Below, in pieces: positions 1-64,000 of a DNA stretch of 64,000 bases. Location of the stretch: contig JAHCBC010000001.1 of NCBI GenBank assembly GCA_019634595.1, positions 806,001 through 870,000 on the forward strand, read 5' to 3'. Each line of letters starts with the position of its first letter. The first letter of the stretch is position 1. Below the pieces are notes generated by a model, which was given only the letters and a program-made list of their open reading frames with translations, was not told the DNA's origin and made no database searches. The position numbers and the translations under genes were made by a program. The DNA is from Akkermansiaceae bacterium. GTDB taxonomy: Bacteria; Verrucomicrobiota; Verrucomicrobiia; Verrucomicrobiales; Akkermansiaceae.

Positions 1-399
1 GCGGGCCAGGGCCACCCGCTGGAAGGTCGCCACGGCACCTTTGACTTGCGGCACGCAGAACTCCTCCAGCGCATATCCATGCCGCTCCGCCGCGTGGGTC
101 GCTCCCTGGTGGATGCGGGTGAAACTTTCCGAAAACTCCTGCCACGCGCCCGGTGTCTCATAACGGGTGAGGTAGGCGATGACTCCCTGGAAACTCGGCG
201 TGGTGGCGGTACGACGATGGCTCATCAGCAGGGATACCAGAGGGTCAGCCCGGTATCCCAGCGCCCCGGCGGCTTCCAGCACGCGGAGGCGTGTGGCTTC
301 CGAAATACGCGGATCATTGTTGAGTGCCCGGGACGCGGTGGCGCGGTGGACACCCGCGGCATCCGCCACATCCTTCAGCGTTGGGTTGCGTTGATCCAC
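1..399 (-). CDS. LacI-family transcriptional regulator, partial (left edge)
   Basis: Only the N-terminal 133 residues are in the window; the gene runs off the left edge. A GTG start at 399 gives a classic LacI helix-turn-helix opening (TLKDVADAAG, then HRATASRALN) followed by the start of the periplasmic-binding-protein-like effector domain. Such proteins repress sugar-use operons until a sugar or sugar acid binds. It is divergent from the cytochrome/DUF1501/MFS/racemase-like operon, which is its likely target (inference). An upstream ATG is out of frame, so GTG is preferred. Confidence 0.9.
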   Translation of the reverse strand, partial: MDQRNPTLKDVADAAGVHRATASRALNNDPRISEATRLRVLEAAGALGYRADPLVSLLMSHRRTATTPSFQGVIAYLTRYETPGAWQEFSESFTRIHQGATHAAERHGYALEEFCVPQVKGAVATFQRVALAR

Positions 400-534
400 G
401 GTGGATGCATACGCGCGGGAGCGTGATGAGTGCAAGAACGTGCAACGGGGCGCACGAAACTTCCTTTGCATGGAATCCCCCGGAAGTTCCAGCATGCATG
501 GCTGAAACGGAAAAACCGATCCTTCCCAAAGCCC
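400..534. promoter_or_regulatory. Divergent intergenic region with operator-like inverted repeats
   Basis: This is the spacer between the LacI gene and the PEP-CTERM gene. It holds CGTGC (439-443) facing GCACG (452-456), and AACTTCC (458-464) facing GGAAGTT (482-488). LacI proteins bind palindromes, so these are plausible operator halves, but neither is a strong match to a known site. No clear -35/-10 pair or ribosome-binding site was seen. Confidence 0.3.
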
Positions 535-1380
535 ATGAAACAACCCATCCCCCTGTCTTTCGTGATCGCGGCAATGATGACGACAGGAGCCTGTCATGCC
601 GCGGTGCTCGTCAACGGTGATTTCGAAATCTCCGGAGCCGGTAATCCCACCTTCACCGGTTGGAGCGAGGTATCAAATGACACCTCAGGCGATTCGAAAG
701 GATCATCCGCGATCATCGGTGGAGCGACGATCTCCGGCACCACCAGTGTGGAAATGGTCGCGCTCACCGCGAACGGCGGTGCCATCCGGCAGACCGTACC
801 GACGGCCATGTCGCAATTCACCGTCTCGCTCGATTTCGCCGCCCTTTCCCCGGAGGCCGCGGCGGACGCCTCAACCCGCTATTTCAGCATGCAGCTCAAG
901 CACGGCGCGGTCACATCCGTCACGCAGATCAACCTCCGCGTTGCGAAGTCCGGCCAGCTCCAGGCCTATGATGGCGCGGCTTGGCAGGCCATCGGATCGT
1001 TGGTCGCCGCCTTCAGTGCGGACGTCGGCACCATCGGCGCATGGGGTGGGGAAACGGTGGCCACCAACAGCCTGACCATCATCGCGGACTACACCGGCGC
1101 TCCCACCTACAGCGTGAACCTGAACGGGACCACTGTAAGCGGCCTCAGCTATTTCCAGGGCGGCGCGCCATCCGGAGGCACCAATTCGCTCAACTCCATC
1201 TCGTTCTACGGCGGGGCTGCCGCCAAGAATTTCCTCGTGGACAATGTGGTGGTCATCCCGGAACCGGCCACCGGTTGCCTGGTCGGAGCCGCTGGCATCG
1301 GCCTTTTCATCCGTCGTCGTTCCGGTGCAACGGCGTGCATGATGAATCCTTTGAACTCGCCCGCAAATCGTGGGATCTGA
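535..1380 (+). CDS. PEP-CTERM sorting domain protein
   Basis: Predicted exported protein of 281 residues. The ATG at 535 gives a good signal peptide (MKQPIPLSFVIAAMM, cleavage after CHA); a longer frame from 430 would bury it. The middle is a Ser/Thr/Gly-rich beta-sandwich-like region without a recognised enzyme motif. Near the C-terminus is the PEP-CTERM signal: IPEPATG, a hydrophobic helix, then RRR. Such proteins are processed by an exosortase and go to the cell surface or matrix. Odd: about 18 residues follow the arginine cluster, whereas the signal normally ends the protein. It lies between the LacI gene and its presumed operon. Confidence 0.8.
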   Translation: MKQPIPLSFVIAAMMTTGACHAAVLVNGDFEISGAGNPTFTGWSEVSNDTSGDSKGSSAIIGGATISGTTSVEMVALTANGGAIRQTVPTAMSQFTVSLDFAALSPEAAADASTRYFSMQLKHGAVTSVTQINLRVAKSGQLQAYDGAAWQAIGSLVAAFSADVGTIGAWGGETVATNSLTIIADYTGAPTYSVNLNGTTVSGLSYFQGGAPSGGTNSLNSISFYGGAAAKNFLVDNVVVIPEPATGCLVGAAGIGLFIRRRSGATACMMNPLNSPANRGI

Positions 1381-1439
1381 TGACAGGTCGGCGATTTTCA
1401 CGCCTTAACTGAAACATCATCACCCCATCCAGCTTCGCT

Positions 1440-4400
1440 TTGAAATCCTATCTGACATCGCTTTCCGCTTTCGTCCTTTCCGCAGGATGGTGCATGGCCG
1501 CATCTTTCGGGGATGGCCGCATCGGAGGTGATGTGGTGGCGGAAACCGCGAGCCGTTCCTACCGGTTGCTGGTCCCGGAGGCGGTGGAGAAAGACGCGCG
1601 GCTCCCCATCGTCATCTATCTCCATGGCGCGGGGGCGAAAGGCTCCGACAACCGGAAGCCGGAGGCGGAGCCGCTTCCCGCCCATCTGGCATCGGAGGCG
1701 TTCCAGAAAGCCCATCCATGCTATGTGCTGGTGCCTCAGTGCCGCGACGGCTCCGATGCCGAAGGACGTCCGAACAACTGGGTGAAGTGGAAGGGACAGA
1801 AAGACCTGCCGCCCGCGCAATGGGTGGAGTCCGACACGGAACCCAGCGACCAGTTGCAGGCCGCCATGACCGCACTGGATGAAATCATGGAGAAGCACGC
1901 CATCGATCCGGCGAGGGTCTATCTCACCGGTGTCTCCATGGGAGCCAGCGGTTCATGGAACTGGGCCGCCAGACAGCCGGGACGTTTCGCGGCGGTGCTG
2001 CCCGTCTGCGGATTGAGCGAGGAAGGAAAAGCGGAGGCCCTGAAGTCCGTGAAGATCCGCACCTACCAAGGCTCGGAGGATGAAGTGGTCCCCGTGGATC
2101 GCAGCCGCCGGATGATCACCGCGCTGAAAATCCTCGGTGCGGACGCGGATTTGACGGAATACACCGGAGCCGGACATGACATCGCCCGGAAGGTCCTGGA
2201 GGACGGTGCCATGGAGTGGCTGTTTGCCCAACGGATCAGCACGCCCTCCGGAGGCACGCCCGCCACGGACGAGCAGGGCATGGAGTTCTTTGAAAAGGAG
2301 ATCCGCCCGCTGTTGGCGGAGCATTGCTACGAATGCCACGGGGAGAAAAAGCAGAAGGGGGAGCTCCGCCTCGATACCAGGGCCGCCGCATTCGCTGGCG
2401 GGGAACTCGGGAAGGCCATCGTCCCCGGGGATCTGGAAAAGAGCCTGCTGATCACCGCGGTCCGCTATCATGAGAAGGACCTCCAGATGCCTCCGGAGGA
2501 AAAGCTGCCGCAGGATGTGGTGGCGAAGCTGGAGTCCTGGATCCTGGGCGGCGCGCCGTGGCCTGACGATGGGAAGTCCCACACCACCAAGGTTGGCGGG
2601 GAGATGGTATTCAGCGCGGAGATGAAGGCCCACTGGGCGTTCCAGCCGATGAAGAAGCCGCCGGTTCCTGCTTCAGCAGGCAACGCCATCGATCATTTCA
2701 TTTCCGAAAAACTCGCCGGGAACGGACTTGCTCTGTCACCGGAAGCGGAACCGAGGAAGCTCATCCGCCGCCTGGCACTGGACATCACCGGCCTGCCACC
2801 CACACCGGAGGAGACGGAGGCTTTTGTGGCGGACCATTCTCCGGAGGTCTACCAGGCACTGGTGAAGCGCCTCCTCGCATCACCCCGTTACGGCGAACGC
2901 TGGGGCCGCCACTGGCTGGATGTCGCGCGCTACGCGGACTCGAACGGTTCGGAGGTGGACCACGCGATGGCGAACGCCTGGCGCTACCGTGACTATGTCA
3001 TCCGTTCCTTCAACTCCGACAAGCCCTTCGACCGTTTCCTGCGCGAGCAGATCGCGGGGGATCTTCTCCCGGACAAGGATGATGATTCGCTGACCGCCAC
3101 CGGCTTCCTGATGCTGGGGCCGAAGGCGCTGGCGGATCTCGACAAGGCGAGGCTGACGGCCGATGTCATCGACGAACAGGTGGATACCGTCTCCCGCGCC
3201 TTCATCGGCATGACCATGGGCTGCGCGCGCTGCCATGACCACAAGTTCGATCCCTTGTCCGCAGCGGACTACTACTCCATGTCCGGCATCTTCAGCAGCA
3301 CGAAGACGATGGACGTTTCCAAGCGGGTGGCCACCTGGACGGAACGGCCTCTCGGAGGAAATGCGGACTTGGAGAAATACGCGTCGCTGGGACATGAGAT
3401 CGCGGAGTTGCGGAAGCAACGTGAAGCCATCGCGAAATCCGGCGGCGGAAAGGAAAGGAAGGCTCTCGCATCCGGCACAGACTATCTCGTGGTGGAGGCG
3501 GAGCATTTCACCTCCGGAAATGTGAGCGTGGAGTCGGACAGCCTGGGCAGGGGCATCGGGGTGATCCGCACCCGCACCGAGTATCCCGACCACATCGAAT
3601 ATGAGTTCGAGTTGCCGGAGGAGGGGGACTACCAGATCGAGCTGAGGTATGCGGCGAAGGAATCACGGCCCACCCAGCTCCTCGTGAATGGCAACCTGGA
3701 GACCGAGGAAGCCGCGGCGGAGATCACCGGTGACTGGACGCCGCGGGCGCAGCGGTGGTTTGTCCAGGGGACCTACCGCTTCCGCAAGGGGATGAACATC
3801 CTCGCGTTCCACCGTGACGGGCCGGTTCCGATTTTTGACAAATGGATCATCGGCAGGCCCCGTGCGCAGGCCTACTCGGAGACGGTGCCGGAAGCGAAGG
3901 CCGGCTTTGCCATGGAGGACGACGGAAAGAAGGAACGTCTGAAGGAAATGGACGCCGCCATCGCAAAGGCGGAGGACCGGCTTTCGGCCATGCCGCGGGT
4001 GATGGTGCCGCTGGAAGGAACCATCGCGGATGCCCCCATCCTGGTCCGGGGAAATCCCGCGACTCCCGGCGCGGTGGTGCCGCGTGGGTTTCCGAAGATC
4101 GTCACGAACGTGAACGTCGCCGGACCGGGGCCCGCTGCCAGTGGCAGGGAGGAGCTTGCTGCATGGCTCGCCCATCCGGATCATCCGCTGACGGCGCGTG
4201 TCATCGTCAACCGCGTCTGGTTGTGGCATTTCGGCGAAGGTCTCGTCCGGTCCCCGGACAACTTCGGCCTGAGGGGGGAGACCCCATCGCACCCGGAGCT
4301 GCTCGACTGGCTGGCGGTCTGGTTCGTTGAGAACGGATGGTCGCTGAAGAAGCTGCATGAACTCATCCTTTCCAGCGCGACCTACCGGCAGGCGGTTCTC

Positions 4401-5018
4401 ACGAAGGCCCCGGCGCAGGATCCGGAAAACCGCCTGTTCTCCGGCTTTCCGCGCCGCCGGTTGGAGGCGGAGGTGCTCCGGGATTCCATGCTGGCCATTT
4501 CCGGCAGGCTCGACGCGGCGATGGGCGGTTCCCTGATGACTGTGCAGGACCGCACCTATGCGAATGGCGGGAACGCACCGGCGGACATCACCAAAAAGAT
4601 GAACTACGGCTCTCCCCGTCGTTCCGTCTATGTGCCCATCATCCGGAACGCGCTGTATGATTTCTTCTCCGCGTTCGACTACCCGAACCCGGGCGTGATC
4701 ACCGGGCAGCGCGCGCAGACCACGGTGGCTCCACAGGCCCTGTTCCTGATGAACAGCCCCTTCGTCCTGGAACAGTCGGCGGCCCTCGCCGGGAGGATCG
4801 AGGGCATGGAAGGGGATGATGCCGCCAGGGTGCGTGCGGCATGGCAGCTTGTCCTTTCCCGCCCCGCCAGATCCGACGAAATCGACCGCTCGCTCGCCTA
4901 TGTGAATGCGCTGGAGCAAGACCTCCGCAGGCTGGGGGACGCATCGCCCCGCCGCTCCGCCTGGACCCGCATGTGCCAGACCCTTTTCGCCTCGAACGAG
5001 TTCCTCTACCTGCAATGA
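1440..5018 (+). CDS. Esterase-like + PSCyt1 + DUF1549 + CBM-like + DUF1553 fusion protein
   Basis: Large exported protein (1192 residues, TTG start giving a signal peptide ending near CMA). Residues about 35-265 form an alpha/beta-hydrolase of the PHB-depolymerase/feruloyl-esterase type: nucleophile Ser166 in GVSMG, acid near Asp214, His246 in GAGHD. Then PSCyt1 with a CYECH haem motif (C296, C299, H300), DUF1549/PSCyt2 (about 415-640), a CBM6/35-like sandwich (about 680-805, opening VVEAEHF) and DUF1553/PSD1 (about 870-1170). DUF1549/1553 proteins are typical of planctomycetes and verrucomicrobia and are thought to take part in periplasmic oxidation or breakdown of complex glycans. It overlaps the DUF1501 gene by ATGA, implying coupled translation. 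Confidence 0.88.
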   Translation: MKSYLTSLSAFVLSAGWCMAASFGDGRIGGDVVAETASRSYRLLVPEAVEKDARLPIVIYLHGAGAKGSDNRKPEAEPLPAHLASEAFQKAHPCYVLVPQCRDGSDAEGRPNNWVKWKGQKDLPPAQWVESDTEPSDQLQAAMTALDEIMEKHAIDPARVYLTGVSMGASGSWNWAARQPGRFAAVLPVCGLSEEGKAEALKSVKIRTYQGSEDEVVPVDRSRRMITALKILGADADLTEYTGAGHDIARKVLEDGAMEWLFAQRISTPSGGTPATDEQGMEFFEKEIRPLLAEHCYECHGEKKQKGELRLDTRAAAFAGGELGKAIVPGDLEKSLLITAVRYHEKDLQMPPEEKLPQDVVAKLESWILGGAPWPDDGKSHTTKVGGEMVFSAEMKAHWAFQPMKKPPVPASAGNAIDHFISEKLAGNGLALSPEAEPRKLIRRLALDITGLPPTPEETEAFVADHSPEVYQALVKRLLASPRYGERWGRHWLDVARYADSNGSEVDHAMANAWRYRDYVIRSFNSDKPFDRFLREQIAGDLLPDKDDDSLTATGFLMLGPKALADLDKARLTADVIDEQVDTVSRAFIGMTMGCARCHDHKFDPLSAADYYSMSGIFSSTKTMDVSKRVATWTERPLGGNADLEKYASLGHEIAELRKQREAIAKSGGGKERKALASGTDYLVVEAEHFTSGNVSVESDSLGRGIGVIRTRTEYPDHIEYEFELPEEGDYQIELRYAAKESRPTQLLVNGNLETEEAAAEITGDWTPRAQRWFVQGTYRFRKGMNILAFHRDGPVPIFDKWIIGRPRAQAYSETVPEAKAGFAMEDDGKKERLKEMDAAIAKAEDRLSAMPRVMVPLEGTIADAPILVRGNPATPGAVVPRGFPKIVTNVNVAGPGPAASGREELAAWLAHPDHPLTARVIVNRVWLWHFGEGLVRSPDNFGLRGETPSHPELLDWLAVWFVENGWSLKKLHELILSSATYRQAVLTKAPAQDPENRLFSGFPRRRLEAEVLRDSMLAISGRLDAAMGGSLMTVQDRTYANGGNAPADITKKMNYGSPRRSVYVPIIRNALYDFFSAFDYPNPGVITGQRAQTTVAPQALFLMNSPFVLEQSAALAGRIEGMEGDDAARVRAAWQLVLSRPARSDEIDRSLAYVNALEQDLRRLGDASPRRSAWTRMCQTLFASNEFLYLQ

Positions 5019-6451
5019 ACCCATTTTCCTGCAATCAATTCTCCAATCCGTATTCGCGCCGTGACGCGCTGAAGACGTTCGGTCTGGGCTTCGGTGGTCT
5101 CGCGCTTTCCGGCTTGTTCGGAGAAACCGCGCGGGCGGCGGCAACGGCCGCAGGTGCCGGTGCGGGGAATCCGTTGACACCCCGCGCCCCCCATTTCATC
5201 GGAAAGGCGAAGCGGGTGATCTTCCTGTTCATGCACGGAGGCCCGTCCGCCGTTGACACGTTCGACCATAAGCCCGCGTTGGAAAAGCACGACGGCCAGA
5301 CCGCACCGAACCTGCCGAAGATCACTTTCGCCGCGGCCAACGGACGGGATGGATCGAAGCTGTGGAAATCCCCGTGGAAGTTCAGCTCGCGCGGCGAAAG
5401 CGGCCACATGGTCAGCGAGCTGTTCCCGCACCTCGGAGGGCTGGTGGATGAGATGTGCTTCCTCCACTCCTGCCATGGCACGGCGCTCGACCATGGTGCG
5501 GCGGTGCTGAGGATGAGCACCGGGACGGAGGCATTCGTCAGGCCCAGCCTGGGGTCATGGATGCTCTATGGCCTGGGTTCGGAAAACCAGGACCTTCCCG
5601 GATTCATCACCATCGCGCCCAGCGACACCCACGGCGGAGTGAGGAACTACGGCTCCGCATTCCTCCCCGCCGCCTACCAGGGAACTCCGCTCGGTTCCGC
5701 CTCCACCAAGGCGGATGACGCGAAGTTCCGTTTCCTCGGCAAACCGGCGGACGCGCTCCAGCGGCGTCAGCTCGATTTCCTACGGGAGGTGAACCTGAAC
5801 TCCGGCACACCCGTGGACTCGGAACTGGAGGCCCGGATCGGCACCTATGAGCTGGCATTCCGCATGCAGATGGCCGCTCCGGATGTCATGGACATTTCGA
5901 AGGAAAGCACGGCGACGCGTGAACTCTACGGCATTGATGATCCGGTCACCGCGGAGTTCGGGAAAAAGTGCCTGCTCGCGCGCCGGTTCGCGGAGGCGGG
6001 CGTCCGCTTCATCCAGATCAGCACCGGGGCGGTGTGGGACCAGCACGGTGGACTGGTGAAGGGACACGGCGACAACGCGCGTGCGAGTGACAAGCCCGCC
6101 GCCGGCCTGCTGAAGGATCTGAAACAACGCGGGCTGCTCGATGACACGCTGGTCATCTGGGGAGGGGAGTTCGGACGCACTCCCACCCGCGAGGGCGGGG
6201 ATGGCCGCGACCACAATCCGCACGGCTACACCATGTGGCTGGCGGGTGGTGGGGTGAAACCCGGCCGGGTGGGGGCGACGGATGAACTCGGTTACTACGC
6301 GGTGGAGAACAAGATCCACCTGCACGATCTGCACGCCACCCTGCTGGCGTTGATGGGACTGGACCATGAACGGCTGACCTACCGTTATGCGGGCCGTGAT
6401 TTCCGTCTCACGGATGTTTCCGGACGCGTGGTGAAAGAGATCTTCGCATGA
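5015..6451 (+). CDS. DUF1501 family protein with twin-arginine signal
   Basis: 478 residues. The N-terminus carries a Tat signal (YSRRDALKTFGLGFGG, hydrophobic stretch, cleavage near ARA), so it is exported folded. The body is DUF1501, a member of the alkaline-phosphatase/sulfatase superfamily, with conserved stretches such as HGGPSAVDTFD and WGGEFGRTPT. DUF1501 genes nearly always follow DUF1549/DUF1553 genes, as here (4-base overlap), so the two products probably work together in the periplasm. It also overlaps the MFS gene by ATGA. Substrate unknown. Confidence 0.92.
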   Translation: MNPFSCNQFSNPYSRRDALKTFGLGFGGLALSGLFGETARAAATAAGAGAGNPLTPRAPHFIGKAKRVIFLFMHGGPSAVDTFDHKPALEKHDGQTAPNLPKITFAAANGRDGSKLWKSPWKFSSRGESGHMVSELFPHLGGLVDEMCFLHSCHGTALDHGAAVLRMSTGTEAFVRPSLGSWMLYGLGSENQDLPGFITIAPSDTHGGVRNYGSAFLPAAYQGTPLGSASTKADDAKFRFLGKPADALQRRQLDFLREVNLNSGTPVDSELEARIGTYELAFRMQMAAPDVMDISKESTATRELYGIDDPVTAEFGKKCLLARRFAEAGVRFIQISTGAVWDQHGGLVKGHGDNARASDKPAAGLLKDLKQRGLLDDTLVIWGGEFGRTPTREGGDGRDHNPHGYTMWLAGGGVKPGRVGATDELGYYAVENKIHLHDLHATLLALMGLDHERLTYRYAGRDFRLTDVSGRVVKEIFA

Positions 6452-7722
6452 AAGGCCGCATTCCCATCCGGTGGGTGATCGCGGTGCTGCTGCTGTTGCT
6501 CTCCGTCCTGAACTACGTGGACCGCCAGGCGCTTTCCATCCTGGCGACCACCATCCAGAAGGAACTGCACCTCTCGGACAATGACTACGCCCGCATCGGG
6601 CAGGCATTCCTCCTTTGCTACACCGTGTCTTATTTCTTCGCGGGCCGCGTGGTGGACCGCTACGGCCCGCGTCTGGCGGAAACGATCTTCGTCACCTGGT
6701 GGTCGACGGCGAACATGCTCACCGCCCTTTCCTCCGGTTTCCTTTCCATGGTGGGCTTCCGCAGCCTCCTCGGCATCGGGGAGCCGGGGCACTACGCGGT
6801 CTCCGCGAAGGTGGTGGGCGCATGGTTCCCGCCGAAGGAAAAAGGCGTGGCAGCCGGGATGTACATGATGGGTGGCACGCTGGGGGCTGCCATCGCCGCA
6901 CCGCTGGTCGCCTGGCTGGCCCTCCGGTTCGGCTGGCGCTGGGCGTTCATCGTCACCGGCGGCATCGGTCTGGTCGCGGCGGCCATCTGGTACTATATCT
7001 ATCGTTCTCCCGCCTCCCACCGCTGGATGGGGGACAAGGAAAAGGAACTGCTCGCTTCCCATGGACTCATGGAACCTGCCGCGGCAAAGGCTCCGCCACT
7101 GCCGTTCAGGACGCTCATCCGCTGGAAGCCGCTCTGGCTGGTGATGGGCGTGCGCATGCTCACGGACCCGGTCTGGTATTTCTACCTCGTCTGGTTCGCG
7201 AAGTATCTCCAGGAGAAGCGGGGGATGACACTGGGAGAGGTCGGCGGCACGCTGTGGATCGTCTTCGTGGCGGCGGACATCGGCTGTCTTGCGGCCGGTT
7301 TCGCATCCGGCCACTTCATCCGGAAAGGCATCACTCCGGTAAATGCCCGCCTGCGCGTCATCTGCGCCACCGCGTTGGTGATGGGGTTGAGTTTCATCAT
7401 CCCGCTGCTGCCCGGGGCGGGATGGTCGATTGCCTTCGCCAGCCTCTTCGCCGGATGCGTGATGATGTTCATGGCCAGTTGCGTTACCCTTCCGCTCGAT
7501 CTTTTCCCATCCAGCTCGCTGGGTTCCGCCCAGGGCCTCATCGGCATGGGCGGCAGCATCGGCGGCTTCCTGTCCACCGGCCTGATCGGCGCGGTGCTCA
7601 CGAAGCATCATTCCTATGACGGCCTGTTCACCACCATGAGCTTCCTCCATCCGCTCGCCGCGCTGCTCCTTGTCCTCCTGCTTCCAAAGGCAGTCGCCCA
7701 TTTCCGCACCACCCATCCATGA
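6448..7722 (+). CDS. MFS transporter, anion:cation symporter (hexuronate-like) type
   Basis: 424 residues, about 12 membrane helices. The N-terminus (NYVDRQALS in TM1, then DRYGPRLAE in the TM2-TM3 loop) and the GEPGHYAVSAKVV segment fit the ACS family, which imports hexuronates, galactonate, glucarate and related acids with protons. Its place between a secreted degradative pair and a mandelate-racemase-like enzyme, with 4-base overlaps on both sides, says that it brings in the sugar acid released outside. The exact substrate cannot be read from the sequence. Confidence 0.9.
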   Translation: MKGRIPIRWVIAVLLLLLSVLNYVDRQALSILATTIQKELHLSDNDYARIGQAFLLCYTVSYFFAGRVVDRYGPRLAETIFVTWWSTANMLTALSSGFLSMVGFRSLLGIGEPGHYAVSAKVVGAWFPPKEKGVAAGMYMMGGTLGAAIAAPLVAWLALRFGWRWAFIVTGGIGLVAAAIWYYIYRSPASHRWMGDKEKELLASHGLMEPAAAKAPPLPFRTLIRWKPLWLVMGVRMLTDPVWYFYLVWFAKYLQEKRGMTLGEVGGTLWIVFVAADIGCLAAGFASGHFIRKGITPVNARLRVICATALVMGLSFIIPLLPGAGWSIAFASLFAGCVMMFMASCVTLPLDLFPSSSLGSAQGLIGMGGSIGGFLSTGLIGAVLTKHHSYDGLFTTMSFLHPLAALLLVLLLPKAVAHFRTTHP

Positions 7723-8891
7723 ATCCATCGCCCACCACCATCACGGCCATCTCCTGTTGGAAGGTCTTTGTCCCATTCGTCCACCAGGTGGAATGGAGCG
7801 CGGGCACGCGACCAGGGATCACACGGCTGGTCGTGAAAGTGGAGACGGCCGACGGCACCATCGGCATCGGTGAGACCATCTGTCTGCTGGAGTTCATCGA
7901 GCCTGTCCTGCGGAAGACCGTCATCCCGCTCGCCATCGGTGAGGATGCCTGTGACATCGAACGCCTGCTGAGAAAGACCGAAGGCGCGGGCTACTACCAT
8001 CACAAGCGTGCCGTCACCATGGCCCGTGCCGCGGTGGAGATGGCCTGCTGGGACATCGTGGGAAAGCAGGCCGGCATGCCCTTGCACCGGCTGTGGGGAG
8101 GAAAGTACCGCGCCCAGGTTCCCATCATCGGCTACATCCAGTCCGCGGATCCCGCGGTTGCCGCGCGTGAGGCCGCGGATTTCGCCAGCCGTGGATTCGG
8201 CACGCTGAAACTGAAGCTGGGGATGGGGGAGGCTCTCGACATCGAACTGGTGCGGGCGGTGAGGGACGGCGCGGGGCCATCCACCCGGATCCGTGGCGAC
8301 GCGAATGGCGCATGGACCATCGGCACCGCGAAGCGCCAGCTCCGGAAACTGGAACCGTTCGACCTCGAGTATGTCGAGCAGCCCCTGCCGCTGGAGGATC
8401 TCCAAGGACACGCCCACCTGCGGAAGAACACCTGCATCCCCATCGCGCTGGATGAGGCCGCCTACACCTTGCAGGACGTCCATGCCATCATCGCCGCGGA
8501 GGCCGCAGATGTGGTCGTGATCGACCCGCACGAAGCGGGGGGACTCATCCAGGCGAGGAAGCAGGCAGCGCTCTGCGAGGCCGCCGGAATCCCGGTCACC
8601 CTCCACAGCGGGGGTGAATGCGGCGTCTCGATGGCGGCCTACCTCCACTTCGCTGCGAGCGTTCCAAACCTCAGCCTGGCGATTGACACCCAATATCCCA
8701 ATCTCAGCGCCGACATCATTCCGGAGCGCTTCGATTGGTCATGCGGCTGGATGGAACCCGTGACCACGAAACCGGGCCTCGGCGTGGACTTGAATGAAAG
8801 TGCCGTCGCGAGGCTCCAATCGGACGTCATTCCCAATCCCTACCTCGATCCCAGGCGGCCGGATTGGTTCGGCACCAAGCCTGCCTATTGA
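7719..8891 (+). CDS. Mandelate racemase/muconate lactonizing enzyme family protein (probable sugar-acid dehydratase)
   Basis: 390 residues, enolase superfamily. The mandelate-racemase catalytic set is visible: K164-x-K166 (LKLKLG), metal ligands D194, E220 (VEQPL) and E246 (LDE), and an Asp269/His296 dyad (VIDPHE; TLHSGGE). These sit almost exactly at the numbering of Pseudomonas mandelate racemase. In this subgroup Lys and the His-Asp dyad remove the alpha proton of hydroxy acids, and most bacterial members are acid-sugar dehydratases. As last gene of the operon after a hexuronate-type importer, a dehydratase role in the cytoplasm is likely; the substrate is open. Confidence 0.9.
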   Translation: MNPSPTTITAISCWKVFVPFVHQVEWSAGTRPGITRLVVKVETADGTIGIGETICLLEFIEPVLRKTVIPLAIGEDACDIERLLRKTEGAGYYHHKRAVTMARAAVEMACWDIVGKQAGMPLHRLWGGKYRAQVPIIGYIQSADPAVAAREAADFASRGFGTLKLKLGMGEALDIELVRAVRDGAGPSTRIRGDANGAWTIGTAKRQLRKLEPFDLEYVEQPLPLEDLQGHAHLRKNTCIPIALDEAAYTLQDVHAIIAAEAADVVVIDPHEAGGLIQARKQAALCEAAGIPVTLHSGGECGVSMAAYLHFAASVPNLSLAIDTQYPNLSADIIPERFDWSCGWMEPVTTKPGLGVDLNESAVARLQSDVIPNPYLDPRRPDWFGTKPAY

Positions 8892-8915
8892 TGGCACCTA
8901 GGATTCCCGGACCGT

Positions 8916-10076
8916 TCAGCGGCTGGCGATCACCTCGGCGGTGAAGCCCTTCAGGTATCCCGTCTCCGGGATGGAAAGGAGGATCGGATGGTCCGCGCGC
9001 TGGCTGTGCTCCGCAACCAGGCGCAGGGATTTCTTCGCATCGATGGAAGCATCCACGATGTTCTCCAGATACAGTTCGCGCGACGCGTGGTGGGAGCAGC
9101 AGAAGGTGGACAGGATTCCGCCCTTCTCCAGCAGCTTCAACGAGCGCAGGTGGATCTCCTTGTAGCCGCGCATGGCGTCCATGAGCGTCTTCTTGTTCCG
9201 GGTGAAACTCGGTGGATCCAGGATGATGAGGTCGTAGTCCGGCTTCGCGTGCTTGAGGAAATCGAAGACGTTGTGCTCGATGACGTCGATCTCCACTCCG
9301 TTGAGTTCCGCGTTCTTGCGCGCGGCTTCACAGGCGGTGGCGGAGACATCCACCGCGGTGACCTTGGCGGCTCCCGCCTTCGCACAGGCGAGCGCGAAGC
9401 CCCCTTGGTTGGTGAAGCAATCGAGGACCCGTTTGCCCTTGGCCAGCTTCGCCACCTCGGCGTGGGACTGGAGCTGGTCGAGGTAAAGGCCGGTTTTCTG
9501 GCCGTCGAAAAGATCGATCTCGAAAGTCAGGTCGTTCGCAAGGACTCGGAACGGACCGGGATTCTCGCCATGCAGCATCTCGATGCCCGGCTCCATACCC
9601 TCGGCTTTCCGGTAGGGTGAGTCGTTGCGCAGGACGATGGACTTCGGGGAAATCAGCGCCAGCAGCGCGTCGCGGATGAGTTCCTTCCGCTGGTCCATGG
9701 CCAGCGTCAGCGTCTGGACGGAGAGGTGGTCGCCGTATCGGTCCACGATCAGGCCCGGGATGCCGTCGGACTCGCTCCAGACAATCCGGGCCAGGGTTTC
9801 ATCGATTCCACGGCGCTGGCGGTGTTCGGTCGCCTGCTGGATGCGGCGGGTGAAGAAATCCAGGTCCAGGTCCTGCTTCCGGCGGGAAAACCGGCGGGCG
9901 ACGATCTGGGATTGCGGATTGTAGATCGCCGAACCGAGCGGCCGGTCGCGGAAATCCTTCAGGGTGATCACATCCCCGGGCTGCGGATTGCCGAAGGCTT
10001 TCTTGATCTCGGTGGCGTAGATCCACTCGTGGCCGTGGAAAATGCGGGCGCGCGGTGCGATGATGAGTCCTGCCAT
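8916..10076 (-). CDS. Class I SAM-dependent rRNA methyltransferase, RlmI-like
   Basis: 386 residues. An N-terminal PUA-like domain (about 1-70, HEWIYATEI) precedes a RlmI-type Rossmann methyltransferase: SAM-binding VLDCFTNQGGFAL and the catalytic motif DPPSFTRN. The family methylates a cytosine in 23S rRNA (E. coli RlmI makes m5C1962), probably the job here. The ATG at 10076 is chosen because family members begin near this point; a TTG at 10133 would add 19 residues and overlap the PEP-CTERM gene stop. Convergent with the racemase-like gene, 24 bases apart. Confidence 0.88.
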   Translation of the reverse strand: MAGLIIAPRARIFHGHEWIYATEIKKAFGNPQPGDVITLKDFRDRPLGSAIYNPQSQIVARRFSRRKQDLDLDFFTRRIQQATEHRQRRGIDETLARIVWSESDGIPGLIVDRYGDHLSVQTLTLAMDQRKELIRDALLALISPKSIVLRNDSPYRKAEGMEPGIEMLHGENPGPFRVLANDLTFEIDLFDGQKTGLYLDQLQSHAEVAKLAKGKRVLDCFTNQGGFALACAKAGAAKVTAVDVSATACEAARKNAELNGVEIDVIEHNVFDFLKHAKPDYDLIILDPPSFTRNKKTLMDAMRGYKEIHLRSLKLLEKGGILSTFCCSHHASRELYLENIVDASIDAKKSLRLVAEHSQRADHPILLSIPETGYLKGFTAEVIASR

Positions 10077-10129
10077 GGGGCGGGGACTCTGCGCCGGAAC
10101 GCGGCGGAATGTCGAATGCGAATCTGCGC

Positions 10130-10954
10130 TCAATTTCTTCTCCGCCGGGAGAAGGCGAAACCCGTCAGGGCAACGCCGGAAAGCAGGACGGCGGACGGCT
10201 CGGGGATGGGGAGCGTCTCCAGCGTGATGTTGTCATAGATGGCGACGCCGCCTGTCTGGCGGATGGTGACCGCATTGAACGTGAAATTGGAAGCGGTGCC
10301 GCTGCCGGTGACCTGAAGGACGTTGGAGGTTCCGTCGTTCAGGGTATAGACGGTGGTGATGGAGCCAGAGGCGGTCCGGATCAGATCGTAGGTGACCGTG
10401 TAGGTGGTGCCTGCCGTCACGGTGAAGGTATTGGTGTCACCGGATACGGTGGTGAGGGACGTGCCGGCCTGCAGGGGGCCGTTCGCGGTGGTCGTGGTGC
10501 CCGTGGTGAGGGAGCCTGAGTCACTGCGTGCCGCCTGGTTGCCGGTGGAATTCACCCGGAGGAAGGAATTGTAACCGCTGAACCCGCCGGTGAGGGCGGT
10601 CGAATCAAAGCCCCATCCATCCTGGCTGATGGTTCCGTTCAGCGTGTAAAGACCTGCCCGGATGATGGAGTTCGCCGCCGTTGGCGTGTAGCTGTAGCTG
10701 AGCCGGAGCATCTCGCCGACCGCCACGGTGGTGGTCGGGATGCTCCGTCCGATGACTTCGGTGATCCCGTCGCCATTTTCCGACCATGACAACCTTTGGG
10801 ACGAATTCGACAAGGTGCCTGTCGTCGCGGAGGCTTTGTACCAGGTGCCGACACCGCTGTCGAAGGTGTCCTGGAAAATGACGGTTCCCTCCGATGTGCT
10901 GGAGAAAACGATTCCCAGGGCGGATAACAGCGTGATCTGGATGGAGGGTTTCAT
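10130..10954 (-). CDS. PEP-CTERM sorting domain protein
   Basis: 274 residues with signal peptide (MKPSIQITLLSALGIVFSS) and a Thr/Ser-rich beta-sandwich rich in tandem Thr, typical of secreted lectin-like domains. The C-terminus is a textbook PEP-CTERM: PIPEPSAVLL, hydrophobic helix, then SRRRRN at the very end. Expected to be processed by an exosortase and shown on the surface. Binding partner unknown. Unlike the other PEP-CTERM protein at 535, it has no extension after the arginines. Confidence 0.88.
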   Translation of the reverse strand: MKPSIQITLLSALGIVFSSTSEGTVIFQDTFDSGVGTWYKASATTGTLSNSSQRLSWSENGDGITEVIGRSIPTTTVAVGEMLRLSYSYTPTAANSIIRAGLYTLNGTISQDGWGFDSTALTGGFSGYNSFLRVNSTGNQAARSDSGSLTTGTTTTANGPLQAGTSLTTVSGDTNTFTVTAGTTYTVTYDLIRTASGSITTVYTLNDGTSNVLQVTGSGTASNFTFNAVTIRQTGGVAIYDNITLETLPIPEPSAVLLSGVALTGFAFSRRRRN

Positions 10955-11076
10955 GACGGCGCAGATTCCTTCTACGGACCTTGGATGGAAATCCTATCGG
11001 AGGGGGTGGAGGTACCTTGTGGAATTATGATCTTGCGCTGGTCGCCTCCAGTCCTTAGCCAGTGGCTCTACCAATC

Positions 11077-11388
11077 ATGGGACAGCAATCCAATAAGATC
11101 ATCAAACGCCGCCGCCGTGCCGACTACCTGAACCGCAAGAAGGATCAGGCGAAATTGGGTGGCATCTCCAAGAAGTCTTCCGCCGTGAAGAAAGCAGCCG
11201 CTCCTGCCAAGAAAGCAGCCGCTCCTGCGAAAAAGGCCGCCGCTCCCGCGAAGAAAGCAGCCGCCAAGAAGGCTCCTGCCAAGAAGGTCGCTGATGACGC
11301 CGCTGTTGCGGAAGTCGCCGACAAGACGGTCGAGGCGATCGAGAACATCGAAGAAGGCGCTCCGGCTCCTGCCGAAGAGGAGTCCTGA
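11077..11388 (+). CDS. Small lysine-rich basic protein with KKAAAPA repeats
   Basis: 103 residues. The first 35 are extremely basic (NKIIKRRRRADYLNRKK), the middle is a Lys/Ala/Pro repeat like histone H1 tails, and the end is acidic (EEGAPAPAEEES). The ATG at 11077 is preferred over a GTG at 11062. The basic N-terminus suggests nucleic-acid or ribosome binding; the Lys/Ala/Pro tail resembles bacterial H1-like proteins that bind DNA. I know of no assigned function. A strong terminator follows 23 bases after the stop, so it is a single-gene unit. Confidence 0.75.
   Translation: MGQQSNKIIKRRRRADYLNRKKDQAKLGGISKKSSAVKKAAAPAKKAAAPAKKAAAPAKKAAAKKAPAKKVADDAAVAEVADKTVEAIENIEEGAPAPAEEES
11188..11265 (+). 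repeat. In-frame 21-bp tandem repeat (about 3.7 copies)
   Basis: Units start at 11188, 11209, 11230 and (partial) 11251. Each codes for KKAAAPA. The copies differ at few bases, so length variation between strains by slippage is likely. Confidence 0.85.
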
Positions 11389-11411
11389 TCAATTTTTCAT
11401 ATGAAAAAAGG

Positions 11412-11439
11412 GCGGCGGTCTATGACCGTCGCTTTTTTT
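11412..11439 (+). terminator. Rho-independent terminator
   Basis: GCGGCGGTC (11412-11420), loop TAT, GACCGTCGC (11424-11432), then seven T. Nine base pairs with one G-T pair. It ends the small basic protein gene and shields the Fe-S gene behind it. Confidence 0.92.
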
Positions 11440-11464
11440 GTGCTATCCAGTTCCATCCCCATCC

Positions 11465-11821
11465 ATGACGGCCAACTACAAGATCGGTAACGAAAAGCTC
11501 ATCAAGGTGCTGGAAGGTGCCTCCGGCCACCTCCGTGGCCTGCTGGAGCGCCAGGGCCGGCCGGACGGCGGCCTCCGGATCGCCGTGGTCGGCGGGGGAT
11601 GCTCCGGCCTGCAATACAAGATGGATCTCGTGGATGGTCCCAGGGACCGCGACATCGTCGTGCCCAGCAATGGGGTGAACGTGGTCATCGACCCGAAAAG
11701 CGCCCTCTTTGTCAGCGGCAGCGAACTGGACTATTCCGATGATCTCCAGCAGGGCGGTTTCAAGGTGAGCAACCCGAACGCGGTGGTCACCTGCTCCTGC
11801 GGGGAGAGTTTCGCCGCCTGA
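11465..11821 (+). CDS. A-type iron-sulfur carrier (IscA/ErpA family)
   Basis: 118 residues with the three invariant cysteines of HesB/IscA proteins: C46 in GGGCSGLQY, and C110 and C112 in CSCGESF near the C-terminus. These hold an Fe-S cluster for transfer to target enzymes in the cytoplasm. The ATG at 11465 fits the family's usual length. The next gene, a J-domain protein, starts 2 bases after the stop, which mimics the iscA-hscB order of isc operons although no IscS or IscU is in the window. Confidence 0.92.
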   Translation: MTANYKIGNEKLIKVLEGASGHLRGLLERQGRPDGGLRIAVVGGGCSGLQYKMDLVDGPRDRDIVVPSNGVNVVIDPKSALFVSGSELDYSDDLQQGGFKVSNPNAVVTCSCGESFAA

Positions 11822-11823
11822 AC

Positions 11824-12366
11824 ATGAATGCTTTCGCCGCACTCGGCCTGGCCCCGGACCTGGTGTTGGCCGAGGAGGATCTTCGGACCGCCTTCCGGGA
11901 GGCGGGAAAGGAACTGCATCCCGATGCCGGTGGCGGTGAAGGGGAGTTCGCCGCGCTGAAGGAAGCGCTGGCCATTCTTTCCAGCCCGTCACGGCGGCTC
12001 GGCCACTGGTTGTCCCTCAACGGGATGACCGTGGAATCCCGCGGCATGATCGCGCCGGGGCTGATGGACCTTTTTGGAAGGATCGGCCTGCTCAGCCAGC
12101 AGGCTGAGGCGGTCATCCGTAAACGGGAAACCGCCAGCACCGCCCTCGGAAAGGCGTTGCTGGAACCTGAACTCCAGGACTGCCTGCAACGCGTCGAGGA
12201 GATGATCGCGGAGGTGGACGGCTACATGGCCTCGGAATGCGCGATTTTCCCACAATGGATGTCTGCTCTGCCAGACGTGGAAGCGGGATCTTCGAAGGTG
12301 CGCAATCTCGCGTTCCTGGAGAAATGGAAAGTGGCGCTCAGGGCTTTGTACGCCCGGATGTTGTGA
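11824..12366 (+). CDS. HscB-like J-domain co-chaperone
   Basis: 180 residues. The N-terminal 65 form a J domain with the HPD signature at residues 32-34 (ELHPDAGG); the rest is helical, like the C-terminal bundle of HscB that grips the scaffold protein. HscB recruits an Hsp70 to move Fe-S clusters from scaffold to target. Position 2 bases after an A-type carrier supports that role over a general DnaJ-like one. The Hsp70 partner and scaffold must be encoded elsewhere. Confidence 0.75.
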   Translation: MNAFAALGLAPDLVLAEEDLRTAFREAGKELHPDAGGGEGEFAALKEALAILSSPSRRLGHWLSLNGMTVESRGMIAPGLMDLFGRIGLLSQQAEAVIRKRETASTALGKALLEPELQDCLQRVEEMIAEVDGYMASECAIFPQWMSALPDVEAGSSKVRNLAFLEKWKVALRALYARML

Positions 12367-12401
12367 CCCACGGATAAGGAGGGCATCTTTCATGAAAAGC
12401 G

Positions 12402-12435
12402 AAAACCGCCTCCCCGTCGAAGGGAAGGCGGTTTT
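12402..12435. terminator. Bidirectional terminator between convergent genes
   Basis: AAAACCGCCT (12402-12411) pairs with AGGCGGTTTT (12426-12435); the stem extends inward through CCC/GGG. A-rich and T-rich flanks on both sides serve the J-domain gene (+) and glnII (-). Confidence 0.88.
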
Positions 12436-12462
12436 GCCATGAATGGGGTATCCCGGAAAGGA

Positions 12463-13485
12463 TCAGGGCTTCGGAACCGTCTCGATGGTCGCGAGGATCC
12501 GGGAGGCGATCTGGTAAGGATCGCCTTGGGAGTTCGGACGACGGTCTTCGAGGTAGCCGCGGTAGGCATCGCCCTTCACGAAGCTGTGCGGAACGCGGAT
12601 GGACGCGCCGCGGTCGGCGACTCCGTAGGAGAACTTGTCGATCGACTGCGTCTCGTGGAGGCCGGTGAGGCGCATGTGGTTGTCCGGGCCATAGACGGCG
12701 ATGTGCTCGGCCGTGTAGTCGCCGAAGGCTGCCATCAGGGCTTCGAAGTAGGCCTTGCCACCTTTGTCGCGGAGATAGTCGGTGGAGAAGTTCGCGTGCA
12801 TGCCGGAACCGTTCCAGTCGGTGTCACCCAGCGGCTTGCAGTGGAAGTTGATGTCGATGCCGTACTTTTCGCAAAGGCGGATCAGCAGGTAGCGGGCGAC
12901 CCACACTTCGTCGGCGGCCTTCTTGGAACCCTTGCCGAAGATCTGGAATTCCCACTGGCCTTTCGCCACTTCGGCGTTGATGCCTTCGTGGTTGATGCCT
13001 GCGTCAAGGCAGAGGTCGAGGTGTTCCTCGACGATCTGGCGGGCGATGTCACCCACGTTCTTGTAGCCGACGCCGGTGTAGTACGGGCCTTGTGGAGCCG
13101 GATAGCCTTCGGCGGGGAAGCCGAGGGGACGGCCGTCCTGATAGAGGAAATACTCCTGCTCGAAACCGAACCATGCGCCCGGATCGTCCAGGATGGTGGC
13201 GCGGGAGTTGGAAGGGTGGGGGGTCACGCCATCCGGCATCATGACTTCGCACATCACGAGCACGCCGTTGCGGCGGGTGGTGTCCGGATAGAGGGCCACT
13301 GGTTTCAGAACGCAGTCGGAGCTCCGGCCTTCTGCCTGTTGGGTCGAGCTACCGTCAAAGCCCCAGTTCGGCAGTTCCTCAAGCTTCGGAAAGGAATCGA
13401 AGTCCTTGATGAGGGTCTTGCTGCGGAGGTTCGGGGTCGGCTTGTAGCCATCGAGCCAGATGTATTCCAATTTGTATTTGGCCAT
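12463..13485 (-). CDS. glnII: Glutamine synthetase, GSII (eukaryotic-like) type
   Basis: 340 residues, the length of GSII rather than the about 470 of GSI. The opening LEYIWLDG, the stretch WGFDGSSTQQA and the ATP-site segment NWNGSGMHANFS-like (here DWNGSGMHANFS) place it in the GSII family that makes glutamine from glutamate, ammonia and ATP. In bacteria GSII is usually induced under nitrogen limitation. That fits the sigma-54-type promoter found 106 bases upstream. It ends at a bidirectional terminator and is transcribed alone. Confidence 0.95.
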   Translation of the reverse strand: MAKYKLEYIWLDGYKPTPNLRSKTLIKDFDSFPKLEELPNWGFDGSSTQQAEGRSSDCVLKPVALYPDTTRRNGVLVMCEVMMPDGVTPHPSNSRATILDDPGAWFGFEQEYFLYQDGRPLGFPAEGYPAPQGPYYTGVGYKNVGDIARQIVEEHLDLCLDAGINHEGINAEVAKGQWEFQIFGKGSKKAADEVWVARYLLIRLCEKYGIDINFHCKPLGDTDWNGSGMHANFSTDYLRDKGGKAYFEALMAAFGDYTAEHIAVYGPDNHMRLTGLHETQSIDKFSYGVADRGASIRVPHSFVKGDAYRGYLEDRRPNSQGDPYQIASRILATIETVPKP

Positions 13486-13590
13486 ATTTTTTGGTAATCA
13501 GTGCGTTAGCGGTATTTTTGGAGAGCATCCCGGTCAAGGGGAATCTGTCATGATTCTCCTCTGGCGGAATTGCTTTCCGGGAGGTATGAA

Positions 13591-13606
13591 AGCAACTAAT
13601 ATGCCA
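13591..13606 (-). promoter_or_regulatory. Sigma-54-type (-24/-12) promoter of glnII
   Basis: Read on the minus strand, TGGCATATTAGTTGCT has the GG and GC elements ten bases apart, the invariant spacing of RpoN promoters (TGGCAC-N5-TTGCW). A start about 12 bases on would leave a leader near 95 bases. Downstream, GAATC (13541-13545) facing GATTC (13552-13556) is a small palindrome that may be an operator. This predicts control of glnII by nitrogen through an enhancer-binding activator. Confidence 0.65.
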
Positions 13607-13639
13607 GAGGGAGGAAACTTGGGAGATTTTCGATGATTT

Positions 13640-14446
13640 TTACAAGTGAATCACGATGAGGGTGGTATCATCGGTTCCTGCGCTGCGGAGTGCCCGTTCC
13701 AGCATCTTTTCCAAGGCGGCGGTCGGGGTGAGATCCGCCCCCAAGGCGTTGCCGATGTGCTGCTCCGTGAGGCCGTCGATGAGTCCATCCGAGCAGATCA
13801 GGAACCGGTCGCCGGGTAAGTAGGGGATCGCCGCCAGATGGGGCCGCATCCGCGGATGGCCACCACCGATGACTTCATAAAGCGCGGATCGCCGGGGATG
13901 GCTGCGGTACTGCATTTCACCGATCTGCCCGCGCTTCCACTGGTCCCATGCAAGTGTATGATCGTGAGAAAGTTGGGTGAGTTCGCCATCGCGGGAAAGA
14001 TAGATGCGGGAGTCCCCCACATTCGCCAGATAGAGGTTTTCCGGAGTGAACCAGGCGAGGGCCACGGTGGCGGACATGCCTTTCTGTTCCTCGCAGGAAG
14101 CCGCCGCCTCGTTGATCTGTTCATGCACCGCCCGGAGCGTGTCGCCAAGATGTTCGAGGGAGTCCGGGAAGAACCCGGAAGCGGCGGCCTTGAAGGTTTC
14201 CGGGATCATTTCGCTCATCCCGCGCAACAGGAGGGAGGAGGCCAGGTCCCCCGCATTTCCACCGCCCATCCCGTCGGAAACCGCAAAAACAAGGTCGCAT
14301 TCGGAAAGGGTCTTGCTCCCGGATTCCGGAAGGGATTCCGCACCGCCAGGGCCCGATGCGAACGCGACCACGGAATCATCATTCCGGGGTTTGCGGGATC
14401 CGCTGTGGGATCGGTAGGACCAGTGGAAAAGCGCGCCTTCTGACAC
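13640..14446 (-). CDS. PP2C-family Ser/Thr protein phosphatase
   Basis: 268 residues, a complete bacterial PP2C (PPM) catalytic domain: RKPRNDD near the N-terminus, AVSDGMGGG (metal-binding Asp), ANVGDSRIY, ICSDGLIDGL, and GTDDTTLIVI at the C-terminus. It removes phosphate from Ser/Thr with two Mn/Mg ions. No membrane segment, so cytoplasmic. It follows 24 bases after a miniature kinase-like gene on the same strand, a kinase/phosphatase pair that probably acts on one target. Confidence 0.93.
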   Translation of the reverse strand: MSEGALFHWSYRSHSGSRKPRNDDSVVAFASGPGGAESLPESGSKTLSECDLVFAVSDGMGGGNAGDLASSLLLRGMSEMIPETFKAAASGFFPDSLEHLGDTLRAVHEQINEAAASCEEQKGMSATVALAWFTPENLYLANVGDSRIYLSRDGELTQLSHDHTLAWDQWKRGQIGEMQYRSHPRRSALYEVIGGGHPRMRPHLAAIPYLPGDRFLICSDGLIDGLTEQHIGNALGADLTPTAALEKMLERALRSAGTDDTTLIVIHL

Positions 14447-14470
14447 GGGTGGGTTTTTCTGGCGGATGGA

Positions 14471-14899
14471 TCAGATATTGGCGGCCGGCTGGGAGGCATC
14501 CTCCGGCGGGGTGGGGAACGGCAGGATCTCCGCCAACTCGAAGTCGATGATGCAGAAACGCGCCAGCTTGTCCGAGTAGGTGATGTTCCGCGGCTCCGCG
14601 TCCAGATGCCTCACCCCGTAGTCCTTTTCCAGCGCGGCGAAAAGCTGGTCCGCCCGCTCTTTCGGAATATGGGGGGCGGGCATCCCGCAGTTCGAGGAAA
14701 CGAAGTAGTTTTCCTCCGGATGCTCCTCGATCACCTTCGGCACGTAGGGGCACCCCCGCTGCTCGAGCACCTTCAGCACCTCCACCTCCGTGGCGTAGCG
14801 CTTGTCCGCATCCGTACCGCGCAGGCGCTTGTGGACATTCCCGTAGAAGTCGATGCGGACGTGGGAGCGGATTCCGTCTTTGATCGGTTGGATGGACAT
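14471..14899 (-). CDS. Miniature protein-kinase-like protein
   Basis: Only 142 residues from the ATG at 14899, yet the landmark residues of a eukaryotic-like kinase are present: a beta3-like lysine (K24, VHKRL), a helix-C glutamate (E38 or E40, ATEVEVL), a catalytic loop HLDAEPRN (H98, D100, N105, matching HRDxxPxN) and IIDFE in place of DFG. The glycine-rich loop is short and most of the C-lobe is missing, like RIO-type or lipopolysaccharide kinases. It may be a true small kinase or a pseudokinase. The PP2C gene follows at 24 bases. Confidence 0.65.
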   Translation of the reverse strand: MSIQPIKDGIRSHVRIDFYGNVHKRLRGTDADKRYATEVEVLKVLEQRGCPYVPKVIEEHPEENYFVSSNCGMPAPHIPKERADQLFAALEKDYGVRHLDAEPRNITYSDKLARFCIIDFELAEILPFPTPPEDASQPAANI

Positions 14900-14996
14900 G
14901 CGAACTGGCGGACATGCTAGGTATCCGCGCGGCATGGCCCAGCCCAAACTTTCCCCGAGGCCGCGTCCGGAAAATGTTCCGTTGCCAGTACGGGTG

Positions 14997-15016
14997 GGCG
15001 GGTTTATAAAACCGCC
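14997..15016 (+). promoter_or_regulatory. Near-perfect palindrome abutting the YlbF start codon
   Basis: GGCGGGTTTATAAAACCGCC ends one base before the ATG at 15017; nine of ten pairs match. It leaves no room for a Shine-Dalgarno sequence. It could be an operator, or a leader hairpin that limits translation; if the transcript starts at the ATG (leaderless) it would be promoter DNA. Confidence 0.4.
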
Positions 15017-15433
15017 ATGTCAGCCGTTGCCGAACAGTCCGCAGTCATTGAGAAAACCAAAGAACTTTGCGCCGAAATCGTCGCGGATGCTTCCTTCCGT
15101 AAGAACCAGGCCAAGGTCGAGCGATTCCTCGCCGATGACGCCGCCCGCCTCCAGTACCAGAGCGTCCATGAGCGCGGTGACGAACTCGCCCACAAGCAGC
15201 GCGCCGGGATCGAGCTGAGCAAGTCCGAGGTCACCGAATTCGAAGCCGCCCGTGACGCGCTCTTCGCCAACGAGATCGCCCGCGACTTCCTCGAAGCCCA
15301 GCGTGAACTCGAGCAACTCCAAGGTGAGATCGCCAAATACGTGGGTGCCACCATCGAACTCGGCCGCGTTGCGACCGAGGACGACATCCAGGAGTCCGGC
15401 GGCTGCTGTGGTGGTGGCTGCGGTTGCGGCTGA
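15017..15433 (+). CDS. YlbF/YmcA-family protein with Cys-rich tail
   Basis: 138 residues, mostly helical. Residues 1-115 fit the YlbF family (Com_YlbF), whose Bacillus members form the YlbF-YmcA-YaaT complex that binds Fe-S clusters and adjusts RNase Y and competence/sporulation. The last residues hold four cysteines (C130, C131, C135, C137) in a glycine run, a likely metal or Fe-S ligand. The gene is a single unit with a strong terminator behind it and an unusual palindrome directly before its start. Confidence 0.8.
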   Translation: MSAVAEQSAVIEKTKELCAEIVADASFRKNQAKVERFLADDAARLQYQSVHERGDELAHKQRAGIELSKSEVTEFEAARDALFANEIARDFLEAQRELEQLQGEIAKYVGATIELGRVATEDDIQESGGCCGGGCGCG

Positions 15434-15453
15434 TAAGCCAACATTTCCAAGCG

Positions 15454-15491
15454 ATCCGGAAGCTGCTTTGGGCGGTTTCCGGATTTTTTTT
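15454..15491 (+). terminator. Rho-independent terminator
   Basis: ATCCGGAA (15454-15461) pairs with TTCCGGAT (15477-15484), followed by eight T. It ends the YlbF-like gene. Confidence 0.9.
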
Positions 15492-15532
15492 GGTGCAAGG
15501 TGGGGGGATTATGGTTCGTTTTGTGTCTGATT

Positions 15533-18127
15533 ATGTTGTTTCGTTTCTGTTTTTGTCTGTTTCTGGCTAGTCCCGCCTTCGCCCTTGAGTTTCATGTTTC
15601 CCCCGCCGGGAAGGCGGATGCGCCGGGGACGAAGGAAGCGCCCTTCGGAACACTGGTCCAGGCAAGGGATGCGGTCCGTGCCCTGAAAAAGAAGGCTCCG
15701 GTCAATGAGGCCGTGACCGTGTGGGTACACGGCGGCACCTACGAAATGCAGTCTCCGCTGGCTCTGGATGTGATCGATTCCGGCTCGGAGAAGTTCCCGG
15801 TGACCTACCGCAGCGTGGAGGGGGAGAAGCCGGTTTTCATCGGCGCTCCGAAAGTGGAGGGATTCACGCCCCACCAGGGACAGATCCTGAAGGCGGACAT
15901 CAAGGGGCTGGAATTCGGCAAGGCGGCGATCCGGCAGTTGCTTTTCAACGGCAAGCGCCAGCCTCTGGCGCGCTACCCCAACGCGGACCCTGCCGAGCCA
16001 CGCTACACCGGCTGGGCATTCCTGAAGGAGGTGCCGAAGGACAAGATGGAGGGCCACGCCTGGAAGCGGGTGGCCTACCTGGACCCGAAGGACGTCCGGA
16101 AATGGGCGAAGCCGGAGGAGCTGGAGATGAACATTTTCGCAGGCTACGGCTGGTGGAACTTCATCATGCCGGTGGCCTCGGTGGATGCCGCGGCGAACAC
16201 GGTCACCCTGCAGAAGGATTGCGGGTATGACCTCCATCCCCACAACCGTTACTTCATCCAGAACGCGCTGGAGGAACTGGACGCCCCCGGGGAGTGGTAC
16301 ATCGACCGTGGCACGGAGACGCTTTATTTCTGGCCACCGGCGACGGGCGGGGAGGTGCGCATCCCGAAGCTGGAGAGCTTCGTGAAGATGGCGGCCGCCA
16401 CCAGGCACATCACCATCCGCGGCCTGCACTTCACGGGATGCACGGAAACCGCGATCAGCATGTCCGGGACGGAGAACTGCACCATCGCCGGTTGTGTCAT
16501 CACGGAGACCGGCGGATGGAACGGCGCGGGGATCTCCATGCACGGGAAGAACAACCTGGCCACCGGCAATGACGTCTCCTACACCGGCAGCACAGGCATC
16601 AGCCTGGGCGGTGGTGACCGCGTGAAACTGGAGCCGGCGAACAACGTGGCGGACAACAACCACGTCCACCATCCCGGGATGATCCAGAAGAACGGCGCGG
16701 GCATCGGCCTCGGTGGTGTCGGCAACAAGGCGACCCACAACCACATCCACCACACGCCGCGGATGGCGGTCCAGTTCAGCGGGAACAACCTGGTGATCGA
16801 CTACAACCACATGCACCACACCGTGCTGGAGACCCAGGATGGCGGCGCGGTCTATACCGGAGGGCGGGACTGGATCAGCTCACGCGGCACCTCTTTGAAA
16901 TACAACTTCATCCATGACACCGTCGGCGTGGGGCAGGGATCGGAAGGGCTGAAGCACCCCCATTTCACATGGGGCATCTACATGGATGACAATGCCGGCG
17001 GGCTGGACATCGTCGGCAACATCGTGGTCCGCAGCGCGCGGGCCGCCCTGCATCTCCACAATGGCCGCGACCATATCATCGAGAACAACATCTTCGTCGA
17101 TGGCGGTGAGCGGCAGGTGGAATACAGCGGCTGGAGCGGCAACCATCCGTTCTTCAAGAACCACCACCAGATGATGATCGACGGCTGGGACAAGGTGAAG
17201 GACCAGCCCGCCTGGAAGGGCATGAGGAACATGGACTTCGACCCGCGCAACGCGGTGCGTCCGGACGGCACCATCATGTCGGGCAACATCGCCACGAAAA
17301 ACATCATCGCCTGGAAGGATGCCTCCGTCCGTTACGCGGACCTGAAGAGCGTCTCCGCGGAATACAACACCTTCGACCGGAATGTGGTCTGGAACGGCGG
17401 CCAGGAGATCAACAGCTCGGTCGTCCTCACCGGGGCGGATACCGGCCCGGAGCTGATGGAGGCCGCCGCATTGCTCGCCGGAACCGCGGAGGGCAAGGTG
17501 CCCAAGGGCTGGGGTTGGAACCACAAGCCGCGGAAGGATCTGAAGCTGCAGGCGGAACCGGAGAACGTGCTGCGCGTGGAAGCGGCCACCAGCGATGACC
17601 CGAAGAACAGCAAGGTGAGCGTCCACAGCCCGTCGATGCCCGTGACGGCAGGCAGCGCCTACCGCGCGAAGATGAAGCTGAAGGGAACCAAGCCCGGCAT
17701 GCGCGGCAGCTTCTCCTACGCCATTTTCTCCGCCGGGAACGGCTACTGGCAGTCCGATGCGAAGGGCGTGACCCTCGGGACGGATTGGCAGGAGTTCGAG
17801 CTGACAGGTAACATGCTCCGGGAAACCGACCCGAAGTGGAAACCATGGATGAAGAGGTTCTTCATCCGGGTGGACCTGGCCGATTCCGATGGGGATGTGC
17901 TCGTCAAGGACCTGACCGTCCATGCTGCGGAACCCCGCGACGGATGGACCTCATGGCAGTCCCAAGGATGGGACAAGCATTCCGTTCTCGCCGATCCGTT
18001 GTTCGAGAACGCGGAGAAGGACGACTATCGCCTCAAGAAAGATTCGCCGGCGTTCAAGCTCGGGTTCCAGCAGATCCCGGTGGAGAAAATCGGCCAGTAC
18101 GACAGCGAATACCGGGCCAAGCCTTGA
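15533..18127 (+). CDS. Secreted right-handed parallel beta-helix protein
   Basis: 864 residues from the ATG at 15533 (a GTG at 15500 lies just after the terminator). Signal peptide MLFRFCFCLFLASPAFA. An N-terminal cap (FHVSPAGKADAPGT, common in beta-helix proteins) is followed by a parallel beta-helix over about 280-560 with repeated Asn/His rungs (NHVHHPG, HNHIHHT, YNHMHHT). Residues about 660-800 look like a carbohydrate-binding sandwich. Beta-helix proteins of this type are polysaccharide lyases, hydrolases or epimerases; no catalytic set is certain, so the substrate is left open. Confidence 0.85.
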   Translation: MLFRFCFCLFLASPAFALEFHVSPAGKADAPGTKEAPFGTLVQARDAVRALKKKAPVNEAVTVWVHGGTYEMQSPLALDVIDSGSEKFPVTYRSVEGEKPVFIGAPKVEGFTPHQGQILKADIKGLEFGKAAIRQLLFNGKRQPLARYPNADPAEPRYTGWAFLKEVPKDKMEGHAWKRVAYLDPKDVRKWAKPEELEMNIFAGYGWWNFIMPVASVDAAANTVTLQKDCGYDLHPHNRYFIQNALEELDAPGEWYIDRGTETLYFWPPATGGEVRIPKLESFVKMAAATRHITIRGLHFTGCTETAISMSGTENCTIAGCVITETGGWNGAGISMHGKNNLATGNDVSYTGSTGISLGGGDRVKLEPANNVADNNHVHHPGMIQKNGAGIGLGGVGNKATHNHIHHTPRMAVQFSGNNLVIDYNHMHHTVLETQDGGAVYTGGRDWISSRGTSLKYNFIHDTVGVGQGSEGLKHPHFTWGIYMDDNAGGLDIVGNIVVRSARAALHLHNGRDHIIENNIFVDGGERQVEYSGWSGNHPFFKNHHQMMIDGWDKVKDQPAWKGMRNMDFDPRNAVRPDGTIMSGNIATKNIIAWKDASVRYADLKSVSAEYNTFDRNVVWNGGQEINSSVVLTGADTGPELMEAAALLAGTAEGKVPKGWGWNHKPRKDLKLQAEPENVLRVEAATSDDPKNSKVSVHSPSMPVTAGSAYRAKMKLKGTKPGMRGSFSYAIFSAGNGYWQSDAKGVTLGTDWQEFELTGNMLRETDPKWKPWMKRFFIRVDLADSDGDVLVKDLTVHAAEPRDGWTSWQSQGWDKHSVLADPLFENAEKDDYRLKKDSPAFKLGFQQIPVEKIGQYDSEYRAKP

Positions 18128-18138
18128 GTCCCGCGGAT

Positions 18139-18207
18139 GGAGCGCCGGCTTCAACCGGCCCCGGAGAATCCAGCCGGCGAAACCAAGCCGACTGAAGCCA
18201 GCGCTCC
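18139..18207. repeat. REP-like inverted repeat between convergent genes
   Basis: GGAGCGCCGGCTTCA (18139-18153) faces TGAAGCCAGCGCTCC (18193-18207), 14 of 15 pairs, with an inner GCCGG/CCGGC hairpin (18144-18159). No T-run follows, so it is more like a REP element than a classical terminator, though it may stop transcription from both sides. Confidence 0.6.
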
Positions 18208-18218
18208 CCAACGTGCCC

Positions 18219-19376
18219 TCATTCCATCGTCGTGGACATCGCGCGGATGGAGATCGTGCGCTTCAACTCGAAGGAAATATGGGTGATCCGTTCGGGCTGT
18301 CGCTCGTTGAAAGGAGTGATCGTCAGCACCTCGATGGTATAGGTTCCGTCTTCACCAAATCCTTCCGAGATGTCGGCCAGCGGCACCACGGCGTTCTGCG
18401 GGGCGAAGGTATTGATGGAGAAAGCGGAGGAAGGGAGCTTGGTCCCCGTGGTCCCGAGAGCGGGAGATCCCGGGTAGATCTGGGCGTAGGTGACACTGTC
18501 CGGGTAGAGATCCGTCAGGACGACCCGTGCCTCCGGAGGGGCTTCCTGATAGGTTTTCCCCGCCTCGATCCCTTCGATCCGGGCGCTGCATACCGGCCAG
18601 ATCTGGATCGTCGAGGAACCGACAGCGGCCCGTGAATCCCCCAGCTTCACGGAGGCGGTGAATGATTCCTCGCCGATGGCCCTGGTCGGCGAATCGCCGG
18701 GCAGATTCTGATAGAGGCCGGGGAGGGTGAAGGTTCCGTTCCTGTTGAACTCGAAGCCCTGGTCATAGGTTCCCTGTCCCGTACCGTTCTCGGCCGGGAT
18801 GTGGAGCGTCCTGTCGTAGAGCTTGTAGGTGCGGGCCATCGTCACCTTGGTCGGAACGCCTTCGGGGAGATCGGCCGATTCCGTGGGCAGCCTGCCAACC
18901 GCCACGGTTGCGGCAAAGGGCTGGTCCGCCCGGGTGCGGGGCGGGAAGTAGGGGTCCGCGGAGGTGAGGGAGATGCGCGCTTCCGGAATGTAGGCGCCGA
19001 TGGTTTTCTCCGCCAGAAGCTGCGGCAGGGCGGAGCCGGAAGGATCGCTCCCCAGATTGATGTCCAGATGGATGCCCAGCACCGTCAGGTCGATGAGGTT
19101 CGAGCTGAGGGAGACGTTCGCGCGGACGGCGGTGCCCACGGCGGCATCAAGCAGGGTGAAAGGACTGAAGGCGGGATCCTGGTAGGCGTAGAGCTGGAAA
19201 ATCGCACCGTCACCCTCCAGGGGCTTTGACCGGACCGTGCCGTTTTTCCGGGCGATGGGTGTGTCGTGGACGACCGTCCGTCCGTTGACCAACTGGATCT
19301 GCCGGACGAAGTCCACGGCCCCGGCGTGGGGCACCAGCAGGGAAGTGGCGAGAAGGGAGATCAGCCGGATTTTCAT
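18219..19376 (-). CDS. Exported protein of unknown function (third gene of an orphan operon)
   Basis: 385 residues from the ATG at 19376, which gives a signal peptide (MKIRLISLLATSLLVPHAGA); the frame continues upstream but only inside the previous gene. The start overlaps the preceding stop by ATGA. The protein appears to be made of beta-sandwich domains (many Thr/Val strands, Pro and Gly turns, FNRNGTFTLPGLY); no catalytic motif was recognised. With the two upstream genes it forms an operon of exported proteins that I cannot assign to a family. Confidence 0.75.
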   Translation of the reverse strand: MKIRLISLLATSLLVPHAGAVDFVRQIQLVNGRTVVHDTPIARKNGTVRSKPLEGDGAIFQLYAYQDPAFSPFTLLDAAVGTAVRANVSLSSNLIDLTVLGIHLDINLGSDPSGSALPQLLAEKTIGAYIPEARISLTSADPYFPPRTRADQPFAATVAVGRLPTESADLPEGVPTKVTMARTYKLYDRTLHIPAENGTGQGTYDQGFEFNRNGTFTLPGLYQNLPGDSPTRAIGEESFTASVKLGDSRAAVGSSTIQIWPVCSARIEGIEAGKTYQEAPPEARVVLTDLYPDSVTYAQIYPGSPALGTTGTKLPSSAFSINTFAPQNAVVPLADISEGFGEDGTYTIEVLTITPFNERQPERITHISFELKRTISIRAMSTTME

Positions 19377-19912
19377 GGGGTCTGGGAGGGGAAGGAAATG
19401 GGGCCTCCCTGAAACGTGGCGACCACGAGCAGGGTTCCTTTCCTGTGTCGTTCGGTGGTTTCCGGGGGCAACGGGGCTTTGCCGGTGATTTGGCCGTGGG
19501 TGACTTCCAGTGTTGTGATCCAGGCGCGGTTCGCGGAATAAAAGGTCAGCCAGTCGGTGAACTTGCCCGACGGCGCGGATACCAGGTGGGTCCGGAGGGC
19601 GGGCGGACACCAGATCACGCTGTCCTTTGGCAGGAGGGCGAAATTGCCGCCGCTTTGCAGGATCGTGGACATTTCCAACAGTCCGAACCCTTGTGGCTGC
19701 GGGGGCATGGGTTTGGGCAGATCCTGGCCTGCGGCGGACGCCTGTCTGCGGGCAATCAGTTGCACATCCGTCATTGAGTCAATGGTGGGGTGCCCGGCGT
19801 TTTCCGGGATCATGCCCGGCCCTGTTCCTGACCCGCGTTCCGGAACATCCGCTCCATGGAGAACGGAAAGGGTGGCGGACAGCAGGGCAAAGGCGAGGAG
19901 GTTTCTTTTCAT
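19373..19912 (-). CDS. Exported protein of unknown function (second gene of an orphan operon)
   Basis: 179 residues with signal peptide (MKRNLLAFALLSATLSVLHG) and a Pro/Gly-rich linker (residues 20-75). The rest (LEMSTILQSGGNFALLPKDSVIW) resembles a small beta-domain ending near ATFQGGPISF. No family recognised. Its stop overlaps the start of the next gene, and it begins one base after the first gene ends, so the three are surely cotranscribed. Confidence 0.72.
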   Translation of the reverse strand: MKRNLLAFALLSATLSVLHGADVPERGSGTGPGMIPENAGHPTIDSMTDVQLIARRQASAAGQDLPKPMPPQPQGFGLLEMSTILQSGGNFALLPKDSVIWCPPALRTHLVSAPSGKFTDWLTFYSANRAWITTLEVTHGQITGKAPLPPETTERHRKGTLLVVATFQGGPISFPSQTP

Positions 19913-19913
19913 C

Positions 19914-20789
19914 TCAAGGGGTGATGGTTACCTTCAGCCATCCCGGTCCCTGGCCGGTGGCGATATCGACGGTGACATGCAGGTCACCGCTCAGACCCGT
20001 GGTGATGGGGGAGAGCGCCTGGGTAAGAGGGCCGGAAGGAGGCTCGGCGGGTGGCGTTCCCAAAACGGTCAGCCCCACATCCCCGAGATCGAGTCCGAGG
20101 AAAGGGGGGCGGTAGATCGGTGCATCATAACGGGTGATCTGGTAGGATACATTCACCATGGATCCGGTGATCACCTCATCCGCGGAGGAAGCGGTGAGCG
20201 TACCTGACATCACGGGAGGGGCGGCGTGGTATTCCCCCAGCACGTAGAAGTAGCCCTTCGGGTTGAGGTTGTAGTTGGCCGGACTGGCGATTCCGGGAAG
20301 CAGGGAGCCGAGCAGCGAAGAACCCGGCATATGGAAGCCGAGGTTCACGGTGGCCGGATGCCGCGGATCACTGAGCGTCCAGTTCGCGCCATACTGGTGG
20401 ACCGGTCCGACGGAGGTGCCGGGAGTGGCCGCCTTCACGGAGAGCCGCTGGGGATAGACGTTCGTCAATCCGGTCTGGAGCGCCACGAAGCCGGTGGACT
20501 GGACCGTTCCGCCGGTGCCCAGCAGGCCGCCCAGGAGCTTTTCTTTGAAGACCCCGTTCACAACGGCGGCGTTGTTCGCCCGGTCGCCGAGTTCGAGCTT
20601 CCCGGCAACTCCGAACACATCATAACGGAATGGCTTTCCGACCGAAATGGTCGCGGATCGGTTCGTTTCGGTCAGGATCACCGGTGCACTCATCCCTGGA
20701 CCCCAGCACTGGACCTGGGCGTGGCTCTGGTACCATGGGATCAACGCCCCTGCCGTGGCAAGGGCGCCTATTTTCGAGCGGGCGCTCAT
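19914..20789 (-). CDS. Exported protein of unknown function (first gene of an orphan operon)
   Basis: 291 residues. The N-terminus (SARSKIGALATAGALIP, then SHAQ) is a signal peptide. The body is rich in Gly, Thr, Val and Pro and looks like all-beta sandwich domains with one or two short Gly/Leu-rich stretches (EKLLGGLLGTGGT). No enzyme motif and no recognised domain. It heads the three-gene operon running to 18219. The 272 bases upstream hold no other gene. Confidence 0.72.
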   Translation of the reverse strand: MSARSKIGALATAGALIPWYQSHAQVQCWGPGMSAPVILTETNRSATISVGKPFRYDVFGVAGKLELGDRANNAAVVNGVFKEKLLGGLLGTGGTVQSTGFVALQTGLTNVYPQRLSVKAATPGTSVGPVHQYGANWTLSDPRHPATVNLGFHMPGSSLLGSLLPGIASPANYNLNPKGYFYVLGEYHAAPPVMSGTLTASSADEVITGSMVNVSYQITRYDAPIYRPPFLGLDLGDVGLTVLGTPPAEPPSGPLTQALSPITTGLSGDLHVTVDIATGQGPGWLKVTITP

Positions 20790-21061
20790 CGGAACGAAGG
20801 TGGTGGGTGATCAGGCACCTCCTGGAATACGGTTCCTCCGTGGAGGAGATCCGGTGGGTGTTCCAGAGGGAGTCTGTGGGTGACTACCTTTACCTTACAG
20901 TTATTGCCTTCGTTGATACCAAGGCTCAGTTCGACAATGTGCTTATGAGGACATTACGGGTTGGACGATAATACAGGTCCATAGGCCTTTGATGTCAGGA
21001 AAATGCGCGGTCTGATGTTTCGTCGGTTATCAATCCAGAAACCGCGCACTTTTCCGGGCTG
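20790..21061. other. Intergenic region, 272 bases
   Basis: Upstream of the orphan exported operon and downstream of hflC. It becomes AT-richer toward 20880-20990, as expected of a promoter, but I see no confident -35/-10 pair. The only clear element is the stem-loop at 21004-21048. Confidence 0.5.
21004..21048 (-). terminator. Probable hflC terminator
   Basis: TGCGCGGT (21004-21011) pairs with ACCGCGCA (21041-21048) around a 29-base loop; on the minus strand the stem is followed by TTTT. The long loop makes it less certain than the others. Confidence 0.55.
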
Positions 21062-22069
21062 TCACTCCGCTTGTGGAAGGGAGGGCGCCTTCGCCTTGCC
21101 ATCGGCGGATTTGAGATACTTGAAGAGATCGCTGTTGGTCGAAAGGATCAGGGTGGAGTCCCCGCCGATGGTGCGGCGGTACATTTCCATGGACTTCATG
21201 AACTCGTAGAGGTCAGCGGCTTCAGGCCGCTGGCCGTAGGCACGGGCGTAGATCTCGGATGCCTTCGCATCAGCCGCGCCACGGGTGGTCTGGACCTTCT
21301 TGTAGGCCTCGGACTCGATCTTGTTGAGATCCTTTTCCTTGTCGCCGAGGATGCGGGCGGCCTGTCCCTGGCCTTCCGAACGGAACTTCGACGCGATCTG
21401 CAGCCGTTCCGAAATCATGCGCTCGTAGATCTTCTCGACGACGGTCGAGTTGTAGTTGATGCGCTTGAAGCGGACGTCCAGCAACTCGATGCCCAGTTCG
21501 GCAAGTTTCGCCCGGGCGTCATCCCGGATGTCGGCCTCGATGGCGTGGCGGCCACGGCGGATGGCCGGGAGGGTGCCGATGTTGCCGGGGGAATTCTCGG
21601 TCATTTCCTCCAGGGCTTCGTCGCGCAGCGGCTTGCGCGTCTTGTCGGTGCGGATGATCTCGATGAGGTCATGTTTCGCCACCGCGCTGCGGGTTTCACT
21701 GCCGATGATGTCTTCGATCCGTGAAAGGGCGCTGCGCTCGTCCCGCAACCTGCGGAAATACTCCAACGGATCCGTGACGCGCCAACGGGCGAAGGTGTTC
21801 ACGGAAATGTAGAGCTTGTCCTTGGTGGGCATCTCGTTCCGTGGGCCGTCCCATGGCCGGATGTTTTTCGGAATGACATTCACCACCTGGATGAACGGTT
21901 TCTTGAGGTGCAGGCCTGGCTCCGTGACGGGCTTGCCAACGGGGTTGCCGAACTCGGTGATGATCACCTGGTCCGACGGCTTCACGGTGTAGAAGCAACC
22001 GGAGAAAATCATCAGCAGGATGATGCATCCCACGACCATGAGGAAGGAAATGAAGCCACGCATGTTCAT
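21062..22069 (-). CDS. hflC: HflC, SPFH/band-7 membrane protein
   Basis: 335 residues: an N-terminal membrane helix (FISFLMVVGCIILLMIFSG), the SPFH domain (from VKPSDQVIITEFG) and a long coiled coil (about 215-300). With HflK it forms the large membrane cage that surrounds the FtsH protease and controls its access to membrane substrates. The start overlaps the hflK stop by 4 bases, which supports MNMRG over the internal MRG. Order hflK-hflC is the standard one. Confidence 0.92.
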   Translation of the reverse strand: MNMRGFISFLMVVGCIILLMIFSGCFYTVKPSDQVIITEFGNPVGKPVTEPGLHLKKPFIQVVNVIPKNIRPWDGPRNEMPTKDKLYISVNTFARWRVTDPLEYFRRLRDERSALSRIEDIIGSETRSAVAKHDLIEIIRTDKTRKPLRDEALEEMTENSPGNIGTLPAIRRGRHAIEADIRDDARAKLAELGIELLDVRFKRINYNSTVVEKIYERMISERLQIASKFRSEGQGQAARILGDKEKDLNKIESEAYKKVQTTRGAADAKASEIYARAYGQRPEAADLYEFMKSMEMYRRTIGGDSTLILSTNSDLFKYLKSADGKAKAPSLPQAE

Positions 22070-23079
22070 CGGGCACCTCCTTCCGGAAGCGTCGTGGCGG
22101 AACCGCCGAGGTTGAGCAGCGGCAGCAGGCCCTTCGCGTCCTCATCGAGCATCACGGTCCTGCCGATGTTGGGGAGTATCTCGGACATGGTTTCCAGATA
22201 GATGCGCCGCCGCGTGACATCGGGGGCGGTGCTGTATTGTTTGAGCAGGGCTTCGAAGGAGGCGACATCACCCTCGGCCTCGTTGACGCGCTTCATGGCG
22301 TAGCCCTCGGCGGCGCTGATCATCCGGTCCGCCTCACCGCGGGCGAGTGGCACGGCCTTGTTGTATTCGCCGTTGGCGATGTTGATGGCGCTCTCCTTTT
22401 CCTGGAGCGCGTTGTTCACCTCGTTGAAACTGCCCTGCACGCGGCGCGGCGGATTCACGTTCTTGAGCTGGATCTGGTCGATGCGCAGGCCCATCTCGTA
22501 GCTGCGGGTGGCCTCCTGGAGCTTCTGGGTGGCGATGGTCTCGATCTCCTGGCGACCGATGGTGATGACTTCATCCACCGTGCGGTCGCCGACGACCTCC
22601 CTCATCACGTTTTCCGAAAGATCCCGCAGGGCGGCATCCGGTGATTCCACCTCGAAGAGATACTGCATGGGATCGTCGATCCGGTATTGCACCACCCATT
22701 CGACCAAGGCGGCGTTGAGATCCCCGGTGACCATGTTCTTTTCCTGCTCCTGCTCGTCCTCCGCACCGTATTGCCAGGGATTGGTCGAGTTATCCGTGCC
22801 GAAGCCGAATTCCTGCTTCATCTGCCGCTCCACCTGGACGGCGTAACTCTTGTCCACGCCGAAGGGGATCTTGAAGTGGAGGCCGGGCTTGCTGGTCCTG
22901 ATCGGTTTGCCGAAGCGGAGGACCACTGCCTGCGACTCCGCCGGGACCGTGTAGAAGGAGGAGAACAGCCCGGAAAGCAGCAGGATCAGCACCACGATGC
23001 CGGCCAGGATTTTCGGCAGTCTCACGAGGAAGTTGGGAACCGGCGGCGGGGAAGGGAACTTGGGAGGTTTGGTCGCCAT
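22066..23079 (-). CDS. hflK: HflK, SPFH/band-7 membrane protein
   Basis: 337 residues: a Pro-rich cytoplasmic start, a membrane helix (ILAGIVVLILLLSGLF), the SPFH domain (VPAESQAVVLRFGKPI) and coiled coils with EADRMISAAEGYA. Partner of HflC in the FtsH-regulating cage. The N-terminal Gly-rich extension of E. coli HflK is absent, as in many non-enterics. It leads the two-gene operon. Confidence 0.92.
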   Translation of the reverse strand: MATKPPKFPSPPPVPNFLVRLPKILAGIVVLILLLSGLFSSFYTVPAESQAVVLRFGKPIRTSKPGLHFKIPFGVDKSYAVQVERQMKQEFGFGTDNSTNPWQYGAEDEQEQEKNMVTGDLNAALVEWVVQYRIDDPMQYLFEVESPDAALRDLSENVMREVVGDRTVDEVITIGRQEIETIATQKLQEATRSYEMGLRIDQIQLKNVNPPRRVQGSFNEVNNALQEKESAINIANGEYNKAVPLARGEADRMISAAEGYAMKRVNEAEGDVASFEALLKQYSTAPDVTRRRIYLETMSEILPNIGRTVMLDEDAKGLLPLLNLGGSATTLPEGGAR

Positions 23080-23160
23080 GGCCCCCAGCGAAGTCCCGGC
23101 GGGCCTTGCGAGTCAAGCAAACGAAGTGATTCCCGCAAGGTCACGCCCGGCCGTGTGAGG

Positions 23161-24351
23161 TCAGGAAAGCGAAGGCACTCCCACGGAGGTGTCCGTCTCC
23201 GCGGAGTAGTCCACGCCTGCCAGGCCGAAGCCGAAGAGGCGGAGGAAGCTGGATTGATAGCCCTCGAAGTCGCCCAGCTCGCTGAGGTTCTCCGTGTTCA
23301 CTTCCTTCCACCGTTGGTCCACGATGCCCTGGATCTCCGGAGTCATTTCCCAGTCATCCACGCGGATGCGGCCCGCTTCGTCAGGCTGCGCGTCGCCGCT
23401 GTAGAGGCGGTCGCGGAAAAGGCGGTCCATCTGCTCGATGGTGTCTTCATGGGTGCCCGCGGCTTTCATCGCCTTGTAGAGGAGGGAGATGTAGAGCGGG
23501 ACGACCGGGATGGCGGAACTGGCCTGGGTGACGAGCGCCTTGTTGACGGAGACCCATGCCTTGCCGTGGAGCGGGGCCAGCTTGGCGTCCAGTTCGCGCT
23601 GCACGCGTTCGAGGTCTTCCTTCGCCTTGCCGATGGTGCCGTTCTTGTAGATCGGCCAGGTGACTTCCGGCCCGATGTAGGAGTAGGAGACGGTCTGCAC
23701 GCCATCCGCCAGCACACCGGCGTCCAGCAGCGCGTCGATCCAGAGCTGCCAGTCCTCGCCGCCCATGACCGCCACGGTCTGCGCGATGTCGTCGCCTTCC
23801 GCGGGCTCAATGGAGACTTCGTTCACGACCCCGCTGGTCGTGTTCAGGTTCTTGTTGGTGTAGCTGGAACCGATGGGCTTGAGGACGGACTTATAGACCT
23901 CGCCGGATTTCGGATCGGTGCGGCGCGGGGAGGCCAGGCTGTAGACCACGCAATCGACCTGGCCGAGGTCGGCCTTGATCGCGGCGATGACCTGAGCCTT
24001 CACATCATCGGAAAAGGCGTCGCCGTTGAAAGAGCGGGCATAGAGACCGGCGGCTGCCGCTTCTTTTTCGAAGGCGGCGGAGTTATACCAACCGGCGGTG
24101 CCGCACTTCTCCGCTTCACCGGGCTTTTCGAAGAACACGCCGATGGTGGCGGCGTTCGAGCCGAAGGCGGCGGCGATGCGGGAGGAGAGTCCGTAGCCGG
24201 TGGAGGATCCGATCACGAGCACCTTCTTCGGGCCGTTGGCGATGAGTCCGCGGTTCTTCACCACGGCGATCTGTTCGGCGACGTGTTTCGCGCATCCATC
24301 CGGATGGGCGGTGGTGCAGATGAATCCACGGATCTTTGGTGCGACGATCAT
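23161..24351 (-). CDS. fabV: Enoyl-ACP reductase FabV / trans-2-enoyl-CoA reductase
   Basis: 396 residues from the ATG at 24351, the usual FabV length. NAD-binding [12 protein letters not shown] near residue 50, and the catalytic motif Y-x8-K in [10 protein letters not shown]. FabV carries out the last, NADH-dependent step of fatty-acid elongation and is insensitive to triclosan. A longer frame to 24462 adds an unlikely Pro-rich lead. A 7-base stem (23104-23110 with 23134-23140) lies downstream, between it and hflK. Divergent from the GYF-domain gene. Confidence 0.93.
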
Positions 24352-24472
24352 AGGTGGGGGAGGGTAGCGGGGGAGAGGAACCGGGCAACTGTTTTCATGA
24401 GGGGAGTCCGGTGATTTGGGGATTGCCTCCGGTGCGGGAGGCTGGATGATGTGCACGAACACATTCCAGAAA

Positions 24473-24964
24473 ATGGGGCATTGGTACTACGGAGAAAATG
24501 GCCAGCAGGTCGGACCGATGGATGATGGATCCATCCGCGCGGCGATCCAACAGGGCAGGGTCAATCTCCAGACGCTGGTTTGGCGCGAGGGTATGCCGGA
24601 CTGGCTGCCACTTTCCCAGGTGCCGGAATTGTCCGGCCAACCCTTGGTGCCGGCGGGATACCCCGCCTCACCATATGCGACCCCCACGGCCCCCTATCAG
24701 GGATACGCCCAGAATTTCGCCCCCACCTCCGGCAATGCCATCGCCAGCATGGTCTGCGGCATCCTGGGGCTCGTCAGTTGTCTGATCATTCTCGGTATCC
24801 CCGCGGTGATCTGTGGACACCTCGCGCTGAAGCAGATCACCAACAGCCCGCTGCCGATGGGCGGAAGGGGCATGGCCATTTCCGGCCTGATCATGGGCTA
24901 TATCCAGATCATTTCCTGCCTGGTTGGCATCGTGCTGTTCATCTTCATGATCGCAGCACAATGA
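24473..24964 (+). CDS. GYF_2 + DUF4190 membrane protein
   Basis: 163 residues from the ATG at 24473. Residues 1-45 are a GYF_2 domain ([14 protein letters not shown], then [13 protein letters not shown]), a putative Pro-rich-peptide binding module. Residues about 80-160 are DUF4190: two membrane helices ([18 protein letters not shown]; a second near the end) around a HLALKQI loop. Many verrucomicrobial and planctomycete genomes carry such GYF membrane proteins; the function is unknown. The next gene has the same N-terminal module. Confidence 0.85.
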
Positions 24965-25022
24965 ATTGCCACCAAAGCCTTCCTATGATTGGTTAGGGGC
25001 GTTCCAGCAATCCCGACAAATC

Positions 25023-25550
25023 ATGCAGTGGTATTACTCCAAGAACGGCACCCAGCTCGGCCCTGTGGCCCAGGGTGAACTCATTTCAAAGCTTGCCTCC
25101 GGTGAAGTTTCTCCGGCGGATCTGGTCTGGAAAGACGGCATGGGCGACTGGATCCCCGCATCCCAGGTGGCGGAACTGCGGACAACCTCCGCTGCGGCTC
25201 CCGTTTCCACGATTCCCGCTGAATCTCCGGCCACTCCTTATTCCGCCCCCACCTCACCTTATTCTCCGCCCGTGGCGAGCGGAGAGGTGATCACCAACTG
25301 GCTGTGGCAGTCCATCGTCGTGGCGGTCCTGTGCTGTCCGGTCTGCGGCATCCCCGGCATCGTCTATGCGGCGAAAGTCGACGGGCTGAAGGTCGCAGGT
25401 GACATCGAGGGTGCGAAAGCCGCCGCGGCGAAGGCGAAGATGTGGACGCTCATCGGCTTCGGGGTTTCGGCGGCATTCTGGATCATCTACATCGTCGGCA
25501 TGATCGTCGTTGGCGTGGGAGCGGCGGCGGCCTCCAGTCCTACCCCATGA
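25023..25550 (+). CDS. GYF_2 + CD225/dispanin-like membrane protein
   Basis: 175 residues from the ATG at 25023. N-terminal GYF_2 domain (QWYYSKNGTQLGPV; LVWKDGMGDWIP), a Pro/Ser linker, then a CD225/dispanin-type two-helix domain with the family pattern CCPVCGIPGIVYAAKV and a following GDIEGAKAAA loop. Animal members are the IFITM proteins; bacterial roles are unknown. Its stop overlaps the start of the DUF2752 gene, so the three small membrane genes form one unit. Confidence 0.85.
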   Translation: MQWYYSKNGTQLGPVAQGELISKLASGEVSPADLVWKDGMGDWIPASQVAELRTTSAAAPVSTIPAESPATPYSAPTSPYSPPVASGEVITNWLWQSIVVAVLCCPVCGIPGIVYAAKVDGLKVAGDIEGAKAAAAKAKMWTLIGFGVSAAFWIIYIVGMIVVGVGAAAASSPTP

Positions 25551-25957
25551 GGAAAGACCGGGCATTGGTGGTGGCGCTCGCGGTGCTGCTGATGGCCATC
25601 GGTGCGACCATGCTCTACCACCGCGCGCCGGGGGGCATGTCATGGTATCCCGGTTGCCTTCTTCACAAGGCAACCGGCCTCCATTGCCCCGGGTGTGGCA
25701 TGACGCGCGCCGCCTATGCCACCCTGCACGGGGATCTTCCACGGGCGTTCCGCATGAACCCCGTCGGAATGGTGCTGCTGCCGGTTGGCATGATGGCACT
25801 GGCTTTCGAAGGAATCGGCTGGGTCCGCAACCGGCCGCCTCCATTCCGGATGAATCCGGGGGCGAAGGGGGCATGGGCGCTTGCCTGGCTGATGATCGCT
25901 TTCTGGGTTCTGCGGAACATTCCTGTCTGGCCGTTCACCCTGCTGGCCCCATATTGA
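25547..25957 (+). CDS. DUF2752 membrane protein
   Basis: 136 residues with three predicted membrane helices. It carries the DUF2752 signature CPGCGMTRA (two cysteines) after GLH. The gene starts inside the stop codon of the CD225-like gene (ATGA). DUF2752 and CD225 genes are often neighbours in bacteria, but no function is established. A short stem (25969-25974 with 25984-25989) lies just after it, without a T-run. Confidence 0.85.
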   Translation: MRKDRALVVALAVLLMAIGATMLYHRAPGGMSWYPGCLLHKATGLHCPGCGMTRAAYATLHGDLPRAFRMNPVGMVLLPVGMMALAFEGIGWVRNRPPPFRMNPGAKGAWALAWLMIAFWVLRNIPVWPFTLLAPY

Positions 25958-26009
25958 ACCGCTGAGAACCGCCCTTGCGGGATGGGCGGCGAGGGGGTAG
26001 AAACCGCGC

Positions 26010-26756
26010 ATGTCTTTGCTCCTAGGGGTCAACATCGACCATATCGCCACCTTGCGGCAGGCGCGGTACGCGCACATGCCCACCTCTCCGAACTCCGAGC
26101 CGTCGCCCTATCAGGCCGGTGTGGATGCACTTGAAGGCGGGGCTGACTCCCTGACCATCCACGTGCGGATGGACCGCCGTCACATGCAGGACGCGGATGC
26201 CTATGAGATCCGGGAAAAGATCAAGGCTCCGCTGAACCTGGAGATGGGCATCACGGAGGAAATGCTGGGTCTTGCCCTGAAGTTGAAGCCGGAATTTGTC
26301 TGTCTGGTCCCTGAAACCCGTGAGGAGATCACCACGGAAGGCGGACTGGATGTCCTCGGCCGTTTCGACACCACCCGGATGGTGGTCGCACGCCTCCAGA
26401 GCGCGGGCATGAAGGTCAGTCTTTTCATCAATCCGGATCTCAAGCAGGTGGAGGCCGCGGGCGAAGCGTGCGCGGACATGGTGGAGCTTCACACCGGATG
26501 TTTTTCCAACGCCCAGGGGGATCTGGTGAAAGGCCAGATCGAACGGCTCGTTGCGGCGGCGGAGGAAGCCCATCTTTCCGGGATGCAGGTCAACGCGGGC
26601 CATGGCATCAACTACACCAATGTGACCCGTCTGTTCGAGGTGCCCCACCTCGCGGAGCTGAACATCGGCCACAGCATCATCGCCCGTGCCACCCGGGTGG
26701 GCCTCACCGCCGCCGTGCGGGAGATGAAGGAGCTGATGGCCGGGTATCCCCACTGA
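26010..26756 (+). CDS. pdxJ: Pyridoxine 5'-phosphate synthase PdxJ
   Basis: 248 residues. The opening LLGVNIDHIATLRQAR is diagnostic; ITEEMLGLAL and VNAGHGINYTNV are further family blocks. PdxJ condenses 1-deoxyxylulose 5-phosphate with 3-amino-2-oxopropyl phosphate to give pyridoxine 5'-phosphate in the DXP-dependent vitamin B6 route. AcpS follows after 4 bases, the same pdxJ-acpS order as in E. coli. Confidence 0.96.
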   Translation: MSLLLGVNIDHIATLRQARYAHMPTSPNSEPSPYQAGVDALEGGADSLTIHVRMDRRHMQDADAYEIREKIKAPLNLEMGITEEMLGLALKLKPEFVCLVPETREEITTEGGLDVLGRFDTTRMVVARLQSAGMKVSLFINPDLKQVEAAGEACADMVELHTGCFSNAQGDLVKGQIERLVAAAEEAHLSGMQVNAGHGINYTNVTRLFEVPHLAELNIGHSIIARATRVGLTAAVREMKELMAGYPH

Positions 26757-26760
26757 GAAC

Positions 26761-27144
26761 ATGCGCATCCACGGCATAGGCATCGACGTGGTGGAGGTGG
26801 ACCGGATCGAGTCCGCCATCGCCCGCCATGGCGAGCCATTCCTCTCGCGTCTGTTCACGGATGCGGAGCGTGCCTACTGTGCCGCGCAGAAACGTGCCGG
26901 GCTCCACTATGCCGCGCGCTTCGCGGCGAAGGAGGCGGTTTCCAAGGCGCTGGGGACTGGCATCGGCGGGGAGGCCGGCTGGCTCGATCTCGAGATCGTC
27001 CGGGATCCTTCAGGTGCCCCGAAGCTGGCCCTCCACGGCACTGCGGCGGAATACGCCACAGGCCGGGGCATTTCCGAAATCCAGATCAGCCTCACCCATG
27101 CGAAAGACTACGCGGCCGCCAATGCCGTGGCGGTGGGTGACTGA
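26761..27144 (+). CDS. acpS: Holo-[acyl-carrier-protein] synthase AcpS
   Basis: 127 residues, normal length. GIDVVEVDRIE near the N-terminus and FAAKEAVSKAL are the two conserved phosphopantetheinyl-transferase blocks that bind Mg and CoA. It moves 4'-phosphopantetheine onto ACP, switching on fatty-acid synthesis. Linked to pdxJ upstream (4 bases) and hemB downstream (20 bases). Confidence 0.95.
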   Translation: MRIHGIGIDVVEVDRIESAIARHGEPFLSRLFTDAERAYCAAQKRAGLHYAARFAAKEAVSKALGTGIGGEAGWLDLEIVRDPSGAPKLALHGTAAEYATGRGISEIQISLTHAKDYAAANAVAVGD

Positions 27145-27164
27145 ATCTTTCCCTTGATACCCAG

Positions 27165-28157
27165 ATGAATCTTCCCATCCGTCCCCGCCGCAATCGCCGC
27201 ACCGCCGCCATCCGTTCGCTGGTCCGCGAGACCGTGCTTTCGCCGTCGGATTTCATCCTCCCGGTTTTCTTCCATGAGGATGCCACCGATACGCCCATCG
27301 CGTCGATGCCGGGCTGCACCCGCTGGTCGCTTGATGGACTGGTGCGTGAGGCCGGGGAGTCGCTGGCCGCGGGTGTGCCTGCGGTGGTGCTTTTCCCGAA
27401 GATCGAAGAGGATCTGAAATCATCCATAGCGGACGAATGCCACAACGACGACGGTCTGGTTCCGCGGGCGATCCGTGCGCTGAAGTCCGCCCATCCCAAT
27501 CTCTGCGTCATCACTGACGTCGCACTGGATCCCTACAACAGCGACGGCCACGACGGCATCGTGCGCCGGAATGAAAGGGGGGAGCTGGAGATCCTCAACG
27601 ACGAGACCGTCGAGGTGCTTTGCCAACAGGCGCTCTGCCATGCGCGTGCGGGGGCGGACATCGTCTCGCCATCGGACATGATGGACGGCCGCGTCGCCGC
27701 CATCCGGGCCGCGCTGGATGCGGAGGGATTCGCGCAGGTGGCGATCATGAGCTACACCGCGAAGTATGCCTCCGCCTTCTACGGACCATTCCGTGGTGCG
27801 CTCGATTCCGCGCCGAAGGAAGGGGACAAGAAAACCTACCAGATGGACCCGGCCAACGCCCGCGAGGCGATCCGCGAGGCAGGCATGGACGAGATGGAGG
27901 GGGCTGACATCCTGATGGTGAAACCCGCCGGACCCTACCTAGACATCATTTCCCGCGTCCGGGATGCCTCCACCCTGCCGGTGGCGGCCTATCAGGTCAG
28001 CGGGGAATACCTCATGCTGAAAAGCGCGTGCGCCGCCGGATGGCTTGACGAAAGGAACGTCGTCCTGGAATCCCTCACCGGCATCAAGCGGGCGGGCGCG
28101 GACATGATCCTCACTTACTTCGCGAAACAGGCCGCGCTCTGGCTGACGGAAAAGTAA
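27165..28157 (+). CDS. hemB: Delta-aminolevulinic acid dehydratase (porphobilinogen synthase)
   Basis: 330 residues. Schiff-base lysines in YTAKYASAFYGPFR and ILMVKPAG are present. At the place where zinc enzymes have three cysteines, this protein reads DVALDPYNSDGHDG, so it should be the Mg-dependent, zinc-free type. It joins two 5-aminolevulinates to porphobilinogen for haem. The stop codon lies within a dispersed palindromic repeat (28152-28176). Confidence 0.96.
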   Translation: MNLPIRPRRNRRTAAIRSLVRETVLSPSDFILPVFFHEDATDTPIASMPGCTRWSLDGLVREAGESLAAGVPAVVLFPKIEEDLKSSIADECHNDDGLVPRAIRALKSAHPNLCVITDVALDPYNSDGHDGIVRRNERGELEILNDETVEVLCQQALCHARAGADIVSPSDMMDGRVAAIRAALDAEGFAQVAIMSYTAKYASAFYGPFRGALDSAPKEGDKKTYQMDPANAREAIREAGMDEMEGADILMVKPAGPYLDIISRVRDASTLPVAAYQVSGEYLMLKSACAAGWLDERNVVLESLTGIKRAGADMILTYFAKQAALWLTEK

Positions 28158-28176
28158 GGACGGAGGACACTCTTGT
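28152..28176 (+). repeat. Dispersed 3'-end repeat, copy 1 (hemB)
   Basis: Begins at the hemB stop codon. 23 of 25 bases match 58096-58120, which sits at the 3' end of the Tm-1-like gene in the same orientation. The hairpin arms here are more decayed than in the second copy. Confidence 0.7.
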
Positions 28177-28218
28177 GGTCCGGCGGCATTGGCGATGTGT
28201 GAAACGGCGGGGCGCGAC

Positions 28219-28308
28219 AGGAAGGCAAGCCTCCGGATTGCCAACATCCGACGGGGAATGCCCTGAGGTTGATCCTTTTTTTGAGGCAATCCGGAGGCTT
28301 GCCTTCCT
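28219..28308. repeat. Perfect 24-bp inverted repeat with 42-base loop
   Basis: Left arm 28219-28242 and right arm 28285-28308 are exact reverse complements (24/24; core GCCTCCGGATTGCC). The loop contains a run of eight T just before the right arm. No transposase lies inside. It may act as a terminator for hemB, or be the end-pair of a tiny non-autonomous element. Confidence 0.85.
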
Positions 28309-28378
28309 TTCCTTCTGTCGTAGGACGCCTTTGCCGTGGGTTCCTGCTGCAGCCGGGGGACAGGAATGGGAGCGAGGC

Positions 28379-28405
28379 GGACATAGCGGCATAGCCGCAA
28401 TGTCC
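28379..28405. repeat. Hairpin
   Basis: GGACAT (28379-28384) and ATGTCC (28400-28405) enclose GCGGC (28386-28390) and GCCGC (28394-28398), with symmetric A/A mismatches and loop ATA. Confidence 0.6.
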
Positions 28406-28496
28406 ACCCTCCATACGGAGAGCTCCGGCGGAACGCAGGCGGATGCCCCAAGGATTCCTTGACCGTTTCGGGATTTGCGCGAGTGTCTGCCTCATC

Positions 28497-29033
28497 ATGA
28501 AACGCCCGCTTCTGCTGTTGTTGCTTTCCGTCTCAGCCATTTTCGCCCAGGCGGAGCCTTCCGCGGAAGCCCTCAATGCCGCCAAGGAACTCACCAAGGC
28601 ACTCGGACTGGAGAAGCAGCACGAAGCCGGTCTTGCGACCATGACTCCCATGATCGAAGGCCTCGCGAAGCGTCTTCAACTCGACGAGAAGGACTCCAAC
28701 GATCTCCGGGAAGCCTACAAGGAGTGGTTCACCAAGGATCTGGACCAGACGAAGCTGCGCGAGGAAGTGACGAAACTCTACGCCCAGACTTTCACCGTTG
28801 AGGAACTGAAGGAACTCAATGCGTTCTATGTTTCCCCGATCGGCCAGAAAACGGTGAAAGCCATGCCGGAGATCATGCAGAAATCCGCCATGCTGGGCAT
28901 GCAGGAAGCCCAGAGCAAGCAGGCTCTCCTCCAGGCCCGTCTCCAGCCGTTCATCGAGAAAGCCAGCGCCAAACAGCAGCCGGCTCCCGGACAAGGACCG
29001 GCTCCGTTCCCGACGCCAGCCCCTGGACAGTGA
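28497..29033 (+). CDS. DUF2059 domain-containing exported protein
   Basis: 178 residues from the ATG at 28497; signal peptide MKRPLLLLLLSVSAIFAQA. Helical body with the DUF2059 core (LYAQTFTVEELKELNAFYVSPIGQ) and a Gln/Pro-rich tail (APGQGPAPFPTP). DUF2059 proteins are periplasmic and of unknown function. Its stop is the last base before the stop codon of the convergent LolA-like gene (zero spacing). Confidence 0.88.
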   Translation: MKRPLLLLLLSVSAIFAQAEPSAEALNAAKELTKALGLEKQHEAGLATMTPMIEGLAKRLQLDEKDSNDLREAYKEWFTKDLDQTKLREEVTKLYAQTFTVEELKELNAFYVSPIGQKTVKAMPEIMQKSAMLGMQEAQSKQALLQARLQPFIEKASAKQQPAPGQGPAPFPTPAPGQ

Positions 29034-29744
29034 TCACTTCCTGAGTCCCCGCGGACCGGCTTTCTTCGGCGTGTCGAACGTCACCGTGGTGACGGAGGTG
29101 CGCCGTTCCTTGCCGGCGTCCCCGTCATAGGTGGAGACCTGCATCTTTTTCAGCGTCCAGACGCCTCCGCCGATCTCCATCACATCCTCGACCTTGAACT
29201 CCTTCAGCAGCTTGCTGTTGCTGAAGCCGCGGATCTGCATGAAGGCGCCGAACTTCGCGTCCACCCAGATATAGACGGTGTCATACCGGCCCGCCGTGCC
29301 CTTCGGCTTGTTCACCCGCAGCTTGTAGGCGGGGCGTCCGCCGATCTGCTCCTGGCCTTCCAGTGTCGGGTTCGGCCAGTAGAAGAAACGCAGGGCGAGG
29401 TCCTCATAGGTCAGATCTGTGCCCGCGATGGGTTGGGTGATCTTCGCATCCGGGAACTTGAAGGTCTTTTCATCCTTCATTTCGAACAGGTCATAGGACT
29501 TGTCCGAGAGACGCATGTGGAACGTCTGCCAGATGTTGTTTTCGTGGAACTGGAACTGAATTTCCTTACCCTTCAGGTAGAGGACGATGGGTACTTTCCC
29601 ATTCAACTTCCCGTTCAGGCCTTCCTCCACCTGGGTGAGGGTGGCGGAAACACGCGCTCCCTCCAGGATCTGCTGGGCATTCTGGGCGAACGCCGCGGGA
29701 GCGACGAGGGCGATGGTGGACGCGAGGGCGATTTTGAAATTCAT
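29034..29744 (-). CDS. LolA-like outer-membrane lipoprotein-sorting domain protein
   Basis: 236 residues, signal peptide ending AAFA. The fold signature is that of LolA/LppX-like half-barrels: an N-terminal ILEGARVSATL helix, then strands with GRPAYKLRVNKPKG, YIWVDAKFGAFMQI and a VEDVMEIGGGVWTLKKMQV block. Such periplasmic proteins bind lipids or lipoproteins. I cannot say whether it is true LolA. It is divergent from the nuclease-like gene at 29912; the 167-base gap should hold both promoters. Confidence 0.75.
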   Translation of the reverse strand: MNFKIALASTIALVAPAAFAQNAQQILEGARVSATLTQVEEGLNGKLNGKVPIVLYLKGKEIQFQFHENNIWQTFHMRLSDKSYDLFEMKDEKTFKFPDAKITQPIAGTDLTYEDLALRFFYWPNPTLEGQEQIGGRPAYKLRVNKPKGTAGRYDTVYIWVDAKFGAFMQIRGFSNSKLLKEFKVEDVMEIGGGVWTLKKMQVSTYDGDAGKERRTSVTTVTFDTPKKAGPRGLRK

Positions 29745-29911
29745 ACGTCAAAGATGGCTCAATCACCTGATAGGACAAGTGCCGGGGTGATTTCCTTCAA
29801 AAAACCCTTACGGCGGAATCGGAATTCTAAAATCCTCCTTTTTGAAGCTTGATGATCGGACCTGCTCCGAATTGGATTCTCGGCGAACGCTCCGCACGTT
29901 CCCCATCACCC

Positions 29912-30901
29912 ATGAGTCTCCGCAAACAGCTATCGGACATCCTGCCCGCTCTCCTTCCCGGCAACCCTTCCGATGCGATCAAAGGCACCGAGCTGATCCG
30001 CCTGACCCGCCTGCAACTCACCGGGAACTATTCGGACGCCTCCCTGCGCTACCATTTCTCGATCATGTCCTGTGATCCGGCCTCGCCGATCGCCAAGGTC
30101 GAGAAAGGCCAGGGCTACTACCGCCGCAGCGCGCCGCTGCCGGAGCTGTCCGGTGCCCAGGAACTGCTCTCAATGACCCAAGGGCGTCTGGAGGATCTCA
30201 CGGCCGACCATGGCGGGATGGATGACGCCATGCTGCGTATCCGCAAGTTCCGCGCGGTGGTCACCCGCTACTACGAGGTCAACGGACGTTTCCCATTCGC
30301 TTTCCGCAAGGCATTCGGCAAGGACGCCCCGATCAGCAATCTCTGGAAGTATCCCGAACTGGTTCTGGTCGATTGGGAAACCGGCGGCTCGCCGGACGAG
30401 GAAATGTCCCTGGATGAGACGATGCTGGCGTTCAAGCAGCGGCTGGGCATCCCTCCGTTCCGCCTGCATGCCGCCCGTCTGAGGCTGCAGCCGTCGCTGT
30501 CCACCTACCGTGAGGACTTTTTCCAGACCCTCGCCGTCTCCATGTGGTCGCAGGGCGGGGAGTTGATCTATGCCGGTCCTGTGGAGGACGAGGCGCTGGC
30601 GGACAGCCTGCGGAAACTCAGCGCCGCATTTGGAGTCGGTGTCACATCTTTCGGCCTGACGGCGGAGGCGCTGGAGGAGCTGCCGCGTCCGGCGAACATC
30701 CTCAACGCCCACCCACGGGAAACCGAAGCGATCATGGCCCGTCTGGAGATCAACCGCATCGCCGCGCCGCGTTCCCGGCCTCATCTGGACTGGAACGCCC
30801 TCAGCTCGATGCGCCATGAATCAGAGGAAGCGGAAAAACTCGTCGGGTGGCTGACCCGCTGCATCGACGAACGTCGCGCGGAGAGCTACAAGGAAGACTG
30901 A
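29912..30901 (+). CDS. COG2958/HrgA-like protein: winged helix + degenerate PD-(D/E)xK-like domain
   Basis: 329 residues from the ATG at 29912. Residues 10-75 resemble a winged helix (ELIRLTRLQL, then a YHFSIM wing). The middle has the pattern LWKYPELV (144-151), where restriction-like relatives have W-x-x-P-D-(L/M)-V, and YREDFFQTLAVSMW followed by LRKLSAAFGVGV, which match the C-terminal domain of COG2958/HrgA-type proteins. The catalytic D is E149, and the E-x-K is replaced by R189-L-R191. I infer a DNA-binding protein derived from a nuclease that has probably lost activity. Homology is by eye only. Confidence 0.5.
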   Translation: MSLRKQLSDILPALLPGNPSDAIKGTELIRLTRLQLTGNYSDASLRYHFSIMSCDPASPIAKVEKGQGYYRRSAPLPELSGAQELLSMTQGRLEDLTADHGGMDDAMLRIRKFRAVVTRYYEVNGRFPFAFRKAFGKDAPISNLWKYPELVLVDWETGGSPDEEMSLDETMLAFKQRLGIPPFRLHAARLRLQPSLSTYREDFFQTLAVSMWSQGGELIYAGPVEDEALADSLRKLSAAFGVGVTSFGLTAEALEELPRPANILNAHPRETEAIMARLEINRIAAPRSRPHLDWNALSSMRHESEEAEKLVGWLTRCIDERRAESYKED

Positions 30902-30936
30902 TTTGACGCCGTTCGTGGGATGTCCGACGCTCGGGC

Positions 30937-31872
30937 ATGGCATGGAATTTCAAGAGTGTGGCGATCGTCGGTTCAGGTGCCATCGGCTTGTATTATGGCG
31001 GGCGGCTGGCGCAGGCCGGGGAGAACGTGAAATTCCTGCTGCGCTCGGATTTTGATGAAATTTCGAAGAATGGTCTGAAGGTCGAAAGCTGCGAGGGTGA
31101 CTTCGATCTTCCGAAGGTCCAGGCCTTCCGGACACCGGAGGAAATCGGCCCGGTGGACCTGGTGATCGTCTGCTGGAAGGCGACCGCCAACGCGAGCCTG
31201 CCGGATGTTCTGCCGCCGTTGCTGCATTGCGCGACCGAGGTGCTGACGCTCCAGAACGGGCTGGGGAATTGCGAGGCGATCGCGGAGATTGTGGGGCCGG
31301 AGCGGGTGCTTGGCGGGCTTTGCTTCGTCTGCATCAACCGGCTTTCCTCCGGATTGGTCAGCCATACTGCGGGCGGCAAGATCATGGTGGGGGAATACGC
31401 GCGCGGAGTCGAAGGGAGGGCGGAGGAAATCGCCCACCGTTTCAAGGCGGCGGGCATCCCATGCTCGGCGGCGGATAATCTCCAGCGCGCGCAGTGGGAG
31501 AAACTCATCTGGAATGTCCCCTTCAACGGCCTCTCCGTCGCGGAAGGAGGCGTCACCACCGACATCCTGCTGGCGGACCCGGCCGTTGAAAATCGCATCA
31601 GGACGATCATGCATGAGGTCGTGGCCGCTGCGAACGCGCAGGGGCTGGGGGTGGAGGAATCCTGGATCGAATGGAACATCGGGCGCACCCGGCCGATGGG
31701 CTCCTACAAGCCATCGACCATGATCGATTTCGTCGAAGGTCGTGAACTTGAGTTGGGTCCCATCTGGGAGGAACCCATCCGTCGTGCGAGACAGGCCGGA
31801 GTGCCGGTTCCGGAGATGGAGCGGCTGTTGGCCGACATGAAGCGGCAGGTGGCCGCGAGGGACGCAGGGTAG
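30937..31872 (+). CDS. panE: 2-dehydropantoate 2-reductase (ketopantoate reductase family)
   Basis: 311 residues. NADPH-binding VAIVGSGAIGLYYGGRLA at the N-terminus, VCWKAT and the catalytic LQNGLGNCE and QWEKLIWNVPFNGLS blocks define the PanE family. It reduces ketopantoate to pantoate for CoA synthesis; the family also has paralogues with other ketoacid substrates, so the call rests on family membership. The stop codon lies inside a dispersed palindromic repeat (31869-31900), and a terminator follows at 31950. Confidence 0.88.
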   Translation: MAWNFKSVAIVGSGAIGLYYGGRLAQAGENVKFLLRSDFDEISKNGLKVESCEGDFDLPKVQAFRTPEEIGPVDLVIVCWKATANASLPDVLPPLLHCATEVLTLQNGLGNCEAIAEIVGPERVLGGLCFVCINRLSSGLVSHTAGGKIMVGEYARGVEGRAEEIAHRFKAAGIPCSAADNLQRAQWEKLIWNVPFNGLSVAEGGVTTDILLADPAVENRIRTIMHEVVAAANAQGLGVEESWIEWNIGRTRPMGSYKPSTMIDFVEGRELELGPIWEEPIRRARQAGVPVPEMERLLADMKRQVAARDAG

Positions 31873-31900
31873 CGAACCTCGTGAGAGGTTCGGCGGAGTA
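31869..31900 (+). repeat. Dispersed palindromic repeat, copy 1 (3' end of panE)
   Basis: A 32-base element starting at the panE stop codon. Inside is the hairpin CGAACCTC-GTGA-GAGGTTCG. An exact reverse-complement copy lies at 45057-45088. Confidence 0.9.
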
Positions 31901-31949
31901 AACCCACCACCACCCAACCGGGGCCGGTCCCCAACAGACTTCCCTCCAC

Positions 31950-31979
31950 GCGGAAGCCTCAAAGCTTCCGCTACTTTTT
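31950..31979 (+). terminator. Terminator between convergent panE and fbp
   Basis: GCGGAAGC (31950-31957), loop CTCAAA, GCTTCCGC (31964-31971), then TACTTTTT. The right arm touches the stop codon of the class III FBPase gene. Confidence 0.75.
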
Positions 31980-33899
31980 CTCGTGCAGTTCGCCGTTGCG
32001 GTAGGCGTCGATGAGTTGGAGCAGCATGTTGATCGAAATGTCGATCTCCGCACCGCGTTCCGTATCCCGCACCTTCCGCGGCGTGTCGAATTTCCGCAAG
32101 ACCGTCATTTTGGGAATGATGTCCAATCCTTCCAGAACGGCGGTCTTCGGGTCAGGGAAGGCGTGGTGCTCCGCCAGCGTGTCTCCCTCCGGACCGAGGA
32201 TCAGTGTGTAGCCGCGGTCACCGTAGGCCTCCGAAAAGGCTCCATCGATGGTGATGGCATTGCCACCCCGCTTCACCGGGTTCTCACCCTTGTCGATCTT
32301 CACCGGCACGTGGCCGTTCACCAACAGGCCGCCGCCTTCCACACCCATGTCCCTGGCGATCTGGTCGCAGAAGTCGAAGTCGTGGATCCACTGGAACCAT
32401 GGATTGCTGTGCTCCTTGTGGGTGGACTTGTCCGCGATGAGATAGGTCTCCAGCGTCGCCATCCGGTCCTTCCCGAAGAGCGGGGAGAGGGGACCGGCCC
32501 ACAGGTAGTAGAACCAGTCCTTGTCGGCCTCCGTGGCGTCAGCGGCACCGGATCGGAAGGCGCGTTTGATGACCTTGGTGAAGGCTTCGAAAAGCTCCGG
32601 CCCACGGTGTTCACGGCCATCCACCACCAGCGGCAGGTACCTCCCGCATTCCTCCACCGGCAGGCAGGCGTGGAAGATGACCGCCTGGTCCCGAACGACC
32701 GCCATCCGGCCGTATTCCGCCATCCAGTTCATGTGCTGCCACAGCCGCGGTGAACTGACGAAGCTCTGTTCGATCTGCTGCATGCAGTCCTCCTCCTCCG
32801 GTGAGAGGCGGTTCGGATCCGCTGGGTCGATGGTCGGAAAGAAAGTGTCCCGCAGGGGATGGGTGACACCGTCGATGGTGATGGTGCCGTCCGCGTGGTC
32901 GAGGTGTTTCAGCAGATCCCTTTTCCCCATCTCCCACTCCGGGTGCCGGGCGATGAGCTGGCCTTCCAGCTTGAACTGGATGACGGCGATGGCTTTCTGC
33001 ATCCGCGCCACAGTCAGCGGATCACGCCGGCCGCTGCGCTTTGCCTGGAACCTTTCGGCGGGATCGCTCCCATAGATCGTCAGTGCCAGCATTTCGAGTG
33101 GTTTCGTCAGCAAACCGTAGCCTTCCTCGATCTGGTACATCCGGAGATACCGCAGGGAAATCCTCAGCACCGTGGCGATGGACGCCCGCTGGCCGAGGCA
33201 GGCCCCCATCCAGATGACGTCATGGTTGCCCCATACCAATGAGACATTCGGCTGACGCATCAGGTAGTCCACCACCTTGTCCAGACGTGGACCACGGTCA
33301 CCCAGGTCGCCCGCCACGATCAGTTCCTCGACCGTCAGGTTCCGGATGAAATGGGATGCCGTCCGGATCAGCTCGAAATCCAGATCCAGCGCGCTGATTT
33401 CCCGCAACTGGACGTCGATCATCGCCGGGTCGTGGCCGCCTGCCGGGTAGTTGAGCATCGCTTCGAAGAATTCCCGGTGCTCTTTCGGGGCCAGCACCTT
33501 CACATCCTTGCGCCGGCGGGTGCGGATCAGCGCGCGGATCAGGGTGAACTGCCGCTCGAGGATGGTCTTCACCCAGGCGTGGCGGCGGGTGGAATCCGCC
33601 AGCAGCGCGGGCTTCTTCAGGATGATGACCTCGGTCGGATAGTAGAGAACATTCATCAGGTCCTGCACTTCGTCCGCATCCAGATGATCGCCGAAAGATG
33701 TTTCGACCAGAGGGCGCAGCCGGCCGCTGGCGTTGTTGATGACATGCCGGAGCTTCTGGTTCTCTCCGTGGATGTCGGAAATGACGTGGATCACCCCCTT
33801 CGGCAGCTCCTTGGTCGCTCTCAGCGCGGCCACCTCCGCGGCTGCGGAGGAGATGGTGGGATAGTGTTGGGAGAGGATTCGGAGAGCGGGATTCGGCAT
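31971..33899 (-). CDS. fbp: Fructose-1,6-bisphosphatase, class III (Firmicutes type)
   Basis: 642 residues from the ATG at 33899 (a GTG at 33917 is possible). Metallophosphatase motifs: VISDIHGEN, AGDLGDRGPR and VWGNHDVIW, with the extra helical domains that make this class about 640 residues long. It hydrolyses fructose 1,6-bisphosphate in gluconeogenesis. It is the gene to the left of the AT-rich candidate origin. Confidence 0.95.
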   Translation of the reverse strand: MPNPALRILSQHYPTISSAAAEVAALRATKELPKGVIHVISDIHGENQKLRHVINNASGRLRPLVETSFGDHLDADEVQDLMNVLYYPTEVIILKKPALLADSTRRHAWVKTILERQFTLIRALIRTRRRKDVKVLAPKEHREFFEAMLNYPAGGHDPAMIDVQLREISALDLDFELIRTASHFIRNLTVEELIVAGDLGDRGPRLDKVVDYLMRQPNVSLVWGNHDVIWMGACLGQRASIATVLRISLRYLRMYQIEEGYGLLTKPLEMLALTIYGSDPAERFQAKRSGRRDPLTVARMQKAIAVIQFKLEGQLIARHPEWEMGKRDLLKHLDHADGTITIDGVTHPLRDTFFPTIDPADPNRLSPEEEDCMQQIEQSFVSSPRLWQHMNWMAEYGRMAVVRDQAVIFHACLPVEECGRYLPLVVDGREHRGPELFEAFTKVIKRAFRSGAADATEADKDWFYYLWAGPLSPLFGKDRMATLETYLIADKSTHKEHSNPWFQWIHDFDFCDQIARDMGVEGGGLLVNGHVPVKIDKGENPVKRGGNAITIDGAFSEAYGDRGYTLILGPEGDTLAEHHAFPDPKTAVLEGLDIIPKMTVLRKFDTPRKVRDTERGAEIDISINMLLQLIDAYRNGELHEKK

Positions 33900-34384
33900 A
33901 CCGGGAAAGCGTCCCACCCAGTCTGCGAACCATGACCTTCCAAGGCAAGATTACCCGCCAAAAAACGATTGTGAATAACTTGTGAGAACCCGGATACAGT
34001 CGCGAAATGCAGTGATATCAAGGCCTCCGGTGCGTGGAATGAGTGATTGGAACAAATGTATCACTCCTATTACGGGTCCAAGTCTTACAATGTAGTTTAT
34101 TCACCGGTGATTTGGAGCTTGATGGCTCGTTTGGATTCGTAACTAGCTTGAATTAAAAATATTGTGATGATTTAGAAAAAGATCCGCCCAGCTCTCCACA
34201 AGTTATTCACATCACGGGGAACCACCCGAAATGCCTTAGATTGCGACGTTTTCGTTTCCAATCGAGGATCCCGCGCGGTGCAGAATGCTATGATCGAGGG
34301 ATTGTGAATAACTTGTGCAAATGGCCGATTTTGATCCGGCAAGGGGATGCCAATCGGATTTGTATTCATAACGCTCCTCCGTGC
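33900..34384. other. AT-rich non-coding region with clustered DnaA boxes: candidate replication origin (oriC)
   Basis: No gene in 485 bases. The 15-mer TGTGAATAACTTGTG occurs at 33970-33984 (+), 34197-34211 (-) and 34303-34317 (+); the two plus copies agree over 18 bases. Each contains TTATTCACA, a perfect match to the relaxed DnaA box TTATNCACA, and CACAAG next to it, the arrangement of tandem boxes in many origins. A fourth, TTATTCACC, is at 34099-34107. An AT-rich stretch (34148-34180) lies between boxes and could be the unwinding element. Base composition is far below the window average. Neighbours are fbp and, two genes on, smc. An alternative is a DnaA-titrating or regulatory cluster. 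Confidence 0.5.
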
Positions 34385-35389
34385 TCAGCCGCCTCTGTCG
34401 CTCCGCATGGCCTTGAGGTCCCCACCGCCGGGCGGTGACATCCAGGAGACGAGCAGGGCAAAGGCGATGATTCCGAGGATGACAAGGATCGCACCGGTCA
34501 GCGCGATCCCGCGGGGCCATGATTCGTTCAGAAAGGTGACGCCCAGCAACATGGCGAAAATCAGCTCCGAAGCCTGCATGGATTCCGCCGCTCCCAGTGC
34601 GATCGGTTGGTCCCTAACCATGCCCGTCGCTTCGAAGAAAAGGATCGTGGCGATCACGCCCGCACTGAGGGCGACCCCCGCCGCCAGCCCGATCTGGCCC
34701 GGAGAGGGCAGGCCGGCTTGGGTGAAACCAAAGACCGCGACCAGGATCCACAGTGGCTGGCTGACCAGGGTCATGCCGAACACCCGCTGCGCGGCGGTCA
34801 GCTCTTCTTTGGTCCGCTCCAGATGGAGCAGCAGCAGGCGGTTGCCCAGAGGGTAGGCAACAGCGCCGACGATCACACAACCGGCCGCGATCCATGCCTG
34901 CGCATCCAGCGGTTCGCCACGCTGCCCGGTCTGCATCAGGATCACGCCGGAAAGGATGAGGAGGGATATGGCGATGCCGGAGGAGGGGATCCGCCTCCTT
35001 TCATCCCGATAGATGAAAGGCGAGCAGAGCATCCCGGCGATGACCGTGAACTGGAAGGTGCCCGCCACCAGCCACGACGGGCCGCTGGAGGCCGCATAGG
35101 AGAGCGTGCCATAGAATAGGAGGAAACCGATGGCACCGCACTTCAACCACGCCCAGGGATGGGCGGTGATCGAAAGCAGGATCGGCCGGACACCGCCCTG
35201 CCATGGCATGAGGGGAAGCAGCAGGGGAAGGGTGATGAAATAGCGCAGGCTGGCAGTCCAGGCCCAGTGGCCGCCATCGGTGGCGCTCGCGCGGTTCAGC
35301 ACGTAGGTGAGCGTGAAGAACAACGCGGAGCAGAATGCGATGAACACCGCGAGCACGGGACGGCGTCGGACGTTGCCGGAGGAGATCAT
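34385..35389 (-). CDS. EamA/EmrE-type (drug/metabolite) membrane transporter
   Basis: 334 residues from the ATG at 35389, about ten membrane helices. The first helix (LAVFIAFCSALFFTLTYVLNR) and WTASLRYFITLPLLLPLM fit the ten-helix 'multidrug resistance efflux transporter' branch of the DMT superfamily. It probably exports a small molecule across the inner membrane; the substrate cannot be told. The upstream part of the open frame (to 35524) is Pro/Arg-rich and unlikely to be coding. Confidence 0.82.
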   Translation of the reverse strand: MISSGNVRRRPVLAVFIAFCSALFFTLTYVLNRASATDGGHWAWTASLRYFITLPLLLPLMPWQGGVRPILLSITAHPWAWLKCGAIGFLLFYGTLSYAASSGPSWLVAGTFQFTVIAGMLCSPFIYRDERRRIPSSGIAISLLILSGVILMQTGQRGEPLDAQAWIAAGCVIVGAVAYPLGNRLLLLHLERTKEELTAAQRVFGMTLVSQPLWILVAVFGFTQAGLPSPGQIGLAAGVALSAGVIATILFFEATGMVRDQPIALGAAESMQASELIFAMLLGVTFLNESWPRGIALTGAILVILGIIAFALLVSWMSPPGGGDLKAMRSDRGG

Positions 35390-35566
35390 GGCGGATCGGG
35401 AGACAGGTGGCGCACCGTCGGCCCCGAAGGTAGTGGGGGTTGCGGATTTGCCAACGGGAATGCACCGCTTCCGGGGGCAATGAAATTGGGGGCGGAGCGG
35501 TGGCCACCCGGCCATGCGCTCCACCCCCGTTTTCCCTCTCCTGTCTGGAGATCTTTTGTCGCGCCG

Positions 35567-38500
35567 TCAGGCATCCAGCCGCAGGGCGGCTTTCTGGGCG
35601 GCGGTCTTCGCCTCGCCCTTATGGGCGTCGGACGCCGCGTCGGAGTGCGTGAGGCGCATGCCGACCGGCTTGGAAACTCCGAACTCCTCCATCGTCACGC
35701 CATACATGACATCGGCGCGGGCCATGGTCCGCTTCGAGTGGGTGACGATGATGAACTGGCTGCGGTCGATGAAGCGGTCCAGCACCTTGACGAAACGGTT
35801 GATGTTCGACTCGTCCAGTGGCGCGTCCAGCTCGTCCAGCACGCAGAACGGGCTGGGCTTGATCATGTAGATCGAGAACAGCAGGGCGACGGCGGTCATC
35901 GACCGCTCACCACCGGAAAGCAGCGTGATGGATTGGAGCTTCTTGCCGGGCGGCTTGGCGATGACTTCGATGCCGGATTCCAGCGGGTCGGACTCATCCA
36001 GCAACATGAGGTCCGCTTCGCCCTTCTCGCCGAAGAGTTCCTTGAACATGCCGCGGAAGTTCACCTTCACCTGGGCGAAGGTCTCCGCGAACAGGCGCTG
36101 GGTTTCCGTGTTGATCCGCTCGATCACCTCCAGCAACTCGGCCTTCGAGCTGACGAGATCCTCGTGCTGGTTGCGGAGGAAATTGTAACGCTCCTCCAGT
36201 TCCTCGAACTCTTCGATGGCATCGAGGTTCACCGGTCCCATCGCATCGAGGCGGCGCTTGATGTCGGTGACGATGCTTTCGACGAAGGACCAGTCCGGCT
36301 CACCGGTCATCTCGCCCGGAATCTCATCATCATCGGACTTGGTGGCGTCCACCACCATCACGGGCATTTCCTCTTCCTCCGACTCATCGCCGGAGACGAT
36401 GGTCTGGCGGCCACCGCGTGCCTGCATCGCCTTTTGCGAAGCGATGCTCGCCAGCAGCGCGTGGGCGTCAGGCTCGAAGGTGGCAAGCTCGATCTGGTAG
36501 CGCTCCTGGATCGCGTTGACGAGGCTCTCGATGCGAAGGTCCAGCTTGGTCGCGGCGACTTCCTCGCGGCCTTTCTGTTCGTTCACCTGCGCATGGTCCC
36601 GGCGGACGGCGGCGAGGGCGATCTCGGCGGCTTCGATGGCCTCCAACAACACGGCACGACCGGCGGCACGGGACTCGATTTCGACCTCCAGATCCTCCAC
36701 CTCGCAGCGATGGGTTTCGCATTCCTCGGCAAGGCGGGAGTTCTCCGCGATGGCGGCCTCGATCCGTTGGTCGAAGGAGGAAATCTCCGTCTCGCGGCGG
36801 ATGGCGATCTCGCGGAGCTCGGACAGGCGGGCCTCCATCGGCTTCTGCTGTTCCTCGGCGGATTGCTTCGCGCGGCGCTCCACGGCCAGTTCTGTGCGGA
36901 GCTGGTTCAGTTCCTCCGTGATTTCCTGCTCGCGGCGGGTGACGGAATCCGACTCCGACTGGAGGCGGCGGCTTTCCGTTTCCAGACCTTCCAGTCGCTC
37001 GCGGGCGGAGGCCAGTTCGGACTCCAGGTGCTCGCGGCCTTCAGCGGCGGCGCGTTCGCGGTTCTCCAGTTCACCACGCTCCCAGCGGATGTTCTCCAGC
37101 TTGGTTTCGAGGTTCTCCACCTCGCGGCTGGCGAGGCTGAGCTGGCCCTGGAGGGTGGAGAGATCCACCTTCTGGCGTTGCAGGCGTTCGCGGGAAACCT
37201 CGACTTCCTCTCTGAGTTGCTCGAGGCGGGCTTCCAGTTCGGCCACGCGGTTGCGGGCGGCTTCGTCGGCGGCGGTCAACGCGGCGACTTCCGCTTCCAG
37301 CGTGCGGACCTCGTTCTGGCGTTCCAGGAAGGAGGCATTTCCTTCAGGGGTCGCACCGCCGCGCAGCGTGCCTTCGCCGCCGAGGATCACTCCGGCGAGC
37401 GTGATGATGGTCACGCCCGGATGATTCGGGCGCAGGCGCAGGGCGGTGCTGAGGTTCGGGACGATGAGTGTTTTATCGAGCAGCTTCTCGATGATGGGGG
37501 TGACACGGCGGTCGGACTTCACCCGGTCCAGCGCCCATGCGGTGGCACCTTCCGGCAGTGCCTCCATCTGCGTGCCGCTGCTGTGGCCGATGAAGGTTTC
37601 CGGGAGGATGGCGGCGATGCCGAGACTCTTCTCCGTGAGCCGCTGGATGATGGCTTCCGCCACGTTCTGGTCTTGCACCAGCACCGTCTGGAGGTGGCTG
37701 CCGAGGGCGGCCTCGATGGCACGGGCGCAGGTGTTGTCCGCCTCGATGAAGGAGGCGAGGACGCCGTGGATGCCTGGCTTGAACTCATCCGGCTGGCCGA
37801 GACCTTTCAGTACGTTCTGCGTGCCTTTTTCAAAGCCCTCGCCGCTCTCGACGAGCTGGCGGACGGCCTGGAGACGGGCCGCGCGCTGGGCGAGGATCTT
37901 GTTCGACTCGGTGGCCGCGGTGCGGGCGGCGTCGAGGTCCCCGCGGGTGTGCTGGTAGCCGCGTTCCGCTGCCTGGAAAGTCTCCTCCAACTCCGCAAGC
38001 ATGGAGCCGGTCTGCTGGACCTCATCCGCGATGCGGGTCTGCTCACTGCGGGATTCCTCGATCGCGATGGTCTGGCGCTGCTCCTCATCCGCAAGCTGGC
38101 GGGCGCGTTCGCGCGTCCCTTCAAGCTGGGCGAGCGCGCTCTCGATCTTCGCCTGCATGGAGGCGATGATCGTCTGGGTGCGGTTCGCTTCGCCGCGGGT
38201 CTCGCGGAGCGTCGCCTCGATGCGGTTGCGCTCGTCACGCGTGCCTTGCGTCCGCTGCTCCTGTTCGGAAAGCAGGATCTCCTGCTCCGCGATGCGGCGG
38301 CTCAGTTGGTCGAGCGCCTCGTTGGCGGCGATGACGTCGAACTCCTGCTGCGCGAGCTTCTCGCGGGTGGCGGCGATGTCCTCGTGGTTCTGGCGGATGC
38401 GGGACTCAAGCTCGGCTTTCCTCTCCTCGTTGAAGGCCATCCGGCCGGATGCGGAGGTCAGCGCGTTGCGGTGCTCGTTGAGACGCTGGCGGAGTTCCGC

Positions 38501-39349
38501 GAGTTCGCCCTCGAACGTGCGGGCTTCGGAACGCGCTTCGGAAACGGCCTGCTCTTTCGCGGGGAGCTGCATCTGCAGCTCGGTGTCGCGGACTTCGAGG
38601 CCATGGATCGAGGTTTCCAGCTCGGCGCGTTCCGCGGAAAGCTCCACGAATTTCCGATGACCCAGATGGGTGTCCAGCACGCGGGTGTCCGCAGCCAGCG
38701 CCTGATAGCGGCGGGCCTTCGCCACTTGGCGGCGGAGGGAGTTCATCCGGCGCTCCTGCTCCGCCAGCACGTCGGAGACACGCAGCAGGTTGGCCTCCGT
38801 GTATTCCAGCTTGCGGAGCGCTTCCTTTTTCTCGCGCTTGAACTTGGTGATCCCGGCGGCTTCCTCGAAGACCGCGCGGCGTTCCTCCGGCTTGGAGGAA
38901 AGGATCTGGTCGATCTGGCCCTGCGCCATGATCGAGTAGGCGGTGCGGCCGATGCCAGTGTCCATGAGCATGTCATGGATGTCCTTCAGGCGGCACAGCG
39001 TGTTGTTGATCCGGTATTCGGAGCGGCCGTCGCGGAACACCCGGCGGGTGATGGATACCTCGTTGAAGTCCACCTTCAGCGACTCCTCGCAGTCCGCCAT
39101 GGTCAGCGTGACTTCCGCCATGCCCAGCGGCTTCCGTTTCTCGGTGCCGTTGAAGATGACGTCCGCCATCTCGCCGCCGCGCAGGGCCTTGGCGGAGGTC
39201 TCGCCGAGCACCCAGCGGATGGCATCGACGACGTTGGATTTGCCGCATCCGTTCGGACCGACGATGCCGGTCACGCCTTGGGCGAATTCGAACACGGTCT
39301 TGTCCGCGAACGACTTGAAGCCGTGGATCTCCAGTGTTTTTAAATACAT
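35567..39349 (-). CDS. smc: Chromosome segregation ATPase SMC
   Basis: 1260 residues with complete SMC layout: Walker A GIVGPNGCGKSN (about residue 30), long coiled coil, hinge around 520-640 (PGIHGVLASFIEAD), second coiled coil, ABC signature LLSGGERSMTAVALL and Walker B CVLDELDAPLDESN near the C-terminus. It dimerises and, with ScpA/ScpB (not in the window), organises and separates newly copied chromosomes. The gene stands alone. Confidence 0.97.
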   Translation of the reverse strand: MYLKTLEIHGFKSFADKTVFEFAQGVTGIVGPNGCGKSNVVDAIRWVLGETSAKALRGGEMADVIFNGTEKRKPLGMAEVTLTMADCEESLKVDFNEVSITRRVFRDGRSEYRINNTLCRLKDIHDMLMDTGIGRTAYSIMAQGQIDQILSSKPEERRAVFEEAAGITKFKREKKEALRKLEYTEANLLRVSDVLAEQERRMNSLRRQVAKARRYQALAADTRVLDTHLGHRKFVELSAERAELETSIHGLEVRDTELQMQLPAKEQAVSEARSEARTFEGELAELRQRLNEHRNALTSASGRMAFNEERKAELESRIRQNHEDIAATREKLAQQEFDVIAANEALDQLSRRIAEQEILLSEQEQRTQGTRDERNRIEATLRETRGEANRTQTIIASMQAKIESALAQLEGTRERARQLADEEQRQTIAIEESRSEQTRIADEVQQTGSMLAELEETFQAAERGYQHTRGDLDAARTAATESNKILAQRAARLQAVRQLVESGEGFEKGTQNVLKGLGQPDEFKPGIHGVLASFIEADNTCARAIEAALGSHLQTVLVQDQNVAEAIIQRLTEKSLGIAAILPETFIGHSSGTQMEALPEGATAWALDRVKSDRRVTPIIEKLLDKTLIVPNLSTALRLRPNHPGVTIITLAGVILGGEGTLRGGATPEGNASFLERQNEVRTLEAEVAALTAADEAARNRVAELEARLEQLREEVEVSRERLQRQKVDLSTLQGQLSLASREVENLETKLENIRWERGELENRERAAAEGREHLESELASARERLEGLETESRRLQSESDSVTRREQEITEELNQLRTELAVERRAKQSAEEQQKPMEARLSELREIAIRRETEISSFDQRIEAAIAENSRLAEECETHRCEVEDLEVEIESRAAGRAVLLEAIEAAEIALAAVRRDHAQVNEQKGREEVAATKLDLRIESLVNAIQERYQIELATFEPDAHALLASIASQKAMQARGGRQTIVSGDESEEEEMPVMVVDATKSDDDEIPGEMTGEPDWSFVESIVTDIKRRLDAMGPVNLDAIEEFEELEERYNFLRNQHEDLVSSKAELLEVIERINTETQRLFAETFAQVKVNFRGMFKELFGEKGEADLMLLDESDPLESGIEVIAKPPGKKLQSITLLSGGERSMTAVALLFSIYMIKPSPFCVLDELDAPLDESNINRFVKVLDRFIDRSQFIIVTHSKRTMARADVMYGVTMEEFGVSKPVGMRLTHSDAASDAHKGEAKTAAQKAALRLDA

Positions 39350-39473
39350 TCCGACAGGAAAGGTTAGAGGTTACGCCCGAGAGGGAAGTGGGCAACGGGG
39401 AGCTTACCTGCGGATCCGGTGACGGCAATCAGTGAGGATGATTTGCGCTATATGTGGTGTTGTTTTATAGATA

Positions 39474-39495
39474 AAAATACCATATGTGGTATTTT
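39474..39495. promoter_or_regulatory. Inverted repeat, possible operator or smc-side hairpin
   Basis: AAAATACCA (39474-39482), TATG, TGGTATTTT (39487-39495): a perfect 9-bp stem. A partial second copy of ATATGTGGT lies at about 39450. It sits upstream of smc (minus) and of the fusion nuclease gene (plus), so it may be an operator or the terminator of a lost gene. Confidence 0.4.
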
Positions 39496-39604
39496 GGGGT
39501 ATTTAACCATTATTTAGTATTCCGCAGGGATACCCCCGGAATCATTGGAACAGAGCACGATGGAAGCGGGGGAGGGTCCGCCCCTTCGAAGCCCGGTTGG
39601 CACC

Positions 39605-39679
39605 GCTGCCTTACTTCACTCCCGCGGCGGTCATCGCGGCGAACCACTTCGCGGCCATCTTTTCCTAGCCTTGGGGTTT
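39605..39679 (-). pseudogene. Left direct repeat: broken 3' end of an SGNH hydrolase gene
   Basis: 69 of 75 bases match 40905-40979, exactly 1300 bases apart. On the minus strand it would code for the last 21 residues of an SGNH hydrolase, ending AGVK and TAA, but a TAG replaces the Gln codon (CAG) near its start. Differences include silent ones, so it is not a fresh copy; it looks like a displaced gene end left by integration at this site. Confidence 0.8.
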
Positions 39680-39764
39680 GTCAGGGAAAGCGCGATGACG
39701 GGAGTAGGTAGAGGCGGCATCACTTGACAGCCAGTGGATTTTTCATTCCTTCCTTGGTTCATTC

Positions 39765-40886
39765 ATGCAGCCTGAAGATCGATCGTTCTCGCTAAAAGAC
39801 CCTGTCGAAATGGAACGGCGGAAAGGAATGCTTTCGCATCCTCATATGGAGCCGCTTACCCAGTATTTGGAAAGACTGCGAAGTGATCGCGGGATTGGTC
39901 GCGAAACCCCTGATTTCGATCCTTGCGATGGAGGAATTCGTGCGAAACTCCTTTTTCTTCTGGAAGCTCCTGGACCTCGAGCTGTTGGGTCTTCGTTTGT
40001 TTCCCGGAATAATCCGGACCAGACGGCCAGAAACATGAACAGTCTGCTTCAAGATTCTCTGTTGCCGAGGGCCGACACGATTCTCTGGAACATAGTTCCT
40101 TGGTATGTGGGCAACGGCAGGAAAATCAGAAAGGTGACTCCGGAGGATATTGAGCAGGCGACTCCCTATCTGAGTGAACTTGTGGCACTACTTCCGAATC
40201 TGGAAGGGATTGTTCTGGTTGGTAAGAACGCCCAATCTGCCCGGAACATCATCTCATGTGTCACCAACGCGCGGATATTCGAGGCACCGCATCCAAGCCC
40301 CCAAGCGTTCAATGTCTATCCATACAAACGGGAGGAGGCTCGGGCTGTTTTTCTTGAGGCCTCCGCATTCATCAAGTCTCGCCAGAAAGGTCCTGCCTTA
40401 TCCGAAGCAAAACCTACCTTTCCTGCGATACGATTGCTTCATCAAAGGATAGGCTCCGTCAGCAATTCACATGTGGGGGCCGATTTCGAAGATCTCGCCC
40501 GAAAATTCTTTGCCCTGCAAGGGATTGACCTTCTTCCAAGGTTTCCACTTGGGATTGGGTTGTCTGATTTGAAGGGGATTCATCGCTTTGATCTCGGTTC
40601 CGAGTCCCCGAAGATCATTGTTGAGTGTAAATCACACCGCTGGACTGCTTCGGGTTTGGTGCCTAGTGCCAAGATGGCCGTTTGGAACGAAGCCATGTAT
40701 TACTTTCTCCTGGCCCCTCGTGACTACCGGAAGATTTTTTTCGTCCTCCATGATCGGAGAAAGGGGAATGGAGAAAGCCTGTTATCCTATTACCGGCGCA
40801 CCCGTCATCATCTGATTCCTGAGGGGGTGGAATTCATCGAATGGGACGAGTCCGCCAACGGAGTGGTGGGAATTGAGAGATCCTGA
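39765..40886 (+). CDS. Uracil-DNA-glycosylase-like domain fused to a PD-(D/E)xK nuclease domain
   Basis: 373 residues. Residues about 25-205 are UDG-superfamily: LEAPGPRAVG (E67-A-P-G70, as in the GEAPG motif of families 4/5), ILWNIVPWYVG, GIVLVGKNAQ, and PHPSPQ (H176). Residues about 230-340 are a restriction-type nuclease: E242 in ADFEDLARKFF, D276 in HRFDLG, and E287-C-K289, giving D-x10-E-x-K. One protein thus may sense a base change and cut the DNA. GC is near 47-50% against well over 60% around it, and it sits between 75-bp direct repeats, both signs of transfer. A defence or repair role is inferred; stand-alone UDGs of this subfamily are common, but I do not know this fusion as described. 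Confidence 0.75.
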   Translation: MQPEDRSFSLKDPVEMERRKGMLSHPHMEPLTQYLERLRSDRGIGRETPDFDPCDGGIRAKLLFLLEAPGPRAVGSSFVSRNNPDQTARNMNSLLQDSLLPRADTILWNIVPWYVGNGRKIRKVTPEDIEQATPYLSELVALLPNLEGIVLVGKNAQSARNIISCVTNARIFEAPHPSPQAFNVYPYKREEARAVFLEASAFIKSRQKGPALSEAKPTFPAIRLLHQRIGSVSNSHVGADFEDLARKFFALQGIDLLPRFPLGIGLSDLKGIHRFDLGSESPKIIVECKSHRWTASGLVPSAKMAVWNEAMYYFLLAPRDYRKIFFVLHDRRKGNGESLLSYYRRTRHHLIPEGVEFIEWDESANGVVGIERS

Positions 40887-40904
40887 AAGGGGAATTATTC
40901 TCTG

Positions 40905-40979
40905 GCTGCCTCACTTCACTCCCGCAGCGGTCATCCCGGCGAACCACTTCGAGGCCATCTTTTCCTGGCCTTGGGGGTT
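40905..40979 (-). repeat. Right direct repeat: 3' end of the intact SGNH hydrolase gene
   Basis: Partner of 39605-39679 (69/75 identical, same orientation). Here the sequence is the functional end of the SGNH gene including its TGA stop. The 1225 bases between the repeats hold only the UDG-nuclease gene. Confidence 0.85.
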
Positions 40980-41624
40980 CGGATGCGCCCAGTCGAAGGT
41001 GTCCGTGCCCGGGAGGGCCGGATTCTCCACCCAGCCTTTGTAATGATCGATGGCCACCACCGGTGAGTCCGCCGTGGAGAGACGCTCCGCCATGCCTGCG
41101 AAGAGGGGGCGGAATTCCACCGATGCGCCACCGTTGAATGCGAGCTGGCCAACGAACACCTTCACCTTCGGGTTCCGCACCCGCAGTTCACGGACCAGAT
41201 CCTCAAGTGGCGCGATGATCTCCGCCGCCGGATCCGTCGTCTTCTGGTCATTCGTGCCGAGATGGACCAGGACCACGTCCGGTGTGCCGATCTGTGGCAA
41301 CGCGGCCTTCACCTTCGTCACCACGAAGGCGGTCTTCGCTCCATAGTAGCCCTCATGGTCCGCATCAAACGGGCGGCCCTCCGCCGTGTCCGGCCACGTT
41401 GCCGAGGCATTGAGACCTTTGGTGCGCGTGCCGATGAAGTCGAAGGCGATGCCCGCTTCGGCCAGCTTCCGTTGCAGGGGCAGCCGGTAGGTGTATTCCT
41501 CCGGCTTGTTGCCGCCCTGGGTGATGGAGTCACCCATGCAAAGGATCTTCAACGGCTCCGCGGCGGACAGACCGCTTGCGAGGAAGGCGAAGGACAGGGC
41601 CAATCTGATCGAGGAACCGATCAT
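40911..41624 (-). CDS. SGNH/GDSL-family hydrolase, exported
   Basis: 237 residues from the ATG at 41624, which overlaps the ROK gene stop by ATGA. Signal peptide to about SAAEP. Block I GDSIT (Ser33 nucleophile), block III GTND, and the catalytic Asp/His in DWAHPN near the C-terminus. Such enzymes remove acyl groups from sugars, lipids or polysaccharides. Coupling to a sugar kinase hints at carbohydrate deacetylation outside followed by sugar phosphorylation inside. Its last 69 bases recur at 39605 as a broken copy. Confidence 0.88.
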   Translation of the reverse strand: MIGSSIRLALSFAFLASGLSAAEPLKILCMGDSITQGGNKPEEYTYRLPLQRKLAEAGIAFDFIGTRTKGLNASATWPDTAEGRPFDADHEGYYGAKTAFVVTKVKAALPQIGTPDVVLVHLGTNDQKTTDPAAEIIAPLEDLVRELRVRNPKVKVFVGQLAFNGGASVEFRPLFAGMAERLSTADSPVVAIDHYKGWVENPALPGTDTFDWAHPNPQGQEKMASKWFAGMTAAGVK

Positions 41625-42640
41625 TGGAAGAGTTCGCGCGCCGTGTAGGCCATGCCGATGGCGGCCGCGCCATCGCCACCGATGGCCCATTCGAAACGGG
41701 TCGTCTCCTTCTCAGGATCCAGCGGGCTGTGGCAATAGACCGGCCAGGCACGGTCCTTGAAGCCTTCCTTGATCCAGTCCATGTAGTCGTCACGGAAAGA
41801 GGACTCAGCCAGACCACCACCGATCACCACGAGGCCGGGGTCGAAGGTCCGGACAAGATCCGCGATGGCATAGCCGAGGATGAAGCCCTGTTGCTTGAAG
41901 ATGGAAATGGCCAGCGCGTCCCCTTGGGCGGCGAAGTCACGCAGGCGGAATGCCTTCTCCTCGATCGGCGGATTCCCTTCGTTGAGCGGGTGGCCCGCGT
42001 TCTCCGGTTTGGCGAGTTCAATGCCCACACGGCGGCGCAGCGCGACGAGCGAGACCCATGCCTCCGCGCAGCCCTTCAGGCCGCAGGAGCATTTCGGCAG
42101 TTCGCCATCATCCTCGCGGAAAGGAACGCTGATGTGGCCCACCTCGAGCGCGAGGCCGTTCATGCCTTCGAAACTGCGGCCACCCGGAAGGACGAAGCCA
42201 CCACCCAGGCCGGTGCCGGGTGCGACGAGCAGCAGGCTGCCGAGGTGCTTGTTGCGCAGCGCGTATTCTCCCAGTGCGGCGGCATTGCCGTCGTTGGTCA
42301 TGAAAACGGGGATGCCCGTGCGATCGGAAAGTTTGCCGCGGATGTCGGTGCCCACCCAGTCCTCGCCGAGGTTCGCGCGGCCCCAGATCACGCCATCGCT
42401 GCTCGGTGCGGGGACGTCCAGACCGATGCCGCGGATCTTGTCGCGGGGGATGCCTGCGTTCGCCGCCAGTTCGTCGAGAGCCTTGTCCAGTTGGCCGAAG
42501 GTGGATTCGTAGCCGTCCTTCACCTGGCTCCGTACTTCCACGTATGGTCCTACCTGTTCCCCCTGGGAATCGACGATGATGGATTTCACGGTGGTGCCGC
42601 CGATATCGAGGCCGACAAAGTGGGAGGTGGGATCGGACAT
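41621..42640 (-). CDS. ROK-family sugar kinase (glucokinase-like)
   Basis: 339 residues. ATP-binding GLDIGGTTVKS, sugar-site NDGNAAALGE, GTGLGGGFV and the ROK zinc motif CSCGLKGCAEAW (C-x-C-G-x2-G-C-x-E) are all present, and no DNA-binding domain precedes them, so it is an enzyme and not a repressor. Likely phosphorylates glucose or an N-acetyl or related sugar at O6. First gene of a two-gene operon with the SGNH hydrolase; divergent from the amidase gene. Confidence 0.92.
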   Translation of the reverse strand: MSDPTSHFVGLDIGGTTVKSIIVDSQGEQVGPYVEVRSQVKDGYESTFGQLDKALDELAANAGIPRDKIRGIGLDVPAPSSDGVIWGRANLGEDWVGTDIRGKLSDRTGIPVFMTNDGNAAALGEYALRNKHLGSLLLVAPGTGLGGGFVLPGGRSFEGMNGLALEVGHISVPFREDDGELPKCSCGLKGCAEAWVSLVALRRRVGIELAKPENAGHPLNEGNPPIEEKAFRLRDFAAQGDALAISIFKQQGFILGYAIADLVRTFDPGLVVIGGGLAESSFRDDYMDWIKEGFKDRAWPVYCHSPLDPEKETTRFEWAIGGDGAAAIGMAYTARELFQ

Positions 42641-42783
42641 AAAGGATGATGGAAATTAAGCGGTGCCAGCATGTTTGGAACGCCTTGGGGTGTCAAGATC
42701 CGGCCCGCTGGGATCACGGTGTGAAGGAACGCCGGATGCCCTCACAAGCAGTTAAGTTCATCCCTTTTTACATTCCCATTTTC

Positions 42784-43545
42784 ATGATTATGTGCTACAT
42801 CTCCCGGGTGCGACGGTTGAAATGGTTCCTGCCTTTGGGCGCCCTTTTGTTTTTCTGCTTCCAGTGCCGGCAGATCGGCCCGCCTTCCGGTGGACGGGAT
42901 TCCTGGAGCAGTCCGCGTCCGGTATCGACCTCCTCGTCGTCGTCCTCATCATCGAGATCATCCGCGGCGGTTTCCGGGGGGACTTCGGTTTTCGGGATGA
43001 TGCGCTCCGCGAACGTGCGCCAGGACATGGTGAGGAAAGGCAGCTACGGCCGCCGCATCACCGTGCCGATGAGCGCGCGCTACATCACCATCCACAGCAC
43101 CCAGAACTATACTGCGGATGCGGAGCGTCACTCCGTCGCGCTGAAGCGCGGCGCACTGCGGACGAACCAGCGGCCTGGCTACCTGATCTGGCACTACACG
43201 GTGGATGACCGGGTGGCCATCCAGCACATGCCCACCAGCGAGCAGGGCGTGCATGCGGACTTCGCAGGGCCGGGCAACAGGTATTCCATCGGGATCGAGA
43301 TGTGCGAGCACCGTGGCTGCAGCCGCTCCGCCACCATCGAGCGCACGGCGAAACTGACCGCAGCCCTGATGAAACAAAAAGGCATTCCCCTGAAAAATGT
43401 GGTGCCCCACTACCACTGGCCGCGGAAGGGCAAGAACCCACCGAACAAGAACTGCCCCCACTTCCTCCTCGATAATGGCAAGCCGGGAGCCAAATGGCGG
43501 GCATTCCTCGGCCGGGTGAACTACTACCACCAGCAGCTCCAGTGA
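42784..43545 (+). CDS. N-acetylmuramoyl-L-alanine amidase (Amidase_2), probable lipoprotein
   Basis: About 253 residues from an ATG at 42784; the frame is open back to 42646 and the start is uncertain. N-terminus: hydrophobic segment ending in LLFFCFQC, a probable lipobox, so it would be anchored in a membrane. A Ser-rich linker (residues 45-65) leads to the T7-lysozyme-like amidase domain: zinc ligands in YITIHST and VVPHYHWPRKGK...NCP, plus GIEMCEH. It cuts the bond between muramic acid and the peptide in peptidoglycan. The YkgJ gene starts within its stop codon. Confidence 0.85.
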   Translation: MIMCYISRVRRLKWFLPLGALLFFCFQCRQIGPPSGGRDSWSSPRPVSTSSSSSSSSRSSAAVSGGTSVFGMMRSANVRQDMVRKGSYGRRITVPMSARYITIHSTQNYTADAERHSVALKRGALRTNQRPGYLIWHYTVDDRVAIQHMPTSEQGVHADFAGPGNRYSIGIEMCEHRGCSRSATIERTAKLTAALMKQKGIPLKNVVPHYHWPRKGKNPPNKNCPHFLLDNGKPGAKWRAFLGRVNYYHQQLQ

Positions 43546-43934
43546 ACGTGCGGGAATCCTACGGAAGTCCCGGCAACAGGGACGTGGTGCTGGACCCGGA
43601 TGTCACGTATGTCTGCCAGCGCTGCACCGCGTGCTGCAAGTGGCCGGGGGATGTGAGGCTGGAGGACGACGAGATCGGCCCCATCGCCGTGCATCTGGGG
43701 CTTTCGGAGTCTGAATTCATCGACCGCTACACCCGGCTGCGGACCAACCGCCAGGGACTTTCCCTCATCGAGAAGGAGAACCACGAGTGCATCATGCTGG
43801 AGGACAACCGCTGCGTGATCCACGAAGTGAAGCCGGAGCAATGCCGGGGCTTCCCGAACAAGTGGAACTTTCCGGGCTGGCAGCAGGTCTGCGAGGCGAA
43901 GGCGGTGCCGAAGAGGTTGACCGCGGACGGCTGA
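43542..43934 (+). CDS. YkgJ-family cysteine-cluster protein
   Basis: 130 residues from a GTG at 43542 that overlaps the amidase stop. CQRCTACCKWPGDV (C-x2-C-x3-C) plus later cysteines at CIML, RCVIHE, QCRGFP and VCEA form the YkgJ/UPF0153 metal-binding cluster, thought to hold zinc or Fe-S. Function unknown across the family. It sits between the amidase and dinB, all on one strand. Confidence 0.88.
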   Translation: MNVRESYGSPGNRDVVLDPDVTYVCQRCTACCKWPGDVRLEDDEIGPIAVHLGLSESEFIDRYTRLRTNRQGLSLIEKENHECIMLEDNRCVIHEVKPEQCRGFPNKWNFPGWQQVCEAKAVPKRLTADG

Positions 43935-43950
43935 GCGGCGACAGACGGAC

Positions 43951-44997
43951 ATGAGCCGCGACCGGAAGATCATCCATATCGACATGGATTGCTTCTATGC
44001 CGCCATCGAGGAGCGGGAGAATCCGTCGTTGAAAGGCAAACCGCTCGCGGTGGGCGGAAGCATCCGCAGGGGAGTCCTCACCACCGCGAACTACGAGGCA
44101 CGGAAGTATGGCTGCCGCTCGGCGATGCCCGTCTTCAAGGCTCTGGAACTATGTCCGCACCTGACGTTGGTGCCCGTCCGGTTCGACCTTTACCGGGCGG
44201 AAAGCAGCCGCATCCGCGCGATTTTCGGGAGATTCACCGACGTCATCGAGCCGCTGTCGCTCGATGAAGCCTATCTTGATGTTTCCCATCTGGAAACCAG
44301 CGGCGCGGCGGTCGCCCGGGAGATCCGCGCCCAGATCCGGGAGGAAAGGGGACTCACCGCCTCCGCCGGCATCGCCCGCAACAAGCTGGTCGCAAAGATC
44401 GCTTCCGAGTGGAACAAGCCGGACGGACAGCATGAGGTCAGGCCGGAGGAGTTCGACGCGTTCATGGCCGCCCTTCCCGTGGGCAAGCTGTGGGGCGTGG
44501 GAAAGAAAATGGCGGGAAAGCTGGCGTCGCTGGGCGTGGTGACCTGCGCCGACCTCCAGAAGATCGACAAGATCGAGCTGGCGAAACGGTTCGGGAAGTG
44601 GGGGCTGGAGCTGTGGGATCTGGCCCGCGGGATCGATGATCGGCCGGTGGAAACGGAGCGGATCCGCAAGTCCGTCAGCAGCGAGAACACCTTTTCCGAG
44701 AACATCGAAACGCTGCCCGCGCTCATCCCTCATCTCCGGGGGCTGGTGGAGGGACTGGCCGGGGATCTGGCGGAGAAATACACGGACCGGACCATCCGCT
44801 CACTGGTGGTGAAATTGAAGTTCGCCGACTTCGAACAGACCACGGCGGAGCGCGCGTGGCATGTCCTGGAGCCATCCATTTTCGAGGAACTCGCCGCCGA
44901 GGCGTGGCGGCGGGGGAACAACCGCCCGGTCAGGTTGCTGGGTGCGGGTGTCCGGTTCGAGGATCCGAAAGATGAGGAGCAGATGGAACTGCTGTAG
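43951..44997 (+). CDS. dinB: DNA polymerase IV (Y-family)
   Basis: 348 residues. Catalytic acids in IHIDMDCFYAAIE and LSLDEAYLDV, fingers YEARKYGCRSAMP, HhH region GVGKKMAGKLASLGV, and a little-finger domain at the C-terminus. Error-prone polymerase that copies past damaged bases and would be expressed in the SOS response in many bacteria; no LexA box is evident here. Complete, no C-terminal beta-clamp motif clearly seen (the end reads EEQMELL, which may serve). Confidence 0.95.
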   Translation: MSRDRKIIHIDMDCFYAAIEERENPSLKGKPLAVGGSIRRGVLTTANYEARKYGCRSAMPVFKALELCPHLTLVPVRFDLYRAESSRIRAIFGRFTDVIEPLSLDEAYLDVSHLETSGAAVAREIRAQIREERGLTASAGIARNKLVAKIASEWNKPDGQHEVRPEEFDAFMAALPVGKLWGVGKKMAGKLASLGVVTCADLQKIDKIELAKRFGKWGLELWDLARGIDDRPVETERIRKSVSSENTFSENIETLPALIPHLRGLVEGLAGDLAEKYTDRTIRSLVVKLKFADFEQTTAERAWHVLEPSIFEELAAEAWRRGNNRPVRLLGAGVRFEDPKDEEQMELL

Positions 44998-45056
44998 CCG
45001 AAACGTCACCTAGTGGAAGTCCTTCGGGAACCGGAGCTTGGTCCATGATGGACGCA

Positions 45057-45088
45057 TACTCCGCCGAACCTCTCACGAGGTTCGCTAC
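45057..45088 (-). repeat. Dispersed palindromic repeat, copy 2 (3' end of batD/E)
   Basis: Exact reverse complement of 31869-31900 (32/32). Read on the minus strand it lies 12 bases after the BatD/E stop codon, the same orientation relative to a gene end as the panE copy. Confidence 0.9.
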
Positions 45089-45100
45089 CCCTCCTCACCA

Positions 45101-47557
45101 TCACGCGTTGCTGTCGTCGGAGCCGCTGCGGTTGATCTTCGGCACACCGGGGGCCTTGTCGGGAATGATCTTCTCAATGGAGGAAACCGGCACCCAGCCG
45201 CGGGTCTTGGTGGCGAAGGAAACGTAGGCCCATTTTCCGGAAATGCGGATGATTTCACAGAGTGAGCCTTCCGGCGCGTCGATGATCTCCGGTGCGGTGC
45301 GTGCCGCATCCGCGTAGAGGACCGCCTTCGGCACGACGAACACGGCCTGCCGCTCCACCGGAGCGAAGATGGAATCATTCGGATAGTAGCGCCATCCCAA
45401 CGCGCCCAGGGATGCGACAAGCGGGCCGATCACGAGGCAGATCGCGGCTGCCACCCGCACACGGGCCGTCGGCCGGGTTGCCGGGAAGATGAGGAAGGAG
45501 GCCACTGTCAGCCAGGCACCGCCCCACAGGATGTTCTTCCATCCATTGATCGGAAGCTTCGCCAGGGCATACTGGTAGTTCGAGTACTGCACGGAGATGG
45601 AACCATGCTTCCTCTCGATGAAGCGGAGGTTCTGCCGGGCTTCCGCGTGGGAGGGATCTTTCAGCAGGGCGCGGCGGTAGTAGAGCGCGGCGTGACCGGG
45701 CGAACCCATGCGGTAGCTGGCGTTCCCGATGTTATAAAGCGTGTCCGGGGAAAGCTGCCGGTAGTCGCCCGCACTCTGCCACAGCTTGATGGCGTCCTCA
45801 TACTTCGAGTCCTCAAAGGCCTTGGCCGCATCCGCGGCGATGTCTTGGGCGCGGATCTGGCCGGTAAAGCAAACCGCCAATAGGAGCAGGGCGAGGGTTG
45901 CAGATGCCTTGCGCAGCGTCCGCAGGATCTCGTCCCGGCGGCCTTTGGGGGCGATGTCTCCGGCGGGCCTGTCCGCGCGGAAGCAGACACGGTCGCGCTC
46001 CGCCAGGATCTCCAGCAGCGCCGGATCCGTGTCCTGGCCGTGCCAATGTTCGATGTAGGCACCCGCCGCCTTCAGCAGCGCGATGTCATCTTTCGCGGGG
46101 ATCTTCGAAAGGTTGGAAAGCTCCCGTTCCCGGCGTTCCTGGACGGGATCCTTGTGGAGTTTCGGGGCGATCCTCATCCACGCCGCTTTCAGGATCAGCA
46201 GCAGGGCGGCCAGCCCGCCGATGGCATGGGCGGTCCAGGACGGCAGGACAGGGGTTGCTGGAATGGTGAGCTGCCTGGGCGTCACAAGGGCAAGGATGTC
46301 GTTCATGCGCTCGATGGGCATCGCCAGCGCGGGCGGCGGCCCGGTTGCGGCTCCGGGGGCCTTGGTGGATGGCAGCATGATGATGGGGATCGGTTCGCTG
46401 GAGGTGGTCTTGTAGATGGCGTCCTCCGGATCGAAATAGACGAGCTGGAAGGGAGGGATCATCGACTTCATCTCCATTGGCAGGAGACCCTGGTGGAAGG
46501 TGGCGGTGCCGGAGATCATGCGGCGTTCGTCACCGCGGGGGATCGAAATCGGGTCATAGATTTTCCAGCCTTTGGTGTCGGCCAGCTTCGGAGCCTTGAG
46601 TGCATCGAGATTGCCCCGGCCCCGGACCTGCAGGTTGATGGCGAGGGACTCGCCTTCGGTCAGTTCGGTCTTCACCGTGCCGGACGCGATGGTGAACTGG
46701 CCGATGGCATTTTCAAATCCCTCCGGTGCGCCCGGAGGCAGCGGGATGGAGTCGAACTCCAGCTTGGGGATCTGGAGGAAAGTCTCCTGCTGGCCCTGCC
46801 GGAGGAAGCCCTCATTGATGATGACCCTGGAGGTGAGGCGCAGCGTGGCGGGACCGATGCCCACCTTCCCAGCCCGTGATGGCGCCAGATTGCTGGGATA
46901 GGCCAGCGCCGCGTAGGGTTGTCCGCCGATGTATGCCTGCAGGATGTCACGGCGGTCGTTCGGTTCGAAACGCCATGATGTCACCCCGTCCCGCTCGAAC
47001 TCCGGCACGCCCCAGTCGAGCACCTCGCGGGCGAACATGACGGGAACGTAGATCTTGATTTCCGCGGGCATCGTCTCCCCTTCGTAGGCGGAAGGTTTCG
47101 CGGTATGGAAGCCGGCATAGTAGCGGATCTTCCGGCCTTCACCGGCATCCACCTCGGAAAGCTGCAGCTTCTCCGGATCGAACACCCAGAACTCAACCGG
47201 CGGGGACTGCACCCGGTTCCCGGCGATGACGAGCGTCACCGGCGGGATCACATGGCGGCCCACGACGTCACTGGAAACGACGAATTCGTAGGAAAACTCG
47301 AGATCCTGGTTGTTGGTGGTGCGGCTCACCATGCCCATGCGCCCGCTTTCCACCCTCACGTTCGGGGCGGCGGGAGGGGTGGGGGAAAAGTCCGGTTCGC
47401 GGCCAACGGAGGTGATTTCCAGCCGGGCATACTCCCCGCGTGCCAGGAACCGGCTCGACAGGTTGGCGGAGGTCTGTGCGGACGCGACGGACGCGCAGAG
47501 CAGTCCGATCCATGCCAGCACCCGGAACAGTCCGGAAAATTTTTGTGTCTTTCTCAT
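45101..47557 (-). CDS. batD: BatD/BatE-type fusion: BatD + TPR + SH3
   Basis: 818 residues from the ATG at 47557; the open frame upstream lies over the BatB/C gene and is not used. Signal peptide (FSGLFRVLAWIGLLCASVASA), BatD oxygen-tolerance domain (about 25-430, IPPVTLVIAGN, then GRGNLDALKAP), a membrane helix near 440-460, then TPR repeats (about 566-652), two more helices, and an SH3-like domain (about 729-799, GWVPVSSIEKI). TPR plus SH3 is the layout of BatE, so two Bat genes are joined. Bat proteins support periplasmic stress tolerance together with a MoxR ATPase. Confidence 0.85.
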   Translation of the reverse strand: MRKTQKFSGLFRVLAWIGLLCASVASAQTSANLSSRFLARGEYARLEITSVGREPDFSPTPPAAPNVRVESGRMGMVSRTTNNQDLEFSYEFVVSSDVVGRHVIPPVTLVIAGNRVQSPPVEFWVFDPEKLQLSEVDAGEGRKIRYYAGFHTAKPSAYEGETMPAEIKIYVPVMFAREVLDWGVPEFERDGVTSWRFEPNDRRDILQAYIGGQPYAALAYPSNLAPSRAGKVGIGPATLRLTSRVIINEGFLRQGQQETFLQIPKLEFDSIPLPPGAPEGFENAIGQFTIASGTVKTELTEGESLAINLQVRGRGNLDALKAPKLADTKGWKIYDPISIPRGDERRMISGTATFHQGLLPMEMKSMIPPFQLVYFDPEDAIYKTTSSEPIPIIMLPSTKAPGAATGPPPALAMPIERMNDILALVTPRQLTIPATPVLPSWTAHAIGGLAALLLILKAAWMRIAPKLHKDPVQERRERELSNLSKIPAKDDIALLKAAGAYIEHWHGQDTDPALLEILAERDRVCFRADRPAGDIAPKGRRDEILRTLRKASATLALLLLAVCFTGQIRAQDIAADAAKAFEDSKYEDAIKLWQSAGDYRQLSPDTLYNIGNASYRMGSPGHAALYYRRALLKDPSHAEARQNLRFIERKHGSISVQYSNYQYALAKLPINGWKNILWGGAWLTVASFLIFPATRPTARVRVAAAICLVIGPLVASLGALGWRYYPNDSIFAPVERQAVFVVPKAVLYADAARTAPEIIDAPEGSLCEIIRISGKWAYVSFATKTRGWVPVSSIEKIIPDKAPGVPKINRSGSDDSNA

Positions 47558-47558
47558 A

Positions 47559-49490
47559 TCACCAATCCTTCTTCGGCGGACGTTGATCGACGCGCCCCTG
47601 CGACAATGGTCCCTTCTCCAGATCCGCATTCTCGGAAAGAAGGCGGCGGGCCTTGTCTTCGGGGGACTCGTTGGGATCTCCGGCACCCTTGCTCTTGGAT
47701 TCCTCCTTTTTCTCGTCGCCACCGTCACCGTTGCGGTCGTCCTTCTCATCACCCTCGCCTCCAGGTCTGTCCTGGTCGCCCTTGCCGCCCTGGCCTTCCT
47801 CACCCTCGCCGCCTTCTCCTTGTCCGGGCTGCCGCTGGCCTTGACCCTGGCCCTGCTGGGGCATGGATTTGTCGGCATCTTTCTTTTCCTCGTCCAGCAG
47901 CTCCTGGAGCTTGCGGAGGTAGATCATGGTCGTGTCGCGGTTCTGCACCGCGCCTTTGTTCGTGGCATCCAGCCGGGTGGCGGAGTCATAGTGCCGCACT
48001 GCGTCTGTCCAGTTCATCATCAGGGAGTTCATGCGGATGAAGTCCTCGGAGCGCCCGGCGCTCTCCTCGTCGGATTGCTTCATCTTCGCAAGACGTTCCT
48101 TGACCAGCGTTTCAAAGCGGTCGAGATCAGGCACATCCTCCGGCTCCGCCGGGTAGGACTCATCCGCCAGACCCTGCCAGCCCAGTTGGAAAAGCGTGTT
48201 GGCCATGCCGAAGTGCGCGCTTGATGCGACCTTCGGATCGTCCGTCATCATGGCCCCGCTGAAGGCACTCCGGGCCTCGCGGTAGTCGCCGTTGCGGTAG
48301 GCGGCCACCCCTTCGCCGATCCGGTAGCGGGCCTTCGTCCCTTCCAGCTTCGAATCATCCGCCAGACGGTGGTAGCCGTCCTTTGCCTTTTGATACTCCC
48401 TTTCCTCCAGTGCTTTCTTCGCCTCCGTCGCTTCACTCGCCCGGGCCTCCGGCTGCACGATGAAAAACGCGCCCATCAGGACCAATGCGGTCCTCAGCCC
48501 ACGCCAGCGGGTGCCGGAGATGATGGAGATCATCAGGAACAGGATGGCGGGCAGGAGCAGCCATTGGAAGAACTCGACCAGGATCCGGCGTTCCCGGCCT
48601 TTCATCTCAAAGGAGTCGAGGTCGCGGGTGGCGGCCTCCACCATCGCGGGGATGTTCGTGCCGCCGTTGGCGATGACGAATTTTCCGCCCGTTTCCTCAG
48701 CCAGTTTCCTCATCACGTCCGGTTGGAGCTTGCTGACCACCGGGCGGCCGTTCTCCTCCACCTGGCCCATCCGGGAGTCGGGATTCGGCACGTAGCCGCC
48801 CTGTGGCGTTCCGACACCGATGGTGTGGATATAGACTCCCGAGCTTTCCGCCTCCTGGATCATGGCATTGAGTTGCGCCTCATTCTCATTCTCCTCGCCA
48901 TCACTCAGGATCACCAGCGCGTTGTTCTTCTGGCCGGTTTTTTTGAGGATCTGGATGGAAAGCTTGAGCGCGGCGGTGAGGTCGGAGCCTCCGACGGGCG
49001 CCCATGTTTCATCGATCTGGCCGACGGTCTCCGCGACCGCCTTGTGATCGACGGTGAGAGGCGCGTATTCATGCGCCGTGCCGGCGAAACCGATGAGCCC
49101 GATGCGGTCGTTCGGCAGCTTCTCGAGCAATTCGTAAATGACGATCTTCGCCTGCCCCAGACGGTCCGGGCTGACATCATCCACCCGCATGCTGCGTGAA
49201 AGGTCGAGCGCGATGAGGATGTTGCGGCCCCTCGTTTTCTCGATCTTGGTGCCGACGTCTCCCTGGGGCCGGGCGAGTGTCCCGATCAGCGCGGCGCAAC
49301 CGGCCAGCAGGAAGAACAGCGAAAGCCAGCGGGGGAACATGCCGCTCCGGCGGATGAGGGCGCCGCGGAGCCTGGGCGCGGCGAACCGGTCCCAGCGGCT
49401 CCTGCCGCGGAGAGCGATGGCCACCGCAACCACGGCCATGATGGGCAGCAGCAACAGCAGGAAGAACCAACCTGGATGGGCGAGCGTCAT
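47559..49490 (-). CDS. batB: BatB/BatC-type fusion: VWA domain + TPR + Gln/Gly/Glu-rich tail
   Basis: 643 residues. Two N-terminal membrane helices, a VWA domain (about 85-290) with MIDAS DLSRSM, GSDLTAAL and ILSDGEE, a third membrane helix, TPR-like repeats (about 370-500), then a low-complexity QGQ/GEGG/DK tail (about 548-603). Separate BatB (VWA) and BatC (TPR) genes in Bacteroidetes match the two parts. The VWA domain should face the periplasm and bind a partner through a metal ion. One base separates it from batD/E. Confidence 0.88.
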   Translation of the reverse strand: MTLAHPGWFFLLLLLPIMAVVAVAIALRGRSRWDRFAAPRLRGALIRRSGMFPRWLSLFFLLAGCAALIGTLARPQGDVGTKIEKTRGRNILIALDLSRSMRVDDVSPDRLGQAKIVIYELLEKLPNDRIGLIGFAGTAHEYAPLTVDHKAVAETVGQIDETWAPVGGSDLTAALKLSIQILKKTGQKNNALVILSDGEENENEAQLNAMIQEAESSGVYIHTIGVGTPQGGYVPNPDSRMGQVEENGRPVVSKLQPDVMRKLAEETGGKFVIANGGTNIPAMVEAATRDLDSFEMKGRERRILVEFFQWLLLPAILFLMISIISGTRWRGLRTALVLMGAFFIVQPEARASEATEAKKALEEREYQKAKDGYHRLADDSKLEGTKARYRIGEGVAAYRNGDYREARSAFSGAMMTDDPKVASSAHFGMANTLFQLGWQGLADESYPAEPEDVPDLDRFETLVKERLAKMKQSDEESAGRSEDFIRMNSLMMNWTDAVRHYDSATRLDATNKGAVQNRDTTMIYLRKLQELLDEEKKDADKSMPQQGQGQGQRQPGQGEGGEGEEGQGGKGDQDRPGGEGDEKDDRNGDGGDEKKEESKSKGAGDPNESPEDKARRLLSENADLEKGPLSQGRVDQRPPKKDW

Positions 49491-49491
49491 G

Positions 49492-50508
49492 TCAGGATGT
49501 CGGGGATGGGTTCAGCACCGCCACTCCGGCGGCGGCCAGGGCGGCCAACAGGGAAATGCCCGCGAACCAGGCGAAAAGTTCATCGTCTTCGATCACCGTC
49601 ACGGTTTTGGTCTCGGTCTTTTCGAGGCTGTCGATGGTCTGGAAGGTGTTCCGGAGCGCGGCGGTGTTCTCCGCCCAGTAGTGCTCGCCGCCGGTGAGGT
49701 CCGCGATTTTTTTCAAGGTCGGGAGATCGAACTCTTGGCGCGGGAACCGCTGGATGTTGCCGGAAACCCGGCCTTCCTTCGTGCCGATGGCCACGGTGTA
49801 AATCTTGATGCCCAGGGTTTTCGAATGCTCCGCCGCCTCGACGGGGGAGATTTTTCCGGAGTTGCTGGCCCCGTCCGTGATGAGGACGATGATCTTGCTC
49901 TTGGCCTCCCGGTTGTCGAGGCGGGTCGCGGAGGCCGCGAGCGCGGAGCCAATGGCGGTGCCCTGGTCCTTCACGGTTCCGTTCACCCGGTCCGTATTCA
50001 GCTCCAGACGGTTCAGCCCCTGCCTCAGCCATTGGTGGTCGAGGGTGATGGGACTCACCGAAACCGGGCGTCCGGCGAAGGCGACCAACCCCACCCGGTC
50101 ATCCGTCCGGCGGCTGATGAAATTATCCACCACTTCCTTCGCCACATCGATCCGTTTCACCCGGCTGCCACGGTCCACGAAGTCGTCGATGTCCATCGAG
50201 AGGGACACGTCGAAGGCGATCATGATGTCGATGCCGCTGGCGGTCCGGTTCTGGTATTCGTTGCGCCATACCGGGCGGGCCATGGCGAAGATGGCGAAGA
50301 ACAGCGAAATGAGGGCGAGCGGAAACCCGACGTTCCACGCCAGATGGCGGGTCTGTTTGCCAAGGCTCACCAGCACCCCGAGGTTCGGGAAAGTCACCAC
50401 CGCTTCCGAGCCGCGGCCCCGCCGCAGGATGATGAGCAGCACCGCCGGGATGAGCAGGAGGAGCCATCCCGGCTGGGCGAAACGGAAATGGGTGAGGAAT
50501 GAACTCAT
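49492..50508 (-). CDS. batA: BatA-type VWA membrane protein
   Basis: 338 residues: N-terminal helices (GWLLLLIPAVLLIIL; FPLALISLFFAIFAMA), VWA domain (about 90-290) with MIDAS DVSLSM, DQGTAIGSAL and LITDGASNSG, and a C-terminal membrane helix. Partner of the BatB/C fusion; the stop is one base from the next start. Function as for other Bat proteins: metal-dependent protein binding at the membrane under MoxR control. Confidence 0.92.
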   Translation of the reverse strand: MSSFLTHFRFAQPGWLLLLIPAVLLIILRRGRGSEAVVTFPNLGVLVSLGKQTRHLAWNVGFPLALISLFFAIFAMARPVWRNEYQNRTASGIDIMIAFDVSLSMDIDDFVDRGSRVKRIDVAKEVVDNFISRRTDDRVGLVAFAGRPVSVSPITLDHQWLRQGLNRLELNTDRVNGTVKDQGTAIGSALAASATRLDNREAKSKIIVLITDGASNSGKISPVEAAEHSKTLGIKIYTVAIGTKEGRVSGNIQRFPRQEFDLPTLKKIADLTGGEHYWAENTAALRNTFQTIDSLEKTETKTVTVIEDDELFAWFAGISLLAALAAAGVAVLNPSPTS

Positions 50509-51023
50509 GGCAGGAACCCTCCGTTGAGGGTGTCGAGAAGCAGCCGGCCTTCCGCAAGGATCACGGCGGGATCATCGGAGGGAACTTCGGGCGCGTATTT
50601 CACTCGCGCAAGTTTGGCGAAGGCGGCGGTGGCGGACTCCCGGGCGGGCGGGGTGAGTTTTTCCAGCGAATCGCGGCGGGTGATGAATTCCTCGTGCGTC
50701 TCGAAAAGCGCGGGATCGCCCACCGCATCCGCCAGGAAACGCCGCAGGATCAGGGAGGACTTCACCGCCGCATCCCGCGCGTCGTCCGCGGTGGTGCCGT
50801 CAAAGGACTTCACCGCCGTGTTGTACGCCGCACGGCGCAGGGCGAGGGGATCGACTTTGCTGGTCCGCTTCCGCTTTCCGATCAGGATGATGAGCAGTGT
50901 CACCACGACGAACACCGCGACGGCGATCCACAGCCAGGTGTAGTCCATCGCCGGGACGAGCGACTCGGGCAACACCGGTTCCTGAAGCTGGAGATTGGGA
51001 GCTTGTTCTTCCATCGGCATCAA
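50505..51023 (-). CDS. Small membrane protein of the MoxR/Bat operon (DUF4381-like)
   Basis: 172 residues: a short Pro/Gln-rich outer part, one membrane helix (LWIAVAVFVVVTLLIILIG), then a helical cytoplasmic domain (ALRRAAYNTAVKSF; LRRFLADAVGDPA). DUF4381 proteins hold this position between DUF58 and VWA genes in many operons. It overlaps both neighbours by 4 bases. Role unknown, probably an assembly partner of the VWA proteins. Confidence 0.8.
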   Translation of the reverse strand: MMPMEEQAPNLQLQEPVLPESLVPAMDYTWLWIAVAVFVVVTLLIILIGKRKRTSKVDPLALRRAAYNTAVKSFDGTTADDARDAAVKSSLILRRFLADAVGDPALFETHEEFITRRDSLEKLTPPARESATAAFAKLARVKYAPEVPSDDPAVILAEGRLLLDTLNGGFLP

Positions 51024-51913
51024 CGGACGCGCTTGCGGCTCCGGCGTTTGAAAAGTTGGTGGAGGGTCTTCAGGGCATCCTGGTCGGTGCCGAGTTCGGC
51101 GGAGTCGATGCCGTGCTTCTTCAACACGGAGGACACGCCCTCATGCTGGCGGAGCATCAGCCGCTCGTAGCTCTTGCGGAGGTTCGGGTTGGACGTGTTC
51201 ACCAGCGTCTCGAAGCCCGTTTCAGGGTCCCGCATGATGACTTTCCCGACCTTCGGCAGCTTCGCCTCCAGGGGATCTGACAGACGCAGGGCGATGGCCT
51301 CGTGCTTGTGGGCCAGCTTGCCCAGCGGCTTGTCGAGCGGATCGGAGTAGAAGTCGGAAATCATGAACACGACAGAGCGTCGGCGCAGCGTACGGACGAG
51401 GAAGTCACAGGCGGCGGAGATGGAGGTCCCCTGGACCGGCGGCTTCGTCGTGAGGATCTCCCGGATCATCCGCAGCAGATGGCGGGAGCCTTTGGCTGGC
51501 GGGATGAAAAGCAGCGGCTCGTCCGCGAAGACCAGCAGCCCCACCTTGTCGCCGTTCCCCAGCGCGCTGAACCCCAGCACCGCGGCGGCCTCGGCGGCCA
51601 CCTCGCGCTTGCTCAGGTTCTGGCTGCCATAGTCCGACGAGCCGGAGACATCCACCGCGATCACCACGGAAAGCTCCCGCTCCTCGCGGAATTTCCGGAC
51701 GAACGGCTGGTTCATCCGGGCGGTCACGTTCCAGTCGATGAAGCGCACCTCATCGCCATGCTGGTACTCCCGGAAATCATCGAAATCCAGGCCCTGGCCC
51801 TTGAAGGAGGACAGATACTCACCGGAAAATGACTCGCGTACCAACCGCCGGGCCTTCAGCTCCAGCTTGCGCACGCGCGCCATCATTTCCTCGATCTGTT
51901 CGTCGGTCAGCAT
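51020..51913 (-). CDS. DUF58 domain protein
   Basis: 297 residues without signal or membrane helix. DUF58 core FKGQGLDFDDFREYQHGDEVRFI-like block (split: KGQGLDFDDFREY, then IDWNVTARM), and a VWA-like fold with DVSGSSDYG and FMISDFYSD. DUF58 genes almost always follow moxR. The likely role is to link the ATPase to its clients. 99 bases separate it from moxR, with an AT-rich inverted repeat between. Confidence 0.93.
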   Translation of the reverse strand: MLTDEQIEEMMARVRKLELKARRLVRESFSGEYLSSFKGQGLDFDDFREYQHGDEVRFIDWNVTARMNQPFVRKFREERELSVVIAVDVSGSSDYGSQNLSKREVAAEAAAVLGFSALGNGDKVGLLVFADEPLLFIPPAKGSRHLLRMIREILTTKPPVQGTSISAACDFLVRTLRRRSVVFMISDFYSDPLDKPLGKLAHKHEAIALRLSDPLEAKLPKVGKVIMRDPETGFETLVNTSNPNLRKSYERLMLRQHEGVSSVLKKHGIDSAELGTDQDALKTLHQLFKRRSRKRVR

Positions 51914-51926
51914 GGGTGGGAAATCT

Positions 51927-52005
51927 TAAATCCTAAGCACGAAATTCAAAACAAAGATCGGCGTGATGAAGGTCTGATGTTTTGAATTTATGATTTGGGA
52001 TTTGG
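51927..52005. repeat. AT-rich imperfect inverted repeat between moxR and the DUF58 gene
   Basis: The left arm (51927-51952) includes AAATTCAAAAC; the right arm begins with GTTTTGAATTT (51979-51989) and continues into GATTTGGGATTT facing AAATCCTAA. The composition is strikingly unlike the flanking genes. It resembles the mobile or REP-like intergenic sequences often met in planctomycete and verrucomicrobial assemblies (recalled, not checked). Confidence 0.5.
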
Positions 52006-52012
52006 TGCTTTC

Positions 52013-52996
52013 TCAGGGCACCGCGACCTTCGCCAGCAGGCGGTTGATGATGGTGTCGGTGGTCATTTCCTCGGCCTCCGCCTCATAGGTGAGGAGGATC
52101 CGGTGGCGGAGGACGTCCAGCGCCATGTCCTTCACGTCCTGCGGGGTGACGAACGCACGGCCCTGCATGAACGCACGGGCCCGGGCGGTCAGCGCGAGGT
52201 TGATGGTGCCCCGCGGGGAGGCACCGGCGCGGATGAGGTTCTTCAAAGGAGCATCCACCGTCGCCGGGAAGCGGGTCGCGTTGATGATCTCCACGATGTA
52301 GGTCTGGACCGCGGCATCGATGTAGATCTCGTTGACCAGCGCGCGGGAGTGGGCGACCTGCTCCGGCGTGGCGACGGTCTTTGTCTTGTAGGATGGTGCG
52401 GAGGTCGCCATCCGGTTGAGGATCGTCAGTTCCTCGTCCTTGGTCGGGTAGCCCACGGTCACCTTCAGCAGGAAACGGTCGAGCTGGGCCTCCGGAAGCT
52501 GGTAGGTGCCCTCCTGGTCGATGGGATTCTGGGTGGCCAGCACGAGGAAAGGCTCCGGCAGCAGGTACGACCGCTCACCCAGGGTCACCTGGCGCTCCTG
52601 CATGGCTTCCAGCAGGGCGGACTGGACCTTCGCCGGGGCACGGTTGATTTCGTCCGCCAGGATCAGGTTGTTGAAGATCGGTCCCAGCTTCGGCTCGAAT
52701 TTCGCATCGTGCGGGTGATAGACCATCGTGCCGACAAGGTCGGCGGGCAGGAGATCGGGCGTGAACTGGAACCGGGCGAAACTGGCGTGTAGCGAGCCGG
52801 AAAGCGCCTTCACAGCCAGCGTTTTCGCCAGACCGGGAACGCCTTCCAGCAGGATGTGGCCGTTGCAGAGCAGCCCGATGAGGAGGCGGTCCACCAGCCG
52901 TTCCTGGCCCACCAGGATCTGCGCCATTTCGTTCTTCACGGCCTGGATCCATCCGCTGGATTCCGCGATTTTCTCCTGCAAGAGTTCTGTAGTCAT
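52013..52996 (-). CDS. MoxR-family AAA+ ATPase
   Basis: 327 residues from the ATG at 52996; the frame runs on to 53089 but the extra residues are Cys/Arg-rich and not conserved. Walker A EGVPGLAKT, Walker B ILADEINRAP, sensor LATQNPIDQEGTYQLPEAQLDRF: a complete MoxR. These ATPases act as chaperones that activate proteins through VWA partners. It leads the operon moxR-DUF58-DUF4381-batA-batB/C-batD/E. Confidence 0.95.
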   Translation of the reverse strand: MTTELLQEKIAESSGWIQAVKNEMAQILVGQERLVDRLLIGLLCNGHILLEGVPGLAKTLAVKALSGSLHASFARFQFTPDLLPADLVGTMVYHPHDAKFEPKLGPIFNNLILADEINRAPAKVQSALLEAMQERQVTLGERSYLLPEPFLVLATQNPIDQEGTYQLPEAQLDRFLLKVTVGYPTKDEELTILNRMATSAPSYKTKTVATPEQVAHSRALVNEIYIDAAVQTYIVEIINATRFPATVDAPLKNLIRAGASPRGTINLALTARARAFMQGRAFVTPQDVKDMALDVLRHRILLTYEAEAEEMTTDTIINRLLAKVAVP

Positions 52997-53134
52997 CGAT
53001 TTACGGTCGTGAGTCTGGCACGCCATTGCTTCAGTGCAACAGGCAAAGCGCGGGACCCTGACATTCGGACAGCGATGCCCGGCGGACATTTTGTGGAGGA
53101 ATTTTCATGCCTCCCGGATGCCCCGGCCAACGGC

Positions 53135-53509
53135 TCAGAAGTGCATCACGCGGGAAATCCCCCGCGAGTAGCCGATCAGCGGGTTCGTGTGGCGGGGAAT
53201 GTCGTTGAAGACGAGGAAAACCACCAGTTTTCCGCCCATGGCCAGCGTCCCCATCTCCACCCGGGTGTCGGTCAGCTCCGTGCAGAGCACTCCGAACCGC
53301 TCATAGATCTCCCCGAGATCCGACGGATCGACACCGAGGACGTCGCCTTTCTGGGATACCCCTAACAGAACCAACCCGCCATTCGACCAACGCATCCGGG
53401 AAAACATCTTCGCCACCTTGAAGGCGGTGGGGACGGCTTCCTGGAAAATCACCGCTTCCCGGTAAGCCTTGATCAGGGCGGAAAGCGTCGAGCTGTCGGT
53501 GATCGTCAT
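53135..53509 (-). CDS. Short AlbA_2/Schlafen-like domain protein
   Basis: 124 residues. The core WSNGGLVLLGVSQKGDVLGV and the following DLGEIYERF match the AlbA_2 (Schlafen) domain, found in regulators and some antiviral proteins. The domain is short and nothing follows it. No membrane segment. It may be a stand-alone regulator or a remnant of a larger gene. Confidence 0.65.
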   Translation of the reverse strand: MTITDSSTLSALIKAYREAVIFQEAVPTAFKVAKMFSRMRWSNGGLVLLGVSQKGDVLGVDPSDLGEIYERFGVLCTELTDTRVEMGTLAMGGKLVVFLVFNDIPRHTNPLIGYSRGISRVMHF

Positions 53510-53600
53510 CGGCGAAAGGGGTTAGCTTCCAGATTATCCGATTTCCGTCGGTTTGGCGATGGTGATCTTTACAGGCCGGGAGGGAAGTCTGCTTCTTCGA

Positions 53601-54092
53601 TTATGGGTTGGTTTCGATGAGCTTTCTTTTGGCTTCCTTCATCGGCTCGTCATACGATGGATAGAATGCCTCCATCTGTGTGATCCTATGCCATTCCGTC
53701 CGCGCATTGGGTAAGGCCCCCGTGGCCTCATATGCTTCTGCAAGAAAAAGCCGGGCATCAGCCTCGCCGTAATGGTGCTTGAGTTTCACCCCACGCTCCA
53801 GCTCGCAGACAGCCTCGTCGAATCTCCCTGCTTCGAGCAGCAGGCGTCCGAGTGCGATCACAGGTCGAGGGTCTTCCGGATCGTATTCGGCTGCCGATTT
53901 GTAGGCCGCCTCAGCCTCGCCAATTTGCCCAAGAGCTTCGGCGGAAGCCGCCAACCAGTGGTAACCTTCGGTCCATTTCGGGCACATTTGGGTAACCTGA
54001 ATAAATAAGCTGCGGGCGATTTCATAGTCCGGAGGCTCAGCGAAGAATCGCTCATGGCCGTCGCGCAACGCCTTCATTGCATCCGGAGTCAT
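53601..54092 (-). CDS. TPR-repeat protein
   Basis: 163 residues of helical hairpins: at least two good TPRs (EGYHWLAASAEALGQIGEAEAAY; PRPVIALGRLLLEAGRFDEAV), no signal peptide. TPRs bind other proteins. Its start overlaps the stop of the membrane protein gene upstream by 4 bases, so the two are cotranscribed. Lower GC than the Bat genes. Specific role unknown. Confidence 0.8.
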   Translation of the reverse strand: MTPDAMKALRDGHERFFAEPPDYEIARSLFIQVTQMCPKWTEGYHWLAASAEALGQIGEAEAAYKSAAEYDPEDPRPVIALGRLLLEAGRFDEAVCELERGVKLKHHYGEADARLFLAEAYEATGALPNARTEWHRITQMEAFYPSYDEPMKEAKRKLIETNP

Positions 54093-54598
54093 GATGGGCG
54101 AAGAATTGATTTATCCTTCGAAGGATGTTGAAATAGATCGTTATCTTTCTTTTCCGTGAACGCCAGACGGCCGCGATGGCCCAAAAGAAGCAATCCCGGG
54201 ATCGCCAGAACCACGAAATCGACGACTGCGAGTGGAAGGAACGCCGGATGGGTATGATCAATTCCCCATGGCGCGAGCCTCAGCTTCAATCCTGGAAAGA
54301 TGAGTGCGATGGCAAACATGGTTCCGGCAATGATGGGGATGGTTATGGCCCATTTTCGGGCCGCGGGAATTCCTCGCTTCAGGCATGATCCCAACCAGAA
54401 GCAGATGACGAAAAAGAAGGTGATGGCAATGTATCCTGTCCAGAAGTAGATCCCGAGAGCGATGGCGGAGCATGCCAGGTCAATCCAGCCAAGGATCCTG
54501 TAATAGCTGCCGGTGAGGGTGCGAACGTGGTTAGGCTCTTCGCCGCCCTTTCCAAGCGGAGCGTGCGTTGAATCAACTGTTATCGGGCTGGAACTCAT
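54089..54598 (-). CDS. Membrane protein of unknown function
   Basis: 169 residues with four predicted membrane helices (GWIDLACSAIALGIYFW; AITFFFVICFWLG; AITIPIIAGTMFAIALIF; AVVDFVVLAIPGLLLLG) and hydrophilic ends. No family recognised. Paired by a 4-base overlap with the TPR gene, which may be its soluble partner. Lower GC than the surroundings. Confidence 0.75.
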   Translation of the reverse strand: MSSSPITVDSTHAPLGKGGEEPNHVRTLTGSYYRILGWIDLACSAIALGIYFWTGYIAITFFFVICFWLGSCLKRGIPAARKWAITIPIIAGTMFAIALIFPGLKLRLAPWGIDHTHPAFLPLAVVDFVVLAIPGLLLLGHRGRLAFTEKKDNDLFQHPSKDKSILRPS

Positions 54599-54704
54599 CG
54601 GTCGGAAAAATTTCAGATGGCGGGAATCTCTCTTCCGAGCCTTGGAGCGTGATTGAAATTCGAAGCGGAGGAGACATCACCTGACAACCAATTCAGCCGG
54701 AATA

Positions 54705-54923
54705 TCATTTTACCGTGCGCGGACCATCAAACTTCGATTTGCGGAAATGGATCAACGCGATGACAGGGAAAACAAAGGGGATAAAAAATGACAGGAGAAG
54801 CCACACGGGAACCTCCCAACCCTTTCCCCTCTTGAGGATCGCATGGGCCGCGAGCGCGAATAGCACCAGCATGATCAAAAAATTGACGGGTTGCGCCACC
54901 ATCACGGCATGATCTTCTTTCAT
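54705..54923 (-). CDS. Small membrane protein
   Basis: 72 residues, two hydrophobic segments (VNFLIMLVLFALAAHAIL; VPVWLLLSFFIPFVFPVIALI) with a basic end. Start may instead be the internal ATG at 54902. No family recognised; similar two-helix proteins are common next to the other small membrane genes of this stretch. Confidence 0.6.
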   Translation of the reverse strand: MKEDHAVMVAQPVNFLIMLVLFALAAHAILKRGKGWEVPVWLLLSFFIPFVFPVIALIHFRKSKFDGPRTVK

Positions 54924-55040
54924 TCCGATCCTTATAAAGAAGATCTCGACCCATCTTCAACCATATTTCCTGGCCGGTTGATATCAGTTTTGGGTTCATC
55001 ACTTCCCATTTCATCCGCATCTGATCGTGGGCCGGAACAG

Positions 55041-55910
55041 TCAATTCGTCCTCCGGAAATCCGAAGGCCGCACCCCGATCCAGCTCTTGAACGTATTCGA
55101 GAAGCTGAAGGTGCTCTTGAAGCCCACCTCGGTGGCGACGGATTCCACCTTTTCCTGGGTGGTTGCCAGCAGGTGGCGGGCTTTCTGGAGGCGGAGGAAG
55201 GTGACGTGCTGCATGGGGGAGCGGCCCAGCTCCTTTCGGCACAGCCTCCGCAGGTGTTCCTCGCTGACATGGGCGATACCCGCGAGGTCGGTGAGGGTCC
55301 ATGGCCTTGAAAGGTCCGCCTCCACCTGTTGCCACAGCCGCCACAGCCGGTCGTCCGGGTGCTTCGGCTGGGCGAAACGGAGGACGTAGTGGTGGATGAG
55401 TTCCGTCCAGTGGTGGAGGGCGGCGGAAGTGCCCGCTCCGGACGCCTCTGCGTGCAGGCCCTCGATGGCGAACTTCAGGGGCAGGGGATCGAAATTTCCC
55501 GCGACCGGGGAGAGCGCGGAGACGATGGGGGTGGACTCCCGGGATTCGTCATACCGCACCCAGGCGAATTTCCACGCCTTTCCGGGCACGCATTTGAGCG
55601 CGTTCATCACAAAGGGCGGCAGCAGGCAGGCCTGGCCCTTCCTGATCCGCTTCCAGGCGCCGTCCACCAGCACCACGCCTTCCCCCTCAAAGCAGGCCAG
55701 CATGAACGTGCCGGACTGCTGCGTGCGGACCACCTCATATGGCGGTGCCGCCCGCATGATGCCGGTATGGCCGATGTGGTGCTGCTTCAGCAGGGCGCAC
55801 ACCGGCCCGTCGCGGAGCCATTTCCGGGGGTCGTCCGCGTTCGCCAGCACGATGGTCTGACGCGTTTCCGCTCCGGAAATGTGGCGGTCGGTCAGGGGTT
55901 CGGCGGACAT
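55041..55910 (-). CDS. AraC-family transcriptional regulator
   Basis: 289 residues: an N-terminal cupin-like sensor (about 30-160, GTFMLACFEGEGVVLV) and a C-terminal AraC DNA-binding domain with two helix-turn-helices (LTDLAGIAHVSEEHLRRLCRKE; VESVATEVGFKSTFSFSNTFK). Sensor domains of this type bind sugars. It is divergent from the TIM-barrel/Tm-1/ThuA operon across a 111-base gap with a palindrome, so it is the likely activator of that operon. Confidence 0.92.
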   Translation of the reverse strand: MSAEPLTDRHISGAETRQTIVLANADDPRKWLRDGPVCALLKQHHIGHTGIMRAAPPYEVVRTQQSGTFMLACFEGEGVVLVDGAWKRIRKGQACLLPPFVMNALKCVPGKAWKFAWVRYDESRESTPIVSALSPVAGNFDPLPLKFAIEGLHAEASGAGTSAALHHWTELIHHYVLRFAQPKHPDDRLWRLWQQVEADLSRPWTLTDLAGIAHVSEEHLRRLCRKELGRSPMQHVTFLRLQKARHLLATTQEKVESVATEVGFKSTFSFSNTFKSWIGVRPSDFRRTN

Positions 55911-55950
55911 TCGCGGAAGAATACGTGGAAACGGCGGAAAATTTCAATGT

Positions 55951-55965
55951 GGATATCGAATATCC
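55951..55965. promoter_or_regulatory. Palindrome in the divergent AraC/TIM-barrel promoter region
   Basis: GGATAT-CGA-ATATCC, a perfect 6+6 inverted repeat in an AT-richer patch about 57 bases before the TIM-barrel gene. Candidate operator or part of an AraC binding site. Confidence 0.4.
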
Positions 55966-56021
55966 TCAGGTGCGGGAATCGTGCTAGGCGTCCCCGATTC
56001 TGATGCGTAAGGATAGCTGTC

Positions 56022-56891
56022 ATGCCAAATCCTTGGACCGGAACCGGAAACCCCTACACCCGCTCGGAAGTCATCGAGCGCCTCAACGACACGCTCTCGA
56101 AAGGCCAGGCGATCATCGCCGCCGGCGCTGGAACGGGCATCAGCGCCAAATTCATCGAAAAAGGCGGCGCTGACCTCATCATCATCTACAACTCCGGCCG
56201 CTTCCGCATGATGGGCCACGGCTCCACCGCGGGCATGATGGCCTACGGCGACGCGAATGCCATCGCCATGGAGATCGGTGAGTACGAGGTGCTCCCTGTC
56301 GTCAACGAGGTGCCCGTAATCTGCGGCGTCCACGCCACCGACCCGCGCCGCCGCATGTGGCACTGGCTGGGCAAGGTGAAGGACATGGGCTTCTCCGGCG
56401 TGAACAATTTCCCGACCCACACCATCGTTGACGGTCACTTCCGCGGAGTGCTGGAAGAGACCGGCATGAGCGTGCAGAAGGAGTATGAAATGGTCGCCCT
56501 GGGCCGGAAGATGGACCTCTTCTCCATCGTCTACGTCGGTTCCCCGGAGGAAGCCGCGGAAATGGCGAAAGCCGGAGCGGACGCCATCATCGCCCACGTC
56601 GGCACCACCGTCGGTGGTTCCATCGGCGTGACGAACGCCGTGGTGGGCTGGGATGACACCATCCGCCGCACGCAGGCCATCATCGATGCCGCGAAGTCCG
56701 TCCGCGACGACATTTTCTACCTCTGCCACGGCGGCCCGATCAACACCCCGGAAGACGCGGACCGCGTGATCCAGGCGACGGATTGCGTCGGCTTCGTCGG
56801 TGCATCCAGCCTCGAGCGGATGGGCGTGGAGGAGTCGCTCACCAACCTGACCCGCGAGTTCAAGAAGATCCCGCTGGAGCGCAAGAAGTAA
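56022..56891 (+). CDS. PEP-hydrolase-like TIM-barrel protein (PF09370 type)
   Basis: 289 residues. GAGTGISAKFIEKGGADLIIIYNSG, NEVPVICGVHATDP, and GADAIIAHVGTTVGG mark the phosphoenolpyruvate-hydrolase-like TIM barrel that is related to the C-terminal half of tomato Tm-1. It is the first gene of the operon and lies 12 bases before the Tm-1-like gene. The true reaction of this family is not established; placement with sugar genes suggests carbon metabolism. Confidence 0.88.
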   Translation: MPNPWTGTGNPYTRSEVIERLNDTLSKGQAIIAAGAGTGISAKFIEKGGADLIIIYNSGRFRMMGHGSTAGMMAYGDANAIAMEIGEYEVLPVVNEVPVICGVHATDPRRRMWHWLGKVKDMGFSGVNNFPTHTIVDGHFRGVLEETGMSVQKEYEMVALGRKMDLFSIVYVGSPEEAAEMAKAGADAIIAHVGTTVGGSIGVTNAVVGWDDTIRRTQAIIDAAKSVRDDIFYLCHGGPINTPEDADRVIQATDCVGFVGASSLERMGVEESLTNLTREFKKIPLERKK

Positions 56892-56903
56892 TCTGTCGTC
56901 AAC

Positions 56904-58133
56904 ATGGCTATCATCGCGGTTCTCGGAACGCTGGATTCAAAGGGGGAGGAGCACGCCTACGTGGCGGATCTGATCCGTGCACACGGGCACTCACCGCTCC
57001 TCATCGATGTCGGCACGGGGGCGGATCCCTCCGTCCGGCCCGATGTGACGAGGACCGAAGTGGCCGCCGCCGCCGGACTGGACCTGGACGGGCTGATGGC
57101 CCGCAAGGACCGCGGCGAGTGTGTCTCGGCGATGGCCGGGGCCGCGGGAATTTTGCTCGCAAAGCTCGCCGTGGAGAAACGCATTGAAGGTGTCATTTCG
57201 CTGGGGGGCGGAGGAGGCACCGCGATCTCCACGGCGGCGATGCGGGCTCTGCCCATCGGCTTTCCGAAGCTGATGGTCTCCACCCTGGCTGCCGGAAATG
57301 TCGCGCCCTACCTGGGGACGAAGGACATCGTCATGATGCCCAGCATCGCGGATGTGGCGGGCCTGAATCGTCTTTCCCGCGTGATCTTTTCCCGCGCTGC
57401 GGGGGCCATCTGCGGAATGGTGGAAGCCGCCGTGGACGAGGGCGACGCGAAGCCCTTGGTGGTCGCCAGCATGTTCGGCAACACGACCGCCTGTGTGACG
57501 GAGGCGAAGCGCATCATCGAGGAAGCCGGCTACGAGGTGCTGGTGTTCGCCGCCACCGGTGCCGGCGGGCGATCCATGGAGGCCCTCATCGAGAGCGGCA
57601 TGGTCGCGGGTGTGCTGGACCTCACCACCACGGAGTGGGCGGACGAACTCGTCGGCGGCGTGCTGAACGCCGGACCGGAGCGCATGGATGCCACCGCGAA
57701 GGCGGGCGTGCCGTGCGTGGTGGCTCCGGGCTGCCTCGACATGGTGAACTTCGGTGAAAAGGCATCCGTCCCGGAGAAATTCGCCGACCGCACCTTTTAC
57801 ATCCACAATCCTCAGGTGACCCTCATGCGCACCACCCCGGCGGAGTGCTCGGAGCTGGGGCGGATCATCGCAGGAAAGGTGAACGCTTTCACCGCGCCAT
57901 CCGCCGTGCTGATCCCGCGCAAGGCCATCAGCGTCATCAGCGCGGAGGGCCAGCCTTTCCATGATCCCGCCGCGGACGCCGCCCTGTTTGATGGCATCAA
58001 ATCCAACGTCAACGCCGAGGTCATCGAAAAGGATCTGGAGATCAACGATCCCGCTTTCGCCAGAGCTTGCGCGGAAAAACTGCTCGAACTGATGAAAGTA
58101 AGGAGGGAGGACACTCCTGTCCTCCTATCTTAA
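56904..58133 (+). CDS. Tm-1-like ATP-binding domain protein (UPF0261)
   Basis: 409 residues: IIAVLGTLDSKGEEHAYV at the start, GGGGGTAIST, and PCVVAPGCLDMVNFG in the second half. UPF0261 is the N-terminal part of the tomato Tm-1 protein, which blocks a viral replicase; bacterial function is unknown, though the genes cluster with the TIM-barrel protein above. The last 12 residues (from about KVRRED) are encoded by a dispersed palindromic repeat, so the C-terminus seems lengthened by it. Confidence 0.9.
   Translation: MAIIAVLGTLDSKGEEHAYVADLIRAHGHSPLLIDVGTGADPSVRPDVTRTEVAAAAGLDLDGLMARKDRGECVSAMAGAAGILLAKLAVEKRIEGVISLGGGGGTAISTAAMRALPIGFPKLMVSTLAAGNVAPYLGTKDIVMMPSIADVAGLNRLSRVIFSRAAGAICGMVEAAVDEGDAKPLVVASMFGNTTACVTEAKRIIEEAGYEVLVFAATGAGGRSMEALIESGMVAGVLDLTTTEWADELVGGVLNAGPERMDATAKAGVPCVVAPGCLDMVNFGEKASVPEKFADRTFYIHNPQVTLMRTTPAECSELGRIIAGKVNAFTAPSAVLIPRKAISVISAEGQPFHDPAADAALFDGIKSNVNAEVIEKDLEINDPAFARACAEKLLELMKVRREDTPVLLS
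58096..58125 (+). repeat. Dispersed 3'-end repeat, copy 2 (Tm-1-like gene)
   Basis: Bases 58096-58120 match 28152-28176 (23/25). The hairpin GGAGGACA-CTCC-TGTCCTCC (58106-58125) is intact here and lies inside the coding sequence, eight bases short of the stop. Confidence 0.75.
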
Positions 58134-58193
58134 TCTTTTCTCAATCCACCATGGGGATTGGAGCATCCCCTTACTTTCCCAACCCATACATTC

Positions 58194-61100
58194 ATGAAAA
58201 AATTCATCATCGGAACCCTCGTCGCCGGACTGTTGGCGGCGGCGGGCCACGCTGCGGAACCCCTCCGGGTCTTCATCCGGTCCGGAGAGAAGACCCACGG
58301 TCCCGGAGCGCACGACCATCCCGCTTTCCTCAAGGACTGGACGAAGCTGCTCAACGAACGCGGCGCGAAAGCCACCGGGGGCGACGCCTTTCCGACGAAG
58401 GCCCAACTCGCGGAAACCGACGTGGTCGTGATCCACGCGGAGGAAGGCGGCAACATCACCGGCGAGGACCGTGCGAACTTCGAGGAGTTCCTGAAGCGCG
58501 GCGGCGGCGTGGTCGCCGTGCATGGTGGCACGGTTTCCCGGGATCCGGATTGGTACAAGACCGTCATCGGCGGCTCCTGGCGTTTCGGAAAGACGAAATG
58601 GCTGGAAGGCCACATGTCCCTCTACTTCACCGACCGGGAGAATCCCATCACCACCGGCATGTCCAACTTCGATCTCGATGATGAGATCTACTACGACATG
58701 GAAGTCCTGCCGGAGGTGAAGGTGCTCGCCGGAGCATTCACCCCGAAGCCGAAGGACGCCAGCCACCCCGGCGACGACAAGCGCGTCAACATCTACGACA
58801 TCCAGCCGCAGATGTGGACCTATGAGACCGGCAACCGCCGCGCGCTCGCATTTGTTCCCGGCCATCTTTATGAGAACTTTTCCCACACCTCCATCCGCAC
58901 GCTCCTGCTCCGCGGCATCGCGTGGGCGGGCAAGCGGGAGAACGCCGACGAACTGTGCCGCCCGGAGGAACTGGGCGATGCCATCCGCTATCCGGAAGGC
59001 GGCCCCACCCGCCCGGAAAAGTCCGCCGCGAAGATCGAGGTGCATCCGGAGTTCGACATCTCCCTCGTAGCTGCGGAGCCGCTCATCAACAAGGTGATGA
59101 ACGTCGATTGGGATGAGAAAGGCCGCATGTGGGTGGTGGAGACGCCGGAGTATCCCAACGGCCTGCGGAAGGCGAACACGGACGAGTGGAAGGAAAGCGG
59201 ATCCGTCGCCCCCGGAAAGTATGACCGCGAGCCGGAGGACCGCATCAGCATCCTGACCGACACGGACGGCGATGGCGTGATGGACAAGAAGCATGTCTTC
59301 GCGGACAAACTGGAACTCGCCACGAGCTTCGTCCTCCACAAGAACGGGGTCATCGTTTCCTCCGCTCCGGACATCTGGTTCCTCGAAGACACCGATGGCG
59401 ACGAGGTCGCCGACAAGCGCACGAAACTCTACACCGGTCTGGGCATCTTTGACACGCACGCGGTGCTGAACAACCTCCGCTGGGGGCTGGACGGCTGGAT
59501 TTACGGAACCCACGGCTACAGTGCCGGGGATGTGACCGCGCTCGGTGAAGGCGGGAAGGGGAAGCCTCCCGTGAAGATCGGCTCCGGCGTGGTCCGGTTC
59601 AAGCCGGACGGCTCGGAGATCGAGATGTATTCCAGCAAGGGCGGCAACTCATGGGGCCTCTGCATGACCACCGACGGCCAGTGCTTCTGGACCCAGCCGA
59701 CCAGCGGCATCGTCTTCCTCCACACCGTCCTGCCCGAGGCCGTGCTGGCGAAGGGCAAGATCCCCGGCACCGACAGTTGGCACGGAATGGTCGTCCGCCA
59801 GAAGCTTTTCCCGCTGATGAAGTGGGAGCAACTCGCCTACGTGCAGATCGACCTCGTCGGTTCCTACACCGCCGCCGCCGGTTGCGCCGTCTATGAAGGC
59901 GGGGCCTGGCCGGACAAGTGGAACTACAGCTACTTCACCGGAGAGCCGACCGTGAACCTGGTGAGCCATTATTTCGTCAAGCCGGATGGAGTGACCTACA
60001 CCGCGGAGCGGGAGAAGGGCAGGGAGGAAACCGAGTTCATCCGCAGCAGTGACCTCTGGTTCCGCCCGATCGAGAACCGCGTCGGTCCGGATGGCGCGCT
60101 CTATCTGGTGGATTTCTACAACCAGGCGGTCATCCACAACGACACCCGCGGCCCGCTCCACGGACCGGCCAATGCCGCCGTCCGCCCGGACCGCGACCAC
60201 TACTTCGGCCGCATCTGGAAGATCCAGCACAAGAAGGCGAAGAAGCTGGAAGTCCCGGTCATCGACCGCAACAAGGCCGCTGACATCATCAAGGCGTCCG
60301 CCAGCCCGAACTCCCAGACCCGCCTGACCGCCATGCGCCTCCTCCGTGAGGGGAATCTGGTAAAGAACGCGGAGCCTGTCGGTTCCGGCCCCAACAGGAC
60401 TTACGAAAAGTTCGCTTCATCCACCACACCCCAACAACGCCGCCAGGTTCTGAAAGCCTACAGCGAGGCAAAGGACGACTGGACCCGCTCCGCACTCATC
60501 GCGGCGGCCTCCACCCATGCGGTGGACTATCTCAACGAGGTGCTCGCATCAGGAGCGGCTTCCGCTTCGTTGGAATCCTTCGTGGCGAACCTGCTGCCGG
60601 AAGCCCTCCGGGAAAACCCGGCTGTCGGTGCGCGTGATCTCGTGCTGGGCGTCGCGGCAGCCCCGAAAGCCCCGGCGGGCCTGAAAGCCGCGATTCTCAA
60701 TGCCCTCGCCAGCCGCCAGGATATCAAGCCCGAGGTTTCCAAGGATCTGTCAACCGCGCTCGGCAAGCTGATGGATGACAGCACCACGCTGCCCATGGTG
60801 CTGCCGCTCGTTACGAACTGGGATCAGAAAGGTGCCCTTGCGGAACGGACGAAGGCCGCCGTCGCCTCGCTCGACGGCAAGCTGAAGGATACGAAGTCAC
60901 CGGAGGCCGCCCGTATTTCCGCTGCCCGCGCATTGGTAGGGGTTGGCACGAAGGAGTCGCTTGGAGCGGTGGTCAATGTCCTCAAGAACACCGGCGACTC
61001 GGAGAACGTCCAGAAGGCCGCCCTCACCGCCCTTGCGGAAACCAACCACATCGAGGAAGTGGTGCCGATCCTCGACCATCTCCGCCCGTCGCTGGTCAAC

Positions 61101-63056
61101 GAGGCGTTTGATGGCATCCTCAAGCGATCCGACGCTTCACTTGCGTTGCTGGATGCGGTCGATGGAGGTTCCATCAAGCCGGAGACCTTCGGTCCCGGAA
61201 ACATTGCCCGCCTGCGGACCCACCCGGACAAGAAGGTGGCGGACCGCGCGAAGCAGATGGAGGACAAGCTGAATCCGGGAGGGAAGGCCAAGGCCGAGGT
61301 CATCGCCAAGCTGCTGCCCGAAGTGTCGAAACCCGGCAATGTGGAGAACGGCAAGATGCTCTATGCCGCTGCCTGCGCCATCTGCCACCGCTTCGGCGAC
61401 GTGGGGGACAAGGATGTCGGCCCGCCCCTGACGGGCATGGGTTCCCACGGCGCTGCGGAGCTTCTCGTCCACATCGTGGACCCGAACCGCGAGGTGGACC
61501 CCAGTTTCTGGCAATGGAACATCACGACGAAAAAGGGCGAATCCCTGGCCGGTGTCATCACCAGTGAGAACTCCGCCGCCATCACCCTGCGCAACCAGGG
61601 CGGGGACGCGGAGATCAGGAAAGACGACATCGCCACCCGCGAGAACACCCACCGCAGCCTCATGCCGGAAGGCCTGGAGGGCCTCGGCGGTGAGGGTCTC
61701 CGTGACATCCTCGCCTACATGACCGCTTCGGAGGGCCGCTACCGCGTGCTCGACCTGCGGGAGGCCTACACGGCGGATTCCCGCAGGGGGCTGTTCGCCA
61801 ACCAGGAGGCTCCTGCGGAAAGCGTGTTCTTCTCCGCCTACGGCAACATCGCCGCCGAAAAGATCCCGTTCTTCCTCATGGACCCGGAGAAGAGCGTGAA
61901 CGGCAGGAACCTCCTCATCCTCAGGGGAGGGGTGCGCGAGAACATCGCCTCGAAGTATCCGGCCAAGGTTGAGGTCCCCGTGGATCTGGAGGCCACGCGC
62001 TTCTACCTGCTCAGTGGGATCGCCGGATGGGGCTTCCCCGCCATCAAGGATTTCCGTCCCGCCCTGAAAGTGGGCGTCCACTTCGAGGACGGCCGCGTGG
62101 AGGAGACGGTCCTTCTCAACGGCATGGCCTTCGGCGACTACAACAAGGAGACGGACATCTCCGGATCGAAGCTGGTGAGGAAAGTCGTCGAAAAGGGCCA
62201 GATCCGCCTGATCCGCATCGACGTGAAGAAGCCCGGGAAGATCACGAAGCTGACGCTCGAAAGCAGCAACAACGGGGTGACTCCCGTGGTCGCGGCGATC
62301 ACCGCCGACCTTTCCTCCGAAGCTGCGGAGGTGGAGACAAAGACCGAGCCGAAAGAGCTGGAGAAATACGATCCGAAGACCACCGCACCCACGGGCGCGA
62401 AGTTCCAGGAACCGAAGGTGGAGGGCACCCTGCGCGTGCTGCTCGCGGGTGCCGGAAGCTCGCATGACTTCCCGCGTTACTTCCTCAAGGAGGACTCGGA
62501 GATCCTGAAGGCGGCGGGCGGCATCGATGTCGCGGCCACGCCGAACCTGGGCGAAGCGCTCGCGCTCATCCCGCAGGCGGATGTGCTGGTGTTCAGCGGC
62601 AACGATCCGCAGTACGCCCGTCCCGACTTCCAGAAGGCCATCAATGCCTTCGCGGACGCCGGCAAGGGTCTGGTCATGCTGCATGCGGCCACCTGGTATA
62701 ACTACCCTCCGGAGACGGGCTACAACGCGCGCTTCATCGGTGGCGGCACCCGCAGCCATGGCAAGGGTGACTTCGATGTGCTGGTGGTCAACAAAGACCA
62801 CCCGGTGACCAAGGGCGTTTCCGCGAAGTTCGTCATCAATGATGAGAGCTACCGCATGGAAGTGCCGGACGCCTCGAAGGTGGAGATCCTCACGGAGAAC
62901 CACGCCGAGGGAGCCGTCCACCCCAGCGTCTGGGTGACGAAGGACGCGAAGACCAGGATCGTCGGCATCACCCTCGGCCACGCCGCGGAGGCCCATGGAA
63001 ATCCGGATTTCCAGAAACTCCTCGTCAATGCCGTCCGCTGGGTCGCATCGAAATGA
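58194..63056 (+). CDS. Giant exported ThuA / PVC-type dehydrogenase / HEAT / cytochrome c / ThuA protein
   Basis: 1620 residues from the ATG at 58194; signal peptide ending AAGHA. In order: ThuA (about 25-260, HAEEGGNITGEDR, AVHGGT), PVC-type membrane-bound dehydrogenase propeller (about 285-680, WDEKGRMWVVETPEYPNG, DTDGDGVMDKKHVF), HEAT-like helices (about 690-1040), cytochrome c (CAICH near residue 1060), a beta-domain, and a second ThuA (about 1410-1620, LHAATWYNYPPETGYN). The parts suggest periplasmic oxidation of a sugar, with electrons passed to the haem. Two ThuA domains at opposite ends are unusual. Overlaps the cupin gene by ATGA. Confidence 0.88.
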   Translation: MKKFIIGTLVAGLLAAAGHAAEPLRVFIRSGEKTHGPGAHDHPAFLKDWTKLLNERGAKATGGDAFPTKAQLAETDVVVIHAEEGGNITGEDRANFEEFLKRGGGVVAVHGGTVSRDPDWYKTVIGGSWRFGKTKWLEGHMSLYFTDRENPITTGMSNFDLDDEIYYDMEVLPEVKVLAGAFTPKPKDASHPGDDKRVNIYDIQPQMWTYETGNRRALAFVPGHLYENFSHTSIRTLLLRGIAWAGKRENADELCRPEELGDAIRYPEGGPTRPEKSAAKIEVHPEFDISLVAAEPLINKVMNVDWDEKGRMWVVETPEYPNGLRKANTDEWKESGSVAPGKYDREPEDRISILTDTDGDGVMDKKHVFADKLELATSFVLHKNGVIVSSAPDIWFLEDTDGDEVADKRTKLYTGLGIFDTHAVLNNLRWGLDGWIYGTHGYSAGDVTALGEGGKGKPPVKIGSGVVRFKPDGSEIEMYSSKGGNSWGLCMTTDGQCFWTQPTSGIVFLHTVLPEAVLAKGKIPGTDSWHGMVVRQKLFPLMKWEQLAYVQIDLVGSYTAAAGCAVYEGGAWPDKWNYSYFTGEPTVNLVSHYFVKPDGVTYTAEREKGREETEFIRSSDLWFRPIENRVGPDGALYLVDFYNQAVIHNDTRGPLHGPANAAVRPDRDHYFGRIWKIQHKKAKKLEVPVIDRNKAADIIKASASPNSQTRLTAMRLLREGNLVKNAEPVGSGPNRTYEKFASSTTPQQRRQVLKAYSEAKDDWTRSALIAAASTHAVDYLNEVLASGAASASLESFVANLLPEALRENPAVGARDLVLGVAAAPKAPAGLKAAILNALASRQDIKPEVSKDLSTALGKLMDDSTTLPMVLPLVTNWDQKGALAERTKAAVASLDGKLKDTKSPEAARISAARALVGVGTKESLGAVVNVLKNTGDSENVQKAALTALAETNHIEEVVPILDHLRPSLVNEAFDGILKRSDASLALLDAVDGGSIKPETFGPGNIARLRTHPDKKVADRAKQMEDKLNPGGKAKAEVIAKLLPEVSKPGNVENGKMLYAAACAICHRFGDVGDKDVGPPLTGMGSHGAAELLVHIVDPNREVDPSFWQWNITTKKGESLAGVITSENSAAITLRNQGGDAEIRKDDIATRENTHRSLMPEGLEGLGGEGLRDILAYMTASEGRYRVLDLREAYTADSRRGLFANQEAPAESVFFSAYGNIAAEKIPFFLMDPEKSVNGRNLLILRGGVRENIASKYPAKVEVPVDLEATRFYLLSGIAGWGFPAIKDFRPALKVGVHFEDGRVEETVLLNGMAFGDYNKETDISGSKLVRKVVEKGQIRLIRIDVKKPGKITKLTLESSNNGVTPVVAAITADLSSEAAEVETKTEPKELEKYDPKTTAPTGAKFQEPKVEGTLRVLLAGAGSSHDFPRYFLKEDSEILKAAGGIDVAATPNLGEALALIPQADVLVFSGNDPQYARPDFQKAINAFADAGKGLVMLHAATWYNYPPETGYNARFIGGGTRSHGKGDFDVLVVNKDHPVTKGVSAKFVINDESYRMEVPDASKVEILTENHAEGAVHPSVWVTKDAKTRIVGITLGHAAEAHGNPDFQKLLVNAVRWVASK

Positions 63057-63454
63057 AGAATCAGGAAAATATGTCAGCACATCGTTTCACACAGCCGGGA
63101 GAGGAAGAGGTCGAAGTCATCGGCGGAAAGACGCACCTGTGGCACTCGAAGCCCGGCTTCACCACCACGGAGGATCTCCTGTTCGTCCGCGTCCTCATCC
63201 AGCCCGGCGAGGGTCATTCCTTCCACTACCACCCTAACAAGGAGGAGATCATCTACTTCATCTCCGGCACTGCGGAACAGTGGCTGGAGGATGAGATGCG
63301 CGTGATGGGCCCCGGCTCGTCCCTCTACATCCCGAAGGGCGTGGTCCACGCCACCTTCAACCGCAGCGACAGCCCCATCGAGTTCATCGCCGTCATCACC
63401 CCCGCCAGCGCGGAAGGGCCGGTGACGATCGAGGTGGGTGAAAGACCTGCTTGA
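63053..63454 (+). CDS. Cupin-domain protein
   Basis: 133 residues, single cupin: HSFHYHPNKEEIIYFISG carries the metal ligands (two or three His and a Glu), and PKGVVHATFN the last His. Small cupins in sugar operons are isomerases, lyases or sensors; no specific call is possible. The start overlaps the stop of the giant protein; a second in-frame ATG lies six codons on. No signal peptide, so cytoplasmic. Confidence 0.88.
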   Translation: MKNQENMSAHRFTQPGEEEVEVIGGKTHLWHSKPGFTTTEDLLFVRVLIQPGEGHSFHYHPNKEEIIYFISGTAEQWLEDEMRVMGPGSSLYIPKGVVHATFNRSDSPIEFIAVITPASAEGPVTIEVGERPA

Positions 63455-63475
63455 GCACCCCGGTATGGGCCGTGG

Positions 63476-64000
63476 ATGAGGCATGTCCTGTTGTTGGCGT
63501 TGGCCGCGTTATTCGCGGGGAATCTGGAAGCGGAGATCATCGACATACGGAAGGCTCCGTATTCGGCGGCAGGCGATGGCACTGCGGATGACCGTGCCGC
63601 GCTGGCCGCCGCCTTTTCCGCCGCGAAGAAAGGCGACACCATCCTTGTGCCCGCCGGTGACTACCGCATGGTGCTGGGCAAGGGGCGGCTGGCGATGCCC
63701 GACGGTGTGACCCTGCTGGGTGAAGGCGGCCGCTCGAGGTTTCTCCTCGTCTCGGAAGGTGGAAAGCCGGAGCACCGGGAGTTCCTCCAGCCCGGCTCCT
63801 CCTCGGTGCTCCAGGGACTGACGTTTTCGCGTGAAGAGAATTTCGCGGCGGTGCTGTTCCCGCTCTTCGGGGAGAGGGACGGGATCACCTTCCGGGACTG
63901 CGTTTTCGAGGGAGGGGTCGAGAAATTTCCCGGCACCTACTGCCATGCGTTCCAGGTGGGCAACGGCGCGCTCAGGAACCTCACCTTTGACAAGATCGAG
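63476..64000 (+). CDS. Pectate-lyase-like (Pectate_lyase_3) exported protein, partial (right edge)
   Basis: 175 residues are in the window and the frame is open to the edge. Signal peptide MRHVLLLALAALFAGNLEA, then AGDGTADDRAALAAAF, the DG-x2-DD opening of the Pectate_lyase_3/GH28-like beta-helix, and VPAGDYRMVLG. Such proteins break or bind plant-type polysaccharides. Last visible gene of the AraC-controlled operon, 21 bases after the cupin gene, so the system probably uses a plant or algal acidic glycan. Confidence 0.85.
   Translation, partial: MRHVLLLALAALFAGNLEAEIIDIRKAPYSAAGDGTADDRAALAAAFSAAKKGDTILVPAGDYRMVLGKGRLAMPDGVTLLGEGGRSRFLLVSEGGKPEHREFLQPGSSSVLQGLTFSREENFAAVLFPLFGERDGITFRDCVFEGGVEKFPGTYCHAFQVGNGALRNLTFDKIE

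Follow-up and report, generated by a model that had tools for sequence, protein, structure and literature searches.

The window analysed here, 64,000 nucleotides of an Akkermansiaceae genome, holds a gene at 39765-40886 on the plus strand that raises a question: what would a bacterium do with a single protein that is part uracil-DNA glycosylase (UDG) and part nuclease? A sequence-only reading had described one 373-residue frame joining a UDG-like domain to a PD-(D/E)xK nuclease, and had proposed a mobile defence gene that recognises altered bases and cleaves the DNA carrying them. The frame is borne out: the ORF encodes 373 amino acids without an internal stop. Its start codon is supported by the stand-alone UDG of a related locus (L003), which begins MKPEDEPYAL where the fusion protein begins MQPEDRSFSL. 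The Pfam match, a full-length AlphaFold model and alignments divide the product into a UDG-superfamily domain (residues 1-205; 39765-40379), a linker (residues 208-225; 40386-40439) and an Mrr-like PD-(D/E)xK nuclease domain (residues 226-373; 40440-40883), all on the plus strand, and we are highly confident that the gene is a UDG fused to a nuclease of this type. The linker falls mostly within a low-confidence, flexible stretch of the model, and it is in this region that stand-alone relatives of either half end or begin. The fusion protein matched none of the families in the PADLOC defence models, and as a single query it found no match in a PDB sequence search.

Residues 56-184 match the Pfam UDG family (PF03167) with 37.5 bits against a gathering cut-off of 24.3 (E=3.1e-9), and in the full-length model residues 1-205 mostly have a pLDDT above 90. 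The model of this half superimposes on UdgX (6l6s) with a Z of 19.3 and an rmsd of 2.2 over 167 aligned residues, and on the family-4 UDG of T. maritima (1l9g) with a Z of 18.0, confirming that residues 1-205 form a UDG fold. In a PDB sequence search, a profile of the UDG half reached weakly to family-4 UDGs (E 0.003); against the family-4 profile TIGR00758 the fusion protein scored 19.3 bits, below the cut-off of 125.3. Both motifs reported for this half lie at the residues given: motif A, E67-A-P-G70 (39963-39974, plus strand), and motif B, H176-P-S178 (40290-40298, plus strand), each invariant across 11 aligned UDG rows. Motif A of family-4 UDGs reads GE(A/G)PG (PMC10359453). The closest solved folds, those of family-4 UDG and UdgX (1l9g, 6ail, 4zby), have in common with the fusion a GE(A/G)PG-like motif A, an HP motif B and a pocket Phe and Asn. 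The fusion differs from them in its motif A, LEAPG rather than GEAPG, in its attached nuclease and in having no conserved 4Fe-4S cysteines. Two cysteines occur in its UDG domain and 0-5 in relatives, none of them in an invariant or nearly invariant column, so no Fe-S cluster is expected in this half.

Which base would such a pocket accept? By alignment to the T. maritima enzyme, F78 (39996-39998, plus strand) falls at the base-stacking position of family-4 UDGs (F55 in S. tokodaii UDG) and is the residue expected to stack; it is invariant in the 11-row alignment and near-invariant in a wider set. N109, also invariant in the 11 rows, lies within the motif W108-N-I-V-P-W-Y114 (40086-40106, plus strand) at the position of the uracil-reading Asn (N82 in S. 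tokodaii UDG; PMC11078745). In Brig1, a UDG-superfamily protein that restricts phage, the equivalents of F55 and N82 are Tyr121 and Glu147 (PMC11078745). Judged by these residues, the pocket of the fusion is of the uracil type and not of the Brig1 (glucosyl-hmC) type, a comparison that runs indirectly, through the family-4 alignment and the F55/N82-to-Y121/E147 mapping in PMC11078745 rather than through Brig1's own sequence. The pocket residues make uracil or a close analogue the likely substrate, and a modified phage base a correspondingly less likely one. What had been proposed, recognition of altered bases followed by cleavage, thus keeps its domains and catalytic sets, whereas the branch that invoked modified phage DNA loses ground. 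Membership of the Brig1 group had been raised by a relative on a Paracoccus plasmid (L064 2948-8540), which directly follows an ADP-ribosylglycohydrolase gene and has a SIR2 defence gene nearby; ADP-ribosyl glycohydrolase and SIR2 neighbours are also reported for Brig1 (PMC11078745). For the fusion it was rejected on F78 and N109 versus Tyr121 and Glu147.

Residues 226-373 were assigned as an Mrr-like PD-(D/E)xK domain, on the strength of sequence profiles and topology and not of a structural match. The proposed active site is again where it was said to be, comprising the helix-A acidic residue E242 (40488-40490), the catalytic Asp D276 (40590-40592) and the catalytic E-x-K, E287-C288-K289 (40623-40631), all on the plus strand. 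E242, D276, E287 and K289 are invariant in the fusion and five homologues, from Rubritalea, Roseibacillus, another genome of the same order, a Methylobacter plasmid and an archaeal Haloplanus plasmid; a sixth and more distant aligned ORF (L013) has lost the E-x-K. The stand-alone homologues are ~150 residues long, with identities of 65% in Rubritalea, 62% in Roseibacillus and 55% on the Methylobacter plasmid. The one from another genome of the order lies at a contig end, and the Haloplanus gene is a distant relative. No UDG was seen beside the nuclease at L005, L006 and L031, and L041 sits at a contig end. At L005 (626-1717, Rubritalea) the UDG-less nuclease gene lies 40 bp after a weakly BRCT-like gene and beside a phage-type integrase; the BRCT-like neighbour is possibly another lesion-sensing partner.

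A Pfam scan for Mrr_cat (PF04471) gave no match for the fusion and sub-threshold matches for its relatives (E 0.016-0.028). When a profile of the nuclease half was compared by hhalign with a profile of eight Mrr_cat domains, the probability was 86-88% and the score 40.8; controls reached at most 19.7 in 200 column shuffles and 11.2 with the alignment reversed, and a UDG control gave a probability of 0.7%. With the Pfam match of the first half, this places both parts of the claimed two-domain make-up above chance. Like Mrr, the nuclease half has a PD-(D/E)xK pattern with a helix-A Glu, an Asp and x-x-K; E242 aligns with the FE of Mrr_cat, and E287-C288-K289 with its Q-x-K. It differs in having ECK instead of the Q(C/A)K of most compared Mrr rows and in an extra conserved W-T/V...P-x-A-K region, and the fusion carries a UDG domain in place of the Mrr_N winged helix. 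In the full-length model the nuclease half runs helix, a low-confidence stretch, strand, helix, strand, helix, strand, strand. Modelled alone it was poor (pLDDT 49.9), and its Foldseek/VIA-align matches were uninformative, to mixed alpha/beta proteins (small GTPases, flavodoxins). The nuclease profile returned chance matches only in a PDB sequence search.

The low GC noted earlier holds: the gene has 51% GC and a GC3 of 0.52 versus 0.85 and 0.79 in the flanking genes, which marks it as foreign. The flanking repeats are present as well, in the form of a 75-bp direct pair, 92% identical and found as only two full copies in the whole genome. The left copy lies at 39605-39679; the right copy, at 40905-40979, is the 3' end of an SGNH-hydrolase-type gene (40911-41690, minus strand). 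Between them is a single 1.2-kb low-GC stretch that holds only the fusion gene and no recombinase, and the arrangement looks like an insertion at a gene's 3' end. The fusion gene is horizontally acquired, and it is rare and patchy in its phylum. No close match to the SGNH gene was found in 60 other genomes of the genus, and a promoter and terminator scan gave nothing above chance. On the other side lies a gene for the chromosome-segregation protein SMC (35567-39349, minus strand; both flanking genes were named from their own sequences). A second low-GC dip occurs at 53600-54600 (0.52 for 54001-55000), with two small minus-strand ORFs for a TPR-like protein and a membrane protein.

Is the joining of these two domains meaningful? 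A pattern-based, non-exhaustive scan of ~85,000 species genomes, viral contigs, phages, plasmids and sets of relatives' genomes found the exact fusion once. No relative with the same domain order was found, and no relative of the whole protein or of the nuclease domain turned up in phage records or viral contigs. The two domains do, however, recur as neighbours. In Methylobacter sp. YRD-M1 (NZ_CP091425, L016) a UDG gene follows the nuclease gene in the same orientation after a gap of 31 bp, the reverse of the fusion order, and both catalytic sets are kept in this operon as in the fusion. In a 32-row UDG tree, the fusion's UDG groups with those of L003 and L004 (support 98/96), and the Methylobacter UDG falls in another supported group; the two as sisters were rejected by the AU test (p=1.5e-74, 71 log-likelihood units worse), for a pair chosen after the tree had been seen. 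So either the nuclease became joined to two UDG lineages separately, in one case as a fusion and in the other as an operon, or it swapped one UDG partner for another. One nuclease paired with two different UDG lineages makes the link look functional rather than accidental. A recent chance fusion without joint function, or a decaying gene, might be suspected from the single occurrence of the fusion, the lack of a relative in the same order and the degenerate flanking repeat. Yet the frame has neither stops nor frameshifts, both active sites are intact, the junction joins two complete genes cleanly, and an operon with another UDG lineage shows the same pairing; we give an accident very little credence.

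In Methylobacter the pair is flanked by IS256 copies, and Gabija GajA/GajB (E about 1e-230), PDC-S19 and PDC-M30B are found within ~11 kb of it. Nucleases of several kinds adjoin other UDG relatives: VRR-NUC in Binatota, EVE-HNH in Cupriavidus, GIY-YIG together with Gabija in Rhodococcus, an HNH-like ORF (weak, E 0.016) with two Mrr_cat genes on a contig from a viral collection (L021), DUF6998 in Cereibacter, whose sequence we read as REase-like in character, and a degenerate REase-like ORF in Rubrivivax. The motif A of the Rhodococcus UDG has diverged to D-N-P-S, so its activity is doubtful. At the Rubrivivax locus (L013 185-1098) the nuclease-like ORF lacking E-x-K stands just ahead of a UDG gene with a broken-looking frame, and this may be a decayed pair or an inactive sensor. 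Support for a mobile defence gene thus comes from relatives, through the Gabija systems close to the Methylobacter and Rhodococcus loci and the Mrr and HNH genes of L021, whereas the fusion itself sits among housekeeping genes and not in a defence island. Nuclease-linked rows are scattered among nuclease-less rows in the UDG tree, and with ~33 loci inspected, chosen non-randomly and without a background rate, nuclease adjacency should be read as a pattern rather than as a statistic. Many UDG relatives have no nuclease neighbour, and many stand alone or in sulfite cassettes; the UDG family as a whole is not restricted to defence.

Some of the genes next to related UDGs, those of Mrr and EVE-HNH type, are similar to modification-dependent restriction enzymes, and the UDG fold is a natural base-flipping reader. 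The fusion might by this token be a type IV-like enzyme, in which the UDG fold replaces the usual reader of Mrr and EVE-HNH enzymes and only recognises and flips a modified base, with the nuclease cutting nearby and excision unneeded. A pure reader would, however, have no need of the motif A Glu, the pocket Asn and the motif B His, all of which are intact and conserved, and we consider a reader of this kind improbable. With the catalytic residues of both halves preserved, two chemical steps are favoured over a reader joined to a nuclease.

The UDG family to which the first half belongs also has a distinct clade (support 100/98) that is found in plasmid sulfite cassettes (L037, L038, L039, L043, L044, L046 and L047), together with TDT (SSU1-like) transporters, molybdopterin oxidoreductases or the asrABC sulfite reductase, and often with the fluoride genes crcB/ppa/eno. 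L045 is counted with this group though a sulfite gene is lacking within 5 kb of it, and L040 belongs to the clade without a sulfite gene. The lesion that bisulfite makes, 5,6-dihydrouracil-6-sulfonate, is removed inefficiently by ordinary Ung (PMC3521656), and the UDGs of this clade may be specialised for it.

Two such chemical steps could also serve the host. Uracil excision and incision would then amount to base excision repair of deaminated cytosine by one polypeptide, the Mrr-like domain replacing an AP endonuclease and the host genome being protected. The uracil-type pocket of the UDG family is in keeping with repair, as are the several relatives that stand alone in ordinary chromosomal settings and the sister clade in sulfite-detoxification cassettes, bisulfite being a mutagen that deaminates cytosine (PMC3521656). 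Against it, the gene is foreign and rare, the Methylobacter pair lies inside a Gabija defence island, and three further UDG-superfamily matches are present in the host, for which the fusion is thus not the sole repair UDG. Mrr-type nucleases, moreover, are restriction enzymes rather than repair enzymes, which also counts against repair. On balance we find repair unlikely, though deserving of some weight. One of the host's other matches (C3:144885-145364) lies within a 569-residue open frame that is possibly another UDG fusion.

We favour defence over repair, and infer it, because the gene is foreign and rare, because the host has other UDGs and because relatives lie in defence islands; that no relative of the fusion turned up in phage genomes counts against it. 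We see an even chance that the protein acts in uracil restriction, excising and then cutting, most likely against foreign DNA. The UDG-fold domain would flip out uracil or one of its close analogues and excise it to give an abasic site, and the tethered Mrr-like, metal-dependent nuclease would cut the sugar-phosphate backbone there or close by, so that a lesion open to repair becomes a strand break. Its most likely targets would be uracil-bearing foreign DNA, such as phages or elements with deoxyuridine or deaminated cytosine. We infer excision, cleavage, their order, the substrate and the defensive role alike. A broader proposal, that this is a uracil-dependent restriction endonuclease and belongs to a larger class, so far undescribed, in which WNIVPWY-type UDGs take on interchangeable nucleases (Mrr-like, VRR-NUC, HNH, GIY-YIG, DUF6998), we put forward tentatively, at somewhat less than an even chance.

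Base excision that restricts phage has precedents in Brig1 (PMC11078745), in the PabI family and in Ung acting on uracil-DNA phages (PMC10273834). Brig1 (~29 kDa) resembles the fusion in its UDG-superfamily domain, its mobile or defence loci and, as proposed for the fusion, a scheme in which base excision comes first. It differs in the two pocket residues (Tyr121 and Glu147 for Phe78 and Asn109) and in its target, alpha-glucosyl-hmC; it is also described as primarily a monofunctional glycosylase, and no attached nuclease has been described (PMC11078745). The Brig3-BapA operon (PMC13160076) likewise pairs a defence glycosylase with a partner gene, as the UDG-nuclease operon does, but Brig3 resembles the alkyladenine glycosylase AAG and targets 5hmC, and its partner removes glucose and is not a nuclease. 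A similar sequence of events is known from the PabI family, in which base excision followed by strand breakage serves as restriction and is enhanced by AP endonucleases (PMC10273834); these enzymes differ in having a HALFPIPE fold, sequence-specific adenine excision, an intrinsic AP lyase and a block by methylation of the target base. A figure legend of the DefensePredictor study (PMC13092281) names a UDG domain in a list of defence systems that are predicted but unvalidated. In the open-access literature, to which our search was confined, we came upon no account of a UDG-nuclease fusion. Immunity by base excision is already known from Brig1, Brig3 and the PabI family; what is new is a UDG with an Mrr-like nuclease of its own, and the recurrence of UDG-nuclease pairs.

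Brig-type defences stop at the abasic site, and the break is left to chemistry or to host enzymes. If the uracil-restriction reading is true, the fusion would be a self-contained restriction enzyme that excises and cuts at uracil or its analogues and that would do without a methyltransferase, since its target base is absent from normal DNA. Such an enzyme might also serve as a reagent for mapping or cutting DNA at uracil. For the widespread and functionally unassigned family of UDGs to which its first half belongs, the sulfite-linked clade included, the reading would provide a testable prediction.
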